A stretch of 64,000 bases of DNA from Gonapodya sp. JEL0774 (taxonomy: Eukaryota > Monoblepharomycota > Monoblepharidomycetes > Monoblepharidales > Gonapodyaceae), in contig JADIIX010000045.1 in the NCBI GenBank assembly GCA_027604505.1, forward strand, positions 62,001 to 126,000, given 5' to 3'. This document shows, piece after piece, positions 1-64,000 of this stretch; the stretch's first letter is position 1; the number at the start of each line of letters is the position of its first letter. The notes under the pieces were generated by a model. That model was not told the DNA's origin. It worked only from the letters and a program-made list of their open reading frames with translations, and searched no databases. Made by a program: the position numbers and the translations under genes.

Positions 1-1021
1 CCCGTCGATGTGACCGCGGTCGGGAGGAGAAGGGGTCAATACTCGTAAACGGCGGTGAGGGTGGGAACGTGCGTTGGGGGACTGTCGGCAGGGTAGGGCA
101 GTTCTGAGAGAGATATGGGAGGGAAGCGTCGCGTGTTCTGGTGAGGGAGGCGGTATCAGAGTTTTGCGGAAACACAGAAACGTACTTCTTTACGTTCGCA
201 ATGATGACTGCGTCGCCGGTGAAGGGCACTGGCTTTATCGGGAGAGGCCTAGGGATAGAGAAGTCAACACAATTTGAGCGGATTCACTTTCTGGTCATTG
301 TGACGAAAATCCTCTCCAACTTCATTCTTCATTACTGCCACGGTGGGATCATAAAGGGGAAGAAAACAAGAGAGGAAAGTGGGTTATATAAAGGTAGCGC
401 AATGATAATTTTGGAAGGATGCGCGTGATTCCAGAAAATGTTCAGATGAGCTTTGGACCGATCAAACACCCCCACTCACCATTCCCATAACATTTCCAAA
501 TGTCCACATCACACTGCATTTCTGATTTTCGCCTTCGCACTCAAAGTCACTTGCTACAGCGATGCCCTCTCAAACCCAAACGCTGCTTCGGATCCGTCTC
601 GATCTCACCGACCCTTCGACCGAAAGTGACCCTGCTCGCGTGGGGAGGAGAATCTACTCAGAGATGGTCCGTGTTGAGTGAAGGTGCGATTGGCTTGTGG
701 ATAAGGTGGATGTGTACATTTCATTTGAAACAAGTGCAGCTGTTGCTCATTTGGAATCGGTTGGGCAGCTCTCGCGAAAAATGACATGGTTGAGCTCTTT
801 TGCAAAACAACGTGCTTTGTTGGCTGGTTTGTTGGAACTGAGAGCACGATTTCTTTGTGCGAATGTGTAAATGAGCGACCACGTACAAAGAGATAAGTGG
901 ATAAATTCTCTGAGGACGACAGTGCAAGGAAGGCGCAATTTGCCGACTTTCGTGCGAGAGAAATTTTTCTCTTTGTTCGCATGCTGTTGTGCGAGCAGCT
1001 CTTGTTGTTTTCATATCACAA
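1..1021. other. Left-edge stretch with no convincing gene
   Basis: No open frame here shows family resemblance. One short frame enters from the left edge and stops with TAA at 46-48, so it could be the last codons of a gene lying outside the window, but 15 codons are too few to judge. The rest should contain the promoter of the RCC1-repeat gene that starts at 1022. Several overlapping frames at 600-1014 on the minus strand have different phases and no motifs, and I treat them as chance. Confidence 0.4.
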
Positions 1022-2443
1022 ATGGACGGTCAAGATAACCAGAATCGGACTCGTTCACTTTCCTTCCTCTCCTATCCCTCCTGTGCACACAATCACCAAA
1101 GGTCTTCAATCCCTCCCGGTGTTTCCTCGCCGCCCACCCTTTCAGTTCCATCCCCGCTCCCTCTTCAAACCCTCCTTCTCCAGTCCCTTCAACCCTCCCT
1201 CCACCAGCAGCTCCCCCGCCACTACTCTCTGCAACCAACCCACGTTTCCACGTCGCTCTCCCACACTCTTCTCGCCCTTGTCCTCACACCGTTATCTCGT
1301 CCATCACCTTCTGAACCACTCCCACCTCCACAGGAAGTTCTGCTCGCCTTCGGTCTCCTCTCACCCGGAGTTTTCGCGACACGCGCAGTGTCCCTGTTTG
1401 GAACGCAAGACTCCTTTACCGACGGGGCAGACCCGTTCCTCCCACCACACCTCTCGATAACTTCTCTCGCGGCGGGTCGGACCCACTCCCTGGTCAGCGT
1501 GTCACCCTCGCTATACCATTCCGCATCCTCTTCGCATCCCTCACCTCCAGCACATCCATCACCTCCAACCATTTTTGCTTTCGGCTCATCCCGCCTCGGC
1601 CAACTGGGCCTTCCCGGACCCAATTACACCCACCCCACCGCATCACCCTTGCCAGTGCCCTTTTCCCACCGTATCCTCTCCCTTCATGCTGGCCTAGACC
1701 ACAGCCTGGCGCTTGTGTCCATCCCGGACGGCTCCGCCCTCTCCCTCTTTTCGACCGGGTGGGCCACCGATGGGCAACTCGGCCGCCCGCCATCGTCCGC
1801 CGAAGCCGATGAGAATGGGTTTGACACGATGTGGGGTCTGGTACATCTTCCTAAGCCAATCACGCTCACATCAGCGTCACAAATCGCGACCGGAGCGGAC
1901 TTCACCCTCGTGCTCGACCCGACGACCTCCTCGATCACCGCATGGGGTAACTCAGAACATCACCAGCTGCCGCTCCCGTGCAACTCCCTTGCCGCAGACC
2001 ACGTTGCCTTACCGACTACCTCACCGAACCCTCTCCCAGCACCCCATGTACCCACCTCTCTCTCCGCTGGCTCCACTTTCTCTCTGCTCGTATCCTCACA
2101 AGGTCACCTTTTCTCCATGGGCCAGGGTGCTGGGCCGCTCGGGCTAGGCGCCGACGTGACGGAATCCCGGTCCCCTGGCCTCTTGACGTTACCCCTCCAG
2201 GACCCTGTGATCACAGCCCGTGCGGGCATCGACCGGGCTTACGCAGTGACGAAGTCCGGGAGGCTGTTTGGATGGGGTAGGAATGGGAACGGTTCTCTCG
2301 GTGTGGACCGAGGTGGGCGGGACAGTGGTGTGGGCAGCGATATCGTGTGGGAACCGAAGGAGATGGCGATGCCGGGGGGCTTGAGGTGGGAAGATGTGGC
2401 AGTGGGGGCTGATTGGGTGATTGGAGTGGCAATAGATGAGTGA
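1022..2443 (+). CDS. RCC1-repeat protein, RCC1L-like
   Basis: Single-exon gene of about 473 codons. The upstream in-frame codon at 989 is GTG, so I take the ATG at 1022 as the start. Degenerate RCC1 blades are visible: FGSSRLGQLGLP, GWATDGQLGRP, AWGNSEHHQLPLP, MGQGAGPLGLG and GWGRNGNGSLGVD, several followed by the usual A-G-x-D/T-H/F-S/T-L strand (for example AGRTHSLVSV, ATGADFTLVL). These predict a seven-bladed propeller. The spacing and weak conservation resemble RCC1L/WBSCR16 and yeast Fmp25 (mitochondrial proteins) more than the nuclear Ran exchange factor RCC1. The Ser/Leu/Arg-rich first 40 residues could be a presequence. This assignment to the mitochondrial branch is inference. It converges on the kinase gene ending at 2942. 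Confidence 0.75.
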   Translation: MDGQDNQNRTRSLSFLSYPSCAHNHQRSSIPPGVSSPPTLSVPSPLPLQTLLLQSLQPSLHQQLPRHYSLQPTHVSTSLSHTLLALVLTPLSRPSPSEPLPPPQEVLLAFGLLSPGVFATRAVSLFGTQDSFTDGADPFLPPHLSITSLAAGRTHSLVSVSPSLYHSASSSHPSPPAHPSPPTIFAFGSSRLGQLGLPGPNYTHPTASPLPVPFSHRILSLHAGLDHSLALVSIPDGSALSLFSTGWATDGQLGRPPSSAEADENGFDTMWGLVHLPKPITLTSASQIATGADFTLVLDPTTSSITAWGNSEHHQLPLPCNSLAADHVALPTTSPNPLPAPHVPTSLSAGSTFSLLVSSQGHLFSMGQGAGPLGLGADVTESRSPGLLTLPLQDPVITARAGIDRAYAVTKSGRLFGWGRNGNGSLGVDRGGRDSGVGSDIVWEPKEMAMPGGLRWEDVAVGADWVIGVAIDE

Positions 2444-2941
2444 CAGAAGTGAGTTTAGAGTGCAACAGTGGTGAACATGGGGCTTTCCAAGTGATTGTCA
2501 AAACTACGCCAGCGGATCAACTACTGCGTTTTTACTCACTCTCGTGTACATATGCAAGTGATCACCTAGCGCCATAGTGAAGGGCCTACGTGGAAAGCGT
2601 CAGACACTTTGGATCCCATGTTACAGGGCTTCCTTCATTACCGAGCATCTACGTCACCGGGGCCGTGTCGACGAATATTGAAAGAAGAAAAATATTGCTG
2701 CCATCATTTATATCATTGAAAGAATAAAGCTGGACATATTTATCATAACGCGCTGTTTGTTGCCAGAAAGATCATCAACGAACTGTGCGAAGAAGAATTG
2801 AAGAAGAAATTTCAAGCAATAAGGACCACCCCGACTTTGAATAACGTATCGCATTGTGTACAAACGCCTTCCATATCGTAGGACGTTAGTCCCCGCTGCG
2901 ACCAAGCTCCACCTCGACGTTCCACCCACCTCACTCAATCT
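2444..2941. other. Convergent intergenic region
   Basis: About 500 bp between the stop of the RCC1-repeat gene and the last codon of the minus-strand kinase. It is expected to hold both 3' UTRs and poly(A) signals. The sequence is locally A-rich (around 2680-2730, with aataaa-like ataaag at 2725). I see no gene or structured repeat. Confidence 0.5.
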
Positions 2942-5886
2942 TCACACCCTCCTCCTCTTCGTCTGGACATTTTCCACTTTCTCAGCCTTCCTCTTCCTCT
3001 CTCTAGCCACCTGCAGTTCCCACACATCGTCTGCTTTGTGATCGTGATTCTCTTCCCCATCTGGAACCCTCCCCGCTCCAGGCACTGCTCGAGGTGGAAG
3101 TCCTGTGAGAGATCTTGCGGGCGCAGAAATAGATCCAGCGCAAGGAGTGGACTTATAGCGATGTTCGGGCATGGGCATTTGAGTGAGGTTGTGTGACTGG
3201 GAGAAATGGATTGTGTCGCATCTAAGGCAGCGGATGTGAGCAACAAAAAGCTCAGAATATGAACAGAGAGGCACTCCCACACCCCTGATTCCAAACAATC
3301 TTACTCTTGGCCCCATCCCCTTTTTCTCATCTCCCTAACCCACATCTCGGCTGTGCCCCTTCCGTGTGGATCCCAAGCCAACAAACCACCAAATAACCCT
3401 TCGAGAAACAACAGATCATCTTCCTCGACGTCCCGCGTCAGCACACCTGACTCAATAGCTACTTGAAGCTGCTCGACGGTGGGATGAGCAGATCTAGTCC
3501 TCAAGAATGGGGCGGCGGTGTGGTAGCGGAGGTAGAGGAGGGCAGGAAGTGGCGTCGCCGTGCGGGAAGTTGCCGGGAGAGGCCGAAGAATGCGGCGGAG
3601 ATATTCAGGTGGATGGTGAGGGAGCTTCGACCAGATAGGAAGGAGGGGCACTAGGCACAGGATGTTAAGACAAACATGGTCAACATTGGTCGTTGTAACT
3701 TCGTCAATTTTGGTTGCCTTGAGAAAACACTCACTTTCGGGTTTTCCCAACACCCCGATCATCCGCACAATTTGTCCCGCCCGAATCTCCCTTCCGAAAG
3801 GATCTTTCTTGTCCTCCAAATTCTTCATCGGGCCGAATCCTGCAATACACTGAGAACTCTCCACACTGATTGAGCTCGAGGATCCTGAAAGAAGAATATT
3901 TGCTCCCATAATGGGGGTTGGTGTCGTAGACCTTGGAGACTGAGTTGTCTGGAACGCCGCTACGGGAGAAGATGGCACTGTCAATACTGATGCTGCAGCC
4001 GTCTGGAAACTCGATTCGCAGGTCGAAGCGGAATCCTCGAAGATTTCCGGAGATGGAACTTCACTATCATCTAAGTGAGCGAGTTCGTTGCAGTGGAGAG
4101 ATTCGTAGAGATCTATCGCGCGAGATCTGTGGGAAGTAGGGTGACCACTGAACAAGGGGAATCCACATAATAGCTCTGCGAGAACACAGCCAGCTGCCCA
4201 GAGATCTGACAGAGTGAGAAAAAACATGAAGCAAAGGGGAAATGAGAAAGAATGCATTGTGTTGCGATACCATTGAGAGTTCCGACGAGACACCTCACAC
4301 TCACCACATCCGATCCCGTATTCTTCGTTCCAACCATCAATGAGCATCTCAGGGGGCCTGTACCATGGACTTGCAACCTCTCCATCCTCCCACAGTGATT
4401 CGCGCTCTTTTGGAGTGCTGTACAAATGGCCAAATCGGGAGAGGCCGAAGTCCGCAAGCTTGAGTCGACCGTTTGAGGTAACAAGCACATTGGCCGGCTT
4501 GATATCCTAATAAATTCCATCGAAAACAAAGCAATGTCTTGAAATGCACATTCTTAAATAGGAGTTGCTGTATGCTCACTCTGTGGAGGACATTGTTCTT
4601 GTGCAAGTACGACAAGCCATCCAAGAGCTGTAGCGCTACGGAGCGAAGTATCGAGAAGGGAACAGGAAGACCTTTCGATGCGTGCATATGGATGATGCGC
4701 TGAAGGAGCAACATCGGGTATTGATTCGTTGATCCGGATCTACAAGAAACGACGTGACATACTTCGAGATCCCACTGCACATGCTCGTAGACTTCCACAA
4801 TATCCAGACCCTTGATCATGCTCACGAATTAGCTCAGATTTTCCTTCGTAAACTTTGGCAGTCACCTACAGGGTCCACGCAAGGCGCTTTCGGTTTGATA
4901 GGCCTGGGGTGCTCCCCGTTGCAGACCTGCTGGAGCGCAGTCTCAACGACAGTCTCGTGCGTGGAAGAATTCTGTAAATGGACTGCTAGCAGATTGATGA
5001 TGTTTTTGTGGTGTAGAGTGCGCAGAATCTGGCGGAACAAAAGTGAAACAGCATCAGCATGGATGTGAGCACAGCGAACTCCGAACTGTGTAGATAGATG
5101 TGCAGTAACAGATTCGTCCCAGATCGGTTTGCCCCATCTCTCTATGGCTCGAAAACGTACAGAAATCTCCCTGATTACAGCCTGTCGCACTCCAATGCAC
5201 CGAAGGCTTGGTTTCAACCGATTGTTCTCCTCGTGTATCCAGTCTTCCTTCTGGGTCTTGACTGCAACTCGAAGTTGCTGTTGTATGTTTGAAGGAAGCT
5301 TGTGGTTCGTGCTTTGAATGAGAATAGAAGGTCATGCAGTTGGTGCACCAAACAGACGGCACTCCAAGACAGCTACTCACAGATGGCCAACGTAAGGAAC
5401 GAAAGCTTCTGAAACTGTCCCGTAGGTACCTTCTCCGAGAGTCTTGGAAACTCGAATGCAGGCAAGAGGAACTTCTTGCACCTCCGTTTGAAGCTTCGTG
5501 CCTTCTTCAGCCTCTGGGTCCACCACCGGCGCCACAAATCCCGAACGCGGCTCCTTTCGACGAAGCCATCCATCTCGACCGAGGATTTGAGTGGCAGAGG
5601 CCTGCAGGCGCGAAAACGTTGCGTCCAGGCTTAACTTCGAGGGGGACGATGGAAGCTTGCGCGAGGCAATCCAGGACGCCGGAACCATGCCGTTGTCGCA
5701 ACTCGCTCTCTCGTGTGTCTCGAAGAGAGCTAAGTCATCGTTTGCGTCGAAAGCGGCGTCCGTATCTGAGGTGTGGGAAGGGGGGGGAGAGTAGGTAGCT
5801 CCAGAATGAAGAACAGCTGAAGCAGCCTTCCTCAGAGATTGGATTACGAAGCCAGGCAGTGCATTGGGGTGAGCTGTGCCGTCCAT
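2942..5886 (-). CDS. CDK-like (CMGC) protein kinase
   Basis: Multi-exon serine/threonine kinase gene. Reading down the minus strand, conserved elements appear in order: glycine loop GEGTYGTV, catalytic lysine in RVAVKTQ, alpha-C Glu in VIREIS, HR|DIKPANVL with an intron between R and D (about 4508-4577), DFGLSR, and the CMGC-type activation end SPWYRPPEML. DLWAAGCVLAELL follows after another intron, then IVRMIGVLGKP. About 110 Ser/Thr/Pro-rich residues are inserted before the last element. The frame appears to stop at 3301, but a GTAAG donor at 3304 joined to an acceptor at 3222 (83 nt intron) adds a basic tail ending KTKRRRV-like at 2942. The ATG at 5886 is the first in-frame Met I can defend. 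The frame stays open upstream to about 6015, so an earlier exon is possible. The RD and DFG motifs are intact, so it should be active. The exact CDK subfamily is unresolved. Confidence 0.85.
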
Positions 5887-6184
5887 TTCGTCTGCAGAAA
5901 TGGAAATGGGTATAGTGCCAATGTGCGTGCCAATGGGGGAAGGGGGCGGCCATTGGCGAGGGTTCTTATATCGAAGAGTTTCCGATTCACACGCACCATT
6001 TTCGTCGAAAATCACCTCATTCAGAGGCCATATGGTCTTCTCTAAGGTTGATTATCATATGTCTTGCTTCTATTGCGAAGCCGAAGACTTTCCGGGGTGA
6101 TGTATGTACTTGTTATTCTGTCCGCGACCCATGCGGTCGTCAGCTCACTTTCTCGCCGAGTTTGTTCACTCAACAATTTTCCGC

Positions 6185-6266
6185 AGGAGCACAATGTGAG
6201 TCACAAGTGCTATTTTGGGGACGCCAGGAGCAAAATATGAGTCCCATGTGCTATTATGGGGACGGA
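6185..6266. repeat. Imperfect tandem repeat, two 41-bp units
   Basis: Two head-to-tail copies begin with AGGAGCA at 6185 and 6226. They share the cores TGAGTC, TGTGCTATT or AAGTGCTATT, and TGGGGACG. Unit 1 contains TGAGTCA, the palindromic AP-1/Gcn4-type site; unit 2 has TGAGTCC. The repeat lies in the short region between the 5' end of the CDK-like kinase and the 3' end of the next minus-strand gene, so it may be part of the kinase promoter. Confidence 0.7.
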
Positions 6267-6341
6267 TAGGTTGACGGGCTGCGATACAGACATTCATGAC
6301 GATTGGGTGCATTGTCTTGACCTATTACAACATAACAAGAA

Positions 6342-6806
6342 TCACTCGGGCCTGAAATAGATCAGCTCCTGTATCTTTGCTGTCTGTCCTTCCTCCCAAT
6401 CTCGTGTTACCAGAACAACCTGGAGACCTTTCGTCCTGTATTCGAACCATATTTCAGTCACTTTCCCCCCACCTTTCCTTTCCGGCTCCCCAAGTGTTTT
6501 AACAATGTCTGCTCCGGTGACAGTTTCAGCGGACACGCCGATGTGAGGAAGGGGCGAAGTGCAGAAGACCGATTTGAACCCGGTCGACTTGGCATTCGGA
6601 GGTATTACCATGAGATGAATTTCATCCAAGAAAAGTGTTTCGTAGCTTTGGTCTGTGAGTGCTACGGAGAGTCCGATATCGTCGTAATTATGGAAAACGA
6701 CGTTTGGGGGGAATCGTTTGATAGTAGGGGTCAAGTCACGAGTCCGCGGGAAGAGCTCATGGAGACTTGACTGTTGGAATGATTTTGCTTTGAGGAGAGC
6801 TTCCAT
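6342..6806 (-). CDS. Small conserved-looking protein, unknown function
   Basis: An intronless frame of 154 codons from the ATG at 6806; it stays open upstream to 6878 but without an ATG, so a short upstream exon cannot be excluded. The protein has alternating hydrophobic strands, with a central N-Y-D-D-I-G-L-S start, a TLGEPERKGGG segment and an aromatic strand IWFEYRTKGLQVVL followed by RDWEEG. The order of strands around LGEPxRKGGG resembles an uncharacterised family that I recall from fungal genomes, but I cannot name it. No signal peptide or membrane segment is evident. The coding bias and frame continuity favour a real gene. Function is unknown. Confidence 0.5.
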   Translation of the reverse strand: MEALLKAKSFQQSSLHELFPRTRDLTPTIKRFPPNVVFHNYDDIGLSVALTDQSYETLFLDEIHLMVIPPNAKSTGFKSVFCTSPLPHIGVSAETVTGADIVKTLGEPERKGGGKVTEIWFEYRTKGLQVVLVTRDWEEGQTAKIQELIYFRPE

Positions 6807-6936
6807 ATGGCGTTGATGTGGTGTTGATTGAAGGATTGGGTCGGAATCAACAGACAAGTTTTCAGCCAGCTCTTCCACCTTTCCGTGAATTCTTCATATT
6901 CCTGATTCTTTGTGAATCAAACCCTACATCATATTG

Positions 6937-7917
6937 ATGGCCGCAATTAACTCGTCGGTCCCGCAAAAGCACGTTGAGGTTTTTCTCGGTGAGGATTGCA
7001 GAAATTGGTCGACCGTTACCAGCACAATTCACCCCATCCACATTCAGATTTCGACGGGACTATATGCCTTACCGACACCATCGATCACCTTCATAATGTG
7101 GCGCTGGGGGACCATGAGGGAAAGCGGCTGGAAGAGCTTTACGTGGCTGTCAAGAATGGGGACATGCTGTTTCGGTGAGCTGAGGATGAGGAGACGTGAT
7201 GAAGAATTCCACGGAGATTTCGAAATTTTGTGGTTCTGATATAGCTGCTCTTTGGTGTCCTTCGTCCTAGTGACTCGTACGACAAAATCGTCGAGGCATT
7301 GGACATGACGTGGGAAGAGGCGTTGGAAATTCTTGACGAAACCTGCGTACTGGATCCAGGACTGCCGGACTTTGTTGCTTGGTGCAAATCCAAAGGCTAC
7401 GGTATCACTGTCGTCAGTGGGTCAGTTGTCTCGTTCATAACCATGCTGTCATCGCAATACCATATCTCCTCCTGATTTCGGTTGCAGGGGTTTTACGGAC
7501 CTCATCCACCATATTCTAAGTCGCCACCTGTCGAAGGATCTTCTCGAATGTTTGAAGATTGAAGCATGCGATATTGAAGTCACCCCTATCCAGCAACCAG
7601 GCGGCAAACCTCGTGCGAAATGGACCATTACCCACCGTGACGATTCGCCCATCGGTTACGACAAGTCGCATACCTTGAAAGAGGTGGTTGCAAAATCGAA
7701 AAAGGATCGCGATGATGCTGAGGTTCTCATCGTGTTCGCTGGGGACGGGCTGAACGACGTTGTGCCGTCGGCTATCGCGGACTTTGTGTTCGCACGAAGG
7801 AATACCCGACTCGCACAGTGGTGGCGGGGACAGACTGGTGCGCAGGGAAAGCGAGGGAAGTGGTGGGAGTTTGATGATTTCCACGGTGTGCGCCAGGCGC
7901 TCGAGATGGTTCTCTAG
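6937..7917 (+). CDS. HAD-IB phosphatase, phosphoserine phosphatase-like
   Basis: Haloacid dehalogenase superfamily hydrolase with four exons. Motif I is DFDGT (nucleophile and acid Asp) near the N-terminus. Motif II is the Ser of VVSGG, motif III the Lys of YDKSHTL, and motif IV GDGLND. Downstream introns are well supported: donor after LF in the MLFRD junction to the acceptor before TGACTCG (exon 3 starts about 7271), and 7421-7487, which rejoins VVSG|GFTD in frame. The first intron is less sure: joining ATG 6937-6957 to 7002 needs a 44-nt intron. The family (TIGR01488/01489 type, including MtnX-like enzymes and PHOSPHO1/2) dephosphorylates small phosphomonoesters. The substrate here is not predictable. 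The insert between motifs II and III probably forms the substrate-specificity cap. Confidence 0.8.
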
Positions 7918-8289
7918 ATTATGCACTAAATAGAATCTAGAACGACGTTAGAGAAAAGAAATGGGAATGGTAGTCGTGCAGGAAGCTGCTATAACCTGGC
8001 TGTAGTGCATGGAGGAGAGACCACGGTGAGAGGTATCACGAAACTCGACCGATCCTCGACCAGGGCTCCCAGTTTATCAGTTTGTATTACCAAAATAAAT
8101 TGGAATCCACGCATGCAAGAGCTTTGTTTTCTTTCTTGACAATGGATGTACATGCATTCCGCCAACGACAAGCTGCGTACGCGTCGCCACCGTCATCTGT
8201 GACCTGACTCTACCGCATCTGTTGCATGATGCACTGCTGTCATCCCATAGTTAGCTACTGATGACCGCTTCCGACGCGACAAAAATACC
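7918..8289. other. Intergenic, likely promoter of the CoA-transferase gene
   Basis: About 370 bp between two plus-strand genes. It should contain the 3' UTR of the HAD phosphatase and the promoter of the CoA-transferase, whose ATG follows AAAAATACC. No additional gene or repeat is visible. Confidence 0.5.
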
Positions 8290-10075
8290 ATGTCTTTGAC
8301 TCCTTTGATTGTCCTCCAACAACTGTGGAACCGTGTCGCCAATTCCTCCACGCTGCCCCCGGAACTCGTTCACAATGTCCATTTCTCTGGACCAAGCCGA
8401 ACACTCGCCAGTTCGTACAACCTAACACAACTCGCCCAAGGCGTCATTGGTGCATCTGGACTGGCCGCCATTGCAGCACATCGGTTGCGTGGTGGTCCGG
8501 ATCTTCAACTGGAGGTGGATTCGAAGCACGCAGCGATCGAATTTCATTCCGAGGGATACTGCAAACTTAAAGATGTGGAAACTGGCAAGATCGAGGAAGC
8601 TCCGTTTTTGTGGGACAAGATTGCCGGCACAGTGAGATCCATTTCTCCCTTTCTCTCCCGTTCCTTGACTCAACAACCGAACTACCCTTTTCAAAGTACA
8701 AAGCACGGGACAACCGCTGGCTGCGCCTACACACCAATTTCGCCCACCACCGAGACGGCGTTCTTGCACTTCTCAATCGTGGCCCTCCCGGTGGACCATC
8801 GCCACCCCAACCGGTGACAAACTCCCGTGATTCGGTCGCCCACGCCCTGGAAACATGGTGGACTGCAGCGGAATTCGAACAAGAAGCGAGCGAAGCTGGC
8901 ATGGTTGTGTCGATGATGCGGAGCGGGAATGAGTTTTGGGAGGAGCACCCACAAGGGAAGGCTATCAAAACACTGTTCGCAAGCAACGGCAGCATCCCGG
9001 TGAATGTTCGCCGAATAGATGACGGTAGCCCCGCGAAGCCGCTTCCGCAGTACACGAAAGGCCGGGTGGGGAAGCCCTTGGACGGGGTTCGAATTCTGGA
9101 CTTGACGAGGATCATCGCTGCCCCCGTTGGAGCACGCACCTTGGCAAAGTGAGTAACTCATCCAGAAAGAGCAAAATGTATCGGATGCGCTTCTCGTGAT
9201 GGAACTTCCTGCTTTCGTTTTCCAGCTACGGCGCGGAAGTCCTCCGTGTCTCCTCGCCAAACCTCCCTGACATCGAAGTCCTGGTTAAAGACTGCGGAAG
9301 GGGCAAACGTTCAACACACGTTGACCTAAACACATCCACCGGCCGGGACTCCTTGGCCCATCTCGTGGGTGGCGCGGACGTCATAATCCAGTCCTACCGC
9401 CCGGGAAGTCTCGACCGCCACGGCTTTTCTCCTTCCGATTGCTTCTCTCTGCGCCCAGGACTCGTATACGCATCGCTGAACGCATACGGGTCCACTGGAC
9501 CTTGGCGCGGCAAACGGGGCTTCGATTCCCTGGTGCAGACCGCGACAGGGTTCAATGTGGACGAAGCTCGGGCATATGCTGCGTACGAGCACATGAGCAA
9601 GGGTGGCGACCAGGTGTCGTTTGAAGCGAAGGACTCGGACCTCACGCCGCGAGCTTTCCCTTGTCAAGCTTTGGACCATGCGAGCGGGTACCTGCTCGCG
9701 TTTGGAGTCCAGGTCGCGATACTCCGCAGAGCCGTGGAAGGTGGTTCGTATACCGTCGAGGTTTCCTTGGCCGAGACTGCATTGTGGCTTCGGGAGCTCG
9801 GACAGGTGGGAGACCCGGCCGTCGCGTTTGGCGGTGCTGGTATGGGGGGAGGGGAGGACGGGCTCAAATTGCCGACCTTTGACGAGGCCTTAGCGGCAGG
9901 GTACTTGGAAGAACTTGAGTGCGGGTGGCGGCTGGAGGGAGGATCGGGTAAGAACTCGAAGATGGTGGCTGCGAAGCACGCTGCGGTGTTTACGACGGAA
10001 GATGGAGTGCCGATCCCCATGAAGGGAAAGTTCCCGGCTGTACCCAATGGAACACATCCTGCCGAGTGGTGGTAA
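8290..10075 (+). CDS. Class III CoA-transferase (CaiB/BaiF family)
   Basis: Three exons, 8290-8631, 8697-9148 and 9226-10075, splice in frame at consensus GT/AG sites to give 547 residues. The C-terminal half carries the CaiB/BaiF core: GVRILDLTRIIAAPVGARTLANYGAEV-type N-lobe, VIIQSYRPGSLDRHGFS (matching the family's ENFRPG segment), GLVYASLNAYGSTGP, and ALDHASGYLLAFGVQ. The Asp of the last segment aligns by position with the aspartate that forms the acyl-enzyme intermediate in formyl-CoA transferase. The first 250 residues contain another degenerate core half (VDSKHAAIEFHSE), then RWLRLHTNFAHHRDG. This gives the two-domain layout known from long fungal members. It probably moves CoA between carboxylic acids or epimerises 2-methylacyl-CoA. 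The substrate is unknown, and no peroxisomal SKL ending is present. Confidence 0.88.
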
Positions 10076-10211
10076 TTGTTCGCGTTTTACCCACCCCAAC
10101 ATGAGATGGCACTGTTTACTTATGTAGCGCGGACAATATGTGATGCTATTGAGAATGAATATAACATCAGATTTGGCTTCCTGTCTATATGTGCACGACC
10201 ATCCCGCGACA

Positions 10212-11705
10212 TCATTGTTGCTTCTCCTCGCCTTTTTCCGCACCACTGGCTACAGGCGCGCCCCTCGAGAACCGCGTGACACTCCTCCTGGCGCCGTCCA
10301 CAATCTCGGCCGACTTTTTCACCCCGGCACCAATAATGTCGGCAACGTCTTGGAAGAACACAATGAGACTTTGCTGCGTGGAGGATACAGAGGTGCGAGT
10401 GGAGGTGGTGACGGAGGTGATGGTCTGTGCATGTGGAGACGCAGCAATGAGGGACCGGAATTTCATTCGAAACACAAATCAGTGGTGAATCATACCTCCC
10501 GAGTAAATTTCTGTGCTTGGTCCCACGATTCGACGTATGGAGTCCCTCCCAGAGTTTTACGGACGACCTTGTCCGTTGTCTTATTCAGACACCAAAGGGA
10601 TCACCAGTAAGAAAAAAACAGAGGCGTTAACCCGATGAAATGTGCAATAATCACCTTAGGATAGAAGTAGAGCATCGCAGCGTCAAAAGCGAGAATGGGT
10701 GCGAGGAAGCGAACGGCGATGTTGCCTGAATGCAAAAACCAGACCGAGATGATTCGTGGTTTCCTCAAAAAACGCATCGACACGTCATAATTGCGACTCA
10801 CTCTTGCGAGCGAGTACCATCGAGCCAAATGTCGTAGTTGCTACGTACAGCGAACCCGGAGTGAAGTCTTCACCCTCCGAGACGACAGACCGGAATGCAG
10901 CTGGAAGCGTCATCATGAAGCTCAACTTCTGGAAAACAAAAAGAATATCTGGGCGGGGAACGTACCCAAAGTGTCCTGTTCGAATCTGATAACTCGGTTG
11001 GCGGAGGATTTGACAAAGGCCTGGGATGAACACGGTATCCCAATAGTCAGTCCCTAGCTGCATCTTCTCTGTCATATTCCTGCTCTGAGGAATAGCACGA
11101 CACGAAAAAGCAATCAAATCGGTCGACTCTTACATTCGTGGACTCGAAGTAGGTGGACAACGAGTGACGGGTCTAAGTTGAGAGGTCGACCGTTCAAGAG
11201 AAGAAACATCACGCGATCAAAGAGCCACGCTTACATTCCGAAGCTGGATCTCAAGAATCGTCGCCGACTCCACTGTGTCGTACTCTCGCTCCTTCCCATC
11301 ATAGATTGACTAAGGGCACATGTAAACAGTCAGTTGAGCCCTTTCCATCAAATCATCTAAGCCGGAATTGTTCCGTGATGTGGATTCCAAAGAATATACG
11401 TGCCTTCTTGGTCAATCGCTCTTCGGGAAACACTACCCCGGCAGTACCCAGCACTGCAGTGGAAAACCCTATGGCAAGGCCCGCAGCCCGGTGACTAGGG
11501 AGCAGGGACTAGCAGCCAGTAAGCGAGTTGGAAAGTGCGATCGAGGTGAGGAAGTTTCAAGAGGAATTGTGATTTGAAATGGGTGGAGGAGCAAAATCAA
11601 CGTTGAGGAGTTGAAATTCCGCAGAAATAGTCGACTACGAATCGCCAAGAATGAAATTTTGTTCATTCGAGTCACCTTCGCCCGTAATGCCATTGTGTTT
11701 GCCAT
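10212..11705 (-). CDS. MIC27: MICOS complex subunit MIC26/MIC27 (apolipoprotein O family)
   Basis: Many small exons on the minus strand. The conserved part reads EGEDFTPGSLYVATTTFGSMVLAR, then RFLAPILAFDAAMLYFYPK. This matches the MIC27/APOO pattern of a PGSL-small-glycine membrane segment, a basic loop, then P-x-x-x-A-x-x-x-x-Y-x-P. An N-terminal segment HRAAGLAIGFSTAVLGTAG could be the targeting or first membrane region. A SIYDGKERE segment begins the next exon, comparable to the IYD of fungal MIC26. The C-terminal exon ends in a Lys/Glu-rich tail. The family is anchored in the mitochondrial inner membrane, where it organises crista junctions and binds cardiolipin. The junction of the second and third exons is unresolved: the good donor GCAC|GTATAT leaves the wrong phase. 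The start ATG at 11705 is therefore provisional. Confidence 0.78.
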
Positions 11706-11825
11706 CCGGGAGGAATGGTTGAGAAGAGTTTTGAAGTCTGTAGTTTGTGTCCGTGTCCGCAGGCGGGACTGTTCACATCGGCCTCTACCCACCTCGCAAA
11801 CATTCACTCAACGCAAAATACTTGA

Positions 11826-13614
11826 ATGAGCTACCACGGCAGAGACGATTTAGATGGAATTGACCCGCGACAGTATGGAGTTCAGCTGGCGACTTTGCAC
11901 CGGTATGTAAGGGCTGTTTGTCAATCGTCTGTCTCTGAGAGCTGAGCCATCTATGTATGACCTCTCCGCACCCACCCTGCAACACTGAAAACCTCAATAG
12001 CATGGGGTATAAAGACGACGTCCAGAATTTGAGAGCGTGAGTTCACCGACCTGGCTTGATTTGTGTCCGAAATAGGCCCATTATAAAATTCTGACCCCCT
12101 GAAAACTCCAGCCTTGCCGCAGTTGGTGGTGACACAATGGAAACCATAGCAGTTTTGGCAGGCGAGCGTCCATGGCCACCCTCCCGCGGGCAGAATCCCA
12201 GTGCTCCCGCACCGCCCCCCAAGTTGCCATCCCGGCAGAACACAGTGGGACCATCTTCCCAACAGATACCGGCACAATTTCGATCTCAAGTATCTCAACT
12301 GAGGGACATGGGTTTTGATGACACGGGGAAAGTCCTCAGAGCGTTGACGGAAGCAAAGGGCAAGACAGACGACGCAGTCGAAATATTGCTTCGAGGCGCG
12401 ACCAGCAACACACCATCCGCACCGAGCCAATTTTATCAGAGCTCAAATTCTCAAACGGCTAGAGGTTCGAAACCCCCACCACCCCAATCTCCACCGCCTC
12501 CTAAACCGCGACGGGATATTGACGACCTACTCGGTATGTCTTGCCTCACGAACAACTTTTGCTTCGTGACAATGGCAAGAAACGCTTAAACTCACTATGC
12601 TTATTTGCAGATTTGTTTGCAGAGCCTGCCCCACCACCGATCCAGCAAGGTCACCCACCGCAGCAACAGTACATCATGACCAACAGCATGGCGCAGGGCA
12701 TGGGCAATCCTGGACATATGGGGAGCATGGGTCAAATGGGAGGGACGGCTTCAATGGGAGGAATGGGGCAAATGGGAGGAGCAACTCCAATGGGTGGAAT
12801 GGGTCAATTTGGAGGAATTGGTCAAATGGGAGGAGTTGGTCAAATGGGAGGAATGAGCCCAATAGGAGGAATGAACCAAATGGGCGGAATGAACCAGATG
12901 GGCGGAATGGGGCAAATGTTGGCACCGAGTCACATGGGTGGTGTCATGGGACAAACCATGCCCGGGGCGATGAGCCAGTCAGGGATGGGCCAAATGAGCA
13001 GTTTTGGCCAGGGACAAATGGGTGGTTTGGGTCCAGTCGGTGGGGTGAGCCAATCGGGCGGGGCAGGTTCAGTTGGCGGAATTGTTCAATCCGGAGGAAA
13101 GGACCAGATCGGCCAAGAAGGACAAATGGGGCAAATGATGGTTCAAATGGGATCCAGCCCGCCGGGACAATTTAACACGTTCGGGGCATCTTATAGTCAA
13201 CCATCAAATCTGCTCCCGCCACCCACAAGCAACGTTGGATTTTTGGTACCGGGGAGTGGATTCAATAATACTGTTCAGAGCTGGAGTCCAGGGGCAGGAT
13301 TGATCGCGTCAGGCCAGTTGGGCAATTTTGGTGGCGGCACAGTGGTAAACACGCCACATCAGGTTGGTGGAGCGGGTGCGCAGCAGCCGAATGCCTTGGT
13401 GAATCCCTTTGCGCCAGTTTCGACCATGCCGCAGCAACAACTCTCCAGCCAGAATTTCTCCCCTCAGGGAGCTCTCCCAAGCAGTGGTCTGAATATTACT
13501 CAATATGCACATACTAATCAGCAACCACAGGGAAGCCTCTCTGGGTTTTCAGGGCAGACTGGGATTGGATCAACACCTCAATTCGGACAGTCATGGGGTG
13601 TACAGCAGTATTAA
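11826..13614 (+). CDS. Tandem-UBA protein with Gly/Met/Gln-rich repeats
   Basis: Exons 11826-11902, 12001-12036, 12112-12533 and 12611-13614 splice cleanly in frame (about 512 residues). Two ubiquitin-associated domains are visible. The first is assembled across two introns: YGVQLATLHRMGYKDDV, then ALAAVGGDTMETIAVLAG. The second is FRSQVSQLRDMGFDDTGKV through DDAVEILLRG. Both carry the MGF/MGY loop that binds ubiquitin. After a Pro-rich linker comes DDLLDLF, close to a clathrin-box motif, then a long low-complexity region built on G-Q-M-G-G units and an NPF motif (VNPFAPV) of the kind bound by EH domains. Taken together this suggests an endocytic or trafficking adaptor for ubiquitinated cargo. 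That role is inferred from motifs. I cannot assign it to a named family. Confidence 0.75.
12712..12921 (+). repeat. Tandem coding repeat, ATGGGAGGAATGGGTCAA-type units
   Basis: More than ten imperfect copies of a unit close to CAAATGGGAGGAATGGGT, about 18-24 bp, encode G-Q-M-G-G or G-M-G-Q-M units. Copies differ mostly at third positions and in Met/Ile/Val replacement, so the protein pattern is kept while DNA diverges. The same periodicity creates spurious open frames on both strands (for example minus strand 12674-12954), which I did not annotate. Confidence 0.85.
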
Positions 13615-13849
13615 GGTCTCGACTGTAGTTTTTGCATATTTTTGTATCCAATTTACCAATTTACGTAGGAGATTTGTGAAGAATTAGAACGAATCCGCGA
13701 ACATCAAACGATCGAGCGGCCACAGCCACCCACACATGTTGTCTCGGCGGTCGACGATCCGCTTCTATACCATCATTACATCTAGGTTCTGGAATTTTGG
13801 GGTCTTGATACCGAGGCATCTCAATCCAGAGAATAGTTTTTAGAGCTCC

Positions 13850-15355
13850 ATGGGAGTTCTCCATCAGCTTACGGGATCGCTCGCATCGAGGGCCAATGTC
13901 ACACCATCCCCGCGTTTCTATGCAGCCATCGCTTCCATGCCGCTCATCGACAATCATACACATATGATCATGAAAGATTACAGCAATCGTGATAACTTGG
14001 TACGTCGACAACCCTTAACGTCAAGTTTTCTGTTCTCACCCCATTTGTACAGTATGCATCATTTTCGGAAGCTGAAGGAGACGCAAGGAATGACGCCCGT
14101 TACGCAGTTTCGTATAGAAGAGCCCTCAAAGATCTGGCGATCTACTTGGTATGAAGCAGAGATGCTTGTTCTTCGTTTGCCACTTTCCAACTAGGATTGA
14201 TATCTCTTTCAGAACTGCCCGTCCGATCAAGCTGCTCAGAAATGCATTGCTCTAGCCAAGGAAGACGAGCAGAAGTTTGCCCGTGATATGATCAAGGCTT
14301 CAGGAGTCTCGCAGCTCTTGTTTGATGAGGGCCTCTATGGCGATTTCTACCCCCCGTCGTGGCACGATTTTGTGCCCAAACCTCACAAGAGGATATTGCG
14401 TTTGGAGAGAGTGGCCGAAGATGTTTTGCTGGAAATGGCCAAGTCGGGTGTTCAAGGGGATTACCCTGGCCTGTTCGTTGCGAGTTTCCTGCAGGCAATT
14501 GAGCCGAACGCCAGTGTTGTGGGCTACAAATCTGTGGCCGCTTATCGTTCTGGACTTGAAGTTGATCCCACCTCGACGACGAATCCCGAAGTAACCCAAG
14601 CAATAGCAGGTTACATCGAGGTCTACATCTCGAGCCTTTCCGTGCAAATTGCGACGGGGAAGGCAGAAACTCCCAGAGTCCGGGTTGCAGACAAAAAGTT
14701 TATCGACTGGATTATAAATCTCGCAATTCCGAACTGCATTAAGCACCAGCTACCGCTGCAATTCCACACGGGGCATGGAGATACAGACATGGACTTACGT
14801 TACGGGAATCCACTTCATCTTCAAGCTCTTGCCAAAGCTTATCCCGGATTGAACATCGTTATGCTGCATACGTCTTATCCCTTTTGCAGGGAGAGCGGGT
14901 GGATGGCTGCGATGTTCCCAAATTGTTATGCAGACTTCGGCGAGATTCAACCTTTCGGAAGTCGAGAAGCAAACGTAGAGGCTCTACGAGAGGTGAGCTG
15001 ACACTTCTCGTCTTTCCTGAAATGCAAAGTGCAGCGTGCTGAGCTGTTGCTTCTTTGACAGCTCCTTCATTTAGCGCCAGCGAACAAAATTCTGTATTCC
15101 TCGGACGCACATTTATTCCCAGAGACGTAAGTACAACCGTTTCTGAAAGATAGCTCTGGTTGCTCAACAAATATCTAATGTTTCAATGTTAGATACCTGT
15201 TTGGTGCAATGTACTTCCGTGATGCGCTTGCGAAGGTCCTGGGAGACATGATCTCCAATGGAGATCTTGATGAAACTGAAGGTATCGAGTTTGCAGAATT
15301 GATTTGCTGGAGAAATTCTGCGAAACTCTATCAACTTAAGGAATGGTCATCCTAG
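13850..15355 (+). CDS. FluG-like amidohydrolase (Amidohydro_2)
   Basis: Five exons, 13850-13999, 14053-14148, 14213-14992, 15062-15126 and 15193-15355, splice in frame to 417 residues. Signature segments match the N-terminal half of Aspergillus FluG and related amidohydrolases. They are IDNHTHM (metal-binding His-x-His), SEAEGDAR, FHTGHGDTDMDL, MLHTSYPFCRESGWMA, and YSSDAHLFPETYLFG with the late Asp ligand. These predict a TIM-barrel metal-dependent hydrolase. In FluG this domain is fused to a glutamine-synthetase-like domain. Here the gene stops immediately after the amidohydrolase, so it is the stand-alone form. FluG controls conidiation through a secreted metabolite. Whether a zoosporic fungus uses it for signalling is unknown. 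Confidence 0.85.
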
Positions 15356-15816
15356 CTTGTAGACTAATTGATTGTGAGTAATAAAAGAGCCGAGGTTTAT
15401 TGATGATGGTGAGCAAAAACAGCAGAGGTTTCAGATGAAAATCGGGCAAGAAAGTGATGCGAAAGCAAAGAGTCATGTGCGCCTTCATCTGACTGCTGAA
15501 GGGTTTGTCGCCGAAGAAAGACAATTTGATTCGTATTATGTCTTGCTTCTATTGTCACGCTGGCATGCCGCGGAACAATCCGATCAATGATAAGCGGTTA
15601 AACTTGTTGAGCCGAAGCCAGAAGCGAAAGGTCCCAATCTTTCCCTCATTCGATGTCCATCGCGTCTGCATCCCATAGGTGCGTGATACCTGTGTCTAAT
15701 TCCAGTTTCTCTCGATTATCACTGAGGTTTTGACTTGCCCATTACGATGTTTCGCCGCGATAATGTGTTGGAATGAACACCTCTGATACTTGCTTCATCA
15801 CACGCTCATCGAAACT
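15356..15816. other. Intergenic region upstream of CFAP57
   Basis: About 460 bp without a convincing gene, holding the 3' UTR of the amidohydrolase and the promoter of the flagellar gene. The true first exon of CFAP57 could lie inside it, because the start of that gene is uncertain. Confidence 0.4.
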
Positions 15817-18800
15817 ATGATAATTCACGCGTGTGCTATTGTCGGTGTGGGACGTGTGCTTGATTGGACTGGCAAAACGGATCTAGTTATGTATTTGGAA
15901 CACGGCGTGATATTAAGCATAATGTTCACTATGCGGACGAGTCAAACATTCTTTATCCAGCAGGATCCAATATAGTCTGTGAGTTCTTTGTAGCCTTCTC
16001 GCTTGTGGTCTCAACTTCTCACAGTCAGAGAAAGTCTTGGACCCTGAGCTCAGAACACAAAAGTTCCTTCCGGTTTCCGAACGGGGCGAAACAATCTGCT
16101 CTCTTACAGTATCAGCTGACCGACAACTCCTTGCCGTCGCAGAAAGTACACGCGGGAGTGCAGCGCAACTCCTCCACCAGACCACGAGTTCGGTATCTGC
16201 TCCTTCACACTCTACCAGTCCATTAACCCCTCAAGCCTACGGGAAGCCAATAATAAACATATATGAGCTCTCGACTTTGCGCAGACGCAAGATTCTTGCG
16301 GGATACGGGGGACCTGGAAGCGGACCCTCGATATCGGTCCCAGATACGTCTTCGCAAACCGATATGGGACCGAGTACAGGAATATCCGTTCCGGAAATGT
16401 ACTCCCGAGTAAGTTTCTAGATTAGTCTCTTCATTTTGGAGTGTATTCCTAATGCTTTTTTGGATTGCTTCAACCAAAGGATTTCGTAGACCTTTCCTTT
16501 TCTACGGATTCGAAGTACTTGGCGGCGATAAGTGGTGAGTGTCCCTCTACTATGTATTCAGAGATTTAAAGCTCTATGATCATGATTACACTGGCACAAC
16601 TCAGGTGCACCTGATTGGACCCTACATTATTTCGCATGGGAGAAGGTGACATCACATTGCAGCTTTCCTGTAGGAGCTCGTCGATATTTATTAGTCTGCT
16701 TGAATCCAGGGGAAACTTGTTGCCATGTTCTCTAACGTTGCAAGAACGTCTCCTGTTGGTTCTACAGGTTCTTTAAATGAACTTCCATCACCAGCTTCTG
16801 GCCGACCTCGCGCACCGAGTGCTCCTCTTTCATATTCACCGTTTATAGCACCACAAACATTGAGTGTTCCACTTCATTTATCTCGGTCTCGCGGTCCCAG
16901 TCTTGGAGATTCCTCAACTGGTGTCTCTAGGTCTGGTGACCTAAGTGTTGTGCAAGGTCCTACGGTGCAACAAATGTCCTTGAATCCGGAAGACGCTTCT
17001 CTTATTTGTTGCACCGGGCGTGGTGTTCTCAAAATGTATGAGTACCTGGATGGAAGGTTCAGTGAGACGGACTTGGGTGCCAAATTGGCTGACAAGGTAT
17101 TAGTACTTCACATGCAATCGTCAAAGAAACATCTATAACTTGGTGTTTCAAGTTCCCCAGCATGGATTTTCGATGCCACTCTTTCCTCGATCCCACTCTT
17201 GTAGTTGTTGGCACAGGAGCGGGAAGCGTCCACCTTGTCCTTCTTCATTCTTCTCAACCGAGGGTGTTGCGCACGTTTCTTGATCCACTTTCAAGAGCAC
17301 CAGTAGTGCGAACGAATCTCTTTGATGATCCTTCGTCGATCTTGCTGACATCATCATCTGCTTCTGCAATTGCAATTGATTGTGTCTCCGCCACGCCGCG
17401 TGGCTTCTATGTGGCTGGGGCAGCCGGTTTCGTTGCACTATTTGTGAAAGGCGTCGGTGTGGCCCAACCGGAGGCGCTTAACCTGGTGGCGAGTGGCGCT
17501 TCCATGACACGCAAAAGGGTGTCATCCACAGACAGCGCGGATTCCACCCATAGCAGAATGGCATCTCCGCTGATGCTCTCAGCAACGAAGCACAGTGATA
17601 GCGAATGGAAAATGGCAAAGAGGATTTTGCTTCCCGATGGAGCCGAGAGAGTTCTTTCAATGTCTGTGAGTCCCGGCGGTGAGTGGGCGGTTGTTGGAGC
17701 GGAAGGATCTGGTGGTGGTGGAATGATTGCACGAGCAGCGATGGCTTGGGGTGAGGTGGGGAAGGTGGGTTTGGCTTCCGCGTGTCTCACCTTCCGTGGG
17801 GATGGGGTGGATTGACGGTGGCTCTTTCAGCCAGAAGACATTTCTTTTACTCCAGTTACCCCGCTTCATCACACTCAACCCATTACTGGCCTCAGTGTAT
17901 GTCCTCGGAGACCAATCGCTGTGTCGACGTCACCGGACCGAACGTTGCGGGTGTGGAACTACCACACTTGCTCTCTTGAATTTTGCAAATCGTTTGCGGA
18001 AGAAGTCTTGGCGGTCGCTCTTCATCCCAGTGGACTTTACGCTGCCGTTGGGTTTAGCGACAAGTTAAGGGTCATGACCCTCCTCACAGACGATGCTCGA
18101 GTAACAAAAGAGATTAGCATCCGCGGTTGCCGAGAGGTATGTGCTGTCCCTCCACTTCTCTTGCTTTTTGTTGCTCCTGCTTGATCTGACCATAGTTTTT
18201 GAACTTTGCAAAAGGTCTGCTTTTCCAACGGTGGTCATGTTTTTGCGGCAGCCAACAACACCGCGATCCAATTATTTGCAACATGGACTACTGAACCTCT
18301 GGCGACGCTCAAAGGGCACAACGGTCGCGTGCGTTCCCTCTACTTTACTGCTTCCGACGCACACCTCGTTTCTGCGGGCGCAGATGGTGCAGTTTACGTC
18401 TGGAACGTTCGAGAGGGGAAAAGAGAGGCGGAATACATCCAAAAATCTGTTCTGTGGAATTGTGCTGTGGGCGATGTAGAGGGCAAGACTGTTTGGGCTG
18501 CCGGAAGTGATAAGACACTCAAAGAAGTCAGCGACAGCATGCTGACGAAAGAGGTGGAATGTAACACGATCTTGACGCAAATCGTGGTCAGCAGGACGGG
18601 GCGGATGATGTTCGCAGGTTTGTGTGGTTCATAAAGTACAGCACGTATTTACCGAGCAAATCTGTGCCACTTGTCTTGCGATGAGTAGGAACGGCAAACG
18701 GCACTATTCGTGCAATAAAAGTTCCACTGACAGGAGACCCATCGGATTATCAGGAGCACCAAGCACATTCTTCCCCTATCACGCGACTCCGCCTCTCACC

Positions 18801-20944
18801 AGATGATCAGTTTTTGTTATCGGGCGCTGAGGATGGGAGCGTTTTTATTTTTAAGGTCGAGGAGCGAGATCCGAAGGGTCTCAAGCGAGAACGGGTAACG
18901 ATGTACTCGGAAGAGGTAAGATGGAAGTGCCTTTCACACACCCGGTCATCCGGCACAATAATTCTGCTCTGATGACACTTTAAAGGTTCTTGTGACGCGG
19001 TCAGACCTTGAGGAGAAGCACGTCCTAGTCGCCGAGCTCGAGCGTAGCCTGGAGGAGCTCAAAATTGAGCACGAGTATCAACTGCGACTCAAAGATATGT
19101 CCTACAATGAAAAAATCAAAGAACTCACTGAGAAGTTTTCTCATGAAATCGAGGACCTCAGAGTAAAGACTACAAGTTTGAAAGGTGAAAAAGAAAGGGA
19201 TGAGAATAGGCACGAAGAAGCAAGACGTCAGGAAGAAACCAAACACGCCCAGGCTTTGCAGGTGCGTCAATGATTTGCATGTATTTAGCCATAGATTGAG
19301 CCAGAGCTCTGTTCCGGATGGCAGGATCAAGAAACGAAGTTCAACCAGAAAATGATGATCGAATACGAAAAGTATCAAGATCTGGAACGCAATGCCGAGA
19401 TTCTACAAAGAGACTGGGAACAGCGCTCACGCGATTTCCATGATGCTGAAAGGAAGGAACTTACCTCGGTAACAAATGCTTTCGAGGACAAAGTGCGGCA
19501 GCGTCTCGGAGAATTAACCAGAGTGAGTGGGTGTCTAATAACAGATTATTTCATCTGAATTGACCCTTCTCTCTCACCCTGGATCCGCCTTCCAGCTCCA
19601 AGACGAGATGGGAGACAAAACCAGAGAGTACGCCGAGTGGATTGAGCAGATAAGACGAGATATTGGTCAGGAACTTATGACGTTGAAGGACAAGTACGAG
19701 CACCGTCTGAATGCTGAAAAGGATTTGAGCACTCGTTTAAAGTCGGATATTGCTGTAATGCGCAAGAAGTTCGTGACACTGCAAAAGGAAATCGACGAAC
19801 ATGCCCAAGAAAAGCAGAAAGCCGTAGAAAACGAGAAAAAACTCAACAACGTGATTTTAAACCTTGAACGCGATCTCACCGCTCTGAAGAAAGAGGTGAG
19901 AGCTGCCTGTCGAATGCGGATATGTCTCACAACCGCACCCGTACTTGCTTGACAATCCGAACTATTTCGTTAAGATGCAAGAGCGTGACGAAACCATTCA
20001 AGATAAAGAGCGGCGTGTTTATGACTTGAAGAAGAAGAATCAAGAGCTTGAAAAATACAAGTTTGTCCTGGATCATCGCATAAAGGAACTCAAGCAACAG
20101 GTTGAGCCTAAGGAAATTCAAATCAAGGATATGGGCAGAAAGATACAAGAGATGAACGATGAACTTGAATCGTTGAATGCATACAAGCACCACCTGCTCA
20201 CAACAATTGAAGAATTGAGATCATCAATCGACAATGTGAAGCAAAGCTACGCGAAGGAGCATCAGTCTGCTCACGACATACGTCAGCAGATCCGAAAGGC
20301 ACGGAAGGATTTAACTGACACAGTGTGCTATCTCCAAGATCCCGCAGTTTTACGAGTGAGATTATTAGGAAACTTGAAACGTCCAACCACAAGCTAACAC
20401 AAAATTCGTACTCAATTGCTTCCAAGAAATCCATTGACGCTATGGGTGACCGCTATCTAGGAAAATCTCAGCAAGAACGATCCCGCTACCAACGCAAAAT
20501 AAACGTAGATGAGGACGTTCGGCTCGAGCATGTTCGGCACATGGAGCATCTTCGGGCGCAGGTTGCCATGCTGCGGGGATGTGGAGAAGTTCAGCTGGCC
20601 CAGCACAGGGTCGATTCTTTGCCAATGATTAAGGAGAATCAAGGTCTCATCCGGTACGTATTCATTGTTTTTGTTTGAAGTATGTGCGTCTGTTTTCACC
20701 TCTATTTTTGTCATTGGCGTATGTATGACTCTCCGATGCTTGAAGACAATTAACGGAAATGAGGAAGGAGAAATCCATTCTTGACAAGCGGAAAGGCACC
20801 ACGCCACCACAACCCTCCTCTGTGAGAGCTGGCTCCGTAGAAGCAGAGGGAGGTCTATTTGCAGGAAATTTGAGGTTGAGAGGCAGCAATGCACCTCCCA
20901 GTTCAGGGCCTCAAGGCATGGTGCGAGTGGCCACATTAGTGTAA
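15817..20944 (+). CDS. CFAP57: Cilia and flagella associated protein 57 (WDR65), WD40 plus coiled coil
   Basis: A many-exon gene of roughly 1,200 codons. The N-terminus YVFGTRRDIKHNVHYADE, then YPAGSNIV, matches the start of CFAP57 (VFG-x-x-x-D-x-x-x-N-x-x-Y-x-D-E, YPxGxNxV). WD40 strands follow, for example LSFSTDSKYLAAISGAPDW, ISTSPDRTLRVWNY, GHNGRVRSLYFTASDAHLVSAGADG-type, and LSPDDQFLLSGAEDGSVFIF. From about 18,990 the protein becomes continuous charged coiled coil to about 20,700. This is the family layout of two beta-propellers and a long coiled coil. CFAP57 sits on the axoneme and helps assemble inner dynein arms. A Ser/Pro-rich segment at 16,725-16,930 is inserted within the propeller region. 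The first exon is uncertain: a short ATG exon at 15817 joined to TAT-GTA at about 15888 is only one possibility. The exon near 15970 also needs a weak donor. Confidence 0.9.
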
Positions 20945-23475
20945 AGAGCAGAATGTCGTGTGGGACCGAACGCTTTGGGCTTCATAAGTTTAACACCCGA
21001 ACTATTTTTTTCTTTGTTTGCATTAGGATACATATTTGTCTTTTCTTTAGCAGATTGGCATTTAGGATAATTTCGTATCTTTTGTATGAATATTTGCAAT
21101 GAAGTGAGAACGTGACATATCCGATTCTTTCGTGAAGAAAATAGATGGAGATTCTGGTGAGTTCGTCTTTAGAGCCAGAGCATGCCCTTGGAGTGGACAC
21201 TCCCGCCACTAATGGGGATCGAGATTTGTTCTTGCAGTTCACCCACACAAGGAACATTCTACATTTCAACCTCTCTTGATCTCACTATAATACATCCTTA
21301 ATTTTGTAATGAGAATACCGGCGGGGCCTTCAAGTGCGCAAAAGCGCAGAGAAGACCGTCGATTTCAATGAAATATGTTGACTCCAAATAGGCATTTAGC
21401 TTTGAAATTTGGAAGCTAAAGCTCCTGTGTCCATCTATTCCCATGGATTTGACCAAACTGCTTTGCAGTGGTTGGGATTATTGGAGGAGTTAAGCCAGGT
21501 AGAGGAGCGAATTTTGCATGTCGCACTACATCAGCGTTCATCAATAGTACGGATGTTCTACCATTCATTGTGGGGGGTTGCAAAGCCCGCAGCGGTGCCA
21601 GCTAATGTGTGCACAAACAAAGAGTGTGCACATTTGCAGGCACAGGTTTTAACTGTTCACATTATAGCCCAGCACACCAACTCTATGCGTATCCTACGGT
21701 TGAGGAAGGTGAAGACTCCAAACCACAAACTGCAATCTTAAAAATCACCAACTCCCATGGTGTGGCAGCTCGCACCACTCCTCCCATAAGTGGTGGTACT
21801 TGGGAGCGGAGAGGTGTGTACAGTGAAGGTTCCGGACTTCCACAACAGAAGGCTCCCGTCATTGGTTCCACCACCCTGTTCACTCATCTTCACTGAGGCC
21901 AGTTGACTCCACTGTATCCGCCGGCTACACAGAGTTCCTTTTCATTGTGTTTGACGTCTTTGAGTTGAGCCAAAGGTCGGAGAAGCTCTCATTGGGCAGG
22001 GAAGTTGGTGCAAGAGGGGAAAAGGTCAGCAACCACGAGACCAAGACCAAAGGCCGATTTGCAATTATCTACCAATTTCGAGTTGCTCACATTCCATATT
22101 GCAGCCCAAAGCCCACAGCAGAGGTAGACGCCGCAATGATTGCCCTGTTCGCTCACTCGAGGGTGTGTGTCTGCCATCGAACCCCACCAATCGACCTGTT
22201 CTTCTTCATTGGTTTTGCGGTGGTTTCTTGGTGAAGGTATTGCACGGGGGAAAAAGTATCATAGATTCAATAGACAAGAGTGGTTGTGTAACTGTTCAAA
22301 AATCAAATCCGACTCGGTGAAAACAATGGGATATTCATTGGGAAATTGAGCACCCCACACGCCCCACATGTCACTCTAGGCGTATTGCTGTTTGACATTT
22401 CTTCCTGATATGCAGACAAAGCATTCATTTGGGTCAAGTTATGGATTGCTGGGGGGAACATGGCAAGTGGCCTGGTGCCGAGCGAGCTGTTACAATCCTC
22501 CAGAACCTCTCTTTGAGCGTCCATAAATATCCTTCGCTGCTTCATTTGGCTTCGATCCATCGCTGTAATCTGATGCAACATGGGAATCGTCAATCGACCG
22601 GTGCAACAAGCGATTTGCAGCATCACAGACTCGCAAACGGACGTCATACCTGCTCCCACAACACCTATTTGATTTCCCGCGATCTCCATTTCGGCTTCAT
22701 TTGACTGCGATCCGCTGAACATATCTGAAACGACCTGCGATTCCGCAGGTTGCTGATGATTCCCACCAGGCCTTGCTCGGAACCTCCTAGCGAGCACCAG
22801 CTGACCAAATCGTTTCGTTGTGACCATCCAAGTGAGACTCGTGAAAATTGGGAAGTCGAGTACCCGATTTCCTGCCCACAGCGCAGGGGCACGGATTTGA
22901 TCGGCCTTCACCTGAACATCTTACATATATCTTTCTCTCACACCGTTAGGATCTGTAAACCTTCAAGCGTTCCGCTGTGAGATTATATCAATTCTCTGAG
23001 CAACGCCCCCCCCTCTCCCCAATAAATCGTTGTGGTACCAGGTTGGATGCTTCCATTCTTCAACTTCTCCAATTTAAAAGTCGGCTCTGTAAAGTTGTTG
23101 AGCTCTTGAGTGTGGCTTGATGTACTTGTTGTTACTCTGTACCGTGTTAGTGGGCCTCAACGGTCTTTTGTATGATTTGAATAGGGGATAGAAGTCTTTC
23201 AAAGCGTAGTGTGCGCATCCTACTAACAGCACCGTCTAGATCTCATGTTGTTTACTGTTTGATTTCACAAGTACAAGTCTGTTGTTATTCTCCGTCACTT
23301 GGAAATAAGTCTGAGGGGTGGACAAACTGGGACGAGAGTGCTGTGCCACAAAACCGACCGTTCCCAGTGTGAGAAACGATTTGAAGTAACATTCAAATCG
23401 GCAATCATGAACGCAAAGAGGTGAAAACATGCGTAAGATAATTGCAATACATTCTCCGTTCTTCAGCAGTAATGT
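20945..23475. other. 2.5 kb without a convincing gene; possible degenerate element
   Basis: No frame shows clear domain homology. A plus-strand frame at 21409-21741 contains L-S-Q-V-E-E-R-I-L, which faintly recalls the start of a segment found in Helitron-associated or DUF6570 proteins (L-T-x-V-E-E-M-L-I), but it is short and isolated. A 202-codon minus-strand frame at 22303-22911 has a C-G-A-C pair and no recognisable fold. Short similar phrases (CACATT..ATA..GCCCA) occur near 21655 and 22090. The region is less coding-like than its surroundings and may be a decayed mobile element, or plain intergenic DNA. Confidence 0.3.
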
Positions 23476-26400
23476 TCAACGCTTTCGTCTTTTCACAACA
23501 CGCTCTCCTCCGGGGCCAGCCATCTTTTCTTCTTCTTGTCGAAAACGCACTCTTCTTTGCGGCCTACCAGGAGCGGGTGGGGGAGAGGCAGGTGGGGGAG
23601 GAGCAATACGCGGAGCCGGGGGAGGAATTGGAACACCCTGGGCAGCAGGTATGGGTTGCACTGGAAGACCAGCATACGGGAGCCCAGCTTGTGGGGCTTG
23701 TCCAAATGCCCCATAGTTGAACTGGACTTGGGCAGGGGGGTTCATTCCGAACATAAAGTTCTGCAACGCATTGGCGGCCGGCCAGTTATTCAAAAGCAAG
23801 CCCGCGGGCAGTGCTGGAGCAGCAGGAGGTACAGCTTGAATCAGTCTTGCCATAATATTCTCCCGTGCCCGATTCCGATCGTAGGGATACGCAACCGCAG
23901 CATTAGCCACTGGGGCTGGTGCAACTTCAGCATTACGATGAGTCCTCTTCGGAGGAACAACCGGAACATCGACTTTCACGTTGTCAAGATTTACCCCATC
24001 TGTAGCTGCGGCTGCGCGAAGTATTTCACGTTCACGTTGAACAGCGTCGCTGACCTCCTTGGCGTGCCGGTGGTCCGTATCCTCCCACAGTGGACACTTG
24101 CCAGCCTGCGTTTTGTCGTCCGGGTCAAATCGCTGGCCGGGTTGTTGCTGTCACGTTGCATTTTGAAAGTTTCAAATTGTCGTCGATACACTCAGTCAAG
24201 AGCAAACTTACGTTGAAGTGCTTGTACCCTTCTGGAATGAGTTTTCGGCAGACGTAGCAGATAACTATAAAATGGAGAAATTGGAAATGCACTTCACAGT
24301 GTGGAATGTAACAACTGTAACCACAACACCCACGTGCCCGACAATCTGGACACATCATCTTGTTGCAACCATCCTCCTTCATGAATTTGCGCCCATTCTT
24401 GCACTGGGGACACGTCCGAAGAAGTGCTTCAGTCGCAACTTCCTCCACCCGGTGTTGGATGTCAAGTACTAAGTCCTTACGGGCCTCTGAAAGTTTTGCA
24501 GCGGTACTATGATTGGTATGGCGTCTTCCCACTTCTTCATTCCTCACGAGAGCTCACCGTCACACGTTTGAGGAAGATGATTAATTTTGTGACATATTCG
24601 ACACGTGACTGCCATACAACGCTCGTTCTTGCAATGGAACAGCTTTATCACATCTGGTGGAGCAGCGACTGTAGGTAGTTGGAGAGAGTCCACTCGGTAT
24701 CTGTATATCGTGCTTCCAAAATACCTTGCACGAACCTAACTCGCCATACTCAATGCACATAGGACACTTTTCAAGGGTTTCCTGCAAAAGTGGTTTCAAG
24801 TCAAAATTTCATTAAATCGCTTATCGCCAATGGGCGGCTGTGCCCACTCCAATCGCTTGAGGACTCAACACAAGAAACTCACTTCATCTCCGAAAGCGTT
24901 CTCAATCTCTTTTCGTTGGCCTGCATTCACAAGGAATCGTCGGAGATTGTAGACATATAGTCAACAGATCTTCTGGCACTCAGGCACTCACATAGTTTTT
25001 CGTACATCTCCCAAGTTTTCTCGGGCAAAACTCTCTCTAGATCAGCCGCAGATCAAAAGACGAGAGATTGTGATGATCCATGACCACAAACACTATCGTA
25101 CATTGTTATCTTCACTCACGGAGCTCCTGCACCGGAAATATCTCCTTGCAGTCACCCCCCATGGCGATACACTGGATGCGTGGTTGCTCTGATGATCATG
25201 AAAGAAGCCATGATAAAGCGGAAAATACGTTGGCGCACGCGAGCAACTGACCCAATGTTATCCTCTCCCCTGCGGCCCGCTTCACGCAATCTTCGCAAAA
25301 TCCATGACCGCCCTCGCACCAGGCAGCCTTCGCGATCGAAGCGTCACCACAGCAGCACTCGCACTCAAAAGTGGCGGCTGAGTCGGCCACACTTGATTGG
25401 GAGCCAGACGACGAGTGGCCGAGGGATTTACTGGAATCTGGTGCGGATTTCGGTTCTGATACTAGTGCAAATGGGTCCTTACAATCGGAGAACCATAATA
25501 GGAAAGCTGAGAAGAAGGACGCATACGTACGTTTCCATCTCTGCGCCCAATCCCGTTCTGCTTTGAGACGGCCCTGAACTCTGGGTTGGCGATGGTGCGA
25601 CATAGAGGGGCTGCCAGCATCTTGACTCAAGTCCGATGGAGCCCCGCAAAGCTTCCACAAGCACACAAACGCTGGTCCGTATTGGCCCGAATAAGTGGCC
25701 AGTCTCGAGGAAATAATATCCCGCGACGCGTGAGGGAATTCGCTCTGAAGAAGCAAAAGGCTAAATCCAGGTACAAAATGGAAAGAGGATCTAACAGGTA
25801 AGTTACTACAAGCGCCTCGCACCTATCTCTCTTGTACGCCTTCGAGGGCCTAAACGTCGGGTCCACGTTATCGTATCCCTTCTCGGGCACTTTTTTATCC
25901 TCTTCTTGTTTCAGTACTCCTCCCTCCACGTAGTCATCCCCTCTTTTGGGATACTTGCCCTTCTTATCCAAGATTTCTTCCGTTGCTGCATCGGCGTCAT
26001 CTCCGTTCTTGGACAGAACGGAAGCTGGTGGAGATTTGGAAGTGTGTCGGAGAGATTGCATGTAGAGAATGGCCGAGAAGACGCAAGAATAGTACCCACA
26101 AAAGCACCAAGTTGGGCAAATGAGCAGGTTGATTTGAGATCAAGTAGACAGAACCCACCGAGGTAGGAAGGGTGAGCATCGGGAAACATCAAAGAAAGTG
26201 CCGCCAAGTTCAATGCAGCCGGGTCGAGCACAGGACTTGCTGGCCGTGGGGGTGCCGCCAGCGGTTGCAGAAGTGGAAGTGCCGCAGGTGGTGTTGGAAG
26301 TAAGGGTGCCGGAGGTGGGATGGGTAGTCGTGACGGAGGGTTTACGGATCTTGGATCTCCTCTGTAGCCAAGGTGAGCGACCTTAGCTTCCACTTGGGGC

Positions 26401-26975
26401 TCATTCTTGACATTCGCTTGCAGATTTAGTGTTCCTCGACGATGAACGATTTGCTCGTCTTCATCCGAGCTCGGTTCCACTACAACTACTCGACTAGCCG
26501 GACGTCGTGGCGGGGGTGTCCGAACGTCATCACGTCGGGCTCTTTTTAGTTGTGGCTCCTCGTCTTCGTCGTCGGAATCAACTATAAATGATTGGGCACC
26601 CCTCTTTCTAATCAAGTTATCCGGTAAAGCAGACGGCACTGCTGCTGCAGGACGTAAGGCAGAATGTAAATCAGGGTGGTACTGAGGTGCTTGCTGGAGT
26701 TTCGCCCGGAGAACACGAAGCTTCAACGACTCGTGGGAGTTGTCCGCGGGCCCACGTTGGTCTCCAAGACGGGGAGGGGGAGAACGATTGCGCTCATTGA
26801 ACGCAAACACACCCTCATTGTCCCCCTCCAGACTCCCGTAGCCATCATCCTCTGAGTCTTCGTCCAGTGCTCTCTGAATGAGATCGTCAACGTCTGCTGT
26901 TGAAGCACGAGCTTGAGACCCCAATGCGAGTTCCGCGTTTGAGTCATCACATAAAATGTCAACACATTGCTCCAT
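23476..26975 (-). CDS. RBR E3 ubiquitin ligase, RNF216/TRIAD3-like
   Basis: Multi-exon minus-strand gene. The N-terminal 350 residues are acidic and disordered. They end in LSLMFPDAHPSYL, a pattern found before the RBR core in this family. RING1 starts FECECCCGDASIAKAAWCEGGHGFCEDC, matching the C-x-C-C-F-G-D, GHxFC spacing of RNF216. Towards the C-terminus RING2 reads TCPQCKNGRKFMKEDGCNKMMCPDC, with the catalytic-type Cys in DGCNKM, spliced to ICYVCRKLIPEGYKHF. Next come GKCPLWEDTDHRHAKEV, typical of RNF216, and a Pro-rich tail ending in a basic VVKRRKR-like cluster. RBR ligases accept ubiquitin on the RING2 cysteine from an E2 bound at RING1. The frame stays open upstream to 27041 but only with TTG, so I start at the ATG at 26975. 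IBR exons at 24.6-25.1 kb are small and were not placed exactly. Confidence 0.85.
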
Positions 26976-27536
26976 ATCGCCCTTCGTCTGAGATGATGGC
27001 AGGGGAAAGACGAAGGGGAATGTCGAGTTACTCCGGGGCAAAAATTAGTTCAAAGGAGAGAAAATTGAGACCGCGACTCCAGTGAAACCCGCAGAAAAGC
27101 TTAAATGTAACGATTTCCCGGTACTTTCAGAGCTACTGAACGGCGTCATATCATCGCAGCCAACCAGTCCGTGGGGCAGGGCGTTCTAGCGAGTTGGACT
27201 TACCATTACAAGGAGCCTTTCAATGATGTTCCTCCGTGCAGCAGGAAACATTTGTTCCAGTTGAATTCTGGCTTCGCGGTGTACGGTATCATCCTGGCTG
27301 CTCTGGGGACCCAGAACAGCAGCCATTGGCGCCAAAGGTGTGTAGCCAAGTGTTGGTGTGCCAATGGTGTGATTTCGAAAGTATTCGCAGATGAGGGCGG
27401 ACGAGCGAGCGGAAATGTTGACTGACTTCTGACAGGGTTACTAATCTTCGCACTACTGGCCGGTGCACTTTTGCGAGAATGTACCTGCAACACCTGATCG
27501 CCAAATCGCAAAAGTGATAAATATCATACAATCGCA
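26976..27536. promoter_or_regulatory. Divergent promoter region
   Basis: About 560 bp between the starts of two divergently transcribed genes, the RBR ligase (-) and the receptor-like protein (+). No gene-like frame with motifs is present. I place both promoters here on position alone; no specific binding motif is evident. Confidence 0.4.
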
Positions 27537-30068
27537 ATGTCAGAGAAAGACGGTCAAGAAATCTCTCGCAGTCCCTCTGTGTTTGATGTGAGCGAGAGGA
27601 AAGCACCCAACACTCAAACACCTCTCATGAACGCTCTGGCAAATGGGAATATACCCCTTCCGAGCGCAAATACGACCACTGCATCATTGGCCGAATGTGC
27701 GACTAACGCACCAAGCACCACCGTTCGAAAGCAAAGAATCTGGACAGCAAGTCTTGGTATGATTATTGGCATGCAAACGGCCTTTGCGTGAGTCATGCGT
27801 TACTTCGATCAAGAACTACAAACTCACTAATCTTACGTACAAAGGGTTGCAATAACCATGACTGTCATTTTGGTACTTATGGATCGGAGTGCGAATTCGA
27901 ACATTAAAGCTCAATATGATTTTGGTGAGAGTGATTGCATTGCATTTCTTCTCTCTCGTCCAAACTGATTTTACACTGATTTACGTATATGAAGCTACCG
28001 CGTCCATCAACAAATTAACACAAGGTTTGCAGAAAGTGGAGACTCAAGTGTATCTCAATGCGTTGGATGATCTCCTGACAGTGGTAACTACTCGCGCTGA
28101 GAGTTGACGTCAAAGGTTCACTCATGTGATTCCTCCCGTGCATAGTCCTCGGAGAGAGCAGTAACAATAGTTACTCAATTACAGTCATTAAGCACTTTTC
28201 TGGGAATAAGCATAAGCACTCCAACTCCCGCTGCGATTCGGTTGATGCTTGACCATGTGACGAGTCAAGCGACTGCGAACACTGGTGTGGTTTCGCTGAT
28301 GGCGTTCTTTACAAACAGAGGAACAGGATGGGGAGTTGAGTTGGGTGACTTCAGTCAGTTTATGAGCATTTGTCATGCCTAGCTTCTGCTGAACCACGCA
28401 ATTCAAGATGGAGACCCCGACAACAAGACCTGGCATTACGTTTATTTGACAGTCTCGAACCTCAACTGCACAAACCTTTGTCCAATGCAGAACACAGGTG
28501 GAAATCTGACACACTGGAAATTTAATGATACGACGAATCAGTTCTCGCTTGCGCCAGGTGTGCTACTCGAGGTTAGTTGATTCCACGTTTACATTTGCTC
28601 AGATCCTTCTCAATTATTGGGGTCCACAGGAAGGCTTTGTGAATCAGAATGTTTACACAGCAAACGCTGAGCGCGCTCTCTCACTCAGTAGCACGAACCC
28701 CTACTTGTTTACTGCACCGTATGTTAGAACACGCGGGTATCTTCAAGTACCAGACCAAGTCCAGAGTCTCGTCTTGCGCATTGGGGACCCACTGAATACG
28801 ACAGACACAGCGGGTTATCTGATTCTAACATTTCAGACAAAGGCAATTGGAAATGCAATGAGTTCTCTTAAATCATTTTTGGAAGGTGAATTGCTTGTCA
28901 TTTGAATCTGTTGTCATCATTGATCGCTTTTCTCTGAACGGAAAAAGGGAGCGGCTTTTACTACATTATGACAACGACTGGAGTCGTTGTAGCACTGGAT
29001 ATCACGGGTTGGACCCAAAATGTATGTTGTTTGCCTCTTTGTAGTGAAGCACGTCTTGTTTTCTTCATTCTGATTGATTCTTGCATTGTCTTAGACCTTT
29101 GTCAACTCGTCTGACTATAGCATGATCACGTACAAGGATTTGCCGACACAGTTTGACTACCTTCAAGACTCGGTCACTCAGATCTTCAACTATACTACTG
29201 ATGGAGTCAACTTAGCCACTCTCCCGAAGGAAAAACTTTGGATGAACAGAGATGGTGAGGATGATTGTGCTCCAAAACATGTTTCACCCGTGTTGTCTCA
29301 GTTGCTAACCCTTCATAATCTACTCAGGGGATTTTCTTCACTTTGCAACAAAGCAACTGGGAAACTTTACCTGGATATTTGTCGCAGGAGCCGAATCGGA
29401 AACGTACCTTGGCGATATTACTACAAACCAAGATAAGCTTGTAGGAAGACTTGTCGAGGCTTTTCGCAATGCTTGCGGTATAGGTAAGGTTGAAGGGAAT
29501 CAATTCCGTGTAACTCGTGAAACTGAACACCGAACAGCTGTTGGAATCAGTGTTTTACTTTTGGCACTGCCAATCATATTCACCCATTACATGGTATCAT
29601 TGCCAGTGAATCAAATGATCACCGTGATGCGTGAAGCTTCAAAATTTAATTTTAATGCTTTGAGGTAAGTTCTCTTCTAATGCACCTCTAACTTTATTGG
29701 GCTTCCTTACAAATCGCGCACACATACACAGGGACAATACCTTGAAGAATGGCCGCTCATTTGTTAGAGAGGTTTTTGACACACAAGTAAGTTTGATGAT
29801 TGGTCGTGACTATGTGCAAGTGTAATCACCTAGGACTACTTTCACCGAGGTTATGTTTTTGGCGATGTTGCGAGCATTCGCAGATCAACTCAAAGAGAAT
29901 AGAAGACTGATGAACTCAGGTGTCAACTTACTTGGTGGTCAGCGAAAAGCTGGCGAGAGGAAGCCAGAGGTGGGTATGACCACTACCCAAAGGGGAACAA
30001 TGAGTGTCGCCATCACTGAAGGAAAGCAGATCATCGGTCCTCTTGAGAGCTCTGGGGGTATTCATTAA
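27537..30068 (+). CDS. Two-pass receptor-like membrane protein with HAMP-like segment
   Basis: Exons start 27537-27787, 27845-27924, 27995-28083, 28185-; later exons run to the TAA at 30066. The cytoplasmic N-terminus of about 80 residues precedes TM1 (VAITMTVILVLM). About 420 extracellular-type residues follow, with several N-x-T/S sites and Cys pairs (NLNCTNLCPM), then TM2 (VGISVLLLALPIIF). After TM2 comes PVNQMITVMREASKFNF, then EVMFLAMLRAFADQLKENRRLM. That resembles a HAMP linker (Pro near the membrane, later E-x-x-x-L-x-x-A-F-x-x-L). The layout is that of Cache-type sensor receptors, but the protein ends about 55 residues later without kinase, cyclase or methyl-accepting domain. It could be an orphan sensory receptor, or one that works with a partner. 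The Cache and HAMP labels are inferred from layout only. Confidence 0.6.
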
Positions 30069-30089
30069 TTATCACTGGAGTATTCACAT

Positions 30090-33000
30090 TCAAATTGTAT
30101 CATCATCTACCCAATCATTATCGCTACCACCCGGAGTCATGTCTCTTGTAAGGTTATCTCGTGATTCAGCACTGGACGCCGACACGCTGATGCTTGTTCG
30201 TCCGCTACGTGATCGACTCCCCGCCTCTGGCAAACTAGCGGAGTTGATCACGGTCTGAAGATCATTTGATCTTTCAGAAGTCACGTCGAGTGACTGTATA
30301 AGGGATCGTGGTTCTGCCTCTAAGTTATGTAAACGCCGTCCAACAAGGAACTGCTCGTCACGAACTCTTTCAATCCAGCTTCTACCCAACTTAAGTATTC
30401 CGTCCACTGCCTCCGCTGAGAGGCCAAAAACCAACACACCCGGGAACACATAACGAAGTACCAGCTGCTCTAAGATCATCACGTCCATGTTGTGTCCATC
30501 TGAACGATGTTCCATCGAATTGGTACGACGATAAACCCACACTGCAAACCACGTTGCCATCTCTCCGATTACGGTGGGGGCACAAATCAACACCAGACAC
30601 GTGGCGGTGATAGGAAACAAGACGTTCTTCACGAATCGAGCTAAGTCGAAGGCATAGAATCCTGCATCACGTGCTTCTTTGACCGATCGCGCTAATGGTG
30701 TTTCCGGCCCAACCAATAGCAGTGAGTAAAAGATCTTGAGATAAACGACTCCCAAGGCATAATCCTGCATCACAAAGTTGACGGGCGTCTGATCACGAGG
30801 AGATCGCAAGGGCGTGATGATGTCTTCCATTACCAAAAGCAAGAAAACAGTTGTTCGGAGTTACGTTGACCGCGAATCAAAGAATATCACAGGCATGTAT
30901 ACGCACAGAGTTCAAAAATTATTCCAACCATCAACGGAATGATGATCCCTACAAAAGCGGCCAACACGGTTGCTTTTGCAGTCTATAATTCGTACAATTT
31001 GATGTATGATGTCTCTGATAGATACAGAAACGGCAAATGGTAAAAGCACTCACCACCCCAATAAAACTTGATATCCGCTCTCGCCAGATTCCTCGCTCTA
31101 CCTCTCTCAAACGAAACCAGATAACCCGCCGCCGTGCTCGAACACCGGCCCCCATCCCCAGTGCCCATGTCTGGCGCGAAAGCCAGCCAAGATAGACGCG
31201 TGGATTTATAGGCCCAAGACGGCCTATCCACGTACGGCGTTTGCGAGAATGTCCTTCCACTCCGCCATTAGCTTGTTCCCCTTCTTCTGCTGTGGGCTCG
31301 ACATCCACGAACGACCGACCCTTACGATGTCGCCGGACCCGTTGTCCCGCGGAAACAAAAGGCTGATACCACGTCCGGGCGAGCGTCGACGATCCTGTTG
31401 GCGCAGTTCTTCGGCGGCGTACCCTAAACAGGGATCTGCAGGCTTTCCCAAATTTCCTGAATGGTTTGGTCACGAATCGGCCCAGACGATCAAGCCATTT
31501 GCTATTTCTGGAGTAGAACACGCGAAAAGACCCCAGAATAACCAGCAAACAAAACATCCCCACGGCAATGGAGTAAACATCATGGACCGGTAAGTCAGGT
31601 CGGACACCACCATGGGAAGGGACAACTGGTGTCGCTTCCACGATTCTGGTAGATTGATCCTCGTTGGATGAGCTGTTAGGGCCCCGCGCTAAGACGAGCG
31701 TCGTGATTGCGTTGCGGTGTGAAGCGAAATCGACAATTAGGTCCAAACGCTTGAATATCGCCCGACCAGTCGTCACTGCAGAGGAGACAAAGTAAATTTT
31801 GATCACCACATTCCTGACTTGCGAAGACTCACGCGGCAAGTTTATTAAAAGCCCAAGGAATGTCACGGCCGATAGCCATTGCCAAATGAGAAGAAGGTAA
31901 ATCTGGAATACAAAGAAGCACTTTGCTGTAAAATGCGCCTCGGTCGGCAAAACTTTTCCTAGACTCACCCTAAACTTAAAGGCTGCTGGCACGTAAACCA
32001 AACACCAATTCGCTGCAGTCTCCTCAGGCGTTTCTGTATCCCTACCACGCAGTGGTTCTCCCTCCCTCCAAGGAACTAGCATCCTCTGACCTCGAATGAC
32101 CTCAACGTAATCTCGATTCGGCACTCGCATGTAGCGAAACTCTCGTCGACGCGGTACCGTTCCAGCGGCAAGGAGCTCGTGTGGTGTGGTTTGCGTAGAA
32201 GTGGCATCCGATGAATTTGTCGCCACAGGTTCCTCCTCAGAGGACTGGACACCATTGCTCTGCTCCTCGTTTACCTTGTCGACGACGTCTGTTGCATCGT
32301 TTCCTTCCGCAGGTGCTTCATCCTCCAGTTCTTCAACTTCATCAATAGTAGCTTCCTCTTCCCCGTCTGATTCTTCGTCCGGGTGCGTTCCACCGAACAG
32401 AAAACTCGTCAAACGCAGCCGCTTGGCAGTCCATTCGAACCATTTGCGCAGTGCCAAATCGAACCAGTACCGTGGCTGAGTTATGCGAAGCATCGCAGGG
32501 AATAGGAGGTGAAAGGTGAGGAGCTCGATGGGGAACTCCGAGATTGTTTCACTGAGCTCCCACTTGAGTGGCCACATTCTCCAAGGCCCGTCTCCAAACT
32601 TTTCAACGAATACCCTGTCGAGCCATCTAGTTCCATACACGTAACCGCCTACCCCCCCAATCACCATGACGGAGTACATGAAAGCGCTCACAGCCAGTTT
32701 CCTGAGCTGAACAATAACTGGACGTTCCACGATATCCATCATGGGATGGAAGTGGGGGTCGTTGGGGTCTCGAATGAACCACATGACACCATCTCGGACA
32801 ATCTCCTTGACTGTTCCAACATAGAGTGCAAACTGGAACATATAAGTAGTCCCAGCGAGCCAGTGTAGAAAAGAGGAGGTCCAAGGGTGGGCGAAGTGAA
32901 ATGTGAGGCGAGAGGAAACGGTGGCGGCTACGCCGAAAATGGGGAGCGTGCACACATCGATGAGGACACCACACATGAGAGGGAATATCACGAGCTCGAT

Positions 33001-35788
33001 AAAAATAAACACCGTGACCTATCGTTCAAATGTGTGAGAACATCGAGAGCAAATGCCGCATCCCTCAACAAAGCTCACTTTTATCGACACAGCCAGATAC
33101 TTCGCCGACCTGCCCACCAATCTCCTTGCTGTTCTTGCATAAGGATGTGCAAAGGCTCCCGTTTGCCACCCGTAGTACGCCCCAAATACCAAGAGCACCG
33201 CGTACCCTAAGGCAGCATGTCGAAGTTTATCCTCGGTCGTCCAAGGGTCTCTGACCTCATCAGAGCTCGAAAAGATCTGAGGACCAAAAGCACTAGAGAG
33301 CTCAGTCTGGTTCACAGATGTGAGGCTGGCAGTGGACACTTCAGAGAGTGTCGCATTCATGGTAGCATTGCTGGCGGCGAGTGCGGCACCATCAGCCCAG
33401 CGAGAAACGGGAACAGCCAAGGTCTTGACGTTCACAAGCAGTGCCTCCACTGCAGGTCGGAGCACTTCGTCCGTACGCTGAGCTACCAAGTTCATCACTG
33501 TGATCGCTCGCCGAACAAAAGGATTGGTGGCCACATTCCCCCACAGAACTTCCAGGGATGATCCTGTCTGCTCTTTCGCGACACGCCATACTGCACTCGC
33601 ACCATCCACCAGCCCGGCGTTGTCCAGAAAGTGGTACGTATATCGCGACCACTTCCCTCCCGCTTTCCACACCTCACGCAGTCCCCTTGCTCCAACCGCC
33701 CTGACAGGCCCCATGAGGAGATACCCCACGAAATATGTCACTCTCCCAACCGAGAAAGGCCACCAAACGCCGCCTCCAACGACGGCAGCGACAACAGCGA
33801 GCACAACTGTGGCGTTTTGGAGCAGCATCGAGATGGGTCCGCGAACTCCCAAAAGGTCGAGGAGGGCCAAGGGTTCGGGAGGTTCCTCTGCGGGCACGGG
33901 TGGGAGCACAGGAAGTTGGAGTTCAGGGTTGGGAACTGGAATAGGTTGTGGTTGCAGACGGATGTTGATCGGAGCGACCACAGGAGTGGGGATGGGTGCA
34001 GCAGGGGTGGGGCTGGGGTTCGCATATGCTGGTGGCGTGGGTTGAACAAAGAGGTGGTTGCTCTCCTGCGAACTCGCATTGTCCAAGCGTGATCGCTCAG
34101 GTGACACATCGCCACGCGCCTTGCCCTTATTCCGCGCAATATTTGAGCCAGCGTTCGACAGGTCTCCGTCCGATACGGACACGGGGGACATCTCCACAGA
34201 CTCTGGCCCTGTTTCGGCGTTCTCGGCCACCCGAGCTGGTCCCTTGCCCTTGCCCGAGTACGAGGGAGCGTAGTCCACATCCCTGTCCAAGTCCGGGACA
34301 GCCGAGGCAAGGTGGTTTTCCAAAGGCACGCTCTGTGTCGGGTCACCCACACCGTTATGTCGAGGTCCGTCCAAGCCTCGCCCCCCCTCCAGATCCGGAA
34401 TCCCTTCTGGCACTCTCCGGTCCACCCATTGTCCATTGTCGTGTCCTTCCAGGTCGGCTTCGTTCGGGCCCACCATCGGTCCTCCCACCATCCCACCCGC
34501 AGGCACCCCTGCACCCCTAACCACCCCATCCCCAACCTGCACTTGCATATCACGAGCATCCACATCCGCATTTTCCGCACCCGTGTTGACGACGACGTAT
34601 TCCTTGAGGATCAAGAGGAGGACGCCGGTGGCCAGAGAGATCATGGCGACCAGGTGACCGAGGAGGAGGGACGGGAACAGGGGGGGAAGCTGCGTTGGGG
34701 GGGATTCACGAGAGTAGGCAGATCAGTGAAGAACTCCAGAATGCACATGAAAGGGCTTCCCCCTGGTTTTGGTCGGGCAGGCAGGCATCAGGATCCCCGT
34801 TCGAGGGCAATCCCGCTTCCAGTTTCACTCGTCGCAGACATACCTTGCCCCATGCTCCGTCCACTCCCACGACCCATTCTGCCCACGCCTCCAGAATTCC
34901 TCTTGGGTCCCAATACGCTTTCCAAATTTGCGCGCTTGCATATGGTACTGCGACGAGCCAAACGCCGACGGCCAGCGGGACGCGAATCCAAGGGTTCTCG
35001 GGGTGGAAGGTACTGCGAAGGAGGTGGGAAATGAGATGGCGGGGAGTGATGGTGGGGGTTTCGGGAGTCGCGTAGACTGGGAGAAGAGGGTAGAAATGGA
35101 TGTGAAATCGTGAACCCAAAGCATCAAGCTCGCTTAAGGGGGCTTGCTCAGATATCATGGTACGTTGAATTTCAAGACACAGAGTCGGAGATGACTATGC
35201 GTTTGCTTCTTGCTGACACACCACGGGAGGATGAGCGACAACTCGGGAGTCGACACTCACCTGGGGAGAAGTTGAACGTGTGTCCACAAATCTCACAATT
35301 CTTCTTTCCAGAATGTGAGAGCCACTCTTCAAGACTGGGTTTTGTTGTGTACAAGGGCGATGGTTGTCGTGAGCTGGCGCCGGAAGTTGGACGAAACAAT
35401 GGAACCACGAAACCACTCACCACTCCTGATGGACGTATCTCATGCTCCCCTGTATATCAAAGCCACAGACATGCGCACCAGCGGAGATGAAGCGACGATA
35501 GCTCGAGTCAGTTTGATACCCGCTGGTGTGCTCTTTTTCCACAAACTAACTTACGGAACATTTGCACGGATGGAAGAGCGGCGACTCCTCCGCCCCAGCC
35601 CGGCACACGCGGCAAAACTCCTCTTCTGTAAATCACGCAAAAACAAAGGAGTGAGATTGCCGTGCAGGAAGTTCCGATCTTGGCATGTCCGAGGTCGCTG
35701 GCGATCAAATGGATGCCCATCCCTCGGTTTCCAGCTTCCGTGAACACGCTACTGCCGCTGTCCGTTGCTTCATTTATCTCCATGTTTA
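30090..35788 (-). CDS. Doa10/MARCH6 RING-CH E3 ubiquitin ligase (ERAD)
   Basis: Large multi-exon minus-strand gene for a polytopic ER membrane ligase. The RING-CH is split over small exons: EEEFCRVCRAG, then SPLFHPCKCSG, GSMRYVHQEC and LEEWLSHSGKKNCEICGHTFNF, a C4HC3 set. A disordered Pro/Gly/Asp-rich region and membrane segments (34,640-33,020) follow. Then comes the best-conserved Doa10 block, FIFIELVIFPLMCGVLIDVC, HWLAGTTYMFQFALYVG, VMWFIRDPNDPHFHPM and ERPVIVQLRK. The C-terminus has RDEQFLVGRRLHN, as in the family. Doa10 ubiquitinates ER, nuclear-envelope and cytosolic degron substrates with Ubc6 and Ubc7. The likely start is an ATG near 35,788, with a short exon joined to the EEEFC exon; this junction is inferred. 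Acidic inserts at about 32,180-32,370 are not family-typical. It shares its 3' end region with the receptor gene. Confidence 0.9.
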
Positions 35789-36207
35789 TTCTCACCGTCT
35801 TCATCGTGATGCACCGTTCCCATGTCGTCAACTGGGATGATCCATCCAAAATGCCTCACCCCTTCGGCCCATCAATGCCCCTTGCACCACCAGCCGCCCC
35901 CCTACTTCCCCCCTCCCCCCTCCCGCCCGCAACACAACGACCCCGAGTATTTCCTGAAGTTTAGTGAAAGCATTGCGGAGGAGTAAGTATCAAGGTACTC
36001 AGCAGCATCACATAACATATTGCAGTGAGTGATTCACTTGGGCGACGTTGCGGCGTCTCCTGAAAGATCTGGCAGGAACAATAATGTATTCCGCAAGAGC
36101 GTCATTTAGAAATGCATATATATTCAAGAGTACAATAATAATAATATTGTTGGTCAGACCGCGGACCCGTTCACACAAACACTGCGTTCTAGTCTGCCAT
36201 TGCCACC

Positions 36208-39200
36208 ATGGATCTCGACGACGACTACGAAATCGACGAGTCGCTGCTTCCTTCTCCGCCTCCTCCTCCGCCCGCTGCCGTGTCAGGTCCCTCAATCCCC
36301 GAATCACCCGCTCTCGGTGACGACGAGGACGACGCGGATTCGATTTTCCCGTCACCGACGCCACAGCCAAGAGCAAGCGAGGCGAGCCAGACGAGCCAGG
36401 GTGGTGAGCGCAACAGAGCGACTGCTGAAGGAGATAAGAACCGTCCACCACCATCAAAGGGGACGAACCGACCCGTCCAGCCCGCTTCCAAACCACCCAC
36501 AAGCAGCCTCGCAAACACCAAATCGACCGCATCGTCTGTCACGGGTCCCACGTTCCGCGTCAGCCCACTCACCGCGGGTGCTGCACGGTTCGCCTTCCGG
36601 AGGACCTCCCAAGCAGAGACACCTGCCTCTGGCACCTCGAACCACCAGCCATCGATCGTTGAGGACATCGGTGACGACTCACCTGCACCTGTTGCCTTAT
36701 CTTCTGGTGCGGATCGGCTCGGAAGTGGTGGACAGAGGACACACGCCGACCGTCGTTCGCACGGTCCCAGATCCGCTGAACCCACTCGAATTCTCGATAG
36801 ATCTAGGATATTACACACACCACTATCCAATGCCTCGAATGTGCAGAAAAGCCCGACCTCTGCGGCAGGGGTCCTCCTAAATCTGGACCGACTGGCCCAC
36901 TGGAGCACACTCGTCGGAACCTCACAAGGCCCCAAACGTCCCGTCCATCACCCTGCACCCTCCATCCCTCCTCCACTTGAAACTCAACTGTCTCGGCAAG
37001 TGCTCGTGTCGCATCGTCCCACCCCACCACCCAGCGCACGGTCTTCCGGTGGGGTTGGTCCGGAGGCACCATCAATGGGCACGTTGGCCCCCGATCCGAT
37101 CCACCTCGACAAGCGACGAAAAGTTTCTTGGGGGCCTGTCAAGGGCTGGACGTCGCCGTTTGTCGGAACTGGTGATGGTGATCCGGGATCCGCTAGCATC
37201 CTCGACGACGACCACGACGTCGAGATGGATATTGGGCCTGGACCAGGAGACGAAACTGGAATTACAAGCACTCGACGCACATTCGGAAGTGCAACACGCG
37301 CACGATGGCCGTCCGACGGTGGATTCTCTGACCCGGAAGCTGATGAGAACGAGAACATCTCGGACGAGGAAAGGGACACGGGAGCAAGTGGTTTTATCGG
37401 TGTGGCCTCGGAGGATTCTGGCGGGCGGAACAGTGGGGGTATGGATTCTCTTGCAAAGTTTCGCGACGGAAGCGTTCGGATCGTGGGAGATGAGAACGCA
37501 GAGGGACAAGAGGAGGGACTATACCTGGGTGGCGACGGTGTGAGTTGGTGCGATTGGGTAAATTGATCTCCCGAGCCTACACTCATGATTTTGTTGGGGT
37601 GCTTGTCTGTGTGTTGGTTCTCCTTACGCTTAGATCGTGATGGCGGTTTCCCATCGCCGAGACGCCTTGGGATGCGCTTACTATGATCCGCTCAGTCGCA
37701 AGTACGTCAATTCTCCCGATTATGACTGTCGACTTTTGCGATCAACGATGTCCAATATTTGATGATCAAAATCCATCCGTACATTTCTTACTCGCACATG
37801 ACTCTGATCGTTGGCTCTTTCTCGTCCAAACATGCCAGGGTGTACCTCATGGACCAGGCTAACGTTGGCAGTGGTCCGCAGGCTGCTGTTGAAATCGTCC
37901 GTACACGTTAGTGCCAACGCATCGCGGATTTCTGATCACAACTCGAAGAACAATGCATTTCCATTCGTCGACCCAGTCAAGTTCCAGCTCCATCCACAAC
38001 GTATTCTTGGCTGCCTGCGTTCCTCAGATGCCGTTCTATCGGCCCTGAAAGAAATCGGTACGCTCTTCGTTCTGTGTTCACTTTTCGGATTCTTTCCCTG
38101 TCAACTCAAACGGGCGTGCTCCACGAGATCCCTCTCTGCCCCCACCCCACCCATCTCTCCATCTCCTCCCAGCGTCAGAGTTCAGCCCGGCCACTGGCCG
38201 CTCTCGCCTCCTGTCTTTGCCCCTGCGAGGCTCGAAGAAAGCCTGGGACGAGCTTGAGCTTCAAGGCGGGGAAAGGACAGCAAAATTTTTGCGGCTCGGG
38301 GCGGGAGTGGACGTAGAGGGGGGCGAAACAGTAGGTTGCGAGATCGGATACAAATGACTGTGCACATTGTGTGTTAAGCGAATCTCCCGCAATCCCACTC
38401 AAATGCGGTTGTTGTTGCTTATGGGCAGCTTGCGTGCGCTGCAGCTCTTCTCTCGGACGTACAAAAACTGGCGCCGTTAGGTGGTCGTGCCGGTGGTCAA
38501 CATCGTGGAGGTGTACGATCACACCAAGACATTGCCAGCAATATGGATGAAGATGATGACGGTACTAACGGCGTGGACGCCGCTAACAGCTTGGGTAGAG
38601 AGTCGACTGTAATCGCTGTGGAAGGGTTCGCAATGTAAGTTTGATGGTGAGATGCTAAAGTTGGATGCGTGCTCAAAGTTCATTGTAGAGAACGATTCTT
38701 GCAAGTCAACGCAGATGCTCTTCGGTGAGAGTAAACTCGTACTCCACGTTTATGCAGTATTTGGCCCCTCGCACTCACACACTCACAGATCTCTCTCAGT
38801 ATTCGTCGATGAATCGCACCCCAACACACGCTCAAACCGCAAGAAGGAAGGCCTTTCCCTTTTTGGTAAACTTCGCTCGTTTTTCTCCTACGTATCGGAA
38901 GAAGAGTGACCAAGTTATTCCTACAAGGAATTTTGAATACCACAAGGACTCCAGTTGGTCACGCAATCCTACGCTCATGGCTTTTGCGACCGAGTCGCGA
39001 CATAAGGGAGCTTCAGGGACGACATGACGCGGTGGAGGCGTTTGGGAGGACGGAGAATTTAAATGTCGTCGAAATGCTGATCAGGGTAGTAGCGAAAATT
39101 GGGAACGTTGGAGTGGGTAGTACAGACCATCCCATTATGTAACGCACTTGTGATTACTCATTTTGATCTTATTTTTGACTATGCTTTCTAGAAAATAATG

Positions 39201-41464
39201 TCCCAGGTCCGCACAAATCTGACACCGAAAGACTGGGAACACCTTCTTTCCTTCACGTACTCCGCTATTGAAGTCCAATCAAAATGTCGAGAGCTTCACA
39301 TTCCACCAACTAGGCGCATTCCGATACTGGATCGGTTGGCTCGTGAGATTGACGTGTCCGCTTTGAGGGAGGTTGGTAGCTTTGTGAATGAGGTGGTGGA
39401 TTTCGAGGAGTCGACTACAGAAGGGAGAGTTTCAATAAAAAGAGGATTAGATGAGGAGCTGGACGAATTGAAGAGGAGATATGAGGGAATGGGGAGCTTG
39501 CTGGTGAGTCCAGGATGCTGCTTGTTTGTAAACAACCAACATACAACCATCTATTTGAACAACAGACAGAAATTGGGAGATCGGTGCAAACTACAGTCCC
39601 CATCAGAAATATCACTGTGGTTTACTTTCCTCAGGCGAGTGGGATGTTTCATCTTAGCATCCACCATCTTGGTCTGAAAACAATCGAGATCAAGCAGTTA
39701 GGGTACTTGATCGCGGCTCCAAAACCACCAGGGCACAATGAAATCCGAGAAATCGAAGGTCTCTCTTTCCAAGTAGGTCAACTTCCAGGTGATCACCTCA
39801 ACCAGGTTTGATTCTCTGCAACACTTGCATCGAAGTTCGTCACGGAGGCCAGCATTTACTACAAGAATGACCAGATGAGACGTGAGCGCCTTGCCACCAC
39901 CTAAGCTGTAGTGTACTCGACTCACCCTTTCTCGAACTAATAGAAATGGATCAAGAGTGGGGCGACATTCACTCATTGATCGTTGACTCGGAGATTGAGT
40001 GGGTGCAGCGACTCACAGATCGGGTGTTAGAAAACTCGGAGGCAATTGTGACAGCAGCTAACTGCATAGGGGAGCTTGATTGGTGGGTTGGTTGACGTTG
40101 TTGAATGGTTGCTGCAATGATCGACGCAACAAGCACATGGTTGTCGTTCATCAGCCTTCTAGCCCTTTCTGATGCTTCTCGCAAGTACAACTATAAACGA
40201 CCACAAATGACCGAGGAAAACATTATCAAAATATCCAATGGACGGTGAGCATCAGACTTGATGGAGAACACTAAAACATTGGATGATTAACCTGGAATGT
40301 AAAGCCACCCACTGCAAGAACTATGCGTTGACGTTTTTGTTGCGAATGGAACACGAATGGGACTCGATCACGGTGATACTGAGAATTTCTCGCAGGTTCT
40401 CATCCTGAGCGGGGCGAATTACTCGGGAAAGTCGGTGTACCTAAAACAGGTGCGGGACTTTCGAGTTCACTCAAATTTACTTCATTCAAAGTTCTTTGCA
40501 AATGTGGTGATGCTAGGTTGCTCTAATCGTGTACATGGCTCACGTTGGAGTTTTTGTTCCTGCTGGTGAGTTGCCCCAACACTCGAATCTCCGCAATATA
40601 TGCGTTGGACCTCAAAATCTGCGTCACCAGATTTTGCAACAATCGGTATCACAGATAGGATCCTGACGAGATTGCAGACCAGGGACTCAGTATCCAAGGT
40701 TTGGGCTTTCTCCTCTCTGACTATGTTTTAATGTGACTTCGGCACCGCACCTTTCAACAGATTCAGAGCACATTTATGAGCGACCTTCAACAAGTTTCTT
40801 TCGCACTCAAAAATTCTACCGCTCGATCTCTTATCATTTTCGACGAGTTTGGGAAGGGCACGGCGACGACCGACGGTGTTGGGTTGTTCTGCGGTGTAGT
40901 CCAGAGCCTGTTGGATCGTGGACCGGAGTGCCCCAAAGTACTACTTGCAACACACTTCCACGGTGTGTGTTAATCCCTGACTGGTCGCTGGGGATATCAT
41001 TCTTATCTGTGGTTCTGGCAACTAACTTGCAAACAGAGATTTTCAGCAACAGCCTCCTTAGAAATGACTCACGTATCGGAGCTTACACAATGGAGATCGT
41101 TGAGGATCAAAGCAACGACATCACCTTTATGTATCGGTGGGTTCAAGGGAGCAAGGAACATCACTACGTGCTCCTGTACTTCTACCTCACGCTCAACTTT
41201 AGGCTAGTCCCAGGGCATGCTAGCTCCTCCTTTGGCGCATTTTGTGCACGTCTTGCGGGCCTCCCCGAACGGCTGGTTGCAAGAGGGTCCGAGGTGAGCA
41301 AAGCATTGGCGCAGTTTGACCCAATCCCAGTACCTGTTACTGGCAAAGACAAGGCAAAGGACCTCGCGGCGGAAAAGCTAGCAGTCAAGTTTTTGGATAT
41401 GGACCTCGCGCGAGGGGTGTTGGACGATTGTTGGGTGGAAGTCGAAAAATTTGCGAGATTGTAG
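36208..41464 (+). CDS. MSH5: MutS homolog 5 with long N-terminal extension
   Basis: The first exon (36208-37557, exactly 450 codons) starts in a good context, CCACCATGG, and encodes an acidic, Ser/Pro-rich disordered region. It then splices to IVMAVSHRRDALGCAYYDP, the usual start of MSH5. Further family blocks are DESHPN..RKKEGLSLFG, TRTPVGHAILRSWLLRP, Walker A GANYSGKSVYLKQ (as in yeast Msh5), DRILTRLQTRDSVSK, STFMSDLQQVSFAL, Walker B LIIFDEFGKGTATTDG, and ATHFH. MSH5 pairs with MSH4 to stabilise meiotic recombination intermediates and promote crossovers. It lacks the mismatch-binding domain of MSH2/6, and none is visible here. The C-terminal exon ends with a short helical region at 41,464. 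The ATPase motifs are intact, so I read it as functional and as a sign of meiosis. Internal exon junctions between 38 and 41 kb were not all fixed. Confidence 0.88.
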
Positions 41465-41641
41465 TGAGGATGATTATACTGGTAAACTTGATAGATCATT
41501 CACCAGAAAAAAGCATGCCAGAGTTCCAATGTTGGCACAAGTTTTATATCATCCTCAAACAGGCCACAGCCTCGGGACCGAAACACGGAACAGTTCTTTG
41601 ACACGATATTCAAATCACGAAAATCAGTCTACTGGATCAGC

Positions 41642-44600
41642 ATGACTAGCAATTCATCCGGACATGACGGGGTCCCCACGGCCAATTTCCCCCCCCCTAA
41701 AATTGAATCGGTCGCGAGAACATCCTCCAACGCTTCATTTGACCCCACAAGATCCCTGAGCAGTCGGACTTACGATTGGCAGTCGAAACCGGAGCATGTG
41801 GAAGTACACAAGGCGGAAGTTCTTGGCTGGGGTGGCTATGGCATTGTTTACAAAGGAATTTGGAGATTTGGTAAAGTTCCAGTGTGAGTTTGTTGGATAC
41901 GACGACAAAGGCGAGCGATCAGGAATCTCTGGATCCTTTTCTCCACACCTTCGTGATTGATCCTACGTGCACGTGCATTTTCATCGGCATGACGGGAACA
42001 ATTGTGGATGTTGGACAAACAGTTGCGACAGCCCTCTCACTGAAACCTCTCTGATTTGAAATTTCAGTGCCGTTAAATGTCTGAAACGAGGCGATGAATT
42101 TGATGAAGAGGTAAGATTGTGGAACTGCCCCGCACTTCAACGTCCAGGATAGAGACAATGTCCCGGGTCACCAGGAATTTCTCCACGAGGTTTCGGTATG
42201 GTGGCGTCTCAAACATCTGAACATTCTACCCTTGTTTGGGGCGTGCATGGACGCTGGAGCGCTGGGGGCATTCATGTTTTCGCCGATGATGCCAAACGGC
42301 ACAATCATGCAATATCTCAGAAGCAACCCGAATGCGAACACAAGGGCGACAAAGTTGAGACTACTCTACGATGTGTGCTCTGGGCTGGATTATCTTCATG
42401 AGAGCTCTATAATACACACAGGTGAGGGTCAAAGTTGGGTGGGGCACTTCAATAATTGAAATCGACGACTCGTATCTTTATCTTCACGGCGCAGACCTTA
42501 AACCCAACAATATTCTTGTCGACTCAACTGGCCGGGCTGTTGTCATGGACTTTGGCTTCGCCAAGAACAAGGACGTTCAGACTTCGGGGACCCGGATTGG
42601 GACGGGACCTTATATGGGGCCAGAGCGCCTCTCCCTTTGGCTAAACAACCAAAAAGTCAGTCACGCTGTTTCGACAAAGGAGGGGGACATGTGAGATTCT
42701 TGTGAGCTCGTCGTCCTTTCTTTGGTTGTAATCCACTTCCTTCGTTGTCAGTTACGCTTGGGCAATATCCTGCTACGAGGTGAGTCACCCCTGATGTACT
42801 AACTCATGATATGAACGATTTTACTATGCTGACCCCGTTGCGTATAGATCTGGACGGCCAGCTTTCCTTACGGCAAACCTCCGAAAGACGAAGACGCACA
42901 GGTCGAGCTGTACGAGAGCATACTCCAAGGCCACCGACCGGACCTGTCGAATCCAAAGCTGCAAGACATGCCTCAAGAGCTCAAAGACATCATGGTCAAA
43001 TCGTGGGACGCCAAGCCCGAAAATCGGCCCGAGAGCTTTGATGCCATTGGGACCGTCCTGGCCGCTCTCATGTGAGTTTTTTTTTGATCGCTTGACCCTT
43101 TGGATGAGCTTCCGTCATTTAATTCATGTTACGTCAGTGAGAAGGAGCCCGAAGAGTCCTTTTTCACACCCGCAGCTCCCACCAGCAGCACCATGCAGCG
43201 GGCCACCGCAACTGACTCCGGGTTTGGATCCCCATCTCAAGTTCGGGTCAAAGACGCACAACCACCACCGAACCAGCGAGCAGCCAAGGGTTCCCTCTCG
43301 CAGGAGAAAATCGACCGTTACCAGAAGCAGGCACTGGACGTTGGATTAGTCGCACTAAACTTCCCCAAGGATGTGCGGAAAGCACTCGCAGCCCTTCAGA
43401 GCGGAGCGCAGAGTGAAATCACTCTCGAAAACAAAAATCTCGGGGATGATGGAGCGAAAGCCGTCGCAGAAGCATTACGCAGAAGCGAGACCGTCACGGC
43501 ATTAAATCTTACTGGTGAGCGAGCGCAAAAGCCCCAAATATAGGCCAGTTCATCCTCAAAGTTTTGTATTCAGGAAATCTAATCGGCGACGTTGGAGCGT
43601 GGGCGTTAGCCGATGCACTCAAAGTAAATAAATCTCTTACTACTATAAACCTCAACGGTGCGTTCATCGCTCCACTGTCTTAACGCCAACAAGTCATTGT
43701 GACAATACGATTGCCCATAGGCAACAACGTTGGAAACGATGCCGCATGGTACCTTGCATCCGTCCTCAAAACCAACAAGACACTCGAAAATTTAGGCTTA
43801 GCTAGTAGGTATCCTCTCTTCGAGCTTGTGAGAGTCATATCGGTGAGACCACCTCATACAGATAACGTCATCGGAGACACCGGTCTCCTTAGCCTATCCG
43901 AGGCCCTCAAAGTGAATTCGACCTTGCAACATATTGAACTGGGAGGTGACTATGGTCAGTCGTTGTCCGTGTTTTCGTTTATCTTACGACTAGTTCTGGC
44001 AAGGCAACCGAATTGAGGATGATGGAATTGCTGCGCTTGCCGACGCACTCAAGCAGAATAAAACACTTAATTTCTTGCTCCTTGGATTCAACGTCATTAC
44101 TGATGAAGGAATCGAGGCTATCAGTAATTCTATGAAAGTGAATGAGAGTATCAAAGGCCTTCATCTGATGGGTAGGTTGAATTGTTCTGACCATCCTGAA
44201 GAAAGTGGAACTCCTGTGCGAATTTTCCTCTTTTTATTCCAGGAACGAAAATGACAAGCGTTGGTGCCAAGACGGTAGCAGAGTTTCTGAAAGTAAACAA
44301 GGTCCTCGAATCACTCAGCCTTGGAGGAACTGACATGAACAGCGATGGTGCCGTAGAGATTGCTGAGGCTCTCCAGGTTAACTCTACACTTCAAGAACTA
44401 GCGCTGGATCACTGTGAGTTTGAAGCTTGTAGCACTGAAGATCTTGAATCATGAAAGACTCCTCTCTTGTACCCCGCAGCAAATCTTGGTAATGTCGCAC
44501 TTCGCGCTCTTACAGATGCTTTGAAGGTCAATAAGACACTTGTGGCTCTCGACCTATCGGGTAATTTCTATGCTGGGGACTCATTTTGGGCTCGACTGAA

Positions 44601-44933
44601 CACACTGATACCTTGTCTTTCCCAGCAATCAAAATCACTGAGCCTGGCGTCCTGTATCTTGCAGACGGGTTGAAGTCATGGAAGGGCCTTAAATCTTTGA
44701 TCTTGGAGAGCAACGAAATTGGTGATGTAGCCGCCAAGGCGATCGCAACGGCATTGAAAGCGAAAACAAGTAGCCTGCAGCGAATCAACTTGAAAGGTAT
44801 CGTGAACAACTGCCCAAGGCGCTTCCCTTCGTTGTTAACAGACTCCGTCCATTGTTACCTCACAGATAATCCATTCGGAGTCGCCGCAACGTGGAGCCTG
44901 TCCATGGCGAGTGATTGCACAGTTGATTGTTGA
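41642..44933 (+). CDS. TKL-like protein kinase fused to ribonuclease-inhibitor-type LRRs
   Basis: Exons 41642-41883, 42068-42110, 42175-42421, 42495-42690, 42752-42779 and 42848-43071 encode a kinase domain. It shows GWGGYGIVYKG, VPVAVKCLKRG, EFLHEV, IIHTDLKPNNILVD, MDFGFAK, GTGPYMGPERLS, DIYAWAISCYEIW and KPENRPESF. The catalytic loop is HTD instead of HRD, so it is a non-RD kinase with the catalytic Asp kept. After a disordered linker, exons 43138-43514, 43574-43657, 43721-43804, 43862-43945, 44004-44171, 44243-44413, 44480-44560, 44626-44796 and 44866-44933 encode about 11 LRRs of 28 residues (N-x-I-G-D-x-G-A-x-A-L-A-D-A-L-K-V-N-x-x-L). Every intron inside the LRR array is phase 1. There is no signal peptide or TM segment, so it is a cytoplasmic protein. 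This is a kinase followed by NLR-type repeats, with no NACHT. The ligand is unknown. Confidence 0.85.
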
Positions 44934-45253
44934 TCGGAGAAGGTTTTTATTTTGCGATTTTTGAGATGATATTCTGATCTCAAAAGAGTTAGACGAATTG
45001 GAAGCAAATATTGAATTGTTTATTAAATGTATAATTGGAACTTCAGTCGTCCCACTCCTCGACCGACACATTTTGTGAAGTCCCAGTGTGCTTTCGCCAA
45101 TAACCAGAGAGCCTGTTGTGACCACAGGTTGTGCAGTGCGTGATATATGGGCAGACAGTATATTTGTTCCACTTGTGGTACTTGCACTCCATGGTCTAAT
45201 TACACCTGGAGCGGTGTTGGCTCTGGGCTGCCGACTGATTTGCGAAACAATCA

Positions 45254-46137
45254 ATGTCAATCGACTCTGACGAGCCGCTCCCGTTCTGTTTTGTTTCCAA
45301 GTCAGACGATGGTGCGGAACATGAATCAACATCCGAAATCGTCATGGAGGCGTTTGCATCCACATCCCACGGTCGCAAGTTTTTGGTGGCGATTGATTTC
45401 ACAACTTCGGCCCTCCTGGCGCTCGATTTCGTTCTGTCACGGATTCTTCGACCCGGTGATTCCATTTTGCTTGCCCATGTGATTCCCGATGCTGCAGTCG
45501 TTGATTCGTATTGTGAGTGATGATGAGTCATGCTTCCTGCGCCATGTACAATTGGATGAACGATTCGGTCTTTGTCAGACGGTGAGCACCTGCGCCACGA
45601 AACTCGATACTTTCGAGAAGATTCGTTTTTACCCCAGCCCTCTGATTTGGTGTATAGACGATCAAACACTGGGTTCTTCAATAGTTTTCAACTCGTTGCA
45701 CGACTTCAGTCGCAAAGTCCTCAACGAGTTCAATACGGCAAAGCAAATGATCCTTGAGAGGTCACAGATATCAGAAAAAGGAAACTTGGAGGAGAAATTG
45801 AGCAAAGTTTGTGGTTTCTTCTGAACTATCATTTTGAGTGTCTGAATCAGAAATGTCCTGCAGGTGAATGCATACGGTGCAACTTTCATCGGACTCTCTG
45901 GCCCAGTTCTGTGCAATCTCTGTACTAGACTGAAGGTTGATACCATGGTAAGCAGCTGTTGAGTAGACTCCATTGCAATCGAACTTCTTCACCACCATTA
46001 CCAGTTCCTCGGAACTCATTCCCGGACCTCCATGGGCAAAATTATGTACGGGAGCGTTAGTGACTATTGTTTGCGCTATTGCTTGAACAGTAGTGTCTGC
46101 GTAGTTCGAGGGAACGTCTCTAACCATTCATCGATAT
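45254..46137 (+). CDS. Universal stress protein (UspA-like)
   Basis: At least four short exons. The first (45254-45512) carries a disordered acidic lead and the USP strand GRKFLVAIDFTTSALLALDFVLSRILRPGDSILLAHVIPD. The next starts about 45580 and, with a GT|GTATAG donor near 45655, rejoins VRKVLNEFNTAKQ. Then comes VNAYGATFIGLSGPVLCNLCTRLKVDTM, and after an intron ending at about 46010, FLGTHSRTSMGKIMYGSVSDYCLR, with the G-x(9)-G-S phosphate-binding pattern of ATP-binding USPs. These are small alpha/beta proteins that bind ATP or AMP and respond to stress. A minus-strand frame over the last exons is a shadow of them. It converges on the phosphomannose isomerase gene, about 150 bp away. Confidence 0.8.
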
Positions 46138-46290
46138 GAGAAAACAGGCACATCCTTGGCATGCAAAACCTCTAATTGCACGAATACAAAATATGCAATT
46201 CTATCAAAATGGTGTCTAGCCGTTTTCGAGGATGGAGGTACAGCGGTCTGTGCAGCACGTGTCCATCGCACCCACAACCGCAATTCACAT

Positions 46291-47993
46291 TCAACTCGCC
46301 ATTTCGGAGCCATCAAGCATCTCACAGAAGGCCCTATACACCACAGTCCGCGATGACCCTTTACACAGCATTCCGATCTGCACGCCGGGTGCCGCATAGA
46401 ACACGCTCCCCAGCGAGGCCTTTTCCAGTTTTACTCCCCCTTCTTCACCATCATACGACAAATCTACCTCACCCTCCGTGACCAGCAAGATACTTGGTCC
46501 ACAGACACCCTCGTGTTCCTCCTGAGTCCCGGGCTCTAGTTCTGTTCTCCACACCCGAAATTCTGGTACAGGCGGGGCATAGAGCATGGTAGATTTTGAC
46601 ACAGGTGTGCCGTGCAGAATTTGTTCAGATGCAGGGCGGGCGGTGTAAGTGAGCATGGACACGAGGACGGCGACGTCCTTAAGCTTCGGGGTTAGACCAG
46701 CGCGGACAACGTTGTCCGATGAGGCCATACACTCGATACAGTCTTGCGGAAATGCGATCGATGATTGAATTGATACCGAAATTTTAGAGCGAAGTCGATG
46801 GAGCTGCCCCTGCTTTATCTTCCCCCATCCTCCCCATGCTTACCTCCGGACAAGTACGCGTGTGGCTCGTTTGCTCCCAAAAAGAGCGCCTCCCCAGGTT
46901 GTAGTGTCACATAATTGAGTAACAGCCCTCCGAAACACCCGATATCGCCTGGGAACTGTCCGTTCAACCGCAACACAAGTTCCTCGGGGGTGCCTCGTTG
47001 GTACGAGGCAACAGTTTCTCCGTTGGAGGTTAATCGAGCAACACAAGCAGATAGGTGAGAGGAAATGGCGTCGGAAGGCTGCTGGATAAGGGTTGCAAAG
47101 AGGTTTCGGAGATGTTGCTGGTTGGAGTCTGCGGAGCCACCATCACCGTTCACCACCCTGACATGAGACGTCTGGGCCCTTGCGACTTCTACAAAAGAGC
47201 TTGATACCTCGGCTCCAACGAGGTCCCTCAATTCCGGCACTCTTTCCAACGTGTCCGCAATGTCTGTGAGCGGTTTGAATCCACACAACGCCTCAAACTC
47301 CGACAACCCAATAGCCATTTCGGGCTTATGATTATCATCACGGTACAGGTCCGGTCGTGCGGAGTGGAGGCGAGCAGCGAGGGCTTTGTCGGGGTGAGCT
47401 TGGATGGAGAGCGCTTTCCCAACGGAGAGAACCTTAAAGAGGAAGGGGAGGTGGAGGTCGGGAAAGCCTAGTGGCGAGGGTGAACGAGCAGAAGAGGTGG
47501 AGGAGGAATTAGCGAGGAGAGATGGCTGCTCGCGGAGAGCCTGTTGGAGGGTAGTGGTAGGGTCGGGGTGCGAGGGACACCTGGAAGGACCACTGACGTG
47601 GGTACCCATCCACAGCTGGCGATGAAGATTCGGAGACATTGAGCGGGTTGGATACAGATCGACAGATAAAGAATGGTGTTCCAGCGTGTCGTAAGAACGT
47701 CATGAATTGTCATCACACCGCAAATGCTCCATTAATCATCACCGAATATGCCAACGTTACAATCCACAACCAAACGCGTCAGTTATTCACAAGGTCCCCC
47801 TCGGGTTCGCTTTCCAGTGGTTCCAAAGCTGTCAATTGCCTCAGCGACCCACGCTTACCTCAGCATACGGCCTCTGCTCATCCACCGACACTCCCGACCC
47901 TCCACTGGCCAGCTTGGCCACCATCGATGCGTGCCCCGGGACGCCCCAGTCGTAGCACATGACCTGGCCGTGGAGACGGAAGAAGCGATCCAT
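46291..47993 (-). CDS. Mannose-6-phosphate isomerase, type I
   Basis: Three exons (minus strand: 47993-47859, 47615-46844, 46742-46291) join in frame into 452 residues. Family blocks are MCYDWGVPGHASMVAKLA, EQRPYAE|LWMGTHVSGPS (across intron 1), SIQAHPDKALA with Gln and His zinc ligands, HKPEMAIGL with the Glu ligand, GANEPHAYLSGDCIECMA with the last His ligand (across intron 2), and SDNVVRAGLTPKLKDV. It interconverts fructose 6-phosphate and mannose 6-phosphate, supplying GDP-mannose for glycosylation and cell-wall mannan. Length and all zinc ligands agree with an active cytosolic enzyme of the yeast PMI40/human MPI type. The start ATG at 47993 lies just before the conserved first strand. 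Confidence 0.93.
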
Positions 47994-48349
47994 GATGGAT
48001 TCCAGCACGGGCGAGCACAAGGAAGCGAATTGGGATTGTGCTACTCTGTTACTGATGAAGAGCGCTTAAATGGATTGGAAACGGGATGGCTCTGATAGGG
48101 TGATGGTCTGTGATGGAGTTCCGAGACCCAAGCCCAGTGGTGTCGGGGAATCCAAATCAGAAGGATAACCACGCACGTGGCACGTTCTCTTCAGAAACAC
48201 AATGATTTTTCGCAATAGCTCACTGAGCTACAGATTCGCAAGATAAATTGCTAAGGAAGCATACCGGGCAGCAGGAACCTCCCCAAAAATCAGAACGATG
48301 TGCGGAATTTCGCACCACATCCCTCTCAAACGCTACCACCTCTTTCTTT
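47994..48349. other. Intergenic between two minus-strand genes
   Basis: About 355 bp holding the promoter of the phosphomannose isomerase and the 3' UTR of the ACT-domain gene. I see no further gene. Confidence 0.45.
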
Positions 48350-49723
48350 TCATGTACTCTCTGACTCCCCTTCCTCCAGCACCTCCTCTTCCAGTTCAAA
48401 CACCGACACCGCGACCCCGAATCGTTCCTCGACGGTTTCGAGTTCGCGCTCCACCTCAGTAGCTTGAGATAGGCTGAAAATATCGGTAAAAATTATTGGC
48501 GTGCAAGGGGCGACAACCGGGGTTTGCGCGTGTTGGTCGCGAAAGATGAGTCACAACAGGTGTTCCAGCACAATTTCGGCTCAGACCCCGCGAAACGCGT
48601 TCAACGAAATGGTAATCCCACTTACGTCATTCTACACTCCAAATCCATCCTGAACAAAGGATACCCAGCAAACGCCGCCGCGGTGGTTTCCGTCTCTAAG
48701 TTCGTGACAGTGATGTTCCGTGCAGCCAGAACGGTAGTGACGGCGGCAACGATACCGGGGGAGTCGGGGCTGGTGATGACGACCAAGGTGGTTGCGGTGC
48801 GGAGGTATGAACATGTGACAATCAGCGCACAGATGATTCTTCTACGAAGGCGCCTGGAGCTCCTCCCAGAACGTTCCACTATTATTACGCAGACCCAAAG
48901 TCCATGATACCAAATTCGCAAAACTTTCTCCACACAAGTAACCACGGTTGATCCATCTAACGAAACCATTCTCATGCCACTTGTTTCCTGGTACATACTC
49001 ACCCATCTACCTGAATCTCAAAAGCAACCAGCTCTTCCTCGCCCCCCTGGGAGCTTTGCTCCACCGGAAGCTCCTCCCCACCCTCTGTCAGCCTCGCGTG
49101 GATCAAAAAATCTGGAAACTTTTCTGCGAGTCCAGCCTTGAACTTTGCGAGGCCTTGGTCGGCAGGCATGCCTCGGAGAGACACGAGCACGATGATGGCG
49201 AAGTCCCCACCGAGAAGAGACATGCGGGATTCTTCGACTGGTGGGAAGGAGGGAGGTATGCGTGGTAGTGAGAAAGGGAATAGAGCAGTTCCGTGTGCAA
49301 ACCTGAGGGACAGAATGTTCCACTCGCGGTCCACCCGGTCCTTCATCCTATCCACGACTCTTTCCACGTACCGTTCGCCCCCAAACTGGTCAGATAGTGC
49401 GAAAAGTCCTTCACAATGCCCACTTTGTCTTTCCCGACCATCGACAAAACAACGTATCCGGGCTTTTCATTCGAGGATTCGGTCGCAGAGGTGGAAGATG
49501 CGTAGCGTCCGAGTACAGAGGGTGCACAGGCAGAAAACAGCGGCAGGGCACAGGTGGGGCGGTGAGGGAGACGAGATGGAGTAGTGGGTGTTCTCGAATC
49601 GACTGATCTGAATGAGCAGGAGGAAAGAGCGCGAACGAACGGGCGGCTGGAAAGCGCAGGGACTGCGATAGATGCGCGAGCGGCGAGCGGCAGAGCGCGG
49701 GCAAAGGAAGTCAAGTGCTGCAT
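48350..49723 (-). CDS. Mitochondrial-type ACT-domain protein (GcvR-like)
   Basis: Four exons on the minus strand. The first 75 residues are rich in Arg, Ser and Ala without acidic residues (MQHLTSFARALPLAARAS), typical of a mitochondrial presequence. Two ACT domains follow. The first is YVVLSMVGKDKVGIVKDFSHYL, spliced across an intron as LGAN|VEESRMSLLGGDFAIIVLVSL. The second is TLVVITSPDSPGIVAAVTTVLAARNITVTNLETETT, with an acidic C-terminal helix in the last exon. ACT domains bind amino acids. The order GxDKxGIV and DxxxGGxF, and the tandem arrangement, recall the bacterial glycine-cleavage regulator GcvR and serine-pathway sensors. In a fungus this is likely a mitochondrial amino-acid sensor or an orphan regulator. 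No catalytic domain is attached. The target enzyme cannot be inferred. Confidence 0.75.
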
Positions 49724-50156
49724 TTGTGTTCAACAACCACGCCCTGTGACGAAAAGGGCACAGCTCACACACCTCGTGCGGTTTTGTCTGCTATCAGCTT
49801 CTTTCCTTCATCCGGTTATTGAAATTTCTATTTTCGTTACAATCTAGATGTGCGGGGTTGAATATGGTATAGGAGGGAGTCACGGCAAAGATAAAATAAC
49901 TCATATCTATTGGACAACGGCGAGATTCATGCGGAGATTGGCGACATGGTTGAGCTTACTGTCGTGAGTTCCTCGGTCGTTGAGCATGCTTATCTTCAGT
50001 ACATTCTTTTCGAGTGCCGGAAGTGGCCACAGCTCCGGCCGAGCGCCATCCCACGGCTCCGTCATAACTTTAAGTGCTGGACTGACAGTGAAATCTTGCT
50101 GTAACACTTGTACACGACTAAACTGAATTCACTGGACAAGCTGGCGAGGATCGACG
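49724..50156. promoter_or_regulatory. Divergent promoter region
   Basis: About 430 bp between the starts of the ACT-domain gene (-) and the RING gene (+). Its position makes it the promoter of both. No clear motif or further gene is seen. Confidence 0.4.
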
Positions 50157-51467
50157 ATGGAGCGCGCATCTGCTAGTCAGGAAAACATCGACAGGCTTCT
50201 CGCTTCACAGGCTGCAGAGTTCAGTGACACTCAGGCATTGATGGCTGCACTCGCGATCAGCTCACATAGTCAGATTCGGCGTCCCCAACCTCCCGCATAT
50301 CCTCCATTGACCTTTGGTCCTTTTCAAACGACTACCCCTGCACCGGCCAATCCTCCTTTTACTTTCGCACCAATCGGACGATTCGGTCTCCAACATTCTG
50401 CTTCAGCCAATGGAGCTGCCTCGAACTTCGGTAACGTTTCTCCTCCTGTCGAACCACCTGAGCCCGTGGAGCTCTACATTTCCGACGAGCAGGTCGCGGA
50501 CAGTTCTACTGATGCTGAGGATGATATCGAAAATTCCACAAGTGGACGTGGGTCCGGACAGAGTGCCAGTGCGGGTGCCAAACTCGCGGAGCGCCTCCAG
50601 TGTGCGATATGCAACAACGTGCCCCTACGGTACTTCATGTTCGCAGGTGAATGATGCGGCTTCCTCTATAGAGTATAGCCTGTCTGGATGCAAGTTTTGT
50701 CTCTCATTCTCTGGTTGCAATTATTTATATCCCTGTTACTTCCTCCAAACAACGCGTCCTCTTGTAACCACTCAGTCCGCGTCCCCGGAGCTCTCAAACC
50801 CTCCTACTGTGCCTCTTGCCTCCTATGCCTGTTCCGCCAATCTCTCAAATCCAGAACAGGCACGACCCAACCACCCCCGGACACATTGCCCTACAACATT
50901 CGTGCGTCAAAATACGCGAGCAAATGCCCTTTTACGAGAACAGACGTAGGACCAAGAGATGTGGTGGAAGATTTGAGGAGGGACGAAGAGGTTGAGGGGG
51001 TGGTGGTCAGGTGTCGGTATTACGAGGTACGTTTCTGCTTCATGAGAACAAGAATCGTTCAGCTCGACACTTCGCGCCATTCCAAGCCATCCAATCCCAA
51101 TTCATTTTCTTCCTTTATCGCATCTTTCCGCGGACTGTTAACCGTCACTTCCGTCACTCGACCTCCTGCTTGAAGGCCTGTTTCTGGTCGGGCCCCGTCC
51201 GCCACTACCGTGCTCACGTCAAGGAGTGCGACTGGATCGTACGTGTCATTTGTCAATCGGTGAAAGAGCGGCATGTTGGCTCACCCTTTGTACCGTCTCC
51301 TCCTGTTGGTTTGTCGCCCTGCCCTTACCCTGCAATCACCTACGGCGTACCAGGCTGAAGACCCCGCAGCAGTCGACCCATCCCACCCATCTTCGTCGTC
51401 CTCTCTCCTGCGTGCCATTATTGCATCGTGCACACCTCCGACGCCACCTCCACCTCCAAATGGATGA
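50157..51467 (+). CDS. RING-type zinc finger protein with TRAF-like finger
   Basis: The first exon starts at ATG 50157 and encodes a disordered region, Pro/Phe-rich with an acidic stretch. It ends in ERLQCAICNNVPLRYFMFAG, the first half of a RING (C-x-x-C with a hydrophobic turn). The next exon supplies the second half as CNHSVCVPGALKPSYCASCLLCLF-type Cys/His spacing, but the exact acceptor is unclear. It then continues with KCPFTRTDVGPRDVVEDLR and a VVVRCRYY strand. A further exon gives ACFWSGPVRHYRAHVKECDW, a TRAF-type C-x-W-x-G-x(5)-H-x-x-x-C finger. RING plus TRAF-like finger suggests an E3 ligase of the TRAF/SIAH/RNF125-like broad class. It ends in a Pro/Ser-rich tail. The substrate is unknown. 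Confidence 0.65.
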
Positions 51468-52454
51468 TCGCCTGGATCGACGGATCGGGGTCTGAGGTGG
51501 GACGATTAATGATGGGTAGGAGTGACGAAATAACCTTGCCAGTCTGATACAGGGCGTTTAATTTCGTGGACGAACCTAGAGAACGCAATTGGTTATGATT
51601 ATGGATGCCTTTACCCATTCCATTCCATTTAGATTTAGTAAGATTTTCACAAGTTGCAAAATGTACAGTTACCATTGGTCACCGGTTTCGATCCCTATGT
51701 AGCACCAGCCGCATGAAGATTTACCAAACTGATCCGATCTCTTCATGGTATTGTCGTGAACTCTGCCGTGAGAAGCTGGCTGGATCGCAGGCGTGTAACT
51801 GGAAATAGGTTCAGTGATGATACAGGTGCTTTCAAGCTATGCAAATCCTTGCATTCCTTGTTTGCACTCACTTGCATCGCTAAAACTCCTTGAGGGAGGT
51901 TGGAGGGTTCAATGGGTGATCGGTCCATTGCACACAATCTTACACAAATCACATATCGTTCGATGATTTTTCGAGTTTGAGACAACAAAGCTGTACAAAA
52001 GTCCACGAACTCAAAGCTGAAAACTCCAGAAAGAAGATAAGAGGAGGATAGCGACCTTCATATGTGAGTTTGGAGTGGGAACAAGTCCGCAATCGTGTAC
52101 CGAGGTGATAGAGAGGAAAAAGGATAGAGCGATGAATTTGCGAAGAACGAGACGATTAACAGGAAAGTCTGCGGAAGGTGAAGGGAGGTAACGATGGGTT
52201 GGGTTGGGAGACATTGGTTGACAGCCAAGGTATTGTACTTCGAAGCCCTTCTCGCCGAGGACGAAGGTGCAATTGGCAGGGTGTTCACTTACACTAAGTG
52301 GAGGTTGCTGTTGGAAAGCCTGCGTTCTCATCTCTAGAGCGGTATATGATAAGTCGCAACATCGTGGTCGCCATACCGAGGATGAGTCAACGCTGAGTCG
52401 GACGCTAAAGTGCTCCTGATTCCTGATTTTGCTTGCAAAGACTCCGCATCCATC
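51468..52454. other. Intergenic, possible unplaced small minus-strand gene
   Basis: Nearly 1 kb. On the minus strand a short exon from ATG 52331 (M-R-T-Q-A-F-Q-Q-Q-P-P-L-S) has a good GTAAGT donor. A second helical segment (F-C-T-A-L-L-S-Q-T-R-K-I-I-E-R-Y-V) lies at about 51,950-52,010 behind a TTTTCAG acceptor. The phases could not be reconciled, so I do not call a CDS. Otherwise it contains the 3' UTR of the RING gene and the promoter of the alpha/beta hydrolase. Confidence 0.3.
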
Positions 52455-55400
52455 ATGTCTTCCTACTCCGACTCTCCGTCGACCCCCAACTCGCTTGCAC
52501 CAACCCCGTCATCAACACCAGTACCTACCACACCAGCAACACCAACCTCCTCCTCGCGCACGCCTGTCTTCCTCCGGAGAAAAAGTGTTTCGTTTAGTCA
52601 TGCTCCAGACACAGTCCACGTCATTGCAGACTCGGCTGGCTCGGTCGCTCACATCGACCAAGTTTTACGGCAATCCCCTTCCACCCCTAGCCCTATTCCA
52701 TCCATATCTGCCTCTTTATCGTCATCCCCTTCAGTACATCCACAGTCACGCCGCGCTGAAATCGCCGCCATCATCCAATCCGCTTCGCTTGCGAAATCCT
52801 CTCAACGGGCTGTAAACGAAAATTGGCGCAACCCTGAATCTTCGACTCCTGTCTCCACCTCCTCCAAACATCCTCTCTCCCTTCCGATCCGCATCCCTCT
52901 CTCAGTGGCTTCTCCGCTCGCTCAGCGCTCTCCCTCGTCCCTCTCTGGTTTACAGGAAGAGATGGACCTCCTCCCAGAACAACAACAGTCTGATATCGTG
53001 ATGGGTTGTGCAGGTGAGATACTGGGCTTGGGGTGACGGAGAGCAAAATTGAGCGTGAGGGGCCAGGGTAAGGCTATGGTCTGCCCAAAACACGGGGCAA
53101 TGTGCTGGGGATTAGCGAGCCAGTTTGCAATGCGGGTGCACCAGGAAAGAGCAAAGGCCATGCTGACGGCGGCTTGGTCGCGCAGGATTAAAGTTTGGCG
53201 GGATACTTGCATTCCTTATCCGTCAGGATTGGCAGGATTGCTGTGGAACTGGTATTGGTCGGTATTCAGATACTAAATTCGTCTGCGTGTCATAAAAGTG
53301 CCACATAGAAGGAAGAAACAGGCAATCGGGAATGGAATATACTGGCTATATTAGTATGGACTTGGCTGTCGGACAGAGTTCTCGTCAAGTTAGAAAGCAG
53401 CAGACACTTGCGGTCAAACAATGGTTTTCGCTTGCGGCTTTTGTGTACTCGTTGGGTAACCGAAGGAACCCTGTCTGATTCATATGTTGTTTTTTGCATG
53501 GCTAGATTCCCAAAACTCCGCTTCGCCCTCCATAGGCGCGTCCCGCCGCTCTTCCACGTCATCCTCTCGCCGCTCTTCCCTCCTATCCACCACGTCAGCC
53601 TCAACCACCGGCTCGTACTCGACTTCTTCTACTCAACTGGACCTATCAACTCTTGAACGCCAATATCCTTCCACCGCTTCCACTCGAAACTCAATCCCAC
53701 CCCCACAGCTCATATCAACCTCTTCCCAAACCGACTTTTCTGATGCTGAATGCCTTTCCCCGCTCCTCCCGCTCCTCCCGTACCACTTAGACAATCCCCA
53801 GCCAGGCCCTCTTGTCCTCGCCACCGCCACCGCCGCATCGTTCATCCCCTCCTCGCTGCGCTCCTTACTCCCCGTCAAGCTTCACATCTCCATAACCGAA
53901 GCCGTTGCTAGAGTTCTCGACGAAGCACTCTTTCCAACTCACGATCGCTACCCAATAGATTCTCCATTTCCTTCGCTCACACCTGATCACCCTTTATCGC
54001 AACCCCTCGCGCTCACGCTTCCGTCCTCCGTCTCTCACCCGTCTTCGTCAAAATCTCTTCTCGCCAGCCTCGACCATCTCATCTCTAAACACGCCTTCCT
54101 TGTTCGTTTGTTGCAGTACCCCGTCAAAACCGTGAAGAAGTACATCGGACTGGTCAAGGCGGTGACTGAGTATTCAAAGGTATGTGTAGTGGGCAAAAAT
54201 GTTAGCAGCGGAGTGCAAGGGCGTTCCAGCCTTCGGAGGAGGACCAGAGTATGAATTCATCTCCCTTTTCTGTTCTTGTGGACGAGGTCGTTTCGACATA
54301 AGAGACAATGTCTGAGGAGTTGACAGTCAGTGGACCTTCCTTACTGATAACTTACCACCCCTTCTCCTTCTCCGTCCGCCAACCAATACTACCACCTCTC
54401 AACCCATACAGGCTGAACTGACCTATCTCTCCCACCTCTCGGTACTTCAAGCCCGCACAGTTTTGTCCACCGTGGCGCAGCACGCAGTGGAGGGAAGCCC
54501 CAGGAAGAGCTGGGGATTTGACTTACATTTAATATTGAAGTAGGTGTTGTTGATGAGGAGAATCGTCCTGAGAGTCGGGGTGGACTGAGAGTGACAGTTT
54601 TTGCTTGGAGCCGAGGGTGACTGTGGTTTGACTATTGAGATGAGCGGCTCTAGGCGAGCCTGGTCGACTCTCCCTTCCAGTCTTAGGCTTTTTACGCATC
54701 TTCTTTCCACGACATTACTGATATAATCCTGCCACTCAAACATGACAGCACACTCCGCCACACCACAGCCCTCCCGCACCAATCACTGAACCAAGCACGC
54801 CGACCCAGTCTCATCGCAAACTACCTTCCTTCTCGCCTCCTTGGGGCTGATGTGAAGATTACACAAGTGCGATGGAAGGTGGATACGGAAAAGATTGTGG
54901 AGGAGGAACGGAGAGGGAGGGAGTGGAGCGGGGGTGGGGTCGGTGGGGAAGGGTTGGTTGTGGTGCAGTTTCCGGTCTTAACGGTGAAGAAACGCTCAAT
55001 TTGCTGTCTTTCCGGTGATGGAACCAGGTACATAATACCTCCAGAGTACCCAACAAGCATCCCCTCAACCACGGTCCCCGACTCGCCACCTTTCACAGAA
55101 CCTTCATCCGGAGCCTCCATATCGTCTGATGTGCCATCCTGTGTTTTTGAATTGGAAGCGGAGTGGGTTGAAGTTGTCCCGCAGGGAGAGCAGTCAGCCG
55201 GTGTGGCAGGGATGGCCATGGGTGTCAAGGGCATGATCAAGGACTGGGTATTTGGAAAAAAACAGCAGAGGGGGTGGGATGAGAACGAAAAGGTGGTACT
55301 GTATCTGCATGGTGCGTAGTCCCGGGTCAACGTTGATACCGTATTGTGTTCCCCGGTGTGAGGTCTCACCACATCATATGGCTCCTCCTAAAGGCGGTGC

Positions 55401-57569
55401 CTACACAATGCTTAGCCCTGCAACCCACCGCTCACTTACCTCTCGCATTGCCCGCGCCACATCCACACGCCTCTTCGTCCCTGCTTACCGTCTTGCTCCA
55501 GAACACCCTTTCCCAGCCGCCCTCCACGATGCATTCGCGGCGTGGCTCTATCTTACCAAACCCGACCATCCAGCTCTTGGGGGTCGACGTTGGGCAAAGA
55601 GGTACAAGCCAGAAAATGTGACTGTGATGGGTGACAGTGCAGGTGGAGGTTTGGCGGTCGCACTAATGGTGTATTTAAAGGCGTTCCTTGGCGCAGGAGA
55701 AGGAGGACAGGGGTTTGGAATGCCGGGGGGAGCAGTCTTGATGTCTGTGGGTGGTGGTCACAGCGTTTGGTAAAGAGTGGAGTTCACATCTAATCACAGT
55801 GCATTGTCTCGATTTCCTCGCCTTCCTGCCCAAATCACTCTTCCCTGAACAGCCCTGGGTCGACCTTACCTGTTCACACCCTTCCTACATCCTCAACTCC
55901 AATCTGGATTACCTACCGTTCCCCCCAGATGCGGACGTCTTCACCCCCATGTACCGGTCGGACAACTCTCCTAATCCCGTCGCTGCGTATCTCTGGGGTT
56001 GGGAGGGTAAAAGGGGGTTGGAGAGGAGCTTCTGTACTCGAGAACATGTGGCATGGGAGAGGATTGCGAGGAGGCAAACGAGGAGGAGTAGTGTGAATGG
56101 CGAGTGTAGTGATGACGAGGAGGGTAGATTGGGTTCCAGGAGGTGGGATCTGGGATCGGACAACGGATCCCTTTCTCGCACTGGTACTCTCATACGTCGC
56201 TCCGCGTCCGCACCGCCTGCCCCTGTGGCTGACCCCGGCGATGTGGTGCCGTTTACCAGGGAGAACTCTTTACTTGGAAAGCCAGTGGTGGGGTTGGGAG
56301 TGGATTATGTGAAGACTTTGGTGCAGGTCCGACACCCATGTGTGAGTCCGTTGTTTGCGGATTTGAGGGGACTCCCCCCTGTGTTGATTGTGAGTATAAC
56401 ATTGAGTGAGTGAGTCTTTGCACGTTTTTAAACACAATCTAACGTCGTCACTGGCGACCGATCCCCTCGCTCACTATCAGCAAGCGGGCGACTGCGAGCT
56501 TCTCCGGGACGAATCCATTGAATTGGCCCGCAAGTACTCTGCCGCGAACCAGCGGAGACCCAGCCTGGTGGGGAGGGAACCGGCCTTGCACGAGGATAAG
56601 CAAGGACACGTGAGGCACGAGCTTTATACTGACATGGTGGGTTGAAGTAGTTGCATTTTGTTATGTGATTGCAGGAATTTCGGTGTGTAATCCTTATGCG
56701 CCTTTCTCTCTGTGGTGTAGGTGCACGTCTTCCAGGCGTTTTCCTTTACTCAAGCTTCAAAAATTGCCGTTGCCAATATTGGGCGATTCCACCGCAATCT
56801 CTACTCTCGGCCTCCCCCAGATGGCGCGGAAATGGAAACGGATCGAGAACAGTGTCCCTTTGAGGAAGACGAAGCGGTAATGACCGTCAACACAATGGGG
56901 GAGACTGGTGATGTCATGGTAACGTTTAGGAATGTAGACATACATGAGGGTGAAGGCAGCGAAATGGAAGAGGGGTTAATGGATACGGATGAAGTCGAGT
57001 ACGGTGATGAGGAGGCGTATGAAGGAGCATATGGTGGCGAGCAGGAGTTCTATAATGAACAGCAAAACTGGATGGAAGCACGATTCGGGAGTAGCGAGGA
57101 CGACCACGGTAAGCCGCTTCCATACAATGATCAAGAGACGGACTTTGCTGGCAAGCGTTGGTTTGGGCCTGGGGACGGAACGAGGCATTATATGGATGAG
57201 TCTGCGGCTGAGAACTCTTCCTCGTCAGATATGGATTTGGACTCGGCTGGCCGGCATAATGTACGACTAAAGACAAAGTCCATCCTGAAGAAACGAAGTG
57301 GATTTGCGTCCCGGACGTACAACGAAGCGCTTGTGGCAATGGCGGTCTCCTCAGAATCGGATTCGTGGCTGCGAGGCGAGGGGTTGGGTCCTTCGAGCGA
57401 ATCTGATGATCACAGGAAGGACGTTGCAACCCATTCTCACCAGATCACTTCCAAGACAATGCACAATAGTGGATTCGCAGTGGTGGAACAGAACTCTATC
57501 GCGTCCTCTTCGTCGGATTGGTGGAGTGGTGGGATGCCGCACCCGCTCTCGATGCTAGGAATATGGTGA
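52455..57569 (+). CDS. HSL-family alpha/beta hydrolase with long disordered tails
   Basis: I read one multi-exon gene. The first exon (52455 to about 53012) is Ser/Thr/Pro-rich. A 490-nt intron, unusually long here, leads to another Ser-rich segment and then helices (KLHISITEAVARVLDEALF). The catalytic domain shows the oxyanion motif HG|GAY (split by an intron), VPAYRLAPEHPFPAALHDA, nucleophile GDSAGGGL, and PWVDLT. It then has LPPVLI with QAGDCELLRDES supplying Asp, and YTDMVHVFQAF supplying His. Two lineage inserts are visible, a Ser/Arg-rich one near 56,060-56,220 and an acidic tail of about 270 residues to the stop. The family hydrolyses acyl esters of lipids or small molecules, and a fungal member (Say1) deacetylates sterols. 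Whether the first exon belongs to this gene is inferred from frame-compatible splice sites. Confidence 0.8.
53013..53506 (+). other. Long intron of the hydrolase gene
   Basis: GTGAGA donor at about 53013 and GGCTAG acceptor at about 53506 join GCA-G to AT-TCC in frame. At roughly 490 nt it is several times longer than other introns in the window. A 75-codon frame inside (53049-53276) shows no motif. The alternative is that this stretch is a promoter and the upstream exon a separate gene. Confidence 0.4.
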
Positions 57570-57790
57570 CACGGGATGCATTGAATCAACTCACTGTAAG
57601 GAACTTTCCGCACCACGCACTTTTACTTTAGAACAAGGGCCTGTCGAAGTAATACCACGTCCAGAATGACGTTTATTGTAGATTGTATATGTAACTTGTT
57701 CCTACATGAAACTTGATTATGACATTGGAAACTCGAGTTCTTTTGTTCGCGACGGTTCTCGCAGACTGGTTGGAATGTTCATGTCGCTGT

Positions 57791-59972
57791 TCACGTTTTA
57801 TGTCGCTCGATCGATGACAAATGCCAAGCGACGAGATCTTGCAGACCGTCGACCTTTAAACGGCTTGTGGCAATGCTCGCAGTTGAAGATGCGCGTGTGG
57901 TGGAGTCTAGCTTGAGAGGAGAGCCCGTCGTGGTTACTGCGCTCACTGCCCCATTTGTTATCGGCGGCTGCGGAATCGTGGATATTGTATGTGAGCGAGA
58001 TGTGGCTACGTGAAGTGGCGAAGAAAAGGGAAGCAACGGAGTCGGTGGTACGATATGGAAGTAAGACTCGTCAATTGTTGAGGTGCTGGCGTTTTTGTGA
58101 GTCACCGGTCTTTGGTCTCCTAGGGATTCCAGACTCTCAAGGCGTGTCGCTGGAGCCGTCCGAGGAACCCCATGATCACCGGGAACTGCTAGATCATCAA
58201 GAGCAGTTCCCTGATTTGAAATGGGCTCAGTGATGTACCGCGAAGGTAAACGGAATTCCGGTGCAGTTGTGGGATGGGCTGTGGAACTGGCGACAATTGA
58301 TCTCGACGAGAGTGACCGAGTTATGACACGCGCGGTTGCCGCTCGATTAAACAAGTAGAGCTGTTTAAATTGTCAGATAAGGGATCTCTCTTTGGTAAAA
58401 CTGGGAACACAGTTGTCTTACCTGTACCACACCTCCTGTTATCACGAAAAAGCCGATCACGGCCGATACTATGCTCACGGAGGAGGAGTTCGAGGTGCTT
58501 CCACCTCTGAAGAAGACCAAAGACGTGATGATTGTCATGGTTGTAAAAGTGACATAGTAAACGGGTGTTACAACGGCAGTTGAAAACAGGTTCAGTGCTT
58601 TGTTGAGGTAGTTGATCTGAATGTCTCCGGAGTTTCAGCAATTCGCGCACATCATTATGAAGTGTGCTCGCAAATACCTGAAAGATTATCATTCCAATAA
58701 CAAATATCCCCAACATGTACCATTCCCATTTGAGGGCCTGATTGTCGCTGTTCCAATGGCCCGTCAAGGTGTATATGATGGAACTACCCCAACCTGTCAG
58801 ATCAGACTTATTGAACTCTTTCGAATGTCTCATTTGACTCGAATGTCGACCGACCTTGAGCTGCAACCGCGAGAAGGGCACCTCCGATGCTCGTGATCGA
58901 GATGTACACCAGTGGGTTTGTGCGACCTTTTCTAGGGGTCACGTAGAAAATGAGGACGAAAAGAAGAACAATAGCAACCACAAAGTACACAATGAAACCT
59001 TGCGAAGATGTAATTTTGAGGTGCTTTCAATTATCGAGCTACATTTGCGGACCTACTAGGATATACGAAATATGAAGAAAATTCATCAATGGTCTGCGTG
59101 GAGATGGTCTCGGGTGCGTAAGTAACGACTGAGAGAGAACGGTGTGAGATCAGCATTTCCGCTGTGATCGAATCTTGAGAACAAACCAATGATCGATCCG
59201 AGCAGACACTCAACACAGCCGATCCATCCAGCTGCATCAAGTTTTTCCTGGAGGATGTACGAAGAGAGAACCGTGCTCACCACGACCGAGATTGCGCCAA
59301 GAGGCGCGACCAGGATTGCAGGTGCAAAGCCATCTGAGCGGAGACGTGTGTGGAGCGGTTTAGTTGAGCATAAAATGTAAGCCACGAAGAGGAACTGACA
59401 TGCGACGAAGTTCATCTGGTAAAGTGAAGCATTGTCATTCGGAGACGGAGGTGGAAAGTTCGAGAGACCACCATAATCCTCTCACCACTTCGCCTGTAGC
59501 CATCATTATCATGCCGAGCCACCACCTGCGAACAACCAAAGTTCGAGCTGATTTGAAAGAGCTTCCAAGATGGGAACCACAAAGCAGCGTCTGCCCACAA
59601 GCCTTGCCGAAGATAGTTGTGGTTGTCCTTCGCCAGCTCCACTGCGTGGCCGGAGATTTCCTCGTGATAATGATTTGCGGCAATGAGGCCTTTCTGAATG
59701 GATGATTACATTGGTAGGTAATTGGTCTGCCCTGACCTGTGATTTTTAGTCACCCGCCTTTTTAAATATGAATGAGCTGCCGGTAATCACTGCAGAGCCT
59801 AGAGCAAGCCCGAGTCTACAAATAGATGGCAGAAATGTTTGAGATTGGATTCCATTAGGACCGGCCGCATTTTACGAGAGTGATGACGTAATACGGCCAG
59901 TTCAACGGACCCGATGAATTTGTAGAAGTTGGGAGGCCCACCGGACGTTGGCAAGTCTGAAGTATCTTCCAT
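57791..59972 (-). CDS. NIPA-type magnesium transporter
   Basis: Multi-exon minus-strand gene of the drug/metabolite-transporter superfamily. Identifying segments are GSAVITGSSFIFKKAGLIAAN, WWLGMIMMATGEV, GFAPAILVAPLGAISVVVSTVLSSYILQEKLDAAGWIGC, FYVTPRKGRTNPLVYISITSIGG, and ALNLFSTAVVTPVYYVTFTTMTI. Each is close to NIPA1-4 sequence (APAILVTPLGALSV, GxxNPLVYISI, NPIYYVxFTTxTI). About nine membrane spans and a 180-residue cytoplasmic Ser/Thr-rich tail are expected. NIPA proteins carry Mg2+ in the plasma membrane or endosomes. The start ATG 59972 is plausible, but the first intron is uncertain, because the best frame requires choosing a second acceptor in the GCTCTAG region. It converges on the hydrolase gene with about 220 bp between stops. 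Confidence 0.85.
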
Positions 59973-61504
59973 GGCAGACGGGCTTGCGGTTGGGAGACAC
60001 CTGGTCTCTCAAAGCAGACTGTTCGCGGATACTAATAGGACGTTGCACCAATAAAAGCAGACCACAGGATGCAGAAGCTCCAAATACACTTTGAGATGTT
60101 GACTCGACTGAGTTTCTGGAGTTTGAAGCCCTTTGGGTGGCAAGAATGTTTCAAATTACTGATTGAGCTTGTGTGCACGAATGACTCAAACATAATGGAG
60201 AAATTCTCATATTTTTGTGCCGTTGATTGAAGAGGTGGAGGTTAAGAGGTCACGTGGTTGAAGGGGCTGTGCCACAACATTCGGTGTTCGTCAAAACAGT
60301 CATCACACAAATAGTTCGCTTCGGTACCCAACTTATCTCCAACCACCAAAACATTCCAAGTCACGCTCGAATGTCTTTGTCCGTCGTGTCTTTTGTTTCT
60401 TCATCCGCCTTCACCGCCGCATCAGCGCGCCATTGCCCAACCCATCGCCCAATCACCGGATTTGTGTGTCGTAAAACAGCTGCACACCGAAATCCTCTCT
60501 GGTCACACCGCCCCTCATTTCCGTGGCTTAGCTGGTCGATGATGCATGGAAGTAAGATAAGTGTCAAAACAATTGAGCACAGTAGGTGGAATTCGGGGTG
60601 AGGCTTGCCATTTGGAAAGTGGCAGCTTGTTTGAAAGGGGCGCCTGCCATTCGATCTGACTTGTACAGGGGTTCGGCAGTCACGTGCCCTTACAGGACGA
60701 TTACCGGTTCTGTGGCGTCTAGCCGGCGGTGGAGAGTTCGCTCCAGGGTTTCCCAGCCGTAGTGGCAAGTATGACCTTTGGATTCTGGAAGGCCCGCTTC
60801 GTTTGGTTCTCTTGGTGTACTTTCCGGCTGAGTCGGTTGCTCGTTTACACCTTCTAGGTCAGTGCCATTAGGAGGAAGCATAGCAGATTGCGCCAGCGTC
60901 GAGTCTTGACGAATGAACGGTGTTCACACTTGCGGAGAAAGGAAGTATGTATGCACATGTGAGTGAGAAACATTGATTCTCGACTTACGACGTGTTCGCA
61001 CTGGAACAGTTACAAACCTATGCAAGGGTGAGTGACACGTCTTCGCTCGCGTGAACTCAACCCAGTTGTAAGTGATCATCGTTAATGTTTGCGGTTTACC
61101 TTAGCTTTTACATAGCCTACAACGTTCAAGATTAGAGAAGTTGGTCAAGGTTGGGTGTGAAGTAAGATAATGTCCCATGCGTCCAATTCTGCTCCATGAT
61201 TAGAAGAGTTGACTTACTATAAATCATCCAGCGACATTGCACATTACATATGTACCTCCTCATGCAGACTAACGTGTCCTCTATGCACGCATCAATAGAC
61301 TGGAGTTAACTGGCCGTGATACAATAGTTTGCTCGACTTGAGCCAAGATTCTAGAAAACAACATAAAATTTGTGCACTAGTTACGCATCTGGCTGGGTTC
61401 TGTCATTCGTGTTGCTGACCATCGGAATGTTCGATGAACCAAAACGTGCTCAAACCCCCAACCTTGTTGATAATCCCAAGGGATCGTGATACATCAGCCG
61501 GGTG
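59973..61504. other. 1.5 kb intergenic with a weak small-gene candidate
   Basis: A 63-codon minus-strand frame (60881-60690) has even codon use and could splice at GTAATC to an acceptor at about 60665, extending by about 35 codons. It has no recognisable family. A plus-strand frame at 60371-60550 is likewise motif-free. The remainder, 60,900-61,450, is AT-richer and looks non-coding. It should contain the promoters of the NIPA gene and the Ser-rich gene. Confidence 0.3.
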
Positions 61505-63067
61505 ATGGCGAACCAAACCCCATCTGACAGTTTTCCTGGCGCCGCTTCGATTCCATCGCCGGTTTTTGTCGCTTCCCCTTTACCCCCAACCAACCTTCCC
61601 CAAGACGCGTCCTTCACTGCTAGACGCAGATCCACGCTCCGGCCCGTTGTCGATATGGCCGCACTGCCGCAGCTGCGTGAGACGGCCGCCTCAAATTCAA
61701 CGACGGTGTCTCCTGCTGGCTCCCGCGCTCCCTCCCGCACTCCATCGTTCACCAATAATGGTTCTATTTTGAACGGTTCCTTTGTGAACAACTCTTTCGT
61801 AGCTCCCGCTCCTGGTGTTGCCACAGTCGAGCAGCTTGCGAGGCTGACTCCACAGCAGCAACGCATCGTGCTCATGGCTCAGCGGAGACAAAGTGTCACA
61901 TTAGCCGCCTCGGGAATCCAACTTTCTCAACTACCTGGATCACGGCGGACGTCAAACATCGTGCCTTCGGAGGGTGGCGCTTTGGAACGTGTGTTCTCTG
62001 GTGAACGTGGGACGAACGGGCTGATTGAGCGGGTCTTTTCCACTGAAGAGCGAGGAGAGCCCATCGGTCCGCCTCTAGCTCTCATTCCCGCATCTCGGCG
62101 GGAATCGACCACCACATCCACCGCTGCCGCATTGCTCGTTAGGGTTCTTTCTTCGGATTCTGCCTCTGCAACTGCACCCTTGGCTAACCAGACCGGCTCT
62201 CGCCGCACTTCAACCAGCGACCAGCCAGAAGGTGCGCCCCTGCTTGGTCAGACCTCAAGCTCTCGCCGTGGGTCTCGCATTGCCGGTGGAAATCTTGAGC
62301 GAGTGTTGTCGGGAGAAAGAGGCAGCTTTGCTGGCACAGAGCGCATCATCTCGAGCAAGCTCGAGAGAGTCATGTCAGGTGTAACGCCGGCCGGTCCCAT
62401 TATCCACGAAGACGCACTCGAACTTGAAAATGAAACCAATGACACGATCGATGGAAGCTCCTCTCATGATTCTAAAGGATTCGTGGGGAAACCGGAGCCG
62501 ATCATTTCCCCGTCAACTCCAAACGAAACAGTCCGCCGTATGTCACTTCTCGCCGCGGCCGGTGACAGCGATGACTTCGCTGCCCTCGTGGATGAAGAAG
62601 TGGCAACCCACCTCGTAACTGACCGTGGCCGCCGCCGGAGTTCACGTTCCCACTCACCTACCCGTTCGCTCTCGGTCTCTCAATCTCACTCTGCCCGAGG
62701 ATCAAGTGCTGGGTCGTCAAAAGAACCCAAGTACACCAGCGACGTCTACTCCTCCGACTTCAATGATGACGCACACCTCCTCTCCACCCCCTCCACCGCG
62801 GAGCGGCCTGGCGCCCTCGGATCGTCCCTACCAGCCCTAGCATCGCAAGTGGCTCGTAGCGTACAGCAGCTAGCTGCAGATGCTGCAGAAGTTATCACAC
62901 GAACGGCGGAGGGGTTAGTCCCAAACCTTGGCATGGGCGGGGGCAGCAGAAGAACCAGCCGAACCAAAAGTTTTGACCGCGGGAAAGAGTATACGGGCAT
63001 GCGAAATAGAGGAGCCAGCATGGCCATCAGGGTTCGTATTCCTCCGCCAGTGTTGGGGCTGCATTGA
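61505..63067 (+). CDS. Ser-rich disordered protein with repeated (L/I)ERV(F/L/M)S units
   Basis: A 520-codon uninterrupted frame from ATG 61505 (the preceding GTG at 61502 is not a start). Composition is Ser, Thr, Arg and Ala-rich with many R-R-x-S/T sites (RRRST, SRRTS, SRRES, RRGSR, RRMS), which fit basophilic kinases such as PKA. A short unit recurs about five times: ALERVFSGERG, LIERVFSTEERG, LLVRVLSS, NLERVLSGERG and KLERVMSG. There is no globular domain. The C-terminus is either H-stop at 63067, or, if a GTATAC donor at 62989 is used, it splices to the membrane exon at 63149. I cannot name a family. It could be a regulated scaffold. Confidence 0.6.
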   Translation: MANQTPSDSFPGAASIPSPVFVASPLPPTNLPQDASFTARRRSTLRPVVDMAALPQLRETAASNSTTVSPAGSRAPSRTPSFTNNGSILNGSFVNNSFVAPAPGVATVEQLARLTPQQQRIVLMAQRRQSVTLAASGIQLSQLPGSRRTSNIVPSEGGALERVFSGERGTNGLIERVFSTEERGEPIGPPLALIPASRRESTTTSTAAALLVRVLSSDSASATAPLANQTGSRRTSTSDQPEGAPLLGQTSSSRRGSRIAGGNLERVLSGERGSFAGTERIISSKLERVMSGVTPAGPIIHEDALELENETNDTIDGSSSHDSKGFVGKPEPIISPSTPNETVRRMSLLAAAGDSDDFAALVDEEVATHLVTDRGRRRSSRSHSPTRSLSVSQSHSARGSSAGSSKEPKYTSDVYSSDFNDDAHLLSTPSTAERPGALGSSLPALASQVARSVQQLAADAAEVITRTAEGLVPNLGMGGGSRRTSRTKSFDRGKEYTGMRNRGASMAIRVRIPPPVLGLH

Positions 63068-63161
63068 CAGTTCGCTGAATTCCAACCGTCAATTTGGCAC
63101 TTCAAAACCGCACATCAACACAAAGAGAGCTCAATTTATTCCCCACAGCACCAACATCCAC

Positions 63162-63628
63162 ATGCACGTCCTGGCTGTCTTCACTTTGACATTATTAATC
63201 CTTCTCCTCGCTGATGGGATAGCGATCACGGTCATCGAGCAACAAAGTGTTACAGAAAAGTGGGCGCTAAGTGTCTTGGTGCGTTGGCGTTGTCCGAGGC
63301 CGATGGTTGCTCTCGTCACTGGTTGAGGCTTGCGAACCGTCAAGTTGACCCCTTCTCAATATTTTGACAGATTATGCACGTAGCAACTCTTGGTGTGTTT
63401 GTTCTAGCATTCGTTTACACTAACGAGGCCGGTGATGTGCGGAATCTGTGGCGGGCAATGGGCCTTGGATGTGCGTAATGGAACATGGCACATATGTTGC
63501 ATCTCTATAACCCACATTGCATGTACTCATCTGCGCATTCACCGTCGTTTCCCTTGTCAGTCGTGAACGTTGTCCTGTTCTGCATCAGGATGGGATTGAA
63601 TGTTGGATTTGTAGGATTTCGTCCGTAG
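63162..63628 (+). CDS. Small three-pass membrane protein, or C-terminal part of the Ser-rich gene
   Basis: Exons 63162-63278, 63371-63470 and 63561-63628 join with correct phases (0, then 1) to 94 residues ending in TAG. Three hydrophobic helices are visible: VLAVFTLTLLILLLADGIAI, a second from the LSVL-IMHVATLGVFVLAFVY junction, and LGFVNVVLFCIRMGLNVG. The clean splicing argues for a real coding segment. With ATG 63162 as start it is an independent small membrane protein. With the acceptor at 63148 (CCCCACAG) it becomes the membrane anchor of the upstream Ser-rich protein. No family recognised. Confidence 0.5.
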
Positions 63629-64000
63629 GGCCGGTTTGAGGGTGTACAGAAGGAGAACAGATAGTGTGCCATTGAAAAGTTAGTTCTCCAATGGCGTTAT
63701 GTTGCGTCGTTATGTAATGGGGAATGGCATAGTCCAAAAACACACTCGTGCCATTGGGATGTTCAAGAGTGTTGACCACATTTCCCGTAAACTGAGCATC
63801 CATCTACAGTGGACTACAGAATTTCAGACGCCATCAAAATCGATAACAAAGGACTCAGAGAGGAATTAATTCTCACAAGGAACTCGCGCGGGACAATTCT
63901 CCCGATGTCGAACCATAGCAGGCAAGCATCCAGGAACGCTGAAATGAATGCGCCAGTTGCATCGAAGCCCGCGTCGCCGTTTGCGAGACAATCATCCGCT
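63585..64000 (-). CDS. 3' part of an unrecognised minus-strand gene (cut by window edge)
   Basis: From the right edge, a frame reads ...GAFISAFLDACLLWFDIGRIVPREFL to a GTGAGA donor near 63876. After an intron ending in CTGTAG at about 63804 comes an exon of 72 codons (DAQFTGNVVNTLEHPNG...) with TGA at 63585. Both exons have ordinary coding composition, but I see no domain signature. Its last codons overlap the last exon region of the plus-strand membrane protein gene, so one of the two models may be wrong at its end. Confidence 0.35.

Follow-up and report, generated by a model that had tools for sequence, protein, structure and literature searches.

The window analyzed here, a stretch of 64,000 nucleotides from Gonapodya sp. 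JEL0774 (Monoblepharomycota), contains a gene in which a protein kinase is followed by an array of leucine-rich repeats (LRRs). Our spliced model places the gene at 41642-44933 on the + strand, in 15 exons that are joined in frame by canonical GT-AG junctions throughout and encode an open 755 amino acids. The exons below come from the spliced model and, for exons 8 to 13, from spliced alignment as well.

41642..41883 (+), exon 1: start codon and disordered N-terminal stretch, kinase glycine-rich loop GWGGYGIVYKG (Pfam kinase 56-318)
42068..42110 (+), exon 2: lysine of VAVK
42175..42421 (+), exon 3: kinase N-lobe through catalytic loop, with the first half of HTD
42495..42690 (+), exon 4: DLKPNN, DFG, activation segment
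42752..42779 (+), exon 5: kinase C-lobe, 28 nt
42848..43071 (+), exon 6: last part of the kinase domain
43138..43514 (+), exon 7: disordered linker followed in the same frame by the LRR cap and first LRR, phase 1 end (also from the P0001 structure model)
43574..43657 (+), exon 8: 1 LRR, 84 nt, phase 1-1; the deposited protein lacks it
43721..43804 (+), exon 9: 1 LRR, 84 nt, phase 1-1
43862..43945 (+), exon 10: 1 LRR, 84 nt, phase 1-1
44004..44171 (+), exon 11: 2 LRRs, 168 nt, phase 1-1
44243..44413 (+), exon 12: 2 LRRs, 171 nt, phase 1-1
44480..44560 (+), exon 13: 1 LRR, 81 nt, phase 1-1; absent from the first-pass annotation
44626..44796 (+), exon 14: 2 LRRs, 171 nt, phase 1-1
44866..44933 (+), exon 15: cap at the C-terminus, then the stop codon

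The six array exons that the first-pass annotation had listed are all exact in position and size, and its claim that every array intron is phase 1 holds for all eight (introns 7-14); introns 1-6, in the kinase part, have phases 2, 0, 1, 2, 0, and 2. The array exons were recovered by a spliced-alignment program that scores all three phases alike (517 for this gene versus best scores of 10-18 on 11 of 12 control strands, the twelfth, C191 minus, having a short LRR that scores 62); since the profile was partly made from the gene's own repeats, the alignment tests splice sites and phase, not LRR presence. Exon 14 is the last exon in its best path, ending at 44792, and the next path ends at 44796. 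The deposited protein HDU93_007163 likewise fuses kinase and LRRs; relative to our model it lacks exon 43574-43657, retains the intron 43805-43861, and runs into the next gene.

A TKL-like kinase fused to about 11 ribonuclease-inhibitor (RI)-type LRRs had been proposed, and both parts are borne out. The Pfam scan identifies a TKL-type protein kinase (PK_Tyr_Ser-Thr, 143.1 bits, cut-off 23.1) and LRR_6 (95.8 bits), and we count 11-12 LRRs, assigned to the RI type by their 28-29-residue length and the regular strand-helix units of the predicted model. Sequence matches in the PDB include ribonuclease inhibitors and NLRPs. In the model of P0001 (deposited protein), residues 333-399 have low confidence and those from 411 on high confidence, with pLDDT of 87-98 in the LRR blocks from 411 to 700 except at 481-500, where P0001 retains an intron. 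The motifs VAVK, HTDLKPNN, and DFG are intact, the catalytic lysine, the aspartate, and DFG being read from the spliced model.

Several known families combine the same parts. Plant LRR receptor kinases also carry kinase and LRRs in one protein, but here the domain order is reversed (kinase first), the repeats are of the RI type, and no membrane span was seen in the protein, whose top 19-residue hydropathy (1.66, residue 112) lies inside the kinase domain; it is thus not a plant-type receptor kinase. LRRK/ROCO kinases share the combination too, but Pfam found no ROC/COR in the window protein, and their domain order differs. Pfam also found no NB-ARC or NACHT, so the gene is not itself an NLR. 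The same kinase-then-LRR order occurs in two metagenome proteins, probably bacterial: P0021 (28% identity over 35% of the query) and P0058 (35% over 21%). Many immune kinases lack the catalytic-loop arginine, as does the window kinase (HTD instead of HRD). The arginine is absent at seven further kinase-LRR loci (C274, C119, C139, C51, two at C232, and C78; loci are named here by contig), but also at 8 of the 13 other kinase loci scanned, so its loss does not discriminate kinase-LRR loci and was set aside as an immune mark.

The genome search that had been suggested did uncover a kinase-LRR family, of three to eight loci in Gonapodya sp. JEL0774, with linkage at C119, C232 (two loci), C51, and C139 read from order and strand only. 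The paralogue at C274 has a single open frame that covers the kinase, the linker, and a pre-LRR segment like that of the window gene, followed by 16 LRR exons. TKL kinases are abundant in this genome (149 exon-level matches), so the kinase-LRR fusion may be one of many. Among the 66 proteins listed by the kinase search, which reaches only relatives that share short words and are of similar length, the sole other kinase-LRR protein of a named fungus is HDU93_009147, a paralogue from the same genome, and the top protein from Gonapodya prolifera, at 31% identity, is a kinase with other domains, which we take to be VWA.

A second class of genes carries the same kind of array. At C374, NB-ARC (48.8 bits) and TPR_10 (58.3 bits) lie in one open frame with LRR exons downstream, and LRRs accompany 6 of the 12 NB-ARC-TPR loci, a count that leaves out the sequence downstream of the C380 locus. 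Taking NB-ARC with C-terminal repeats to define an NLR, C374 and other paralogous loci would encode NLRs. Their NB-ARC-TPR parts are 90% (C338), 87% (C180), and 82% (C171) identical to that of C374, and internal LRR exons of 84 nt number 2 at C338, 8 at C180, 5 at C171, and at least 7 at C374. Two deposited proteins, HDU93_005986 and HDU93_004230, combine PF00931, TPR, and PF13516. Against ascomycete proteins, identity of the NB-ARC-TPR part is typically 40-50%, with roughly two thirds of the query aligned. The first Foldseek match of an NB-ARC-TPR-LRR model is rabbit NOD2, at a global TM-score of 0.22, low enough that the match reflects parts and not their arrangement.

At the 21 LRR loci examined in this genome, 114 of 127 introns interrupt the repeat at one shared point and in phase 1, and an exact length of 84 nt is found for 79 of 106 internal exons. 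These cassette introns are present at 18 of the 21 loci; the other three (C137, C56, and C155; 0 of 7 introns) are counted in the totals. The set leaves out further LRR matches at C83, C347, C114, C7, and C130:48741, and because the genome was scanned by exon and only the best candidates were scored, family counts are lower bounds. The arrays at C374, C119, C112, and C232 reach within 80 nt of a contig end. Cassette arrays at C57, C130, C141, and C180:34673 stand without an assigned partner domain; that of C141 has an in-frame stop and may be broken.

In several arrays, exon and intron together form a young tandem repeat at the DNA level, with units alike at C274, C232, C119, C180, C374, and C171. 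At C274, a 201-nt unit recurs in 11.1 copies with 81% match within the stretch scanned, and mean identity is 0.81 for exons and 0.80 for introns (best intron pair 0.99). The suggestion that the 1-1 exon design serves repeat duplication thus holds for these paralogues, but not for recent events in the window gene itself, where no recent exon duplication (introns 0.51 alike vs 0.47 when shuffled) and no tandem repeat of the exon-plus-intron unit size was found. Its array is old and saturated, and all evidence of youth and selection therefore comes from paralogues. Between the kinase arrays C274 and C119 and the NLR arrays C180, C374, and C171, exon identity is 0.63-0.65 but introns are near shuffle level; any exchange of cassettes between kinases and NLRs is therefore not recent, and we dropped that possibility.

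Diversifying selection on the concave face had been named as a check. Concave-face LRR residues are defined by the xxLxLxx rule, and the five codons it specifies were fixed a priori and compared, at positions 1 and 2, with introns. Concave codons diverge more than introns in four of the five arrays tested: C274 (0.458 vs 0.154, p=1.2e-4), C232 (0.510 vs 0.292, p=0.001), C374 (0.510 vs 0.294, p=0.004), and C180 (0.389 vs 0.209, p=0.04), with p values that take alignment columns as independent and carry no multiple-testing correction, and with C180, C374, and C171 not being independent arrays, as they have introns in common (best pairs 0.82-0.87). C171 shows no significant excess over introns (0.430 vs 0.304, p=0.085) or over third positions of other codons (p=0.39). 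Nei-Gojobori dN/dS of concave codons is 0.59-1.50 in nine arrays, near 1 and not clearly above, since these codons also show more synonymous differences; divergence at exon ends may be raised by a local effect of mutation or recombination. dN/dS alone was not taken as proof of selection, and the intron comparison was used instead. A codon triple (24, 26, 27) chosen after seeing the data was kept out of the claim. In the window array, the a priori set is among the most variable (rank 17 of 98280), which agrees with the expectation that variability is concentrated on the concave face.

We favor, as the somewhat more probable reading, that these genes are intracellular sensors with self-duplicating LRR cassettes, of which the window gene is an old member. 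It would encode a soluble TKL-type kinase whose C-terminal LRR horseshoe serves as recognition surface, within a putative sensor set that shares the array type and differs in the part in front, a kinase or an NB-ARC-TPR switch. The unit of the array is an exon-plus-intron cassette of one 28-residue repeat, 84 nt, and a phase-1 intron. Because the cassette is frame-neutral, repeats can be added or removed through unequal crossing-over or conversion, as is directly visible in the young arrays. Since the intron splits the codon of an expected concave residue, what meets at every junction are residues of the surface presumed to bind ligand. We infer that a ligand or partner on the horseshoe would alter the state of the kinase (or NB-ARC) and so trigger a response to nonself. 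The sensing role suggested for the window gene gains weight from the occurrence of the same cassette array after NB-ARC-TPR receptor genes.

The likeness to vertebrate NLR arrays in the first-pass annotation stands for the design but not for intron phase. Animal NLR and ribonuclease-inhibitor arrays (NOD2, NLRP, RNH1) have RI-type LRRs of about 28 residues, as in Gonapodya, whose predominant 84-nt exons also match their spacing: among human frame-preserving LRR exons, the length peaks given in excerpts of one study include 81-87 and 168-174 nt (PMC6642158), and the NOD2 introns at c.2462 and c.2798, the two printed in the excerpted source, are 336 nt or 4 x 84 apart (PMC10160418). Both of these NOD2 introns are phase 2, however, whereas Gonapodya introns are mostly phase 1 at the repeat boundary, so the likeness is probably convergent and we rejected common descent of the exon array. 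The switch differs as well: NACHT in animals, NB-ARC-TPR or kinase in Gonapodya. Fungal NLRs (STAND proteins, of the NB-ARC-TPR and the NWD/HNWD WD40 type) share NB-ARC followed by TPR with the Gonapodya loci, and excerpts of a survey describe positive selection, highly conserved repeats, and changes in repeat number in their WD, ANK, and TPR repeats (PMC4986451). The Gonapodya loci differ in carrying LRR arrays after the TPRs; the excerpted text of the same survey, of 5,616 fungal NLRs, reports no LRR and no NLR in chytrids (PMC4986451), and, in excerpt, a 2025 review states that the NBS-LRR design appeared absent from analyzed fungal genomes (PMC12881547). Later work has reported some NLRs in Chytridiomycota. 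We found no paper on LRR-kinase or LRR-NLR genes of Gonapodya or Monoblepharidomycetes in the open-licence papers searched (preprints outside scope).

An unlikely alternative is that the window kinase has an ordinary signaling or scaffolding task, perhaps in the flagellum or cytoskeleton, and uses its LRRs to bind one fixed partner, with only its younger relatives acting as sensors. Its old, non-expanding array would fit, as would the presence of LRRC34 and dynein regulatory complex subunit 5, both ciliary proteins, among the best solved-structure sequence matches; Gonapodya sp. JEL0774 makes swimming spores. However, a conserved core gene would be odd with HDU93_009147 as its only kinase-LRR counterpart in a named fungus among the 66 proteins listed, and in the window array too the concave set is among the most variable. 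Improbable, in turn, is that arrays expand through tandem exon-intron instability and drift in repeat number and variability with no sensing role: high intron identity does indicate recent neutral-looking duplication, and exon ends also show raised synonymous divergence, but the repeat is constrained outside the concave codons (dN/dS 0.30-0.59 in C274, C180, C374, C171, and C119; 0.85 in C232), and in four of the five arrays tested, positions 1 and 2 of the concave codons diverge more than introns do.

Slightly less probable still is that the NB-ARC-TPR-LRR and some kinase-LRR contigs derive from a contaminant and say nothing about Gonapodya sp. JEL0774. GC content is 0.425-0.443 for C139, C130, and C51 versus 0.467-0.555 in 3.5-kb chunks of the window; kinase GC3 is 0.36 (C139) and 0.30 (C51) versus 0.54 for the window gene; tetranucleotide distance exceeds the window maximum of 0.245 for C374 (0.338), C180 (0.327), C191 (0.288), C112 (0.278), and short stretches next to NB-ARC loci without LRRs (up to 0.595); and HDU93_004230 has no close match in the analyzed assembly. 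Codon-usage correlations are also weak (0.07-0.48, four NLR pieces), a test that we discarded as too noisy. However, C338 (0.209) is inside the window range and C171 (0.248) just above it, the other distances are probably inflated by repetitive introns and short stretches, GC3 of the NB-ARC-TPR pieces of C374, C338, C180, and C112 is 0.52-0.56 versus 0.54 and 0.57 for two window genes, and the intron point and phase of the LRR cassette match those of the window gene, which lies on a 161-kb contig. That splice prediction ran two genes together is very improbable: the deposited model does contain evident errors, among them its run into the next gene, but a split is made hard by exon 7, which holds linker and first LRR in one frame, by the canonical, frame-keeping junctions, and by the single open frame at C274.

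Returning to intracellular sensing, a broader proposal, to which we give about even chances, is that LRR-type NLRs do occur in fungi. In this zoosporic fungus, a single evolving LRR cassette, with an intron that cuts through a hypervariable codon of the ligand-facing side, would be common to NB-ARC-TPR receptors and to soluble TKL kinases, and its arrays would lengthen and diversify by exon-plus-intron duplication, a germ-line-diversified recognition system assembled independently of those of animals and plants. Should the loci prove real and native, fungi possess the NOD-LRR architecture, and two signaling classes in one genome draw on one kind of repeat cassette. In the young arrays, the birth of a recognition surface would be traceable in the DNA itself, where the introns supply an internal neutral yardstick.

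The window gene encodes a 755-aa protein from 15 exons, with all junctions canonical (spliced manually, then checked by program), and Pfam matches to a kinase (143.1 bits) and to LRR_6 (95.8 bits) in this single product bear out the kinase-LRR fusion proposed in the first-pass annotation. The gene and its neighbors are:

upstream neighbor: MutS domain V gene
41642-44933, plus strand: kinase-LRR fusion gene, 15 exons
downstream neighbor, opposite strand: phosphomannose isomerase gene

The LRR exon sizes listed in that annotation were all correct, and its claim that introns in the array are phase 1 holds for introns 7-14, every one of which lies within the array; introns 1-6 have phases 2, 0, 1, 2, 0, and 2. 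One LRR exon was absent from its list (44480-44560, 81 nt). A spliced-alignment program using a circular 28-residue LRR profile (three phases weighted equally; profile derived partly from this gene's own repeats) recovered the same array, scoring 517 vs 10-18 for 11 of 12 control strands; the twelfth, the minus strand of contig C191, scored 62 and contains a short LRR. The top database match is HDU93_007163 from Gonapodya sp. JEL0774 itself (class Monoblepharidomycetes), 92% over 97%, whose deposited model (41642-45520) is missing exon 43574-43657, retains intron 43805-43861, and is fused to a downstream frame that matches Usp weakly.

We searched the 25.0-Mb genome (381 contigs) with LRR and kinase queries. 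At the 21 LRR loci analyzed, 114 of 127 introns fall at the repeat boundary in phase 1, and 79 of 106 internal exons measure exactly 84 nt; a cassette of one 28-residue ribonuclease inhibitor-type LRR per 84-nt exon, with a phase-1 intron at the repeat boundary, is present at 18 loci. Spliced alignment gave no cassette introns at the other three (0/7 at contigs C137, C56, and C155), and the program does detect other phases where present. Kinase-LRR paralogues, which the first-pass annotation had suggested looking for, were found: eight cassette loci have a kinase match upstream on the same strand (the window gene, C78, C274, C119, two at C232, C51, and C139). A single gene is supported at the window locus, C78, and C274, where either a deposited protein fuses the two parts or one frame stays open across the linker; at C119, C232 (two loci), C51, and C139, order and strand suggest the same linkage. 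Six more cassette loci lie downstream of NB-ARC-TPR sequence, and four (C57, C130, C141, and C180:34673) were assigned no partner domain. TKL kinases are greatly expanded in this genome: of the candidates scored genome-wide, 149 match the PK_Tyr_Ser-Thr family at exon level.

At the kinase-less arrays of C374, C338, C180, C171, and C112, the upstream open frame encodes the C-terminal portion of a fungal NLR. On C374, one open frame of 605 residues contains NB-ARC (48.8 bits, P-loop GLGGVGKT) and then TPRs (TPR_10, 58.3 bits), with LRR exons downstream. We found 12 NB-ARC-TPR loci (14 rows, two being fragments): LRRs follow on the same strand at six (C374, C338, C180:9863, C171, C191, and C112), no LRR lies within about 1.5 kb of five (C260, C247, C233, C54, and C180:20643), and C380 was left out of both tallies. 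On the C380 minus strand (391-5073), an NB-ARC-TPR gene lies some 2.7 kb from a TKL kinase of the same orientation, and the two may form a kinase-headed NLR. A nucleotide-binding domain, TPR, and LRR already occur together in three proteins deposited for this strain: HDU93_002552, in which the deposited model drops part of NB-ARC, HDU93_005986, and HDU93_004230. The contig that carries the last (P0137), 21,503 bases long, has a best assembly match of 81%. The predicted structure of HDU93_002552 has pLDDT of 80-97 by block over LRR-part residues 641-780, and its first Foldseek match is rabbit NOD2, with a low global TM-score (0.22). In the passages cited here, the literature describes a different picture: 5,616 fungal NLRs with WD, ANK, and TPR repeats and zero LRR, and chytrids without NLRs (Dyrka et al.; PMC4986451); ANK, TPR, and WD40 replacing LRR, with TIR-NLRs mentioned as reported from Chytridiomycota (a 2022 study; PMC9815663); repeats other than LRR predominating (a 2023 review; PMC10197012); and an NBS-LRR design seemingly absent in the fungal genomes analyzed (a 2025 review; PMC12881547), whereas in Gonapodya sp. 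JEL0774 NB-ARC-TPR genes have LRR arrays downstream. Among the best 120 of 1070 matches (7,997 candidates scored), no protein of another named fungus carried PF00931 and PF13516 together. Mortierellales proteins P0126, P0129, and P0012 (Entomortierella, Linnemannia) have nearly identical LRRs in arrays of the same kind, without annotated NB-ARC.

The NB-ARC-TPR-LRR loci and some of the kinase-LRR loci could possibly derive from a contaminant, but the sharing of the cassette by kinase and NB-ARC-TPR loci points to one genome. Four NB-ARC-TPR pieces have GC3 of 0.52-0.56, in line with two window genes (0.54 and 0.57), and codon-usage correlations are weak. Tetranucleotide composition places C338 inside the window range and C171 just above it; the distances of C374, C180, C191, and C112 exceed it, perhaps owing to repetitive introns and short stretches. 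The origin of C51, C139, and C130 is less sure because their LRR loci are clearly GC-poorer than the window (0.425-0.443; kinase GC3 0.36 in C139 and 0.30 in C51), and they may represent a low-GC island or another organism.

In the stretch scanned, the C274 array is a DNA tandem repeat (201-nt unit, 11.1 copies, 81% match). Its exons average 0.81 pairwise identity and its introns 0.80 (up to 0.99 for the most similar intron pair, vs 0.50 after shuffling). Within-array intron identity is 0.75 in C119, 0.70 in C232, 0.65 in C171, 0.64 in C180, 0.63 in C374, and a weak 0.60 in C141; the window gene, C78, C57, C130, and C139 stay near shuffle level (0.50-0.51 vs 0.45-0.47). These levels mark exon-plus-intron duplication as ancient for the window gene and recent for several paralogues. 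Among NLR loci whose NB-ARC-TPR is 82-90% identical to that of C374, the number of internal 84-nt exons varies (C338 two, C171 five, C180 eight), with at least seven in C374 itself. Four arrays end within 80 nt of a contig end (C374, C119, C112, and C232; chance of at least 4/18, p ~1e-7), which fits an assembly broken by the arrays themselves. Two C274 exons were scored as 90 nt but look like exons of 84 nt that use a GC donor in place of GT.

The xxLxLxx rule defines five concave codons of an LRR. Ranked by amino-acid variability among 98,280 possible five-codon sets, this set places 17th in the window array, 20th in C374, 61st in C78, 93rd in C274, 256th in C171, 711th in C180, 1180th in C139, 3276th in C232, and 5446th in C119. 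The window array is saturated, and tests of concave against intron divergence rest on paralogues. With columns treated as independent and p values uncorrected, divergence at concave codon positions 1 and 2 exceeds that of introns in four of five arrays (C274 p=1.2e-4, C232 p=0.001, C374 p=0.004, C180 p=0.04), the excess in C171 being non-significant (p=0.085); against third positions of other codons, p is 0.005, 0.0035, 0.029, 0.027, and 0.39, respectively. In C274, the exon's last four and first two bases differ in 56-76% of pairs vs about 6-22% in 20-column intron blocks. Concave-face diversification, which the first-pass annotation had proposed examining, is seen in four paralogue arrays by the intron comparison. 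A simple reading is opposed by Nei-Gojobori dN/dS, which spans 0.59-1.50 at concave codons across nine arrays, since synonymous change is elevated there too; selection may therefore be joined by mutation or recombination acting locally. In the young C274 exons, both synonymous and replacement differences are raised in the repeat's last seven codons, a pattern not expected from selection alone.

The likeness to vertebrate NLR arrays noted in the first-pass annotation extends to design and stops at intron phase. Human frame-preserving LRR exons, in the text cited, peak at 69-75, 81-87, 141-147, and 168-174 nt (PMC6642158), and NOD2 splice variants printed at c.2462+7 and c.2798+158 (PMC10160418) both leave a remainder of 2 on division by 3, 336 nt (4 x 84) apart: these two introns are phase 2, unlike the phase-1 fungal cassette. 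Convergence is the simpler reading.

The window protein, whose kinase keeps its catalytic residues intact and which has no membrane-spanning segment, would bear an LRR horseshoe at its C-terminus; by analogy with NB-ARC-TPR genes ending in similar arrays, the horseshoe probably serves for recognition and the kinase for output. A role in nonself recognition is suggested by concave-codon diversification in the young paralogues, not by the window gene, and this old member could instead have a fixed partner, for example in a flagellar role, which we consider rather unlikely. A cassette system common to kinases and NLRs in a fungus, a variant on known kinds of system (NLRs and LRR kinases), is larger than the single fusion gene first described.
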